Source: Parvibaculaceae bacterium (lineage in GTDB: Bacteria; Pseudomonadota; Alphaproteobacteria; Parvibaculales; Parvibaculaceae). Taken from it: DNA of 34,016 nt. The notes under the pieces were generated by a model. It saw nothing but the letters and a program-made list of their open reading frames with translations, was not told the origin of the DNA and made no database searches. Below are positions 1-34,016 of the stretch, in pieces. The stretch lies in NCBI GenBank assembly GCA_029209985.1, contig JARGNZ010000029.1:1-34016 (forward strand), given 5' to 3'. Numbering within the stretch: position 1 is the stretch's first letter; every line of letters starts with the position of its first letter. A program made the translations under genes and the position numbers.

Positions 1-519
1 CTTCTTGGTGGTGTCGGTTGGGTCTATGTCCCAGACTTTGAACCAGAATGTTTTGCCCTGCTCGATGGCAGCTTTGCGCTTGTTGTAGATGATGGCTTGT
101 CCACCCGGCATCTTGCCGGTGGTGATGGATTCGATCTTGCGACCTCGGGTGACAACGGTTGGTTTGCTGGGGTCTTGGTCCGGGTTTTCTATCTCTCCCC
201 AATAGGGGGCGACCTTGGTGTGACTGTGACAGGCTACTTGTTCAATGTGGGCTTGGAAGTGTTCGGGCATGAGAAAGTCGGTGGCAAAGTCGATCCGGCG
301 AATGCTTTCTCTCAGGGCCGTACAATTTATATCTGCGAGGGTTTGGACTATGCGGTCCTTGGTGCCGTGGTAGCCATAGGCGGCTAAGGCATTGGCTTGG
401 CATGAGAAGCCGACATTCCATTCTCTGTGATCTGCATTGTTCTTGAACGTCCAAAGCCCGCCAAGGGGACGGTGTTGAAGGCATCGGAAGATCTCATGAC
501 GCTTCTCAATAATCGCCAC
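1..519 (-). CDS. Partial replication-initiator-like protein, continues past the left edge
   Basis: One frame stays open for 173 codons from a GTG at 517-519 to the window edge, so the C-terminus is missing. The segment GKMPGGQAIIYNKRKAAIEQ followed by KTFWFKVW recalls the 'PGRQ..YDKR....... WF..W' stretch I associate with replication initiation proteins of phages and plasmids (Rep_trans-like). That link comes from memory of the motif, not from an alignment. Upstream, an in-frame TAG at 550-552 limits the N-terminus. A TTG at 532-534 is an alternative start, and neither start has a clear Shine-Dalgarno site. No other phage or plasmid gene is visible beside it. The gene points away from the ectoine cluster and may mark the edge of a mobile element. 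That a protein is encoded is fairly likely; the replication role is tentative. Confidence 0.45.
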   Translation of the reverse strand, partial: MAIIEKRHEIFRCLQHRPLGGLWTFKNNADHREWNVGFSCQANALAAYGYHGTKDRIVQTLADINCTALRESIRRIDFATDFLMPEHFQAHIEQVACHSHTKVAPYWGEIENPDQDPSKPTVVTRGRKIESITTGKMPGGQAIIYNKRKAAIEQGKTFWFKVWDIDPTDTTKK

Positions 520-586
520 ACGCCTAGTGCACAATCTAAATCTAGGTTCCTAAGTGTGTTGTGCGGCGCGGCTATAGAATCTTTTA

Positions 587-1117
587 TTATTGGGAGCTGT
601 TGTCGTGCTCTATGTGGCGCGCCTCTTCTTTGGGAAGTTCCTGAATATCTCCAATATCGAGAACCGGCGATGCGTCAATTCCCTCCGCCTCCAGCATTAA
701 AGAGATACGTTCGAGGACGGATTTAATCATGAGCCGTTCCCAATCCTCCAAATGGAAAAATGCGTTGGCAAACTTCTCCTGAAGAAGTTTCGGGGCCTCC
801 TTGAGCACGGCGGCGCCTTTTTCTGTCAGGCGAACTTCCACACTTCTACGGTCATGTCCGCTTCTTTTGCGTGTGACGAGTTCTGTGGTTTCCAACTTTT
901 CAAGGATAGAGGTAACCGTTGCTTGCTTGAGAGAAATCTCTTCGCAGATTCTCTTTTGCGATACCTGGGGGTTGGCTTCAACTGTTTGAAGAACCAAAAT
1001 CTGAGATGTCGTGAGCCCGGTTGAGCGGGCCAACCTTTGGGACTGCAGGTCTGTCGCGCGAATGATCCGCCGAAGGGACGTCAATACATCTTCAGCATCC
1101 TTGTTGAAATCACTCAT
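587..1117 (-). CDS. ectR: MarR-family transcriptional regulator of the ectoine cluster (EctR-like)
   Basis: A 176-residue MarR-type winged-helix protein. The central part has the helix-turn-helix and wing pattern (SQKRICEEISLKQATVTSIL, then LVTRKRSGHDRRSVEVRLTEKG), flanked by helices typical of MarR dimerisation regions. I chose the ATG at 1115-1117 because AGAAGG lies 8 nt upstream; a GTG at 1148-1150 would add 11 residues but has no ribosome site. The gene is divergent from ectA. MarR regulators called EctR or EctR1 are known beside ectoine operons and usually repress them under low salt. The shared inverted repeat in the intergenic region is a natural operator candidate. The MarR family is certain; control of ectABC is inferred from position. 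Confidence 0.85.
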   Translation of the reverse strand: MSDFNKDAEDVLTSLRRIIRATDLQSQRLARSTGLTTSQILVLQTVEANPQVSQKRICEEISLKQATVTSILEKLETTELVTRKRSGHDRRSVEVRLTEKGAAVLKEAPKLLQEKFANAFFHLEDWERLMIKSVLERISLMLEAEGIDASPVLDIGDIQELPKEEARHIEHDNSSQ

Positions 1118-1205
1118 AGGGTTAGCCTTCTGGGAATTTATGTCGAACACTTCGTCTTTTACTGGAATGGGGCGGAAATGTCTCGGATGTAGTTTGTTTG
1201 CGTTT

Positions 1206-1340
1206 CGTTATAAAATAGTTCGATATTCGAATGGTTTGCGATGTCTGTTTCGCTTAAATAGGCGAGTTTTTGGCCTGTTGACAGGCTTTGGGATATATGC
1301 GACTTCATTGGCGCATCAAATATCGAACTATTTTATAACG
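1206..1340. promoter_or_regulatory. Divergent ectR/ectA promoter-operator region with a long inverted repeat
   Basis: A perfect 22-bp arm at 1206-1227 is repeated as its reverse complement at 1319-1340, and similarity continues imperfectly for about 10-13 bp on the outer side of each arm. Read outward, both genes are therefore preceded by the same element, containing ATCGAACTATTTTATAACG. It includes an A/T-rich TATTTTATAA core that could serve as a -10 region. The left arm also adjoins the small palindrome TTCGA-TAT-TCGAA at 1219-1231. The right arm ends 32 nt before the ectA start; the left arm lies 88 nt before the ectR start. A TTGACA occurs between the arms at 1278-1283 but lacks a good -10 at normal spacing. 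The arrangement fits one regulator controlling both promoters. Confidence 0.6.
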
Positions 1341-1372
1341 AAAAACGAAACAAATAGATCGAGGCAAATTAA

Positions 1373-1900
1373 GTGACTGGCAATGTGGACTTTTCCGGTG
1401 ATGTTGTCTTCAGGCCACCTAAATCTAATGAAGGCTTGCAGGTGCACGACCTTATCCATGCGGGAGGCGGCCTGGATGCCAATTCGCTCTACTGCAACGT
1501 GCTCATGGCACACCATTTTGCGGCCACAAGTGCTGTTGCGGTAAGTCGCGATGACATTGTGGGATTCGTAACCGCGTATAGGCCCCCAGACCGCGATGAC
1601 ACTTTGTTTGTCTGGCAGGTAGGTGTTGATGGGGCTTGGCGCGGCAAGGCGATTGCCAGAAGGTTGCTTCTGTCAATTTTGGATAGAGACAGTTGCCAGT
1701 CAGTTCAGTATTTGACGGCGACTATTACGCCGACAAATGAAGCGTCGTGGGCCTTGTTTGAAAGTGCCGCGCAAGCTCTGAATACATCGTTGTCTAAGGC
1801 CCCGCTTTTTGACTCTGAGATGCATTTTGGCGGGCGGCACGAAAGTGAAACCGAAATAAAAATTGGGCCGATTTCGCGGCCTACGATTTGCAAAGCCTAA
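1373..1900 (+). CDS. ectA: L-2,4-diaminobutyrate N-gamma-acetyltransferase
   Basis: EctA acetylates L-2,4-diaminobutyrate with acetyl-CoA to N-gamma-acetyl-diaminobutyrate, the second step of ectoine synthesis. The 175-residue protein is a GNAT-fold enzyme of normal EctA length. It begins with the family's FRPP region (13-16), contains LDANSLYCNVLMAHHF (34-49), and has the acetyl-CoA loop VGVDGAWRGKAIARRL at about 84-99. The C-terminal stretch ending in LFDSEMHF is also typical. The start is GTG at 1373, with GAGG about 8 nt upstream. ectB begins 10 nt after the stop, with its ribosome site overlapping the end of ectA, so the genes are one transcript. The identification rests on sequence pattern and on the neighbouring ectB and ectC. 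Confidence 0.95.
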   Translation: MTGNVDFSGDVVFRPPKSNEGLQVHDLIHAGGGLDANSLYCNVLMAHHFAATSAVAVSRDDIVGFVTAYRPPDRDDTLFVWQVGVDGAWRGKAIARRLLLSILDRDSCQSVQYLTATITPTNEASWALFESAAQALNTSLSKAPLFDSEMHFGGRHESETEIKIGPISRPTICKA

Positions 1901-1910
1901 GGAGGGCCGT

Positions 1911-3206
1911 GTGGATATCAATGATACCGCAGTCTTCGACAAATTAGAAAGTAACGTTCGCAGCTACTGCCGTGGGAACTCTGCGGTTTTTGAGCGCGCT
2001 GAGGGGGCGACGCTTTTTGATGAGAATGGCGAAGCCTATCTCGATTTTCTAGCAGGAGCTGGTAGCCTCAATTATGGGCACAACCATCCTGCGCTGAGAG
2101 ACCAGTTGGTACAGTACATCACGGATGGTGGGGTAACCCACAGTCTGGACTTTCATACAGCTGCGAAGAGGGGTTTTCTGGAGACTTTTCAGGAAATCAT
2201 TCTGCAGCCGCGGCAGATGAATTATGTCGCGCAATTTACAGGGCCAACCGGGGCAAATGCTGTTGAAGCAGCTCTCAAGCTCGCTAGGAAAGTTACAGGG
2301 CGTGCGTCCGTTGTTGCGTTTACGAACGGTTTTCACGGTGTCACGCTTGGGGCGCTTGCGGTAACCGGCAATCAACATCATCGAGGTGGTGCCGGGGTGC
2401 CCTTGGACAATGTCCAACGCATGCCGTTTGCCGGTTATCTTGACGCTGACATGGATACGCTTGCCTATTTTGAGAAAGCGCTCTCCGATAAGAGTAGCGG
2501 TGTCGACCTGCCTGCATGTGTCATCGTCGAAACTGTTCAGGGCGAAGGGGGGCTTAATGTGGCCTCTGGAACCTGGATGAGACGTTTACAGAAGATTTGC
2601 CGCGCCCACTCAATCCTGCTGGTTGTCGATGACATTCAGGCCGGATGCGGTCGGACGGGAACATTCTTCTCGTTTGAGGGCATGGGCGTTGAGCCAGATA
2701 TGGTGACTTTGTCGAAGTCTTTGAGCGGTTATGGGTTGCCCTTGGCTGTTACCTTGATCCGCCCTGAACTCGACTGTTGGTTGCCGGGGGAACACAATGG
2801 AACCTTCCGTGGTTTCAATCATGCTTTTGTCACAGCCAAAACCGCTTTGGACGTGTTCTGGAAGGATGAGCAGTTCCCAACCGAAATCCAAGAAAAGTCC
2901 AAATTTGTTCAGGAATTCATTACACGCATGTGCCGTGATTTGTCACCCTTGAAGCTTAGCGCGAAGGGGAGAGGGCTTATGCAGGGGCTTTCTTTCGATC
3001 GCCCCGAGCTGGCATCGGCAACTGCGGAATTGGCCAGAGAACGAAATCTCGTGATCGAAACGGCAGGGCCAAATGATGAGGTTCTGAAATTCTTCCCCCC
3101 CCTTACAATTACGTTCGATGAACTTGCTGCGGGGCTGGAAATTGTCGAGGACTCACTGCGTGAGGTTCTGGATGAAAAAATTATATCACCTATTGCGGCG
3201 GAGTAG
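1911..3206 (+). CDS. ectB: Diaminobutyrate-2-oxoglutarate transaminase
   Basis: EctB is the PLP enzyme that converts aspartate semialdehyde to L-2,4-diaminobutyrate with glutamate as amino donor, the first committed step to ectoine. The 431-residue protein has the class-III aminotransferase pattern: [17 protein letters not shown] (110-126), [13 protein letters not shown] (238-250) with Asp240 for the pyridine nitrogen, and the Schiff-base Lys269 in [12 protein letters not shown]. The start is GTG at 1911, because AAGGAGG ends 5 nt upstream and the protein then begins where EctB proteins do ([20 protein letters not shown]). The frame is open further upstream inside ectA, but a start there would add an atypical arginine-rich tail. 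It lies between ectA and ectC with almost no spacing. Confidence 0.96.
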
Positions 3207-3208
3207 AC

Positions 3209-3604
3209 ATGATTATTCGTAAATTGAGTGAAAGCGATAAGGCCGGTCGTTTGATCCGGTCTGCTGGCTGGGAAAGCAATCGGCTCATTTTGAAAAACGA
3301 TGGGATGGGTTTTTCCTTCCACCTGACGACCATCTATGCGGGTGCAGAACTTGAGATGCATTACAAGAACCACTTGGAGTCTGTCTATTGCATCAGCGGG
3401 GAAGGATCGATCGAAGATTTGGCCACGGGCGAAATTCACGAGATTGAGGCTGGAACATTATACGCACTCAACGAACATGACAGGCATATTCTTCGTGGCA
3501 AGACGGAGATGTTGATGGCATGTACGTTTAACCCCCCTCTGTCGGGCGAGGAAGTCCACGACGAAACAGGCGCCTATCCTCTTCAGCGCGAGGAAGCGGT
3601 TTAA
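3209..3604 (+). CDS. ectC: L-ectoine synthase
   Basis: EctC closes N-gamma-acetyl-diaminobutyrate to ectoine by removing water. It is a 131-residue cupin of the usual length. Family motifs are clear: [20 protein letters not shown] (43-62), then [12 protein letters not shown] and [20 protein letters not shown]. Metal ligands described for ectoine synthases correspond to Glu57, Tyr85 and His93 here, all present. The start ATG lies 2 nt after the ectB stop, preceded by GGCGGAG inside the end of ectB, so translation is probably coupled. No ectoine hydroxylase gene (ectD) or dedicated aspartokinase gene is visible downstream, so this cluster should make ectoine, not 5-hydroxyectoine, unless ectD lies elsewhere. 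Confidence 0.97.
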
Positions 3605-3605
3605 T

Positions 3606-3725
3606 ATGTCTGGGCCTGAAGGTTTGACCCTGGCGGCCCTGCTGCGTATCCACCAATTACGTCCCGAAAAGATGCTGCCATTTATTCAGAGTGGGATGCG
3701 GGGCGTCCCTTTCGAAACAAACTGA
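3606..3725 (+). CDS. Short unrecognised ORF directly after ectC, perhaps a gene remnant
   Basis: A 39-codon ORF starts 1 nt after the ectC stop, with GAGGAAG 9 nt upstream, so it could be translated by coupling. It begins MSGPEGLTLAALLRIHQLRP and ends VPFETN before TGA. The same frame is open again after this single TGA up to a TAG around 3885, and part of it (GLTVFEETKICELVLNAISS) looks protein-like, but I recognise no family in any frame of 3606-3870. It could be a small operon protein or the debris of a lost gene between ectC and the symporter. Nothing in it resembles ectD. Confidence 0.25.
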   Translation: MSGPEGLTLAALLRIHQLRPEKMLPFIQSGMRGVPFETN

Positions 3726-3870
3726 AGAGTACAAAGAGGTAGGCTGCATCGTTTTGGATGGCCTGCTCTTGCAGGACGCGGCCTGACCGTATTTGAAGAG
3801 ACTAAGATTTGTGAGCTGGTTCTGAACGCGATCAGTTCCATATTGGGGTGCCAACGGGGGCGAAAGAAGA

Positions 3871-5271
3871 ATGACGGTTATTAGTTTTCTAGGTTTTTTG
3901 TTTCTGTTTCTTCTTGTTGGCGTTGCGTCGTTTCTGCGTTCCAGAAATGCCAAGGAAGATTATTACCTAGCGAGTAAAGACGTCTCACCTATGTTTGTCG
4001 GTCTGTCTGCCGTCGCGACAAACAATAGCGGTTATATGTTCATCGGGGTCATTGGCTACACCTACGCCGTTGGGCTTGCGTCAATCTGGCTTATGATTGG
4101 CTGGATTGCAGGTGATTTTCTTGCCTCGCTCTATGTTCACCGACAACTCAGAATTTCGACGGAAAAAACTGGAGAGCTTACGTTCTCCGGTGTTCTCTCA
4201 AGGTGGGACGGTGGTAACTACAAGTATGTGAGATTGATTGCAGCGCTGATTACGGTTGTCTTTCTGGGGGCATATGCGGCTGCACAACTGAGTGCCGGGG
4301 GTAAAGCTCTTCATGCCATTTTCGGGTGGCCGGAAGCGAGCGGTGCTGTGCTTGCAGCGGTTGCAGTCGCAATCTACTGCCTTGCGGGAGGTCTGCGCGC
4401 GTCCATCTGGACAGACGTGGCGCAGTCTTTTGTGATGTTATTTGCGATGGGGCTTTTGCTTGTGGTCGCAATATTGGGACTTGGTGGGCCTGCTAGAGCT
4501 GTTTCTATGATGGGAGAAGTTGATGGGTTTCTCGATCTATTTCCATCCGACCTGGTTGTCCCCGGTTTGTCTGGCATGGCTCTCTTTGTTATTGGTTGGA
4601 TGTTTGCGGGGCTTAGTGTCATTGGTCAGCCACACATTATGGTTCGTTTTATGACGCTGGACCGTCCCGAGCACATCTCGCGCGCACGCGGATGGTACTA
4701 TTCCTTTTTTCTTGCCTTCTATCTCATGGCGACAGGTGTCGGGATGCTATCCCGGATTTATCTTCCAGAGCTGAGTGGTCTGGACCCAGAACTTGCTTTA
4801 CCAACAATGGCGCAGAAACTGCTGCCTCCCGTTTTTGTCGGGTTAATTTTGGCCGGCATCTTCGCGGCGACAATGTCGACGGCAGATTCACTCATATTGA
4901 GCTGCTCATCTGCACTTACCCACGATCTTCTTCCAAAGGGATTGGAGACGACGTTACAGATAAAAGTGGCCACCATTCTTGTGGCAGCTTTTGCGTTGGC
5001 TATTGCGCTGTCGGGAAATCAAAGTGTCTTCAGTCTTGTCATCTTGGCGTGGTCCGTTCTGGCATCGGCTTTCGCGCCCTTATTGATTATGTATGCAATC
5101 GGTAAGCGGGTGTCAGAGGGGCAGGCAATTGTGATGATGCTCACTGGGGTCAGCGTCGCCTTGTTGTGGCGATATTTGGAGTGGCATAATTCGATCTATG
5201 AAGGAATGCCAGGAATACTTGCAGGGTTGTTGATGTTCTATTTATATCGGTTACTGGCTGCGCGTCGGTAG
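3871..5271 (+). CDS. Sodium/solute symporter (SSS family, PutP-like), probable compatible-solute importer
   Basis: A 466-residue polytopic membrane protein with hydrophobic segments along its whole length. It carries the SSS hallmarks: an N-terminal DYYLASKDVSPMFVGLSAVA region, a conserved NNSGY turn near residue 51, and the ATMSTADSLILSCSSALTHD segment at about 333-352, where Ser/Thr side chains form the sodium site in this family. The start ATG at 3871 follows GAAAGAAG. It lies on the ectABC strand 266 nt after ectC with no terminator visible between, so it may be the last gene of that transcript. SSS transporters import proline, betaines and other solutes, and this family has been noted in ectoine clusters. 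Import or recapture of ectoine or another osmolyte is the best guess; the substrate cannot be read from sequence. Confidence 0.85.
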   Translation: MTVISFLGFLFLFLLVGVASFLRSRNAKEDYYLASKDVSPMFVGLSAVATNNSGYMFIGVIGYTYAVGLASIWLMIGWIAGDFLASLYVHRQLRISTEKTGELTFSGVLSRWDGGNYKYVRLIAALITVVFLGAYAAAQLSAGGKALHAIFGWPEASGAVLAAVAVAIYCLAGGLRASIWTDVAQSFVMLFAMGLLLVVAILGLGGPARAVSMMGEVDGFLDLFPSDLVVPGLSGMALFVIGWMFAGLSVIGQPHIMVRFMTLDRPEHISRARGWYYSFFLAFYLMATGVGMLSRIYLPELSGLDPELALPTMAQKLLPPVFVGLILAGIFAATMSTADSLILSCSSALTHDLLPKGLETTLQIKVATILVAAFALAIALSGNQSVFSLVILAWSVLASAFAPLLIMYAIGKRVSEGQAIVMMLTGVSVALLWRYLEWHNSIYEGMPGILAGLLMFYLYRLLAARR

Positions 5272-5403
5272 TCGTTGGCGGTGTTTTCTTAGGTGCTCCC
5301 TATCTTGCGGTGTACTTGTTCTCTTTAAGTCTGAAATTTGGTGGCAGCGCCAAACTGATACTTATCGGTGAAAGACAGTGATGAATTTTCTTGTGGCACA
5401 ATG

Positions 5404-5439
5404 AGCTGCGGTTTCATGATCTGAGATCATAGCTGCGGT
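5404..5439. repeat. Palindrome flanked by a 9-bp direct repeat, in the gap after the symporter
   Basis: A perfect palindrome ATGATCT-G-AGATCAT (5416-5430) is bracketed by two copies of AGCTGCGGT (5404-5412 and 5431-5439). Immediately downstream, CCCCGCAACCA (to about 5455) resembles the 3' end of a tRNA but has no T-loop before it. The rest of 5272-5517 holds no gene I can support and no clear terminator for the symporter. This could be a protein-binding site or a recombination scar. The repeat is seen directly; any function is a guess. Confidence 0.4.
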
Positions 5440-5517
5440 CCCTATCCCCGCAACCAAACACCAAACGACCATCTCAACGGCTTAGCGCATATCACGCTAG
5501 GTCGCTTTTGCATTTAT

Positions 5518-5864
5518 ATGGGCGCGACGGCGGTTAAAGAAAATCTCTATGAGGCGATGAAACAACAAGACAATCAACGTGTACATGTTGATACAGCGCC
5601 TGCGATTTTGGGGTCAGTGGTGCAGATGGCCACAACTATTTTTTCTCTAAATTGGCAAATGCTCTTCTGTTGGAAAATCAACACTCGGTCTGGGCGCTTG
5701 TGGCTGGAATGGCTGGGCACCTGGGTTCAACGTCATCACCTGATGTTGTTGAAATTGTTCAGCATGTTGCAGAGACCGTGGGAGGGGAGACCTTTGGTAT
5801 TCCACGGACGCCTGAAGGTCATGGTGTGCTGATTAATGGCCGACTTTTGTTGCATTATTTTTGA
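5518..5864 (+). pseudogene. Frameshifted unrecognised ORF, about 115 codons if repaired
   Basis: Two overlapping frames look like halves of one protein. The first runs from ATG 5518 (MGATAVKENLYEAMKQQ...) to about 5640. The second continues in another frame to the TGA at 5862-5864 (LANALLLENQHSVWALVAGM..., ETFGIPRTPEGHG). The break coincides with a run of six T at 5639-5644, and one extra T would join the frames. That pattern fits an indel in a homopolymer, either a real mutation or a sequencing error. I do not recognise the product and see no convincing ribosome site. Its end overlaps the convergent siderophore-interacting protein gene by 10 bp. Confidence 0.4.
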
Positions 5865-6904
5865 CTTGCGTTACGGGTCCAATAGGCAACGGAGAGTTGT
5901 TGTTTCTTGTCTAAGAAGGATTTGAAGTGTTTGCGCATTGCTTGGGCTTGGGCAAATTCTCCGGCAAACCAGCCATAGGTGGGTGTGTTTTGCGGGGGGG
6001 TGATGGCACAGAGGCGATCGAGGAGAGCATTTTGTGGGGCGGTGTCTTTATCAACCCATTCTAGTTTTACATTTGCAGGATGCTTGATTGGCTGGCGGCT
6101 TTGGTGCCCGGCTGTTTCAATAATCACGTGGCCGGTCGCGGTTGCGGGTAAGTTTTCTAGAATGCGGGCGAGGGCTGGCAGAGCGGTTTCATCTCCGCCC
6201 ATTAGCAACCATTTGTCGCTCGGGGGGAAGTAGCCGCCGCCGGGGCCTGTGATCAACACTTCATCGCCGGGTTTGACTGTATTGATCCAATCTATTGCTT
6301 GGCCCTTTGGATGGGTGATGAGGTCGAAGGTCATTTCGTCGGTGCTGATGTAGCGGATTGTGAAGACCCTGTTAGACAGCTCGTCTTCGCCTTGCGGCCA
6401 TGTGGTGGTGCCGTCTGTTTGAATGCGTGGCCAGACTGGGGCGCGGGTGCGGTTCTTGGGCGAGAAGAGGCGAAAGTGCAGTCCTTCTTCTGATAGGTAC
6501 TGCAAATCTTCTCCCCCCAGAGTAATGCGGATGCAGGTTGGGGAGATTTTTTTCTGCCTCAGAAAGCGCATGATCCGCGCATTCGGGGGTAAGGAGCTGC
6601 TGATTTGATGACCTTGCCAGACAATCTTTAAGTCGTTGGGGGCGAGTTCTTGCAGGTGCCTTGCTGCAAATTGCTGCATGATCCATTGGTTGGCTTCGGT
6701 TTGGGTTTCCAGTTCGACCGTCACCGTATCGTCGTTACTTTTCAACCAAAGTGTGCCGAAGTCGGTTTCATATGTCACGCAGCTTGGTTCGTTCTGCGCG
6801 GGTATAAAATCGTGTTCTTTTAAGTGGGATACGAGTTTTGCGACGACTGCTGGGGCGCCTGCTATCTTGGCGTCCGTGCGTACTTTGAAGGGGGGGACAG
6901 TCAT
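5855..6904 (-). CDS. Siderophore-interacting protein (FAD/NAD(P)H ferric-siderophore reductase) with N-terminal DUF2218 domain
   Basis: A 349-residue two-part protein. Residues about 10-95 match the DUF2218 pattern (TYETDFGTLWLKSNDDTVTV). Residues about 105-345 form a siderophore-interacting reductase, with the FAD-binding NRVFTIRYI (178-186, the usual RxY(T/S)xR with Tyr replaced by Phe), GPGGGY at 220-225, and GDETALPA at 237-244 in the C-terminal SIP domain. Such enzymes reduce ferric siderophores in the cytoplasm so that iron is released. I chose ATG 6902-6904, preceded by AGGA at about 9 nt; a GTG at 6935-6937 would lie in the loop of a strong hairpin. It is the last gene of the permease-receptor-reductase operon, 74 nt after the receptor gene. 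Confidence 0.9.
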   Translation of the reverse strand: MTVPPFKVRTDAKIAGAPAVVAKLVSHLKEHDFIPAQNEPSCVTYETDFGTLWLKSNDDTVTVELETQTEANQWIMQQFAARHLQELAPNDLKIVWQGHQISSSLPPNARIMRFLRQKKISPTCIRITLGGEDLQYLSEEGLHFRLFSPKNRTRAPVWPRIQTDGTTTWPQGEDELSNRVFTIRYISTDEMTFDLITHPKGQAIDWINTVKPGDEVLITGPGGGYFPPSDKWLLMGGDETALPALARILENLPATATGHVIIETAGHQSRQPIKHPANVKLEWVDKDTAPQNALLDRLCAITPPQNTPTYGWFAGEFAQAQAMRKHFKSFLDKKQQLSVAYWTRNASQK

Positions 6905-6921
6905 TGCATTTTCCTGAGTGG

Positions 6922-6951
6922 GGGAAGCTGGTGGCACGCCACCAGCTTCCC
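6922..6951. promoter_or_regulatory. Strong hairpin between receptor and reductase genes
   Basis: Perfect 13-bp arms GGGAAGCTGGTGG (6922-6934) and its complement (6939-6951) enclose a 4-nt loop. On the plus strand the hairpin is followed by TATTTTT, so it resembles a terminator in that direction. However, the adjacent genes run on the minus strand, where no U-tract follows. In the operon mRNA it could therefore be a processing or stability element lowering reductase expression relative to the receptor, or a partial terminator. Confidence 0.55.
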
Positions 6952-6978
6952 TATTTTTGACTTACCGTAACGCGAGGA

Positions 6979-9120
6979 TTAGTAGCTGATGGAATATCCA
7001 ACCCAGAGGCTACGTCCATAATCGGCGACTGGGAAACCACGGATGGCGCTTGCAGTTGGGTTCATTTGTGAACGGTCGAATAGATTGTTCACCCCGGCTG
7101 TCACCGTGCCCTCACCAAGATCGTATGATGCTTGCATGTTGACTGTGATGGTTTCGTCCACGTCTGAGCCTGTCACTTTGTTGCGTTGGCCAGTGTAGAC
7201 CAAATCGCCGCCTAGCTTCATCCCAAAATCGAATTGGTAATCGGCAAAGAGGGTTGCCGTGAAAGGCGCCACGATACGGTTGTTTGGCAACCAGTCATCG
7301 ATGTCCCCATCGTCGTCACTGTCGTAACGGCCTTCGGTGTAGCTAAGGACTGTGCCGACTTGGAGAGTGGAAGACACATCATACTCTGCGTTCAACTCAG
7401 CACCCCATAGCTCTTCTTTTTGCTGGCTTACTTCGTTGGTGGCGGCGTCGAAGGTTGTGCCTTCTTCAGAGGTGGACAGGAACACCGCACCAGAGAGGGC
7501 CAATGGCCCTTTTGAATAACGAGCACCCACTTCATATGTATCAACAATCTGCGCTTCTGGCGCAATGTTGGCATAGGAAATAGGTGTTGTGTCAAATGGG
7601 TTGGCGTTCATCGCGCGCCGGGTAAAGCCGCCCACATCTGGAATGGAGAAGCCTTGGCTAAATTTTGCGAAGAGATCAACATCTTCGGTTGGGTGGAAAA
7701 CAGCGCCAACGTTGAACACGGTTGCTGCATAGTCTACTTCGGTGCCGATGACATCAACGGCTGGCAAAACGTACCCAGCAAATGCATATACGGCGGGACG
7801 GTTGAAGCTTTTCACGTCTAGGAAGAATTTTTCGTAGCGAATGCCTGCGCTCAGGTCAAACTTCTTGCCGAGGGGAACTTGTGCTTGGGCAAAGAAAGCC
7901 AAGCTGTCTTGTTCCATCGGCGCGATGATGTCGCGGCCATCTAGAATTTCTTGTGAGACATTGTCGTGGCCATAGTCAGAACCATAGGTAAGGGTGGCTC
8001 CTTCAACAACTGAGCTGAGGTCTGAGTTCAGAGTGAGGCGTACCCCATATTGCTCTGTGAACAGAACGGATTGGCCGTTCGGGTCAACAGGATCAAGCGG
8101 GTCGCCGGAATAATAGACCAGTGAGTTTGCAGCTGAAACAGGTGCATATGCCGCACGGCGTTCGCTTTCGCTGTAATATGGCGTAATTTTAATTTCGGCA
8201 AAATCGAACGAGGTGTTTGTATAGGCCAGAGAAATGGTTTTGGTGCCGTCGTAGACATTTTGGCCTGTGTATGTAGAGCCGTAGTCGACGCTAACAGGAT
8301 CGGTTGTGTAGTCTGTGTAGTGTTCGATGTCTTGTTCGAGGCGATAGAGGCTCGCGTTCAATTCAAAGTCGTGATTGCCTTGGCCGTAATCAGCGGCAAG
8401 GTTAAGGGAGTATCGGTCGAAGTTGTCGCCCCCCCCTTGGCCGAGCAAGGGGTCGCTCGGGCTGAGATTACCTTTTGCATCGAAACGGTCGCCTAGCACA
8501 GTGTACCCAGCACCCAAACGTATGCCGAAGTCTTCGCCCCGATGAGCGACGCTAACGGCAACGTCTGTGCTGAGGCTGTCACCTACGTCTGCATCTTGGG
8601 CTGAGAGGCGAATGTCGCCGGTGAAGTGTGTACCTTTTTTCCCTGCGCCTTTTGTCACGATGTTAATCAAGCCGCCGGTTGCCCCATTGCCGAAGAGCGC
8701 GTTGGAGCCTTTGATCACTTCAACCGATTCAATGGAAAAGGGATCGATCAATGCAAGGTCCCGACTGAAACCGCGTAGCTCGCTTGACCGTGGCACGCCG
8801 TTGACAAGGAATTGCACATTCCGGCCCCGCATGTCTTGGCTTGCGCCTGAGATGGTGCCGTTGCCCGGTGCAAAGCCTGCAACGTAGCGCCCTAGAATGT
8901 CTGAAAGGCTGATGCCAGTTGCGAGGCGCTGTGTAATTTCGTCGCCAGAAATCACTTCAATGGTGCCCGGTGTCGCTGACAAATCTGTGTCAGAACGTGT
9001 GGCCGAAACATGAATGGGATCAAGTTCTACAACATCTGGCTCGGCAGCCATTGTGGGCTGGCTTGCTAGAACAACGGCTAATGTGAGGAGCGATGCCTGA
9101 CCTAAAAGTACTCTATTCAT
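6979..9120 (-). CDS. TonB-dependent siderophore receptor
   Basis: A 713-residue outer-membrane receptor. It has a signal peptide with hydrophobic core LLTLAVVLAS and a likely cleavage site near residue 25 (QPTMA-AEPD). A TonB-box-like segment follows (VELDPIHVSA, 31-40), then the plug domain (GTIEVISGDEITQ, DMRGRNVQFLVNGVPR, ESVEVIKGSNALFGNGATGG). The rest is an alternating beta-strand pattern ending in the aromatic-rich SLWVGYSISY, as expected for a 22-strand barrel. The start ATG has AAAGGA upstream. The receptor imports a ferric chelate using TonB energy. It follows the MFS permease gene by 37 nt and precedes the reductase gene, a complete uptake route. Which siderophore it binds is not visible. 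Confidence 0.95.
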   Translation of the reverse strand: MNRVLLGQASLLTLAVVLASQPTMAAEPDVVELDPIHVSATRSDTDLSATPGTIEVISGDEITQRLATGISLSDILGRYVAGFAPGNGTISGASQDMRGRNVQFLVNGVPRSSELRGFSRDLALIDPFSIESVEVIKGSNALFGNGATGGLINIVTKGAGKKGTHFTGDIRLSAQDADVGDSLSTDVAVSVAHRGEDFGIRLGAGYTVLGDRFDAKGNLSPSDPLLGQGGGDNFDRYSLNLAADYGQGNHDFELNASLYRLEQDIEHYTDYTTDPVSVDYGSTYTGQNVYDGTKTISLAYTNTSFDFAEIKITPYYSESERRAAYAPVSAANSLVYYSGDPLDPVDPNGQSVLFTEQYGVRLTLNSDLSSVVEGATLTYGSDYGHDNVSQEILDGRDIIAPMEQDSLAFFAQAQVPLGKKFDLSAGIRYEKFFLDVKSFNRPAVYAFAGYVLPAVDVIGTEVDYAATVFNVGAVFHPTEDVDLFAKFSQGFSIPDVGGFTRRAMNANPFDTTPISYANIAPEAQIVDTYEVGARYSKGPLALSGAVFLSTSEEGTTFDAATNEVSQQKEELWGAELNAEYDVSSTLQVGTVLSYTEGRYDSDDDGDIDDWLPNNRIVAPFTATLFADYQFDFGMKLGGDLVYTGQRNKVTGSDVDETITVNMQASYDLGEGTVTAGVNNLFDRSQMNPTASAIRGFPVADYGRSLWVGYSISY

Positions 9121-9157
9121 ACTGTGTCCTTTGTGAGACTGGAGATAGTGAGCTGGC

Positions 9158-10408
9158 TTAATGCGCAGGCTGACTATTTAGAGAGGGAGTTTCTTTCCCC
9201 ATATCGATCACTTGGCGACCGAGGCGCATGGCCCAGATCCCTGTGACGATTGAGAGGAAGGTTGCGAGTGAGAAGAGTGAGATGTAGCCATAATGTTGGC
9301 CGAACCAACCGGCGAAAAGCGAGCCGAACATATACATCGACACATTGGCGCTGGAGAGGATGGTGAAATCTGTGCCAGCTTGATTGAGTGAGGCTACCCT
9401 CATGAAGGCGGTGTAAAGACCAACAATTTCCATGTACCGACTAAATGTATTGAGCAGGCTTAGGCCGATGAGAAGTTCCAGAGGTAAGCCCTGATAGGCG
9501 GCGAGCACATAGCCGGCAAAGCAAAGGGTCCGCAGGGTGATGATGGTCCATAAAAACCCTCCCAGCCCCATGCCCAGAATGAGCATCATGCCAAGGGTTG
9601 ATCCGACAAGGCCGACAACGGCGGCACCGCCGCCTGAAATTATGCCGATTTGAGTAAGGGAAAAGTTCAGATCAACGAGGAATGCTTGCTCAACGGCTTT
9701 GATAAGCCCTTCGGGCACACGGAACAGAAGCGCAAACCCTAAAATGGCGACCGTTTCTTTGCGGGCAAAGAAGGCTTTAAAGGAGGGCTTGGGCGCGGTT
9801 GTTTCTGAGGGGGCGCTACGGCGGCCGGTTTGTTCATTAATAAAGAAGACCGGCAAAATGGCGAGCGCAGAAAGTGCGCCTACAGAAAGAACAGAAAACT
9901 CCCATCCCACGATATCGTAGATGAAAAGGGTGAGCGACCCACCAATTAAGACACCGGCGGCGATTGCGCCTCCTTGGATGGCATTGCCGATCGGTTGTTG
10001 TTCGGGAGTGAGGTGCTCTACAGCATAGCCGTCGGTGGCAATGTCTTGGGTGGCAGCTGCAAAAGACATGAGCAAGAGGACAGGGAAAAAATATTCGACC
10101 TGTTCGAGCGGATCAAATTGAGAGAGGGTGACAATCGTGGCCAGCACAACAAGTTGGGTGGTGATGATCCAACCTTTGCGGCCACTTAAAAGAGGGGGGC
10201 GATATTTATCGAGCAGGGGGGCCCATAGGAATTTGAAGACCCATGGGGCCATCAAAATGCCAAAGGCACCAATCATCTGCAGGTCAACACCGCGCGCGCG
10301 TAGAATGGGGGGGAAGGCGGCGGCGACCAAATAGAGGGGGATGGCTTGTCCGACATACAGGCCAATCAAGGTTACCCAAATACTGATTGGCAATGTGCTT
10401 TTCGTCAC
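9158..10408 (-). CDS. MFS permease of the RhtX/FptX/AmpG type, probable ferric-siderophore inner-membrane importer
   Basis: A 416-residue protein with about 12 membrane segments. The early loop (LWAPLLDKYRPPLLSGRKGW) and the AAATQDIATDGYAVEHL segment are typical of the AmpG/acetyl-CoA transporter branch of the MFS, to which the single-component siderophore permeases RhtX and FptX belong. The start is GTG at 10406-10408, with AAGGGGG 5-6 nt upstream. Placed first in an operon with a TonB receptor and a siderophore reductase, and behind an iron-type operator, it most likely moves the ferric siderophore across the inner membrane in place of an ABC importer. Muropeptide transport (AmpG proper) is less likely in this context. 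Confidence 0.82.
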   Translation of the reverse strand: MTKSTLPISIWVTLIGLYVGQAIPLYLVAAAFPPILRARGVDLQMIGAFGILMAPWVFKFLWAPLLDKYRPPLLSGRKGWIITTQLVVLATIVTLSQFDPLEQVEYFFPVLLLMSFAAATQDIATDGYAVEHLTPEQQPIGNAIQGGAIAAGVLIGGSLTLFIYDIVGWEFSVLSVGALSALAILPVFFINEQTGRRSAPSETTAPKPSFKAFFARKETVAILGFALLFRVPEGLIKAVEQAFLVDLNFSLTQIGIISGGGAAVVGLVGSTLGMMLILGMGLGGFLWTIITLRTLCFAGYVLAAYQGLPLELLIGLSLLNTFSRYMEIVGLYTAFMRVASLNQAGTDFTILSSANVSMYMFGSLFAGWFGQHYGYISLFSLATFLSIVTGIWAMRLGRQVIDMGKETPSLNSQPAH

Positions 10409-10458
10409 GCAGGCCCCCTTGCGTTATGCCAGCGTTCACGCGCTGATCCATTTTTGAT

Positions 10459-10477
10459 AATAAGTATGCAACTTATT
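10459..10477. promoter_or_regulatory. Fur-type operator candidate upstream of the siderophore operon
   Basis: Inverted repeat AATAAGT-ATGCA-ACTTATT, embedded in a longer A/T-rich stretch (TTGATAATAAGTATGC and onward), about 50 nt upstream of the permease GTG. Symmetry, length and composition resemble Fur-family binding sites (GATAATNATTATC-like), and position before an iron uptake operon supports iron repression. In alphaproteobacteria other iron regulators (Irr, RirA) also occur, so the cognate protein is not settled by sequence. Confidence 0.65.
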
Positions 10478-10500
10478 CTTATCTGTGAATTGGAGTCAAT

Positions 10501-10617
10501 ATGACAAGTGAGAGCACGGCTTTGAGGCGGGGAAGCTGTTGCGTAAGCGCTACACTGGAGCGGGTGAGCCAAGCCTATAGGTCTGGAAAGGGGGCGGCGC
10601 AGGCCATTCCCCCTTAG
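10501..10617 (+). CDS. Possible 38-aa ORF opposite the iron operon, low support
   Basis: A plus-strand ORF of 38 codons begins at ATG 10501, 5 nt after GGAG and 23 nt after the iron operator, and ends at TAG 10615-10617. The peptide (MTSESTALRRGSCCVSATLE...) has no recognisable domain. The start signals are good and the location could give iron-regulated divergent expression, but an ORF this short may arise by chance. The rest of 10409-10650 has no other feature. Confidence 0.2.
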   Translation: MTSESTALRRGSCCVSATLERVSQAYRSGKGAAQAIPP

Positions 10618-10650
10618 ATCCGTTGAGGTCTGCCTGAAATCATCTTGAGA

Positions 10651-11841
10651 TTAACTGGCGATTTGGCTGGCTTTGATTTTTTCTGACTCAGATTTGAGTT
10701 GGCCGCAGGCGGCCATGATATCGCGGCCCCGGGGGCGGCGGATCGGGCTTGCATATCCGGCGGCGTTGACGATATCGCCGAACACCTCAATTTGCTCCCA
10801 TTCAGAACATTCGTAAGGGGAGCCGGGCCATGCGTTGAAGGGAATGAGGTTGATCTTGGCAGGAATGCCTTTGAGCAGACGCACCAATGCACGGGCATCT
10901 TGTTCGCTGTCATTCACATCTTTCAGCATGACATATTCGAAAGTGATCCGACGTGAGTTGGAGAGGCCGGGAAACTCCCGACATGCTGTGAGCAATTGCT
11001 TGAGGTCGTACTTCTTATTCAATGGGACCAGCTCATCGCGTACTTTGTCGTTGGGGGCGTGCAGAGAAATGGCCAGCATACAGCCGATTTCTGTTCCCAC
11101 GCGCTCAATCATTGGCACGACGCCTGAGGTGGACAAGGTGATGCGGCGTTTGGAGATGGATAGGCCTTCCCCGTCCGCGATCATATTGACCGCCTGTTTC
11201 ACCTCGTCGAAATTATAAAGCGGTTCTCCCATGCCCATAAGCACGATGTTGGAGAGCTGACGCCCTTCAAGGGGGGTGGGCCATTCGCCCAAGGCATCAC
11301 GGGCGATCAGCACCTGCGCAATAATTTCGCCAGCGGTGAGGTTGCGCACCATTTTTTGCGTGCCTGTGTGGCAGAACGTGCAATTGAGTGTGCAGCCTAC
11401 TTGGGAGGAGACGCAGAGGGTGCCCCGGTCCGCCTCGGGAATGTAGACAACTTCTACTTCAGGAGCAGGAATGCGGGGGTTGGTTGAGGGCAAACGGACC
11501 AGCCATTTGCGGGTGCCGTCTTTGGAAATTTGTTCGGTGATGATTTCCGGGCGTTCAAGGGTGAATTCTTGCGCGAGCTGGGCACGTAAGTCTTTGGACA
11601 GGGTGGTGATGTCGTCAAATGTCGTGTGCCCCTGATTGTAAAGGGCGCTCCAAAGCTGGCCTGTGCGCATACGAATTTGTTTTGGCGCGATGCCAATTTT
11701 TGCAAGCTCTTCGCCTAGCTGTGTGCGGTCTAGGCCGATCAGATTGATTTTGGGCGTGCTTTCTTCAACCTGAGGCGCGCTTGTGAGCGCATTCTCAGTC
11801 AAAGAGGGTGTTTCGGCTTTAGACAGCTCAATTTCGCTCAT
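10651..11841 (-). CDS. rlmN: Dual-specificity 23S rRNA A2503 / tRNA A37 C2-methyltransferase
   Basis: A radical-SAM enzyme that methylates C2 of adenosine 2503 in 23S rRNA and of A37 in certain tRNAs. In the 396-residue protein the iron-sulfur motif CxxxCxxC is C150-TLN-C154-TF-C157, inside [20 protein letters not shown]. The catalytic second cysteine is in [12 protein letters not shown] (Cys379). The GMGEPL and SLHAPND segments are also typical. I chose ATG 11839-11841; a TTG 9 nt upstream would add three residues. An N-terminal extension of about 30 residues before the conserved [10 protein letters not shown] is low-complexity but common in alphaproteobacterial homologues. It appears monocistronic. 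Confidence 0.95.
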
Positions 11842-12085
11842 GATCTTCAACTTTATTCTGGTCGGTTATCTTTAGATAGCGGGTTTGTGCGACATCCCTT
11901 ATGGCGGGGGCTTCATCCGCTGACCCTTTTATTTGGCGGAGGGCCGCGTTACGCCGGGCGCTCACATTTTGTCGGGAGGGCCTTGCTTATCGCTGTTGGG
12001 CGGGTTGTAGCAGAAAATTTGTTAAACGCCAATGGGACATCCTCCTACCGCCAAAATGCCAAAACAGCCAAACGCCAATACAACA

Positions 12086-12119
12086 ATGGGCACCTCCGTT
12101 GTCGTTTGGAGATGCCCAT
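12086..12119 (-). terminator. Probable terminator of the IalB-like gene
   Basis: Arms ATGGGCACCTCC and GGAGATGCCCAT (one mismatch) enclose a 10-nt loop, about 40 nt after the minus-strand gene ending at 12159. On that strand it is followed by TGTTGTATTGG, only moderately U-rich. The rest of 11842-12158 (about 300 bp between the rlmN start and this gene) holds no gene I can support. A plus-strand ORF there lacks protein-like composition. Confidence 0.5.
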
Positions 12120-12158
12120 TGGGTAATCTGTCAGTTTTCAGCTGTTTTCGGCGCGGGC

Positions 12159-12839
12159 CTATTTACATGCTGCATCGATGCGCTTGAGGGCAGCGGTGAC
12201 GCCGGACAATGAATAGGTGTCTGTGGTGAGCGTGCCCCGTTTGGACGTGCCTTTGATTGTCATTGAACTGCCTGCGCGCATTGATTTTACCATGCGGGCT
12301 TCGTCACCGGTTGCTTCCAACCAAGCCCAATGGGCGACTTCGCCGCCATCTTTGACGCCGGTGAACATTTGGAATTTTTTGTCGCCAATTTTTACGAAAG
12401 GCCGACTTTTACTGTCGTAGATGTAGCCTGCCCGTGTTGAAATTTCATTGCGGACATTTTGCGATGGTCGGTGGGTCAGCATTACAAATACGTCGCCGCG
12501 ATTGGCATTGCGGGGGGCCATTTTGGTAGGTTCTGACATGACGTAGCAAATGCGTCCTGCTCCGCTGCCGTAGACGTAGGCATTCCACTGTTTGAATTTG
12601 CCCAGTAGTTTTGGTTCAGCGGCTTGTGCGCTTGCCAGCGGGGTCAGCACGGCGGCGAGCATAAGCGAGGCGCCCAAAACTGTTTTGACCAGAGCTGATC
12701 TGACCAGAGCTGTTTTAACTTGGGCTGTTTTAACTTGGGCTGATTTCACGGTAATGGCCTTCCCCAAAGATGTATCGTTCAATGCGCGTGGTGCGATGGA
12801 ACTAGAGTTCTGGTCGGTACGTATAAAGTGTCGCGTCAT
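12159..12839 (-). CDS. IalB-family (invasion-associated locus B) secreted protein
   Basis: A 226-residue exported protein. The mature part (AEPKLLGKFKQWNAYVYGSG, then GRICYVMSEPTKM, GDVFVMLTHRPSQN, GYIYDSKSRPFVKIGDKKFQMF) matches the IalB pattern common in alphaproteobacteria. The family is a periplasmic or surface beta-protein of unclear biochemical role, first described in Bartonella. The N-terminus is unusual: about 35 polar residues precede a pentapeptide repeat (K-[ST]-A-x-V type) and then the hydrophobic core VLGASLMLAAVLTPLASAQA. The start is uncertain. I used ATG 12837-12839; TTG 12843-12845 is possible. A start inside or after the repeat would give a more normal signal peptide. It appears to be transcribed alone. 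Confidence 0.8.
   Translation of the reverse strand: MTRHFIRTDQNSSSIAPRALNDTSLGKAITVKSAQVKTAQVKTALVRSALVKTVLGASLMLAAVLTPLASAQAAEPKLLGKFKQWNAYVYGSGAGRICYVMSEPTKMAPRNANRGDVFVMLTHRPSQNVRNEISTRAGYIYDSKSRPFVKIGDKKFQMFTGVKDGGEVAHWAWLEATGDEARMVKSMRAGSSMTIKGTSKRGTLTTDTYSLSGVTAALKRIDAACK
12682..12741. repeat. 15-bp tandem repeat within the IalB-like signal region
   Basis: Four 15-bp units: 12682-12696, 12697-12711, 12712-12726 and 12727-12741. The last two are identical (GTTTTAACTTGGGCT), and the first two share TGACCAGAGCT. A fifth diverged unit begins at 12742. On the minus strand they encode the pentapeptides in SAQVKTAQVKTALVRSALVK. Because 15 is divisible by three, copy changes keep the frame but alter the n-region of the signal peptide. 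Confidence 0.85.
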
Positions 12840-12945
12840 TTCCAAATCGTAATCTCTCTGGCTCGGCAGTTCACTTGCAGGGAGCTTAGCGGCGCAGAAG
12901 GTTAATTTCCACCCGCTCCTATTCGATTTCGATCAATTTTTGCTT

Positions 12946-15489
12946 TTATTCGTCGTGTGAAGGCAGGTTGCCATCCAGTTTAGGCGGAATTGTGTCTGCT
13001 TTGTGTGTCTTCTCGTCTTTGCCGGGGCCGTTATGGGTGTCAGCAAAGTGCACTGTGCGTTGTGGGAATGGGATCTCGATACCGGCTTCGCGGAACAATT
13101 GATCAATTTTGAAGCGCAGGTCGCTCAGGGTTGTGATTCGAGAGGAGATGACATTGGTAAAGCAGCGCAATTGGAAATTGAGGCTGGAGTCCCCGAAGTC
13201 TAAAAATAGTACGTCCGCAAGGGGGTAGCGTATGATCCGTGGATGGCTATGTGCAGCTTGGAGCAGGAGTTCTTTCACCAATGCGGTGTCTGAGCCGTAG
13301 GCAACGCCAATGGTCAACTCAATACGGCCCACGGTGTCGGTGTGAGTCCAGTTGATGACTGAGGTTGCCACAAGGTCGGCGTTCGGGATCATGACTTCGG
13401 CATTCTGGAAAGTTAGAATCTCGGTCCGTCTCACGTTGATATGCGTCACATGACCCATCGTTTTGTCTATTTCAATGAGGTCGCCGACTTTAATGGGGCG
13501 TTCAAATAAGAGAATCAGCCCGGAGACAAAGTTGTTTGCGATGGTTTGTAAGCCAAACCCAATGCCCACAGAGAGCGCCCCTGCAATGATGATGAGATTT
13601 TGTAGCTCTATGCCAAAGGCGAGGGCTGCCAGCAGGGTGGCAGCAACCAGGCCGATATAGCCAAAGACCGTGATGATTGAATATTGCACCCCTTTGTCGA
13701 GGCGTGTTTGGGGCAGCAGATTGTTTTGGAGGATGCGCCGGGCTAAGCGGAACAATAACCACACAATGAAGAACACCAATAAGGCATCGAAGACATCGAT
13801 CAGTCCGATTGTCGCATTGCCAATTTGAATGGCGTTGAGCTGATTGAATATAACGGCGCCGATGTCTTCTAGGGGCAGGCCCCACGCTCTGGAGATTGGA
13901 ATAAGGGCGAGGGCTGCAACACCAAAACGGATGAAACCGCTGATCCAAAAGAGAATGGTTTGGCCACCCTCTTGGGTGAGGCGAAGACGGTCTTGGAGGT
14001 TTTCTTGACGGATTGCGACATCAATCCATTCTACTGCCAAGAGGCTGAGAGAATAGAAGAATGTCATCAGCAAGGCGGTTGAGATCAGGTTGCCGAATAG
14101 GAACTGAGACAGTTGGCTGTAGCCAAACAAGCTCGCCACAATGCTGGCAATGACGATGAGGGCGGTGACCAATCCAATGACGCGGATGATGGTTTTTTGG
14201 CGGCTAATGGTTTTGGCGAGTGCGGTTTGATCTTCAGCAGTTGTGGTGGGGGTGTTGGCATCGGGTTGGCGAACCACGGCGTTCGCGGTAATCCATTTCC
14301 TATCTAGTTTCCATAAGGAGGGTTGGAGCACATATAGGAAAGAAGCCCCCGCGACCACTGAATAGACGAGCACAATGAGAGATTTGAGCTCTGACATTTC
14401 TTGGCCTTGAGCCACATGGGTAAAAAACTGTTCTGCTGCAATGAGAATGGCAAGCCATGTGATGCGTCGCACAATGTGGCGCGCGCGTTTTGGAAATAAA
14501 GGGGCGACGCGCCAGTTGGGAAGGTCTGGGGTTAGGGCTGCCTTGGCAATGGCGGTGGTGAGGATGAAAATGACGGCGGCGATGCCCAGCCCGTTGGCGA
14601 TTTGGATCAGCTCGGGGGATGAGCTGGCGGTGCCGTTGATGGCCCATGACCATACGACGATGAGGGTGATGAGGGGGATAAGCCCGGTGGTGAGGGCGTC
14701 AACACTGGCCCCCATGAGGCGGCGGGTATAGCTGGGGGCGGCATTGGATAAGTCTCGGCCTGCGTATTGTTTGATCAGGCGGTTGCTAAGCTGGGCCAAG
14801 CCCCCTGCTAGAGTGATGACCAACAGCGGCTCTAACCAACTCCACACCGAGCCTGCATCGGCAAGGCGAGCTTGCCACCATACTTTTGGGCTTTCCCACA
14901 AATGCACAATGAGGGCACCTGTTTGTGAAATCGCGGTGGTGAGCGCAGTCCAGCTCAAGGGTGGAGTGGTTTTTGCTGAGAGGGAAATGATCAATGCGCT
15001 TTGGCTGGCAACCGTGAGGGCGCGCAGCAAGCTGTCGCAGCGGCGGAGAATAATTTGCATCTGGGCGGCGCGCCCCAAATAGTCCGAAATTTCAGATTCA
15101 AATTGGCGGCGTTGCTTTTTGACCTCTTTACTCTCGCTTGCATCGCCCTCTTGTGGGGCGGGGCCAAGGGCTGCAAGTAAGTCTTCTTGGTTGTCTGCGG
15201 CTTTTTGCAGTAAGGCGCGTTTGGCTTGGGCTTGGGCACGTATGTCGCTGATTTGCGTGCGAATTTCTGTGCCGTGTTGAAGGGCAAGCTCTGGGTCGGC
15301 TACTTGTTGCGCGGTTTGTGTGAGGGCTGCATCCCACGTTGCTAATTGACGTTTGAATTGCCATGCAGGTTCTGGGGTTGCGGCAAAAAGGGACGTGGAA
15401 AAAATCAGTAGCCCCAAGACAAAAGCAAAAGCGCCTGTCAGCACAGCTGAAAATGCAGGCTGGGTGCGGAGTGTTTGGGCGGGGCTCAT
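12946..15489 (-). CDS. Large MscS-type mechanosensitive channel with periplasmic N-terminal domain
   Basis: An 847-residue inner-membrane protein. It has a signal sequence (VLTGAFAFVLGLLIFSTSLF), then a helical, coiled-coil-rich periplasmic region to about residue 190 resembling DUF3772, then many membrane segments. The C-terminal MscS core includes the pore helix and beta-domain (GIGFGLQTIANNFVSGLILL, RPIKVGDLIEI, NAEVMIPNADLV). These channels release solutes on hypo-osmotic shock, which complements ectoine accumulation encoded earlier in the window, although the genes are not linked in one operon. I chose ATG 15487-15489, five codons inside the longest frame, because GAGAG lies 6 nt upstream and the outer ATG has no ribosome site. 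The tail (last 35 residues) is charged and low-complexity. Confidence 0.9.
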   Translation of the reverse strand: MSPAQTLRTQPAFSAVLTGAFAFVLGLLIFSTSLFAATPEPAWQFKRQLATWDAALTQTAQQVADPELALQHGTEIRTQISDIRAQAQAKRALLQKAADNQEDLLAALGPAPQEGDASESKEVKKQRRQFESEISDYLGRAAQMQIILRRCDSLLRALTVASQSALIISLSAKTTPPLSWTALTTAISQTGALIVHLWESPKVWWQARLADAGSVWSWLEPLLVITLAGGLAQLSNRLIKQYAGRDLSNAAPSYTRRLMGASVDALTTGLIPLITLIVVWSWAINGTASSSPELIQIANGLGIAAVIFILTTAIAKAALTPDLPNWRVAPLFPKRARHIVRRITWLAILIAAEQFFTHVAQGQEMSELKSLIVLVYSVVAGASFLYVLQPSLWKLDRKWITANAVVRQPDANTPTTTAEDQTALAKTISRQKTIIRVIGLVTALIVIASIVASLFGYSQLSQFLFGNLISTALLMTFFYSLSLLAVEWIDVAIRQENLQDRLRLTQEGGQTILFWISGFIRFGVAALALIPISRAWGLPLEDIGAVIFNQLNAIQIGNATIGLIDVFDALLVFFIVWLLFRLARRILQNNLLPQTRLDKGVQYSIITVFGYIGLVAATLLAALAFGIELQNLIIIAGALSVGIGFGLQTIANNFVSGLILLFERPIKVGDLIEIDKTMGHVTHINVRRTEILTFQNAEVMIPNADLVATSVINWTHTDTVGRIELTIGVAYGSDTALVKELLLQAAHSHPRIIRYPLADVLFLDFGDSSLNFQLRCFTNVISSRITTLSDLRFKIDQLFREAGIEIPFPQRTVHFADTHNGPGKDEKTHKADTIPPKLDGNLPSHDE

Positions 15490-15572
15490 GGGCGGCTCTC
15501 TCATTAAATCAAAATAAGGCTGATCGCGGTGTTGGCAGTCTAAATGTTTTTTTAATGCCCGCCAGTATTGCG

Positions 15573-16175
15573 TTATTGGTCGGTTTTGCTCTTGGCTGCA
15601 TTTGCCTCTTCGGCTTTGCGAGCTTTGATGCCGCGCCGTGAGAACCGTCCGCCGTGTTGGTGTTTCATGCGGGGTTCTTCAGGTCCGCCAGGCATGGTGG
15701 GGCGGGGGGGATAGTAACCGAGTGAGCGGATGCGATCATACATGACAACCGAGCCAGCGATTTGCACGTTGATGCAAAACTTTGTGGGAATTTTGATGAT
15801 GTAGTCGCACTTTTCCATCATCTCGTCTGACAAGCTGCCGCGTTCTGGCCCCATGACATATGCTGCTTGGGTGGGGTGGCGAAAGCTGGGCAAATCAATC
15901 GCATCATCGGTGAGTTCGACGCCCACCAGTTTACATTTGGCGGGCAGCACCATGTCGCCGACTGTCTTCCATTCATAATAGGGAATGTTGTTGGTTGATT
16001 TTGCCGTGTCAGAATGGGCGCCGCGCACGGCGTATTCTGCATTGACGTTAAAGACAAAGCTTGCCCCAAAAGCATGGCCAGACCGAATGAGGCTCCCCAT
16101 GTTCATTTTTTTCGAAATGCCTTCGGCTCCAATGCCAAAGAAGCCGCGCACGGGTTTTGGTTGGAAAACTGTCAT
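15573..16175 (-). CDS. SpoU/TrmH-family RNA 2'-O-methyltransferase
   Basis: A 200-residue SPOUT enzyme without an N-terminal substrate-binding domain. Motif 1 is NMGSLIRSG (25-33), motif 2 is AYVMGPERGSLSDEMM (105-120), and motif 3 is IKIPTKFCINVQIAGSVVMYDR (127-148), which form the knotted AdoMet site. The C-terminal 40 residues are basic (RMKHQHGGRFSRRGIKARKA), a likely RNA-binding tail. The exact tRNA or rRNA position modified cannot be assigned. It lies 83 nt upstream of the MscS-type gene on the same strand. Confidence 0.85.
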   Translation of the reverse strand: MTVFQPKPVRGFFGIGAEGISKKMNMGSLIRSGHAFGASFVFNVNAEYAVRGAHSDTAKSTNNIPYYEWKTVGDMVLPAKCKLVGVELTDDAIDLPSFRHPTQAAYVMGPERGSLSDEMMEKCDYIIKIPTKFCINVQIAGSVVMYDRIRSLGYYPPRPTMPGGPEEPRMKHQHGGRFSRRGIKARKAEEANAAKSKTDQ

Positions 16176-16708
16176 ATTCTACCGTTTCTCGATCGCCATT
16201 GCAGTCGTCATCATGGTTTTAGAGGTTCAGGCATATTGGGTTCAGTGGGATCTGGCAAGGGGGCCAAAAGTATGGGCGAGACCGCGCCCCCGTGGTCTCG
16301 CCCTTTTCCGCGCGCTGGGTTTGGGTGTGATGTCAGGCGATGGTGCCTGACGAACCTGCGCGCTGGAACCCCAGCATTGTCGAAGCCTAGTGGCTGTGAT
16401 TGGAGGACCCTAGTCGGTTCCAATCCCCCTCACATCTGCGAGAGACATGCCAAGTTGTTAGGGACGGGGAGGTGGGCGCAAAAGGGCAGGATCACGCCAA
16501 TGCGGCCCCAGCGGGCAAAGTTCAGCTAAAAGCGGGGGGCGTACTTGTCTTCAAACGGTACACGCAGGGCGGGGCAGGTGGTGCCAATTTATTGCATCTG
16601 TCCAGTCTTGAGACGCTCAAGGGGTGTTGAGATGTCTGGTTTGGCGCTGCGGGCTGTGGTAAAGGATGACATCAAGAATTCTAACGACACGAAAGAGGGA
16701 GAAGTCAA
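16176..16708. other. 533-bp non-coding stretch with consecutive hairpins, candidate RNA locus
   Basis: I support no protein gene here; the open frames are arginine-, proline- and glycine-rich shadows. Besides the terminator-like hairpin there are further small stems: GTCAGGC/GCCTGAC (16332-16351), GCTGG/CCAGC (16362-16375), AGCC/GGCT (16384-16395) and GATTGGA/TCCAATC (16398-16425). Read on the minus strand, these come before the terminator-like hairpin and could form an RNA of about 170 nt (about 16440 to 16265). I looked for signatures of RNase P RNA, tmRNA and SRP RNA and found none; 6S RNA is neither supported nor excluded. The segment 16440-16708 should hold the promoter of the oxidoreductase gene, but no clear -35/-10 pair stands out. 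Confidence 0.3.
16274..16307 (+). terminator. Rho-independent-type hairpin in the 16.2-16.7 kb gap
   Basis: Perfect 10-bp arms GGGCGAGACC (16274-16283) and GGTCTCGCCC (16294-16303) enclose a 10-nt loop, followed directly by TTTT on the plus strand. On the minus strand the hairpin is followed by ATACTTTTGG, a weaker tail. No protein gene ends here on either strand, so it may terminate a small RNA. Confidence 0.6.
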
Positions 16709-17710
16709 ATGAAGGCTGTACTCTGTAAAGAACATGGATTGCCAGAAACTTTGGTGATCGAAGATGTGGCAAGCCCAGAGCCTGGTGAAGGCCAAGTATT
16801 GCTTGAAATCCATGCGGCTGCGGTGAATTTCCCAGACGTTTTGATTATTCAAAACCTATATCAGTTTAAGCCTGATTTGCCTTTCTCACCGGGTGGTGAA
16901 GTGTCTGGCCGGGTGGCTAAAGTTGGCCCTGGCGTGAAGCAGGTTAAAGTTGGCGACCGCGTGATCGGCTCCTGTGGTTGGGGTGGATATGCTGAAGAGA
17001 TTGTTTTGGATGAAGCAAAGTTGCTGCCTATTCCCGATTCAATGGATTATGTGACCGCGTCTGCATTTCTCATGACTTACGGCACCTCGCACCACGCGCT
17101 TAAAAATCGTGCGGAAATTCAACCGGGTGAAACATTGCTCGTGTTGGGTGCGGCCGGCGGTGTGGGCTTGGCGGCGGTTGAGCTTGGCAAAGCCATGGGC
17201 GCGCGCGTTATTGCGGCGGCGTCTACGGAAGAAAAAGTGGCAACGGCCAAAGCTCACGGTGCAGATGATGGGTTTGTTTATCCAACAGGCTCCCTCGACC
17301 GGGCGCAGCAAAAAGCAATGTCTGAAAAAATCAAAGAACTTACCGGTGGTAAGGGCGCTGACGTGATCTACGATCCAGTGGGTGGTGATTATGCAGAACC
17401 GGCTTTGCGGGCGATTGCTTGGAAGGGCCGTTATTTGGTTGTTGGTTTTGCCGCTGGTGACATTCCAAAAATTCCATTGAATTTGACGCTGCTTAAAGGC
17501 TGTCAGATTGTGGGTGTTTTCTGGGGGGCTTTCACAACTGTAGAGCGGGCTGCCCACGAAGAAAACTTGGCAGAACTGATGTCTATGTTTGCAGCGGGCA
17601 CGATCAAGCCGCACGTTTCCAAAACATATGCTTTGGAAGACGCTGCTACCGCGCTGAACGATATGGCAGCGCGCCGCGTTCAAGGTAAAGTTGTTTTGAA
17701 CGTTCGCTAA
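16709..17710 (+). CDS. NADPH:quinone oxidoreductase family protein (zinc-free MDR)
   Basis: A 333-residue medium-chain dehydrogenase/reductase with a GroES-like N-terminal domain (to about 115) and a Rossmann domain carrying the nucleotide loop GAAGGVG (147-153). The structural-zinc cysteines of alcohol dehydrogenases are absent, and the pattern NFPDVLIIQNLYQFKPDLPF followed by PGGEVSG is that of the quinone oxidoreductase branch. It likely reduces quinones or enones with NADPH; the physiological substrate is open. Start ATG 16709 is preceded by AGAGGGAGAA. The next gene starts 24 nt after the stop, suggesting co-transcription. Confidence 0.88.
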   Translation: MKAVLCKEHGLPETLVIEDVASPEPGEGQVLLEIHAAAVNFPDVLIIQNLYQFKPDLPFSPGGEVSGRVAKVGPGVKQVKVGDRVIGSCGWGGYAEEIVLDEAKLLPIPDSMDYVTASAFLMTYGTSHHALKNRAEIQPGETLLVLGAAGGVGLAAVELGKAMGARVIAAASTEEKVATAKAHGADDGFVYPTGSLDRAQQKAMSEKIKELTGGKGADVIYDPVGGDYAEPALRAIAWKGRYLVVGFAAGDIPKIPLNLTLLKGCQIVGVFWGAFTTVERAAHEENLAELMSMFAAGTIKPHVSKTYALEDAATALNDMAARRVQGKVVLNVR

Positions 17711-17734
17711 TCCTATTTGAGAAGGGCGACCCCT

Positions 17735-18487
17735 ATGCCGCGTACGCTGATTAGATTTGGCGCTGGTCTCGGTTTTGCCGTGGTCGCCCTTTTCGGTTTT
17801 CTGGTTTATATTTTGTTTGCTGAAGGTGATCCCGACCATTGGGCGGGGGAGATTGCTGAATTTGCGCGGCAAGATATTTCAAACCCACCCCCTAAAGGAG
17901 CGTTGCTTTTTGTGGGGGGCAGTGATCTGCGACAATGGGAAAGCCTGTCGCAAGATATGGCACCGCTCAAAGTGATTAATCGTGGTTTTGGGGGGGCGCG
18001 TGTCTCCCATCTCACGCATTACGCAAGCCGCATCATCAAACCTTATGCCCCGCAAGCGATTGTGGTGATGGCAGGGGATGAGGACTTGGCGGATGTGCGC
18101 GGTTATCGCCCGGAAGATTTGCAACGGGATTTAGACGTCTTTTTGTCTGCCATTCGTGCGCATGGTGTTGAAGCGCCGGTCATCTTTGTGTCGGTTCGAC
18201 CGTCGCCCATGCGAGAAGCGCGATGGTTGGCTTCCAAGCGGGCCAATGTGCTTATTCAAGAATTGGCAGATGCTCATGCGGGTGTTTATTTCATTGATGT
18301 TGCTTCTGGTATGTTTGAGGCGGATGAGACGTTGCGTGAAGCCTTGTTTCGGTGGGATGGCTTGACGCTGACGGATGAGGGCTATGTACATGTGCGCGAG
18401 GTTCTTTATCCTGCGTTGATGGGAGCTTTTGGCGCGACCATCGATGCGGCTGGTGAGGGCGTTGGCGAGAACGATCCGGCTTCTTAG
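17735..18487 (+). CDS. SGNH/GDSL-fold protein with apparently degenerate active site
   Basis: A 250-residue protein with an N-terminal membrane anchor (ALFGFLVYILF, about 19-29) and an SGNH-hydrolase fold. The layout matches a family usually containing FxGSSSIRxW, NRGFGG, YAGDNDI and DGLHLNxxGY. Here these are FVGGSDLRQW (59-68, Ser63 kept), NRGFGG (82-87), MAGDEDL (112-118, Asn replaced by Glu116) and DGLTLTDEGY (208-217, catalytic His replaced by Thr211). Two of the four SGNH residues therefore appear lost, so it may bind, not cleave, or use other residues. I chose ATG 17735 with AGAAGG 9 nt upstream; a TTG at 17717 opens the frame earlier. It is probably co-transcribed with the oxidoreductase. 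Confidence 0.78.
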   Translation: MPRTLIRFGAGLGFAVVALFGFLVYILFAEGDPDHWAGEIAEFARQDISNPPPKGALLFVGGSDLRQWESLSQDMAPLKVINRGFGGARVSHLTHYASRIIKPYAPQAIVVMAGDEDLADVRGYRPEDLQRDLDVFLSAIRAHGVEAPVIFVSVRPSPMREARWLASKRANVLIQELADAHAGVYFIDVASGMFEADETLREALFRWDGLTLTDEGYVHVREVLYPALMGAFGATIDAAGEGVGENDPAS

Positions 18488-18580
18488 GCGCTCTTTATTT
18501 CCACAAGCAGGGCCGAAGTATGTAGACTGCTCCCAATGTGTGTAAAACGCTGCAGATAAGACAGCGTCAGGGAGAGACCT

Positions 18581-19816
18581 ATGGAAAAGATTTCACGTAC
18601 TGTAAAAAACGGCACAATCAACGGCTTTGTGGCCCCCGGCTTTGATGGCGTGGCGGATGCTTTTGCTCAAAACTTCGACGCGCGCGACGAAGTCGGCGCC
18701 AGTGTTTGTTTAAGCGTTGAAGGGGAAACGGTTGTTGACCTTTGGGGTGGCATACGCAATTCCGAGGGCGCGGCTTGGGAAGAAGATACGATCTCTATCG
18801 TGTTTTCTTGCACCAAAGGGGCAACGGCCCTATGCGCGCATATGTTGGCGGATCAAGGGAAACTGGATCTGAATGCGCCTGTTTCTCAGTATTGGCCTGA
18901 GTTTGCGTGTAATGGCAAAGAAAATGCGACAGTTGCGATGATGCTGGACCACTCTGTTGGGGTGCCGCATGTGCGCCCACAGGTTAAAGAGGGGGGCTAT
19001 TGCGACTGGGAGTATATGGCCGACCTTGTGGCCAAGGAAGAAGCCTTCTGGGAGCCGGGTACGCGCAATGGCTATCACGGTGTGACCTTCGCGTGGACGG
19101 TCGGTGAGATTGTGCGCCGTGTGTCTGGCAAGTCTCTGGGCCAGTTCTTCCGCGAGGAAGTCGCGGGTCCGTTGGGCTTGGATTTTCATATTGGCTTGCC
19201 TGAAAGCGAAGAAGGCCGGGTTGCCAATATGATTCAAGCGGTGCCGGGACCTGATACGCCGATGACGCGTTTCATGGAAACCGTGATGTCTGACCCGACC
19301 TCTGCGTCGTCACTGTTTTTGCTTAATGGGGGTAATGCAGACTTTAACTCCCGCGAGGTGCATGCGGCTGAAATTGGTTCAGCAAATGGCATCACAAATG
19401 CGCGTGGTTTGGCTGGCATGTATGCGCCTTTGGCCAATGATGGGTCCCACAATGATGTGCGGATGATGAGTGCAAATGGTGTGGCCCGCATGGGCATCGT
19501 CTCCATGGCGACCCATGATGATGCGACCTTGCTCATTCCAAGCCGGTTCTCCTTGGGCTACATGAAGTCGATGGATAACCGTCATTTGCCTGTTTCGGAC
19601 GGGTCTAGCTGCATCATTGGCGAAGACGCGTTTGGCCATGTTGGCATGGGGGGGCATTTCGGTTTTGCTGACCCAACAGCGAACATGAGCTTTGGCTACA
19701 CCATGAATAAAATGGGACTTGGTATTTTGCTCAATGACCGAGGACAGTCTTTGGTCGATGCCGCTTATGAAGCGGTGGGCTATGTGTCCAATGAAGGCGG
19801 TGTTTGGATCCGCTAA
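18581..19816 (+). CDS. Beta-lactamase-fold serine hydrolase (EstB-like esterase, family VIII)
   Basis: A 411-residue cytoplasmic serine hydrolase of the class-C beta-lactamase/penicillin-binding fold. The SxxK motif is Ser76-C-T-Lys79 (VFSCTKGA). The tyrosine motif appears as YHG in TRNGYHGVTFAW, and the third strand motif as GHVGMGGHFGF near the C-terminus. No signal peptide is present, which favours an esterase or amidase role over antibiotic defence. Start ATG 18581 follows AGGGAGAG. It ends 23 nt before a strong terminator, so the plus-strand block from 16709 closes here. Confidence 0.9.
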   Translation: MEKISRTVKNGTINGFVAPGFDGVADAFAQNFDARDEVGASVCLSVEGETVVDLWGGIRNSEGAAWEEDTISIVFSCTKGATALCAHMLADQGKLDLNAPVSQYWPEFACNGKENATVAMMLDHSVGVPHVRPQVKEGGYCDWEYMADLVAKEEAFWEPGTRNGYHGVTFAWTVGEIVRRVSGKSLGQFFREEVAGPLGLDFHIGLPESEEGRVANMIQAVPGPDTPMTRFMETVMSDPTSASSLFLLNGGNADFNSREVHAAEIGSANGITNARGLAGMYAPLANDGSHNDVRMMSANGVARMGIVSMATHDDATLLIPSRFSLGYMKSMDNRHLPVSDGSSCIIGEDAFGHVGMGGHFGFADPTANMSFGYTMNKMGLGILLNDRGQSLVDAAYEAVGYVSNEGGVWIR

Positions 19817-19839
19817 TGAGCTGAGCTTAGGGTGTTAAA

Positions 19840-19876
19840 GGCGGCGGTTGGAGGGTTCCAGCCGCCGCCTTTTTTT
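19840..19876 (+). terminator. Rho-independent terminator of the plus-strand block
   Basis: Stem GGCGGCGGTTGGA pairing with TCCAGCCGCCGCC (one G-U pair), short GGGT loop, followed by TTTTTTT. It lies 23 nt after the esterase stop. The T-tract overlaps the stop codon of the convergent MAPEG gene by two bases. Confidence 0.92.
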
Positions 19877-20264
19877 ACATGCCCCAAACGGGACTGATGA
19901 AGACGAGAATGTTCACGATGAAACCGACAGACCATACGAGCGAGCGGAGGCTGGGTTTGTTGCCGAGGTAGCAGGCAATGTAGACGACGCGTAGGGCGAT
20001 GAAGGCCATGGCAAGTGTATTAAGCCACGCCATGTCGCCGCCTTGAGTGAGGCCGATGAGCATGGCAACACTGTAAAAACCGAAGGCTTCATAGCTGTTG
20101 GCTTGGGCACCTGCGGCGCGGGCGCGGAAGGCATCTGCAAAGAAAGCCGGATTGCGCGGGTTGGCGTTGTCATAGCCTTTACCGGCTTTCCCCACTTTGG
20201 CGGGCATAGAGGCAAGTATGGGTAGGATGGCAGCAATCAGTATGCTCCATATTGCAAAAGACAT
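19875..20264 (-). CDS. MAPEG-family membrane protein
   Basis: A 129-residue protein with four hydrophobic helices, the size expected for a bacterial MAPEG protein (relatives of glutathione S-transferase/LTC4 synthase type membrane enzymes). The diagnostic stretch NPRNPAFFADAFRARAAGAQ followed by ANSYEAF, and the later ALRVVYIACYLGNKPSLRSL, carry the conserved Arg, Asn-Ser and Tyr residues. Start ATG has AGGAGA 7 nt upstream. The bacterial proteins' substrates are mostly unknown. It stands alone between convergent and same-strand neighbours. Confidence 0.85.
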   Translation of the reverse strand: MSFAIWSILIAAILPILASMPAKVGKAGKGYDNANPRNPAFFADAFRARAAGAQANSYEAFGFYSVAMLIGLTQGGDMAWLNTLAMAFIALRVVYIACYLGNKPSLRSLVWSVGFIVNILVFISPVWGM

Positions 20265-20351
20265 GGTCGTCTCCTCGTTCGGTTCTGGTTCTTATTGATG
20301 CGTTCTATCACGCACTTCCAGTACGTATCTTATAGATTGGAACCGATCGCG

Positions 20352-20771
20352 CTATGAGTTTTCGGGAGGCGTTGGGTCTAGGGGGGGCTTGCCCAGCATT
20401 TTGCGGGCTTTATCTGTGTGCTGTGGTTTGATGTGCCCAGAAACCATTGAGATGGCGGTCATGAGGACGGCGGCATCGTCGGTAAACCCTAAGGTGGCGA
20501 TAATGTCGGGGATCAGGTCAATGGGGGTGACAAAATAGGCCAAAGCGGCGAGCAGGGTGCTGCGGACCCGCCACGGGGTTTTGCCATCGGTGGCACAATA
20601 AAAAGCACTGGCGGCATCTTCGGCAAATGGTATGTGACCTGCCACCTTGAGCATTTTTTTCCAAAAGTTGCGTTTGACCTTTTTTTCATTGCGCGAGGTT
20701 ACAGCCGGAAGGTGTACTTCTTCGGGGTCAAAGCCGGGATAGGCGGCGCTTTTTTTCTGGTTCTTGCTCAT
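20352..20771 (-). CDS. YkvA-family (DUF1232) protein
   Basis: A 139-residue protein whose core TLLAALAYFVTPIDLIPDII, followed by GFTDDAAVLMTAI, is the DUF1232 signature: a short membrane-associated helix followed by the PxDxIPD motif. Function in bacteria is unknown. I start at ATG 20769-20771 (MSKNQKK), because the upstream TTG that lengthens the frame adds a hydrophobic 12-residue leader without a ribosome site. The N-terminal 50 residues are lysine-rich and polar. Confidence 0.78.
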   Translation of the reverse strand: MSKNQKKSAAYPGFDPEEVHLPAVTSRNEKKVKRNFWKKMLKVAGHIPFAEDAASAFYCATDGKTPWRVRSTLLAALAYFVTPIDLIPDIIATLGFTDDAAVLMTAISMVSGHIKPQHTDKARKMLGKPPLDPTPPENS

Positions 20772-20917
20772 GATCCATAAGATGGGGAAAAAAAGCGGCA
20801 ACTGCAAGGCAGGGTGCCCTTGCGTAAATCAGAAAAGCGGACTTTATCAGGCTAAAAAGTTGAATTGAGGCTCGCCAAATGGCTGCGAAAGCTGTTAAAT
20901 CCGGCCCATGTTCAATC

Positions 20918-20930
20918 GTACATAATGTAC
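20918..20930. promoter_or_regulatory. Palindrome upstream of the short-chain dehydrogenase gene
   Basis: A perfect palindrome GTACAT-A-ATGTAC lies 42 nt before the SDR start, followed by a small GCCGC/GCGGC hairpin (20936-20952). TetR-type regulators of fatty-acid and acyl-CoA genes often bind palindromes of this kind, so it is a plausible operator. No regulator gene is adjacent. Confidence 0.4.
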
Positions 20931-20972
20931 CAAAGCCGCCCTTTGAGCGGCTATTTGACCAGGGAGATAGAT

Positions 20973-21755
20973 ATGAAACTGGATTCCGGTATCAGTGCTG
21001 TCATCACCGGCGGGGCTTCTGGCCTTGGCGCTGCAACAGCCCGCCGTCTTGCCGCTGAAGGTGTGAAAGTTGCACTTTTCGACCTTAACGCTGAAAAAGG
21101 TGAGGCTCTTGCAGCTGAACTTGGCGGTGTTTTTTGCGAAGTAAACGTCACCGACGAAGCAAGTGTTGACGCGGGTTTTGTTAAATCACGCGCAGCTGTT
21201 GGCCAAGAACGCATTTTGATCAACTGCGCGGGTACAGGTAATGCCATCAAAACGGCTAGCCGCAACCGCGACTCTGGCGAAATCAGCCACTTTCCATTGG
21301 ATAAATTCGACCTGATCATTCAGATCAACTTGGTTGGCACCTTCCGTTGCATCGCTAAATCAGCTGCAGGCATGATGAGCCTTGATCCACTTCCCGGTGG
21401 TGAGCGCGGCGCGATTGTGAACACAGCGTCTGTTGCCGCTGAAGACGGTCAAATCGGCCAAGCTGCTTACTCCGCTTCTAAAGGTGGCGTTGTTGGCATG
21501 ACCTTGCCAATCGCACGTGACTTGTCACGCGAAGGCATCCGGGTGAATACAATTCTTCCTGGTATCTTCGACACGCCATTGCTTGCGGGTGCTCCTGAGC
21601 CTGTGCGTCAAGCTCTCGGCGCGCAAGTACCTTTCCCACCGCGTTTGGGTGATCCTGCTGAATATGCAGCCTTGGCTCACTTGATGGTGACAAATGGTTA
21701 CATGAACGGCGAAGATGTGCGTCTCGACGGTTCCATTCGGATGGCGCCGCGTTGA
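20973..21755 (+). CDS. Short-chain dehydrogenase, type II 3-hydroxyacyl-CoA dehydrogenase-like
   Basis: A 260-residue SDR. The NAD site TGGASGLG is at 12-19, and the catalytic residues are Ser153, Tyr166 and Lys170 (NTASVAAEDGQIGQAAYSAS, then K). The stretch GQAAYSASKGGVVGMTLPIA, followed by VPFPPRLGDPAEYA and RLDGSIRM, is characteristic of the HSD17B10-like enzymes that oxidise 3-hydroxyacyl-CoA in beta-oxidation. I chose ATG 20973 because AGGGAGA lies just upstream; the longer frame from 20865 adds 36 basic residues unlike the family. A terminator follows 35 nt after the stop. Coding seems monocistronic. Confidence 0.9.
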   Translation: MKLDSGISAVITGGASGLGAATARRLAAEGVKVALFDLNAEKGEALAAELGGVFCEVNVTDEASVDAGFVKSRAAVGQERILINCAGTGNAIKTASRNRDSGEISHFPLDKFDLIIQINLVGTFRCIAKSAAGMMSLDPLPGGERGAIVNTASVAAEDGQIGQAAYSASKGGVVGMTLPIARDLSREGIRVNTILPGIFDTPLLAGAPEPVRQALGAQVPFPPRLGDPAEYAALAHLMVTNGYMNGEDVRLDGSIRMAPR

Positions 21756-21790
21756 TCTTGTTTGTGATCTGATTTTGATTTGAAATGACG

Positions 21791-21818
21791 AAAGGGCCCG
21801 CTATTCAGCGGGCCCTTT
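21791..21818. terminator. Bidirectional terminator between SDR and the small minus-strand gene
   Basis: Perfect 12-bp stem AAAGGGCCCGCT / AGCGGGCCCTTT with loop ATTC, giving T-tracts on both strands (TTTT on plus, TTT then CG on minus). It serves the SDR gene on plus and probably the gene ending at 21832 on minus. Confidence 0.92.
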
Positions 21819-21831
21819 TATGTGGTTACTT

Positions 21832-22017
21832 TTATGCAGTTACGTCTACATATTTTCCAGTACCGGGAGGCGGTTTGTTTTCCGCGCCCTCTTCGGCGAC
21901 ACTTCGCACCATGTCGACGGTTTCTTTTTCAGCTTCATGAGCGCTTTTGAGCATACTCATGCCGAAGTCTTTTTCTGGCTGCGCGGGGGAGGCGCTGCCA
22001 ACACTAGATGCTTCCAT
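21832..22017 (-). CDS. Small protein, possibly YjfB-like (putative motility protein)
   Basis: A 61-residue protein starting at ATG 22015-22017, with GAGG 7 nt upstream; a longer frame to 22053 lacks a ribosome site. The layout resembles the short YjfB 'putative motility' family: an N-terminal SSV segment, a central helix with an MLK motif (DFGMSMLKSAHEAEKETVDM) and a terminal hydrophobic dipeptide-type end (KYVDVTA). The similarity is weak and no flagellar gene is nearby. That a protein is made is likely, given the start signals and the terminator; the family is tentative. Confidence 0.5.
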   Translation of the reverse strand: MEASSVGSASPAQPEKDFGMSMLKSAHEAEKETVDMVRSVAEEGAENKPPPGTGKYVDVTA

Positions 22018-22111
22018 CGTATAGCCTCGTTCTCGTTCTAGGAACAGAACCACCCTACGGGGCAGGCTTTAAGGGGCTCTAAGTGTGTGCGGGTGCATTT
22101 AATTCAAAATG

Positions 22112-22606
22112 TCATGGTGTCAAAATAAGGGCACTCTTGCGTTCGTCTGTATGGAGAGGTTCAAAGATTGTTTCGCAAAATTCGAAGGTTTCTCGGCTGA
22201 CATGAAATTGGAACGTATCGGTTTTCTGTGTGTTGCGTTGGTTCACCCGTTCCCAGCGGGTTTCTTTGTCCACATCTAGATAATGTATGACAGGGTTTTT
22301 GTTGTGCTCTAACAGAAAGTTCATAATGCGGTCGCGCTGCTCGCGTCCAAAGAACCCGAGGTCTAGAACAACCTGAATATTCCGTTCAATCAGCTTTAAG
22401 GTTTCTACGAGCATTTGTGTTTCAATCCGCTCAAGCCTCACCAATGACCATTCATATGCATCGTCTTCGGGTAGGTCCGCGCGGTATAGATTGCTCATCC
22501 ATTCATCAACCGCAAAGACATAGGCGTTTTGGGTGTGGACTAATTTTTGGGCGTATGTGCTTTTCCCCGCACCGACGTTGCCAACAATGAGGATAGGATT
22601 TCCCAT
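22112..22606 (-). CDS. P-loop kinase-like ATPase
   Basis: A 164-residue protein with a Walker A motif GNVGAGKST at 9-17. A DEWMSNLYRADLP segment follows, then VVLDLGFFGREQRDRI (Walker-B-like Asp in LDLGF) and the lid-like RWERVNQRN. This is the AAA_33/zeta-toxin-like kinase architecture found in many uncharacterised small-molecule or nucleic-acid kinases. I chose ATG 22604-22606, with AGGTAA just upstream; the longer frame would run into the dehydratase gene, which ends 16 nt before this start. The two are likely co-transcribed. Substrate unknown; no antitoxin-like partner is present, so a toxin role is not supported. Confidence 0.75.
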   Translation of the reverse strand: MGNPILIVGNVGAGKSTYAQKLVHTQNAYVFAVDEWMSNLYRADLPEDDAYEWSLVRLERIETQMLVETLKLIERNIQVVLDLGFFGREQRDRIMNFLLEHNKNPVIHYLDVDKETRWERVNQRNTQKTDTFQFHVSRETFEFCETIFEPLHTDERKSALILTP

Positions 22607-22622
22607 ATCGTTACCTGTTATC

Positions 22623-22919
22623 TTATTGAGCGATGACATCCATTTTCTGGGCCAGCTCAATGTCTCGGTAGGTAATGCCGTTTGCGTCATGGGTGGTCAG
22701 CGTTACATCTACTTTATTGTAGACGTTAAACCATTCTGGATGATGGTCCGTCCGCTCAGCTTCCAGTGCAATACGGCACATGAACCCAAATGCCTCGGAG
22801 AAATCTACAAACTTAAACGTCTTTTGAATGGCGTCGCGTCCTTCGATTTCTTTCCAACCTTGTAAGGTGGCAAGGGCTTGGGTGCGTTCTGTGTCTTTAA
22901 GGGACGTTAGCTGGACCAT
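22623..22919 (-). CDS. phhB: Pterin-4a-carbinolamine dehydratase
   Basis: A 98-residue protein of the family that dehydrates 4a-hydroxytetrahydropterin during aromatic amino-acid hydroxylation. The active-site signature is [20 protein letters not shown], with His59, His60, Pro61 and a third His77 (TTHDANGIT). Length and C-terminal AQKMD are standard. No phenylalanine hydroxylase gene is in view, so the pterin partner enzyme must be elsewhere. Start ATG 22917-22919 has AGGAGAAGA upstream. It heads a short minus-strand operon with the P-loop kinase gene. Confidence 0.93.
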
Positions 22920-22982
22920 TTTCTTCTCCTGTTGTGTTCCCCTAAAGTTAAGTATGCTGGGGAAGAGATCAAGGAGGGATTT

Positions 22983-23465
22983 ATGCGCATCTTATTTGTT
23001 TGCATGGGAAATATTTGTCGCTCGCCAACAGCGGAAGGTGTGTTGCGCGCGCGGGCCTTGGAGGTGGGGCTGACAGATTTGGAAATTGACTCAGCGGGAA
23101 CGGGTAGTTGGCACATTGGCAAGGCGCCTGACGTGCGGGCGCGCCACGCGGCAGCCAAACGGCATTACGAAATAGGCGGGCTCCGTGGGCGGCAAGTGAG
23201 TGCGGCGGACTTTCGTATTTTCGATCTCATTCTGGCGATGGATCTAGATAATTTGGCCGGTCTTAAAAAGTTGAGACCGCGCGGTGCCAATGCACGCTTG
23301 CAATTATTGTTGGACTACGCCCCAGATATTGGCACGCGCGAAGTGCCTGATCCTTATAGCGGCGAGGAAGATGGTTTTGAGCGGGTGTTAGATATGATCG
23401 AATTGGCTTGTGATGGTCTTCTTGAGGATATTCAGGGAGCGAAACAGGGGCCCGGGCAGAGATAG
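22983..23465 (+). CDS. Low-molecular-weight protein-tyrosine phosphatase
   Basis: A 160-residue cysteine phosphatase. The nucleophile loop is C7-MGNIC-R13-S, and the general acid Asp123 lies in VPDPYSG. ATG 22983 is preceded by AAGGAGGGA at ideal spacing, so the 51 nt of open frame upstream is not used. This family dephosphorylates tyrosines on bacterial kinases or arginines (arsenate reductase relatives share the fold). No tyrosine kinase or exopolysaccharide gene is adjacent, so its partner is unknown. It is divergent from the dehydratase gene and convergent with thpR. Confidence 0.92.
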
Positions 23466-23488
23466 GGACAGGTTAGAGACGGCATGAT

Positions 23489-24079
23489 TTAGCCGTCGAT
23501 CATTTCTGCTTCTAACATGTCGTAGTTTGGTTCTTCCGCAGACATCAGGGGGTATTCCCGTTCGGTAATATAGGGTCCGCCCCCTTGGCTCAATTTAGAG
23601 GACATGAGGACAAAGCGCGGGGCTTTGAAGGCGGGCGCAAAAAAGAGGTTATTGGCCTCGATGTACCGCATCACTTCGCTGGGTTCTGTCTGGCCACGTT
23701 TAAGGCGACCCAGTGTGACGTGCGGGGTGTACTTCCGTCGTTCGGCGGGCAACCCAATTTTTTGCATGGCCTGTTCTTGCCGTGCTTGTAGGGTGAGCAA
23801 TTCGGGTGTTTCGTTGACTCCTAGCCAAACGGAATGGGGACGCTTATTGCCAAATTGCCCGATGCCTTCCAGTGAAATATCGACCGGTGGCATGTGAATT
23901 TCGGAAAGCGCGCGGTCAATATCCCATGCCATGCGTTCATCAACTTCACCCATATAGCGCAGTGTAATGTGGAGAAAGTCCCGGCTTATCCATCGGGCAC
24001 CGCGCAAGCCGGATTGGAGCATAGATATGCGGTCGGCTTGTGGGGCTGGAATTTCGAGAGCAGTGAATAGGCGGATCAT
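23489..24079 (-). CDS. thpR: RNA 2',3'-cyclic phosphodiesterase
   Basis: A 196-residue 2H-phosphoesterase with both HxT motifs: HITLRYMGE (His37, Thr39) and HVTLGRLKRG (His120, Thr122). ThpR/LigT proteins hydrolyse 2',3'-cyclic phosphates and can join tRNA half-molecules in vitro. ATG 24077-24079 is preceded by GAGAGGAG 6-8 nt upstream. The gene is convergent with the phosphatase gene, with 23 nt between their stops. A small GACGGC/GCCGTC hairpin spans this gap. Confidence 0.9.
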   Translation of the reverse strand: MIRLFTALEIPAPQADRISMLQSGLRGARWISRDFLHITLRYMGEVDERMAWDIDRALSEIHMPPVDISLEGIGQFGNKRPHSVWLGVNETPELLTLQARQEQAMQKIGLPAERRKYTPHVTLGRLKRGQTEPSEVMRYIEANNLFFAPAFKAPRFVLMSSKLSQGGGPYITEREYPLMSAEEPNYDMLEAEMIDG

Positions 24080-24192
24080 AAAGCGCTCCTCTCTGTCAAC
24101 ATGGGTCTACTCTGTTTCAGAATGGGGAAGAGGGCAAGTAAAATTATATGACTCTTTTGGCACGGCCTTCACTTGACGCACCCTTTCACGCG

Positions 24193-24225
24193 AAACCCCC
24201 CGCCGCAATTTGGCGACGGGGGTTT
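24193..24225 (-). terminator. Hairpin between the aldo-keto reductase and thpR genes
   Basis: Arms AAACCCCC (24193-24200) and GGGGGTTT (24218-24225) with a partly paired interior form a stable hairpin 39 nt after the reductase gene on the minus strand. The terminal Ts are within the stem and no longer U-run follows, so termination is plausible but not textbook. Confidence 0.5.
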
Positions 24226-24263
24226 GGAACGTTTGTTCGGTTTTAAGTGCGCGTGGCCTTAGG

Positions 24264-25313
24264 TTAAGGGCATGGGTTGGGACATGAATAATGTACGTTG
24301 TTAACGTCTTCTTCCAGTTCCTCTGTCCACGGAATATCTTTGGAGCTGATGGCCAGCTTGAGTTGCTCCATTGTGGTTGCCCCAATGATGTTGGAGGTGA
24401 CAAAGTCGCGGGTGGTGCAAAACTGGTTGGCCATTTGTGAGGGGTCCAACCCATGTTTTTGGGCGACGGCAAGGTATTGATCAATAATGCCTTCGACCGC
24501 TGGCCCTTCATACCGTTGCAAGCGATTGAAGAGTTGTTTGCGCGAGCCTTTGGGCAAAGCCCCTTTTTGATATTTCCCTGACAAGTACCCTTGCGCCAGA
24601 GGAGAATAGGCGAGCAGGCCAACTTGTTCGCGATGCGCAATTTCTGCTTGGTCCGTTTCAAAAAGGCGGTTCAGCAGATTATAGGCATTTTGGATTGATT
24701 GAACGCGCGGCAGGTTTTTGCTTTCACTGTGGTGAAGAAAACTCATTGTGCCCCAAGCAGATTCGTTGGAGAGGCCGATGTGGCGCACCTTGCCCGCTTT
24801 GACGATGCTGTCCAGTGCTTCAAGGATTTCGTCAATCGGGCGAATATCCCCCTCAATGTGGCGATAGGCACCGCCGGGCTTGCCGCCAAATAAGGCCATT
24901 GGGCGGTCAGGCCAATGCAGTTGGTAGAGGTCGATATAATCTGTTTGCAAGCGGGCAAGGCTTTTATCAACCGCTTCGATAATTTGGGCTTTGGTTTGTT
25001 TGGTGCCGACTTCGCCGTCGCGCAACCAGTTCATTGGTGAGGCCCCGGCCACTTTTGTGGCAAGAATGACTTTGTCACGGTTGCCGCGTTCTTTGAACCA
25101 ATGGCCAATGATGGTTTCGGTGGCCCCTTGGGTTTCAGCGCGTGGGGGCACGGCATACATTTCGGCCGTGTCAAAAAAGTTTACGCCTTCCCCCAAAGCA
25201 TAATCCATTTGCTCGTGGCCTTCGGCTTGGGTGTTTTGTTCGCCCCAGGTCATGGTCCCTAAGCAGATTTCGCTGACGTTTAAGTCGGTGCGGCCAAGTT
25301 TACGGTATTTCAT
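24264..25313 (-). CDS. Aldo/keto reductase (Tas-like)
   Basis: A 349-residue NADP(H)-dependent reductase. The catalytic tetrad is visible: Asp48 and Tyr53 (FFDTAEMYAVPP), Lys87 (ATKVAG) and His133 (LYQLHWPDRP). The overall pattern (MKYRKLGRTDLNVSEICLGT, GLSNESAWG, YSPLAQGYLSGKYQ) is that of E. coli Tas and its homologues. I chose ATG 25311-25313, preceded by GGGGAC, since the 17 codons upstream look non-native. Substrate unknown; carbonyl detoxification is usual for the group. It appears to be a single-gene unit. Confidence 0.9.
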   Translation of the reverse strand: MKYRKLGRTDLNVSEICLGTMTWGEQNTQAEGHEQMDYALGEGVNFFDTAEMYAVPPRAETQGATETIIGHWFKERGNRDKVILATKVAGASPMNWLRDGEVGTKQTKAQIIEAVDKSLARLQTDYIDLYQLHWPDRPMALFGGKPGGAYRHIEGDIRPIDEILEALDSIVKAGKVRHIGLSNESAWGTMSFLHHSESKNLPRVQSIQNAYNLLNRLFETDQAEIAHREQVGLLAYSPLAQGYLSGKYQKGALPKGSRKQLFNRLQRYEGPAVEGIIDQYLAVAQKHGLDPSQMANQFCTTRDFVTSNIIGATTMEQLKLAISSKDIPWTEELEEDVNNVHYSCPNPCP

Positions 25314-25398
25314 ATGTCCCCAATATTTAGTGTCGTGTGATGGTGTTGAGTAAAGTCGATACAAAGAGAGTACGAAGAGACGACGGCGACGGCCAGCT

Positions 25399-26202
25399 TT
25401 AGTGTGTTGCAGAGGCTGGACTTAGGCCGCTTTGGTCTGTTTTGGCCGTGCGGGCGCGTCGAACTTCGTCGATGAGTTCTTCAACGCGGGGCAAAATTGC
25501 CTCCACAATAACGCCCACTCCTTCAGCGGTTGGGTGCATGCCGTCGGCTAAATTAAGTTTTGGTTGGGCGGCAACACCGTCGAGAAAGAAGGGATAGAGC
25601 AAAATTCCGTGTTTGGTGGCCAGTTCTGGATAGATTGGATTGAAGGCAGCGGCGTAATCTGGCCCCATGTTGGGGGGTGCTAGGGCGCCTGCGAGCAGCA
25701 CTTTGATGTCGCGTTTGTGCATCTCAAGAATGATGGCCTCAAGGTTTTGGCGGGTTAGGGCGGGGTCGATGCCGCGCAATGCGTCATTGGGGCCAAGCTC
25801 CAGAATGACTGCATCTGTGTCTTCTTCCAGCGCCCAGTCGAGGCGGGCGCGGCCGCCAGAGGTTGTGTCACCGGAAACGCCCGCGTTGTTCACAATAACG
25901 TTATACCCTTTTTCGAGAAGTTTTGCGCCGAGTTGTTCGGGAAAGCCGGTGCCGGGGGGGAGCTGGTAGCCTGCTGTGAGGCTATCCCCAAGGGCGACCA
26001 GCTTGATGGGGGCGGACTTTTCTGAGGTTGGCTTCTCTGGGGTTGCCGGGTTTTCTTGAGCATGGCTTGGGGGTGTGGGCGTGAGGGCAAGAGCGGCTGC
26101 AACGGCAAGGATGGGCAGTGTTTTACTTAAAACGTGCTTGAAAGTAAGTCGGATGCGCGACAGGGGCGATGGATTTGTGTTGTTTGGCTTGTGATTGAAC
26201 AT
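25399..26202 (-). CDS. tesA: Periplasmic arylesterase / lysophospholipase (TesA-like, SGNH)
   Basis: A 267-residue exported SGNH hydrolase. The signal region has hydrophobic core LPILAVAAALALT, with likely cleavage after SHA (around 48). Catalytic blocks are intact: GDSL (72-75, Ser74), the Gly of NAGVSGDTT, Asn of ELGPNDALRG, and Asp/His of LADGMHPTAEG. A low-complexity proline/glutamate linker sits between signal and domain. It is divergent from an ABC transporter pair, the same arrangement as tesA-ybbA-ybbP in many proteobacteria. The start has no strong ribosome site. Confidence 0.88.
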   Translation of the reverse strand: MFNHKPNNTNPSPLSRIRLTFKHVLSKTLPILAVAAALALTPTPPSHAQENPATPEKPTSEKSAPIKLVALGDSLTAGYQLPPGTGFPEQLGAKLLEKGYNVIVNNAGVSGDTTSGGRARLDWALEEDTDAVILELGPNDALRGIDPALTRQNLEAIILEMHKRDIKVLLAGALAPPNMGPDYAAAFNPIYPELATKHGILLYPFFLDGVAAQPKLNLADGMHPTAEGVGVIVEAILPRVEELIDEVRRARTAKTDQSGLSPASATH

Positions 26203-26291
26203 AAATGAACCATATGAGTTTGAGGAATGTTGCCTATCAACTTGTCTTCGGCTTACCAGTAGAGTGAATATTTGCGTCTCTCCCGTCCTTC

Positions 26292-26378
26292 ATATGGGCA
26301 TGGCGTATAAAGAATAAATGCCCTGCGCCCAAATTTGATGCGTGAGCTATTTGATAACATTATTTAGTATGCCCATAT
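26292..26378. promoter_or_regulatory. Inverted repeat in the tesA/ybbA divergent promoter region
   Basis: ATATGGGCAT (26292-26301) and its complement ATGCCCATAT (26369-26378) sit 67 bp apart within the 223-bp intergenic region. Each could be half of a two-site operator controlling both directions. A/T-rich segments with possible -10 boxes lie between, but I cannot assign exact promoters. Confidence 0.4.
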
Positions 26379-26425
26379 CGTCTGCTTAAAACCATAGATG
26401 ACTGTCTATCTTTAGGAGTGACCCT

Positions 26426-27196
26426 TTGAACGTCGACCATGCCGCTACTTCATCTTCCCTTTCCTCTGGTTCTGCATCGCAAGATGCTGTCGTTCAATTG
26501 CAGGATGTCCATCTCACCTTGCCGAGTGATGCGGGAGACGTAAATATTTTGCGGGGCATTTCTTTGGATGTGGCCAAAGGGGAAGCGGTTGGATTGGTCG
26601 GGCCGTCTGGGTCGGGCAAAAGCACCTTATTGATGGTGTTGGCAGGGCTTGAGCGCCAAAGCAGTGGTTCTGTTCATTTGGCGGGGGCTGATTTTTCTAA
26701 GCTCAACGAAGATGGTTTGGCAAAGTTTCGTTTGGCCCATGTCGGGATTGTCTTTCAATCTTTCCACTTAGTGCCGACGATGACCGCTCTTGAAAATGTG
26801 GCTGTGCCGCTCGAACTTGCTGGCCATGCTGATCCATTTGGTAAAGCCGCAGAAGAACTTGAGCATGTGGGTTTGGGCCATCGGCTCTCGCATTATCCAG
26901 GACAATTGTCAGGGGGTGAGCAGCAGCGGGTTGCCCTTGCACGGGCTGTTGCCGGAGATCCTGAAATATTGCTCGCTGATGAGCCAACCGGTAATTTGGA
27001 TGGGACGACGGGTGAACAGATTATTGATCTGATGTTTGACCTCCATAAGCGACGCGGCACCACAATGGTGCTGATTACGCATGATGCGGACCTTGCCCAA
27101 GCCTGCGACCGGGTTGTGCGGTTGCGCGATGGCCAAGTGGAAAACATTGCGCCGGGAACGGGCCGGGTGATGCCTCAGGATAAGGTGACAGGCTAA
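26426..27196 (+). CDS. ybbA: ABC transporter ATP-binding protein (YbbA-like)
   Basis: A 256-residue ATPase of the LolD/MacB-type subfamily. Walker A is GPSGSGKST (59-67), the signature is LSGGEQQRVALARA, and Walker B is ILLADEPTGNLD. The start is TTG at 26426, with TAGGAG 7-8 nt upstream; the first 20 residues are Ser-rich. Its stop TAA overlaps the ATG of the permease gene by one base (TAATG), so the two are translationally coupled. Such ATPases drive mechanotransmission or lipoprotein/lipid-related extraction, not solute import. Confidence 0.93.
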   Translation: MNVDHAATSSSLSSGSASQDAVVQLQDVHLTLPSDAGDVNILRGISLDVAKGEAVGLVGPSGSGKSTLLMVLAGLERQSSGSVHLAGADFSKLNEDGLAKFRLAHVGIVFQSFHLVPTMTALENVAVPLELAGHADPFGKAAEELEHVGLGHRLSHYPGQLSGGEQQRVALARAVAGDPEILLADEPTGNLDGTTGEQIIDLMFDLHKRRGTTMVLITHDADLAQACDRVVRLRDGQVENIAPGTGRVMPQDKVTG

Positions 27197-29733
27197 TGGC
27201 GCGTAGTTGGACATTAGCAACCTCTTATGCGCGGCGTGAGTTGCGCGGGGGCCTAGCCGGGTTTCGGGTTTTTCTGGCGTGCCTTACTTTAGGTGTAGCG
27301 GCCATTGCCGGGGTGGGGTCTGTGTCTTCTGCCTTGGTAGAGGGTTTGTCCCAAGAAGGGCAAACGATTTTGGGCGGGGATGTGGCGTTGCGGCTGGCTC
27401 ACCGCGAGGCGACGCCTGAGGAGTTTGCTTATATTTCTCAGGGCACGCGGGTTACTAAAAATGCTGAAATGCGCGCGATGGCACAAGCGCCGCGCACTGA
27501 TGAGCGCACGTTGATTGAGCTTAAATCTGTGGACGGCCTGTACCCTCTTTACGGGGATGTTACGTTGAACCCGCAGATGGACCTTGCGGATGCCCTTGCG
27601 AAGAAAGAGGGGCGGTTTGGTGTGGCGGTTGAGCCGAACCTGATGGACCGCTTGAACGCACAGGTTGGGGATATTCTCAAAATTGGTGAGCTGGACGTGG
27701 AGCTGCGGGCGGTCATTGAGCACGAGCCGGACCGGGTCGGCGGTGGTTTGGCGCTCGGTCCACGGGTTTTCGTAAACGATGCGGCCATGGCTGAGACGGG
27801 GCTTATTCGCCAGGGGTCGTTGGTTCAATTTTTCTATCGCATTCAAATGCCTGAAGACGCCCGCACAAATGGTGCAGTGGCGGCATGGGTGGATGATTTG
27901 CGTGAGGCGTTGCCTGATGCGGGCTGGCGTATTCAAGATCGGTCAGATTCTGCCCCGTCTGTGCGCCGGTTTGTGGAGCGGGTCGCGTTGTTTCTGAGTT
28001 TGGTCGGCCTGACCGCTTTGGTTGTGGGCGGCGTGGGTGTGGGCAATGCGGTCAATTCCTATTTGGAAGGGAAGCGCGAAGTTATTGCCACCTTCAAATG
28101 TTTGGGCGCACCGGGGACTTTGATCTTCCAAATGTATTTGGTGCAAGTGATGGCCTTAGCGATTGTTGGGGTGGTGCTGGGACTGTTGCTCGGTTCGATC
28201 ATTCCTTTTGTGGTCCAGCAGGTGGCGGGCGATATGATCCCCATTCCAACGCGGTTTGCGCTCTATATGGGGCCGCTGGTGCTGGCGGGGGCTTATGGGT
28301 TGTTGACGGCCCTTGCGTTTGCCATTTGGCCTTTAGCGCGGGCGCGCGAAATTCCGGCGTCTAGTTTGTTCCGCGACCTTATCACCCCGACGCGGCGCTG
28401 GCCGCGTGTGCCGTATATCTTGGCGACGGGCTTTTCTTTGCTCGGCTTGGTGGGCCTTGCGGTGGGCCTTACTGAAGAGCGGCTTTTTGCGATTTGGTTT
28501 GTGGTCGGTGCTGCGGCAAGTTTTGTTATTCTGCGTTTGACAGCGGTGGGCTTTATGGCACTGGCGAAACGGGCTCCGCGTATTCGGGTGCCAGAGTTGC
28601 GCTTAGCAATTGCGAATTTGCACCGTCCGGGGGCCGCCACGTCTTCTGTCGTTTTGTCGCTTGGGCTTGGGTTGACCTTGCTTGTGGCGGTGTCTTTGAT
28701 TGATGGGAACATCAGCCAACAGGTTTCGGATGAATTGCCGGACCGAGCGCCTTCGTTCTTTTTTGTCGATATTGGCCCAGATCAAGTGGATGGCTTTGAA
28801 GCGTTGGTTCGCGCGGTGGACGGGGTTCACGAATTTAACCGGGTGCCAATGCTGCGCGGTAAAATTACGGATGTGGCGGGCACGGCTTCTGAAAATTTAA
28901 GCGTCCCGCCGAATGTGAAATGGGCCTTGCAAGGGGACCGGGGCATCACCTATTCACGCGAGATGCCGGAAGGGTCTACTTTGGTGCGCGGCGACTGGTG
29001 GCCGCAAGATTATAGCGGCAAAATGTTGGTATCCTTGTCAGAGGAGCTTGCCGCTGGGTTTGGCGTGGGGCCGGGTGATGAGATTACCGTGAATGTTTTG
29101 GGCCGCAATTTGACGGCTGAGATTGCCAATACGCGCGAGATCGATTGGACGACTGTCGGGATCAATTTTGTGTTGGTATTTTCGCCGGGAGTTCTTGAAA
29201 GCGCTCCGCATACCTTCCTAGCAACAGTGTCCATGGATGCTGGCGAGGAGGCCGCCTTGCAGCGGTCTGTCACACGGGCTTATCCCAACATTACTTCTGT
29301 GCGCGTGAAAGAAGCCTTGGAAGCTGTGAACAGCATGGTGGAAGACTTTGCCTTGGCAGTGCGGGCCATTTCTATGGTGACATTGGTTGCCGGTGTGTTG
29401 GTTTTAGGTGGTGCCATGGCTGCGGGGCATCGTCGCCGGGTTTATGATGCGGTGGTGCTTAAAGTTTTGGGCGCCACGCGGGGCCGGGTGCTTACGGCCT
29501 ATCTGTATGAATATGCCTTGTTGGGCTTTGGCACGGCGATTATTGCGTCGGCTGCCGGTGGCTTAGTGGCTTGGCTGGTGATTACGCAGGTGATGGATGC
29601 GCGCTGGACCTTCTTGCCGGGCACGCTTGTGGCTACGGTTGTCGGGGCGGCGGTTCTTACCATTGTCTTGGGGTTGGCTGGCACATGGCAGGCCTTGTCT
29701 GCTAAGGCGGCACCCGTGTTGCGTGCAGAATAG
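27196..29733 (+). CDS. ybbP: ABC transporter permease, FtsX-like (YbbP-like)
   Basis: An 845-residue membrane protein. It has one N-terminal transmembrane segment, a large periplasmic domain, three central segments (LFLSLVGLTALVVGGVGVGN and following), a second cluster of helices, another periplasmic domain, and a final three-helix FtsX module (AISMVTLVAGVLVLGGAMAA, then YALLGFGTAIIASAAGG). The coupling region GKREVIATFKCLGA and its C-terminal counterpart VYDAVVLKVLGATRG match the MacB/FtsX fold duplicated in YbbP. Length is close to that of the E. coli homologue. It is coupled to ybbA; with TesA it forms a conserved periplasmic lipid- or envelope-related unit of unsettled function. Confidence 0.92.
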   Translation: MARSWTLATSYARRELRGGLAGFRVFLACLTLGVAAIAGVGSVSSALVEGLSQEGQTILGGDVALRLAHREATPEEFAYISQGTRVTKNAEMRAMAQAPRTDERTLIELKSVDGLYPLYGDVTLNPQMDLADALAKKEGRFGVAVEPNLMDRLNAQVGDILKIGELDVELRAVIEHEPDRVGGGLALGPRVFVNDAAMAETGLIRQGSLVQFFYRIQMPEDARTNGAVAAWVDDLREALPDAGWRIQDRSDSAPSVRRFVERVALFLSLVGLTALVVGGVGVGNAVNSYLEGKREVIATFKCLGAPGTLIFQMYLVQVMALAIVGVVLGLLLGSIIPFVVQQVAGDMIPIPTRFALYMGPLVLAGAYGLLTALAFAIWPLARAREIPASSLFRDLITPTRRWPRVPYILATGFSLLGLVGLAVGLTEERLFAIWFVVGAAASFVILRLTAVGFMALAKRAPRIRVPELRLAIANLHRPGAATSSVVLSLGLGLTLLVAVSLIDGNISQQVSDELPDRAPSFFFVDIGPDQVDGFEALVRAVDGVHEFNRVPMLRGKITDVAGTASENLSVPPNVKWALQGDRGITYSREMPEGSTLVRGDWWPQDYSGKMLVSLSEELAAGFGVGPGDEITVNVLGRNLTAEIANTREIDWTTVGINFVLVFSPGVLESAPHTFLATVSMDAGEEAALQRSVTRAYPNITSVRVKEALEAVNSMVEDFALAVRAISMVTLVAGVLVLGGAMAAGHRRRVYDAVVLKVLGATRGRVLTAYLYEYALLGFGTAIIASAAGGLVAWLVITQVMDARWTFLPGTLVATVVGAAVLTIVLGLAGTWQALSAKAAPVLRAE

Positions 29734-29848
29734 ATGGTATGGCGGGTGTTGTGACGAGAATGTGGCAAAAGCTGACAAAGCCTCTGGCAAAGCCCTGAAT
29801 TGTCTTGGCTTTTTAACGAAAGTGTAAGCTTGTTTCGCTGTATTGTGC

Positions 29849-29877
29849 TTGAACTTTCGGCCATTGGGCACGATATT
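29849..29877 (+). promoter_or_regulatory. Candidate sigma-70-type promoter of the BI-1 gene
   Basis: TTGAAC (29849-29854) and GATATT (29872-29877) are separated by 17 bp, ending 35 nt before the ATG at 29913. Match to the -35/-10 consensus is reasonable. No terminator for the ybbP gene is obvious in 29734-29848. Confidence 0.45.
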
Positions 29878-29912
29878 AGGAAGACCAGTTTCATTTAAGA
29901 GGTTAAAACCAG

Positions 29913-30674
29913 ATGTCTGATTATAATTCACAAGACCTACGGGCGCGCGCTGCGGAAGCTCGAGGCCAAGCAGGCGTTGATATCGATCAGGGTCTGCGTT
30001 CCTATATGCTCGGCGTATATAACTATATGGCCGGTGCCTTGGTGATTACGGGCCTTGCGGCCTACGCTCTGTTCTCTGCGGCGTTTGTTGAGTCAGCGCA
30101 GGGTTTGCAGCTCACCTCATTGGGCACGAGCATTTATAATTCGCCTATCCAATATGTGCTGATGTTTGCACCGCTTGCATTTGTGTTGGTGCTGTCTTTT
30201 GGCATTAACAAGCTAAGCGCCAGTGCTACTCAGATGCTCTTCTGGGCCTTCTCAGCGATTATGGGTCTTTCTCTTTCCTATATTTTTGCTGTGTATCAAC
30301 TTGGATCTATTACGCAGGTCTTCTTGATTACCGCCATCGCTTTTGGCGGGCTGAGCCTCTACGGGTACACCACCAAGCGTGATCTATCCGCCATGGGTGC
30401 CTTCATGGTGATGGGCTTGATCGGCATTATCGTTGCTTCTTTGGTCAATCTTTTCCTACAAAGCAGCGCCCTGCAGTTTGCCATTTCCGTTATCGGCGTT
30501 TTGGTGTTTGCTGGTTTGACCGCGTGGGATACGCAGAAAATTAAGTCCATGTATAATGCGGCAGAAGATAGCGCCACACGTACGAAGAAATCAGTGATGG
30601 GCGCTTTGACCCTCTACCTTGATTTCATCAACATGTTCTTGTTCCTGCTGCGTCTGTTCGGAGACCGTCGTTAG
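29913..30674 (+). CDS. Bax inhibitor-1 (BI-1)/YccA family membrane protein
   Basis: A 253-residue inner-membrane protein with about seven hydrophobic segments following a polar N-terminus. Typical features are the FGGLSLYGYTTKRDLSAMGA segment and the LTAWDTQKIKSMY motif near residue 205, with a C-terminal ALTLYLDFINMFLFLLRLFG. Bacterial BI-1 relatives (YbhL, YccA) are linked to proton- or calcium-permeable channels and, for YccA, to FtsH control. ATG 29913 has AGAGG about 10 nt upstream. A strong terminator follows 23 nt after the stop, so it is monocistronic. Confidence 0.92.
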   Translation: MSDYNSQDLRARAAEARGQAGVDIDQGLRSYMLGVYNYMAGALVITGLAAYALFSAAFVESAQGLQLTSLGTSIYNSPIQYVLMFAPLAFVLVLSFGINKLSASATQMLFWAFSAIMGLSLSYIFAVYQLGSITQVFLITAIAFGGLSLYGYTTKRDLSAMGAFMVMGLIGIIVASLVNLFLQSSALQFAISVIGVLVFAGLTAWDTQKIKSMYNAAEDSATRTKKSVMGALTLYLDFINMFLFLLRLFGDRR

Positions 30675-30696
30675 ATTCCACAAGACCACACATTCA

Positions 30697-30730
30697 AAAG
30701 CCCGACTGGAGCGATCCAGCCGGGCTTTTT
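30697..30730 (+). terminator. Rho-independent terminator of the BI-1 gene
   Basis: Stem AAAGCCCGACTGG with CCAGCCGGGCTTT (one G-U pair), loop AGCGAT, followed by further Ts (CTTTTTGTTT). Ends the plus-strand transcript 23 nt after the stop. Confidence 0.93.
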
Positions 30731-30766
30731 GTTTGGTGGTTCATTTATTTTCATTTAGCGGCAGGG

Positions 30767-31426
30767 TTACTTCTGAGAATTTTGTATTCTTATGATGTCT
30801 TTTGACGTTGAAATGTTTTTCAACGCAAATTGTTTGATTGCTTCAGTCGCTGCATTCTCAATTAAAGGGGCAAGCTCGCGGTCACAGTCGGGTATGAATG
30901 TGCCATTCACCTCATCGCCCTTTGTAATGCTCAGGATTTTTTGCTGCAGGGCACCGGTTTGATTGTTCACAAATAATGTGCCTTTTAACGTTGCAAAGGC
31001 CTTAAAGTCGGTCATCAGGAAATTTTCTTTGACACGATACTCAATTACTACGGTGGGCTTTTTTAGCTGAATTTGAGCTTGAATATTTTTTTCCTTCATT
31101 TCCTGTGTAGACATTGGTGCGCTCACAAACTCTACATTAGCAAAGCCTTGTTTAAATCCGGCACGAATAGTTTGTGTGTAGGGGGCGGTCAAATCTACGT
31201 CTTTGACCAAAGGCATGCATCCTCTGTAAGTTGTCGCATAAGCCTTAGTTTTTAAGTCTATCTCTTCGAAATAGACGGCAATATGCCCTAAATCATCATT
31301 TGCATTAATGAGTTGTGCGGCTGCAATTTCAGAGCGTGTAATTGTGCTCGCTTTTGGCTCTGCTTTGGCACAGGCCACGGCGAATAAGCAGATACCTACT
31401 GCAAAGATTGAAGTGATCTTTTTCAT
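30767..31426 (-). CDS. Unknown lipoprotein, paralogue of the upstream gene
   Basis: A 219-residue exported protein with a short signal (MKKITSIFAVGICLFAVACA) ending in a cysteine that could be lipidated, although AVAC is a weak lipobox. The body contains PYTQTIRAGFKQGFANVEFV and later PTVVIEYRV, and two cysteines (RGCMPLV and PDCDRE) that might form a disulfide. I recognise no family. It aligns by eye with the product of 31441-32106, whose stop lies 14 nt upstream of this start; the two therefore look like a tandem duplication in one operon. Role unknown; an outer-membrane or periplasmic structural role is only a guess. Confidence 0.65.
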   Translation of the reverse strand: MKKITSIFAVGICLFAVACAKAEPKASTITRSEIAAAQLINANDDLGHIAVYFEEIDLKTKAYATTYRGCMPLVKDVDLTAPYTQTIRAGFKQGFANVEFVSAPMSTQEMKEKNIQAQIQLKKPTVVIEYRVKENFLMTDFKAFATLKGTLFVNNQTGALQQKILSITKGDEVNGTFIPDCDRELAPLIENAATEAIKQFALKNISTSKDIIRIQNSQK

Positions 31427-31440
31427 TATGCACTGCTTTC

Positions 31441-32106
31441 CTACTGGTTGAGATTGTTGAGGAGCGCTTTAGCGGCGCTTATCATTTCTATTGTGAAGGA
31501 ATGAATTGCTGCACTTGTGGATTCAGAGCCAATTCGACTGCCGCTTTGGCAGCCCTCTGAGGGGTCAGCCTCTACTTTTTCGCGTGCTTCAATATCCATC
31601 TGGTCAATACGACCGGCCTTACTTTGTGCAGTCACTGTGCCTTTAATATAGGACGCCCAGAAAAAAGGTTCGTCGAAGAAGCTTCTACGGTCCCGATCGT
31701 GCATCATGGCAATGCGAGGGGCTTCAATAACGAATTGTGCGTCAAATCCTCCGGCCTTTATTTCTTTTTCTGAAAGCGTTGCATCAACAAATGTGACGCT
31801 TTCGAAGCTTTGGTTAAAACCACTTCTGGTTGTTTTCTGGTATGTATTATTGAGCGATAGTTCTACCTTTGTGTAGGCGCATATTTCTCTTCCTTCAGAT
31901 TCCTTTATGTCCCAGTCGGTTGCTTTGAGAGCGACCGCATAACGACCCTTGGTTACCTTATCTAAATCCGATACCAATCCGGCTAGGCTGGATTTGGACA
32001 TATCGCTAGACTTCATTTGAACGGGTTCAGGTTTGACCTTGACCGTTTCACAGGCAGCGAGAAGCAGACTAAGTGTTGCGACTATTATGATGTTGAACAA
32101 GCGCAT
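31441..32106 (-). CDS. Unknown lipoprotein with canonical lipobox, paralogue of the downstream gene
   Basis: A 221-residue lipoprotein. MRLFNIIIVATLSLLLAACE gives a textbook lipobox (LAAC). I chose ATG 32104-32106, with GGA 8 nt upstream; 17 extra upstream codons lack a signal-like or conserved character. The mature protein has TYQKTTRSGFNQSFESVTFV, matching the same position of the downstream paralogue, plus two cysteines (EICAYT and EGCQSG) at corresponding places. The middle part (IAMMHDRDRRSFFDEPFFWA) is unique to this copy. No family recognised. It is first in the two-gene minus-strand operon. Confidence 0.7.
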   Translation of the reverse strand: MRLFNIIIVATLSLLLAACETVKVKPEPVQMKSSDMSKSSLAGLVSDLDKVTKGRYAVALKATDWDIKESEGREICAYTKVELSLNNTYQKTTRSGFNQSFESVTFVDATLSEKEIKAGGFDAQFVIEAPRIAMMHDRDRRSFFDEPFFWASYIKGTVTAQSKAGRIDQMDIEAREKVEADPSEGCQSGSRIGSESTSAAIHSFTIEMISAAKALLNNLNQ

Positions 32107-32229
32107 TGAGATTTTCCAAAAGCTATGAGACCAGCTTTGAGAAAACAAAAGTTTCAATCAATTGTAAAGGTGTGATTTTACCGGGTTTGGTGTTGGCCTT
32201 CGCAGAGGGCTTCGGCCTTCCATGCTCCC

Positions 32230-32601
32230 TCAGTCGATCAACCGTAGGTGGTTTTTCTTTTTGTCTAACACTTTTAGGGCTTGGGCCAAGGAGCTGCCGC
32301 GTTTGAGGATTTGGCCGCTCATGCCTTTGATGAGGTAGGCCCCTTGTTTGCGCGCAAGTGCTGGGTGTTTTTCGATGCGGAACAGGGGCACGTCGCTGGA
32401 ATGGCGGAAAACGGAGAAGATGGCGCAGTCTTTGTGGCTGTCGATGGCGTAATCGCGCCATTCACCTTGGGCGACCATGCGGCCATAGAGGTTGAGAATG
32501 GCGTCTAATTCTCGGCGTTGCCAATGGACTTGGGCAAATTGGGCCTTGGTGTCTCCACCTGCCGCCAAATAGCCGTTTCCTACAATCGTAATATTCGTCA
32601 T
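32230..32601 (-). CDS. DUF2794 family protein
   Basis: A 123-residue cytoplasmic protein with the DUF2794 pattern: a basic WQRRELDAILNLYGRMVAQG, then EWRDYAIDSHKDCAIFSVFR, then RIEKHPALARKQGAYLIKGM and a C-terminal lysine-rich LKVLDKKK. The family is largely confined to alphaproteobacteria and has no established function, so it supports the taxonomic placement. The start ATG 32599-32601 has no strong ribosome site but fits family length. It is on the same strand as the lipoprotein pair, with 123 nt between. Confidence 0.88.
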   Translation of the reverse strand: MTNITIVGNGYLAAGGDTKAQFAQVHWQRRELDAILNLYGRMVAQGEWRDYAIDSHKDCAIFSVFRHSSDVPLFRIEKHPALARKQGAYLIKGMSGQILKRGSSLAQALKVLDKKKNHLRLID

Positions 32602-33075
32602 AGGAAATCATCGCGCGAAATCATTCGGTTGGCAAGCAAGTGGTACACGGCAGGTGAGCAAAATAGGGGAGCGAAGGAGTGCAGGGCTGGGGATAGCAAA
32701 AGATTTTGCATTGATCACAATGTTGCCTTTTTTCAGCCCTGCACCCGCCATGATGGGGCATCATATTTTGATTGTTGCCTCACGGCCCGGTTTGATGAGA
32801 ACGAAATTTAGCCCCCCAGCCCCTCGTTCACCTGTCAAGCCGGGCCCCCCTTCCCGGTAGGCTTCCCCCCTTCTTGATAAGATGCCTGTATAGATTGATT
32901 GTCTGCTTGGATTGGACTTGAACCTTAGTGCTTAACGCAAATGACTGATTGTTCACTTGCGGTAGGCCTTCCTCATGTCTTATCAAAGGGTTGCTGTTTA
33001 TTTTATAGGTGGCAGCAGTCGGCATCCCCCCCTGGAAAAGGAGGGGGCGGCAGGAGAGGGAGCGAAGGCATTTCA
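32602..33075. other. 474-bp intergenic region with short repeats before the ABC ATPase gene
   Basis: No protein gene is supported; the open frames are short and shadow-like. Visible structure: the inverted pair TTGATAAGA (32874-32882) and TCTTATCAA (32978-32986), two near-copies of CGGTAGGC-TTCC (about 32855 and 32960), and a hairpin with CGCAA and TTGCG ends (32936-32961, one internal mismatch). G-rich and C-rich runs follow around 33027-33050. The region probably holds the promoter and control sites of the ABC gene; no clear -35/-10 pair was found. Confidence 0.35.
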
Positions 33076-34016
33076 GTGACGCAGCAGCAAGAAGCAATGA
33101 TTGTGATTGACCAATTGGTCAAACGTTTTGGTCCGTTTACGGCGGTGGATGGCATTAGCTTTTCGGTCGCGCGCGGGGAAGTGCTCGGATTTTTAGGGCC
33201 GAATGGGGCGGGCAAATCCACCACCATGAAAATGGTCACGGGCTTTTTAGCGCCCACTTCTGGTGCTGTTCAAATTTGCGGACGCTCGATTGAGAGTGAT
33301 GCGCTGGAAGCTCAGAAATTGATTGGGTATTTGCCGGAAGGCGCTCCCGCCTATCCAGACATGACGCCGAGAGAGTTTCTGAATTTCATTGCCGATATTC
33401 GCGGCCTTAAAGGGGTGGCGCGGGCCAGTGCGATTGAGAGAGCGGTGGCGGTTACTGAAATCGTTGGGGTGATGGAACAGACGATTGATACGCTGTCTAA
33501 GGGGTTTCGCCGCCGGGTTGGGTTGGCGCAGGCTATTTTGCATAACCCGCCGGTGTTGATTATGGATGAGCCGACTGACGGCTTGGACCCGAACCAGAAA
33601 TTTGCGGTGCGCGGCCTGATTGAAGAAATGTCTCCTGATAAGGCGATCATTATTTCCACCCATATTTTGGAAGAAGTGGATGCCATTTGTTCACGCGCTT
33701 TGATCATTGATCGGGGGCAAGTGGTGGCAGACGGCACGCCGGCGGAATTGTTGGCGCGGTCTCGCTATCATAATGCGGTTTCCTTGGTGTTGCCGGAAGC
33801 TCAAACCTCTGGCGTGCAGGCGCTGTTGGCGGCTTTAAGCGGTGTAAAACATGTGGAAGTGCGCGCGCGCGGGGCTGAAACCAACTTTACCGTTTTCAAA
33901 GATGACGGGGAAGATGCGGACACCGGCTTGATTGATGCGATTGCAGATATGGCGCGGGCTAGAAATTGGTCTGTGCGGGCTTTGTACCGGGAAGCGGGGC
34001 GCTTGGATGAGGTGTT
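33076..34016 (+). CDS. ABC-2-type transporter ATPase (GldA-like), truncated by the window edge
   Basis: Open from GTG 33076 (GAAGG 7 nt upstream) to the right edge, 313 codons; the C-terminus is missing. Walker A is GPNGAGKST (41-49), the signature is LSKGFRRRVGLAQA, Walker B is VLIMDEPTDGLDP, and the switch His lies in IISTHILEEV. The sequence and the extended C-terminal part resemble the GldA/NosF-like group of exporters paired with ABC-2 permeases. An ABC-2 permease and a Gld-type auxiliary protein would be expected just beyond the edge. Substrate unknown; gliding itself is not implied by the name. Confidence 0.9.
   Translation, partial: MTQQQEAMIVIDQLVKRFGPFTAVDGISFSVARGEVLGFLGPNGAGKSTTMKMVTGFLAPTSGAVQICGRSIESDALEAQKLIGYLPEGAPAYPDMTPREFLNFIADIRGLKGVARASAIERAVAVTEIVGVMEQTIDTLSKGFRRRVGLAQAILHNPPVLIMDEPTDGLDPNQKFAVRGLIEEMSPDKAIIISTHILEEVDAICSRALIIDRGQVVADGTPAELLARSRYHNAVSLVLPEAQTSGVQALLAALSGVKHVEVRARGAETNFTVFKDDGEDADTGLIDAIADMARARNWSVRALYREAGRLDEV

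Follow-up and report, generated by a model that had tools for sequence, protein, structure and literature searches.

Paired predicted operators for the MarR-family regulator EctR in the ectR-ectA spacer of a Parvibaculaceae bacterium and in related spacers

The spacer between the divergent ectR and ectA genes of a Parvibaculaceae bacterium carries a long inverted repeat, the arms of which probably serve the adjacent MarR regulator EctR as a pair of operators, one placed before ectR and the other before ectABC. The repeat lies in the window, by which we mean the whole 34,016-nucleotide stretch of DNA analysed here. Comparison of ectR-ectA spacers across many loci reveals the motif, shows that it occurs in pairs and locates it in the window; the same comparison supports one predicted site per gene as a widespread architecture of these spacers.

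Results

The ectR-ectA spacer contains an exact inverted repeat

The regulator encoded beside the spacer possesses a MarR winged-helix domain (both Pfam models scoring above cut-off) and its gene is adjacent to ectABC. The flanking genes are as follows.

587 to 1114, minus strand: ectR, MarR-family regulator of 175 amino acids (Pfam MarR_2, 1.9e-13; MarR, 9.1e-12)
1373 to 1900, plus strand: ectA, with a GTG start at 1373 (TIGR02406, 174 bits against a cut-off of 120.6)
1911 to 3206, plus strand: ectB (TIGR02407, 628 bits against a cut-off of 552, scored on the open reading frame 1863-3206)
3209 to 3604, plus strand: ectC (Pfam Ectoine_synth, 4.1e-57)

The ectR start was placed at the ATG at 1114; a longer alternative from a GTG at 1150 is possible, and the window EctR aligns with the EctR of its relatives from the N-terminus onward. 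The ectB frame is open from 1863, and its GTG start at 1911, read from the sequence, is preceded by GGAGG. Downstream of ectC, on the same strand, lies a sodium:solute symporter gene (3871-5271). This is possibly an ectoine importer, since excerpts of PMC13342039 mention SSS-type importers (EctI) that adjoin ect genes elsewhere. A short frame at 3606-3723, after ectC and ahead of the symporter gene, could be either a small gene or a remnant.

Sequence reading and exact-repeat computation agree that the arms of the repeat are exact reverse complements over 25 bp, with 91 bp between them. Repeat finding extended both arms imperfectly.

1203 to 1227, no strand: left arm, with an imperfect extension over 1186-1230
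1319 to 1343, no strand: right arm, with an imperfect extension over 1316-1360

The first-pass annotation had described 22-bp arms (1206-1227 and 1319-1340) as exact reverse complements 91 bp apart, with weaker similarity continuing outwards. The description is true, exactness reaching 3 bp further than had been claimed, and the outward similarity is present as 45 nt at 82% identity. When the bases of the spacer were shuffled 200 times, exact inverted repeats reached 12 bp at most, against 25 bp in the real sequence. The 34-kb window held one other exact inverted pair of 14-mers at most 600 bp apart, a short hairpin at 6922/6938. When the source genome (3.09 Mb, 50 contigs) was searched with the 20-base arm core at up to three mismatches, no place besides the two arms was found, and the whole spacer had no second match at E ≤ 0.001 in the same genome. 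Between the arms, on the plus strand, is a terminator-like stem-loop followed by a T run (1249-1266); a second, weak terminator-like stem-loop is found at 1168-1185 (two found against 0.6 expected in shuffles).

A palindromic motif is enriched in ectR-ectA spacers

Relatives of the window regulator were present in 7 of 40 genomes of its family. The EctR proteins of five relatives (40 to 46% identical to that of the window) were aligned with the window protein, and a QATVT stretch, which we take to be the recognition helix, is invariant across the six. This alignment served as the query in a scan of contigs, from which the best 80 of 114 relatives were kept, and of 385 class genomes, 27 of which matched. 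A tblastn analysis of 116 loci (the window, L025-L104, L106-L134 and L017-L022) gave an ectA match in 72. We left out six loci (L025, L026, L049, L050, L055 and L060) before the motif search because their genomes were already represented by L017-L022; in all 66 remaining loci, window included, ectA is divergent from ectR. L071 equals L125 in sequence, and both stay among these 66 and among the 87 spacers referred to below. Non-redundant sets were drawn by 6-mer overlap, comprising 56 of the 66 spacers for held-out scoring and 50 for training.

Enrichment analysis of short gapped palindromes placed TTCA-N5-TGAA, in 16 of the 66 spacers (0.35 expected), and TTCG-N5-CGAA, in 13 (0.55 expected), among the most enriched, together with AT-rich words such as ATTT-N9-AAAT (17 against 0.5) and AGAT-N5-ATCT (13 against 0.35). 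A palindromic EM model trained on the 50 non-redundant spacers, all from outside the window's family, produced a 25-bp palindrome, ataTAtTTCg-N5-cGAAaTAtat, of 15.6 bits. The seed of the model was one site from L020, a member of the window's family, even when that family was excluded from training.

Each arm of the window holds a predicted site

Applied to the window, the matrix trained outside its family identified predicted operators on both sides of the spacer.

1213 to 1237, no strand: predicted EctR operator, ectR side, centre 1225, AAATAGTTCGATATTCGAATGGTTT, 16.3 bits
1331 to 1355, no strand: predicted EctR operator, ectA side, best register, centre 1343, 11.1 bits
1309 to 1333, no strand: weaker site, ectA side, centre 1321, 5.7 bits, window rank 9

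Centres 1225 and 1343 ranked first and third among the 33,992 window positions; a further position, centre 1203, reached 3.1 bits (window rank 28). In a genome sample of 396,520 positions, 1, 14 and 139 positions equalled or beat centres 1225, 1343 and 1321, respectively; N was taken as A in this sample, and a listed background match (L166, 12.4 bits) is therefore an artefact. Of 20,000 spacer permutations, 0.18% had a best score equal to or above the observed one, and none gave both top scores together. A degenerate form of the motif was uninformative as a guide to a wider regulon: it matched the genome at 11 places, fewer than the 42 matched by its reversed counterpart, and at one mismatch those 11 do not include the left site of the window.

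The strong register differs between the arms. Centre 1321 is the mirror of the left operator with one half degenerate, and the best register of the right arm lies 22 bp from this mirror position, such that the exact arm spans the centre of one predicted site to approximately the centre of another. The arms are thus not simply one operator mirrored. The earlier proposal that the same mirrored element precedes both genes holds in that each arm contains a predicted site, and fails in that the registers are not equivalent (1225 and 1343, the mirror position scoring so much lower). A few other spacers (L037, L068, L110 and L112) carry sites in tandem, 14-23 bp from one another, and each window arm could therefore take two dimers.

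Paired sites are widespread in ectR-ectA spacers and absent from reversed spacers

Each spacer was scored with itself and its look-alikes held out. At least two sites of at least 10 bits were present in 51 of the 56 non-redundant spacers, and at least one in all 56. Reversed spacers yielded one site in 4 of 56 and two in none, with no pairs in 66 when all spacers were reversed; 330 dinucleotide shuffles gave 35 with one site and none with two. A later set of 64 loci comprised 23 divergent pairs, 2 loci with a non-divergent ectA and 39 without ectA. With the matrix frozen, at least two sites were found in 16 and at least one in 20 of these 23 later spacers, which are partly kin of the first set (L141 and L144 to L124; L177-L179 to L107), and their reversed sequences gave no pairs (0/23). 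The later spacers L142 and L143 have the same sequence as L088 and L078; without two duplicates the counts are 14 and 18 of 21. Both were removed from the 87-spacer, spacing, promoter, arm and tree analyses. Typically, one of the sites is closer to ectR and another closer to ectA, whereas L037 has a tandem pair only; two sites at least 60 bp apart were found in 71 of the 87 spacers. The expectation of a shared element before each gene is thereby borne out as an EctR-type predicted operator in both the first and the later spacers, and the window arms hold matching sites.

As a control, we scored the 300 bp preceding each of 83 related MarR genes whose examined loci lacked ectA. No site was found in 63, one in 17 and two in 3; the same regions reversed gave none in 78, one in 4 and two in 1. 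Comparison of 51/56 with 3/83 gives a Fisher p of 2e-28, a value that ignores shared ancestry. One of the three two-site controls, L059, falls in the main ectR clade of the tree described below. At least one of the 83 controls, L191, adjoins a gene that by eye was named as a betaine/choline-type, BCCT-like transporter, a neighbourhood that may recall CosR-type regulators.

The window regulator occupies a long branch

In a tree of 167 rows, which left out L130, L131 and L134 and in which EctR1 was absent as a named row, the window regulator has a long branch and groups next to 30 MarR proteins that have no ectA nearby (95/95). Placement with the main ectR side (85 rows, picked after the tree had been viewed) was not rejected (AU p 0.30). 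Given the long branch and this unrejected grouping, the window regulator could be either an EctR that has diverged or a separately recruited protein. The window motif had no recurring match within 300 bp upstream of the 30 tree-nearest MarR genes, where the search gave one TTC-N5-GAA site, in L041, and 6 of the 30 regions showed single 9-mers in common. A different palindrome, TGAAA-N6-TTTCA, occurs in 6 of the 30 upstream regions (L027-L048 and others; 0 expected); that MarR group may use it as its operator.

Among 87 spacers, only the window shows long exact arms

Six loci of the window's family have ectR beside ectA. Two sites of at least 10 bits were found in L019, L020 and L021, and a single such site in L017, L018 and L022, where the second-best scores were 7.3, 7.3 and 9.8 bits. 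L017 and L018 are the nearest ectA-linked relatives of the window by identity, and in their spacers a direct repeat, ATATAGATTGA, is present twice, 13 bp apart, in place of the inverted arms. A same-genus genome (70% complete) had no match to ectC and none to the window regulator. When exact inverted repeats whose arms lie at least 40 bp apart were compared across the 87 spacers, the window reached 25 bp and none of the other 86 exceeded 12 bp. The first-pass annotation had named conservation in close relatives as a check, and the answer is divided: the exact arms are not conserved, whilst paired sites are present in three of the six family loci and a single site, at the threshold used, in the other three.

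The same annotation had ascribed so long an exact duplication to recent origin or strong selection. Selection for a palindromic operator fails to explain a 25-bp arm, because the arm is mostly one half-site plus a one-sided flank. As exact arms of this length were seen in no other spacer compared, recent copying reads better than strong selection, and we retain the former. The likeliest origin of the exact arms would be a local copying event, such as template switching, in which one operator together with its flanking sequence was written over the other. Quasipalindrome template switching is a known form of copying between inverted sites, as described in portions of PMC7202029 and PMC8604942.

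Promoter candidates and their relation to the predicted operators

Promoters were scored with simple sigma70 weights, which are approximations.

1331 to 1336, plus strand: candidate ectA -10, TTTTAT, 7.2 bits by the simple sigma70 score, with a candidate -35, TTGGCG, at 1308-1313
1210 to 1215, minus strand: mirror of the candidate ectA -10

The ectA -10 candidate is located inside the right arm with a spacing of TTGGCG-17-TTTTAT, and a weaker ectA candidate lies between the arms (TTGGCC-18-TATATG, 1270-1299, 6.4 bits). No good candidate for an ectR promoter was found at the left arm by the same score, and a consensus promoter scan found none (0.7 expected). The TATTTTATAA core, previously regarded as the heart of a promoter/operator element, is in part the AT-rich flank of the predicted operator; as a candidate promoter it is a mediocre match for ectA and a poor one for ectR.

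Of the 31 EctR clusters, 10 have their best-scoring ectA promoter candidate 54-58 bp upstream from the ectA-side site, which places it between the predicted operators. A second class of promoters, in which 8-12 bp separate the operator and the -10 (peaks at +8, +12, -8 and -10), was not trusted because the TATA-like flank of the operator creates it on both sides; the 54-58 bp class alone seems unaffected. By reading, the ectA-side palindrome of L019, L020 and L021, and of Sphingopyxis loci including L076, has a Shine-Dalgarno-like GGAGG or GGAG in its variable centre (CTTCGGAGGACGAAG in L021 and TTTCAGGAGATGAAA in L076). The operator and the ribosome-binding sequence may therefore overlap.

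Discussion

Three alternatives to paired operators were weighed. The arms might be no more than duplicated core promoters, with the motif match mirroring AT-rich promoter sequence; they do contain TTTTAT and TATTTT, including the -10-like match at 1331-1336. We regard this as very improbable, given that reversed spacers of identical composition give no pairs in either the first or the later set and that the promoter scores are mediocre for ectA and poor for ectR. That the long arms are kept for an RNA or single-stranded DNA hairpin (an attenuator or cruciform) rather than for protein binding is very improbable. Region 1186-1372 folds far better as RNA than shuffled sequences (z -7.6), but good folding is expected of any such repeat, comparable arms are found in none of the 86 other spacers, and a transcript starting within or beyond either arm and running toward its gene would miss one arm. 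Finally, inverted arms some 91 bp apart resemble the terminal repeats of a small mobile element (MITE) lying between the genes. A MITE or other repeated element was rejected on finding a single copy in the 3.09-Mb genome, and the arms hold a motif that is present in the ectR-ectA spacers of other families; this reading can be given almost no credence.

A further possibility refines the paired-operator reading without excluding it, namely that the pair acts jointly by looping the DNA, in the manner of GalR at gal, with EctR dimers of the ectR and ectA sides touching and so trapping promoter DNA between them. We hold this to be possible but doubtful. The 71 inter-site distances crowd near 107, 118, 131, 140 and 153 bp; among the 31 EctR clusters (75% identity), phasing in periods of 10.2-11.5 exceeds jitter (p 0.004), and an ectA promoter between the operators in the 10 clusters noted above would suit such a loop. 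The available parts of PMC4693257 place the gal operators at -60.5 and +53.5, 113 bp apart, with repression dependent on helical phase. Against this, the best period is 11.2-11.7 bp, longer than that of B-DNA, with R only about 0.4 at 10.5; p is 0.047 at 70% clustering and <0.001 at 80%, and the result therefore depends on the pooling of relatives. Moreover, several of the later-spacer distances (124, 134, 147 and 157 bp) fall, by eye, between the crowded values, there is no clear promoter between the window's own sites, and MarR proteins normally act as dimers. The broadest version is one that we put forward only as an unlikely speculation: across Alphaproteobacteria, EctR would be a gal-like looping switch with helically phased operators, the ectA-side operator often lying over the ribosome-binding site, and the two operators of the window would have been homogenised by copying.

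Returning to paired EctR operators as the preferred reading, three known systems offer comparison. EctR1 of Methylomicrobium alcaliphilum 20Z is, in the available sections of the review PMC5924519, likewise a MarR regulator encoded beside ect genes with an AT-rich, pseudo-palindromic operator, in that case two 8-bp half-sites 2 bp apart placed over the -10 of the distal ect promoter. Set against this description of EctR1, the sites found here differ in forming an odd-centred palindrome with a TTC(G/A)-N5-(C/T)GAA core and in usually numbering two per spacer. CosR of Vibrio, 51% identical to EctR1, is also a MarR repressor and acts on ectABC-asp, according to extracts of PMC7876524, in which it is a global regulator of compatible-solute genes; here, the analysis covered the paired sites at one locus. 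GalR at E. coli gal resembles the window in its two operators approximately 100-115 bp apart flanking promoters (PMC4693257, in part), yet GalR belongs to an unrelated protein family, and for EctR looping is suggested by spacing alone. Among the literature matches listed, none described an EctR operator from Alphaproteobacteria or sites in pairs, and a term search for an operator or binding site in PMC8759281 gave none.

We infer that EctR would be the binder, that it would repress both genes and that salt would relieve this repression. An EctR dimer on each operator would repress both transcription units when ectoine is not needed, the outcome being a self-limiting repressor and a shut ectABC operon; release of EctR under osmotic stress would then open both units. 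Weighing against this reading are the moderate score of the right-arm site and its shift from the mirror register, the lone site of at least 10 bits in L017, L018 and L022, the position of the window regulator in the tree and the lack of genome-wide enrichment of the degenerate motif. The retrieved sections of PMC5924519 report that EctR1 represses ect and controls its own gene in M. alcaliphilum, that ect is still salt-induced in an ectR mutant of that organism, and that ectR of Methylophaga thalassica is not autoregulated. It follows that neither a salt response nor autoregulation is safe to assume. The cues sensed by EctR are stated as not known in the same sections.

The near-perfect mirror copy was seen only in the window, whilst one predicted site per side is common elsewhere. 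The exact arms may offer a natural case of locally copied regulatory sites. The two-site design is not described, in the sections of PMC5924519 available, for the EctR with a mapped operator. The paired predicted operators present in most ectR-ectA spacers would provide concrete sites that bear on the salt switching of ect genes.
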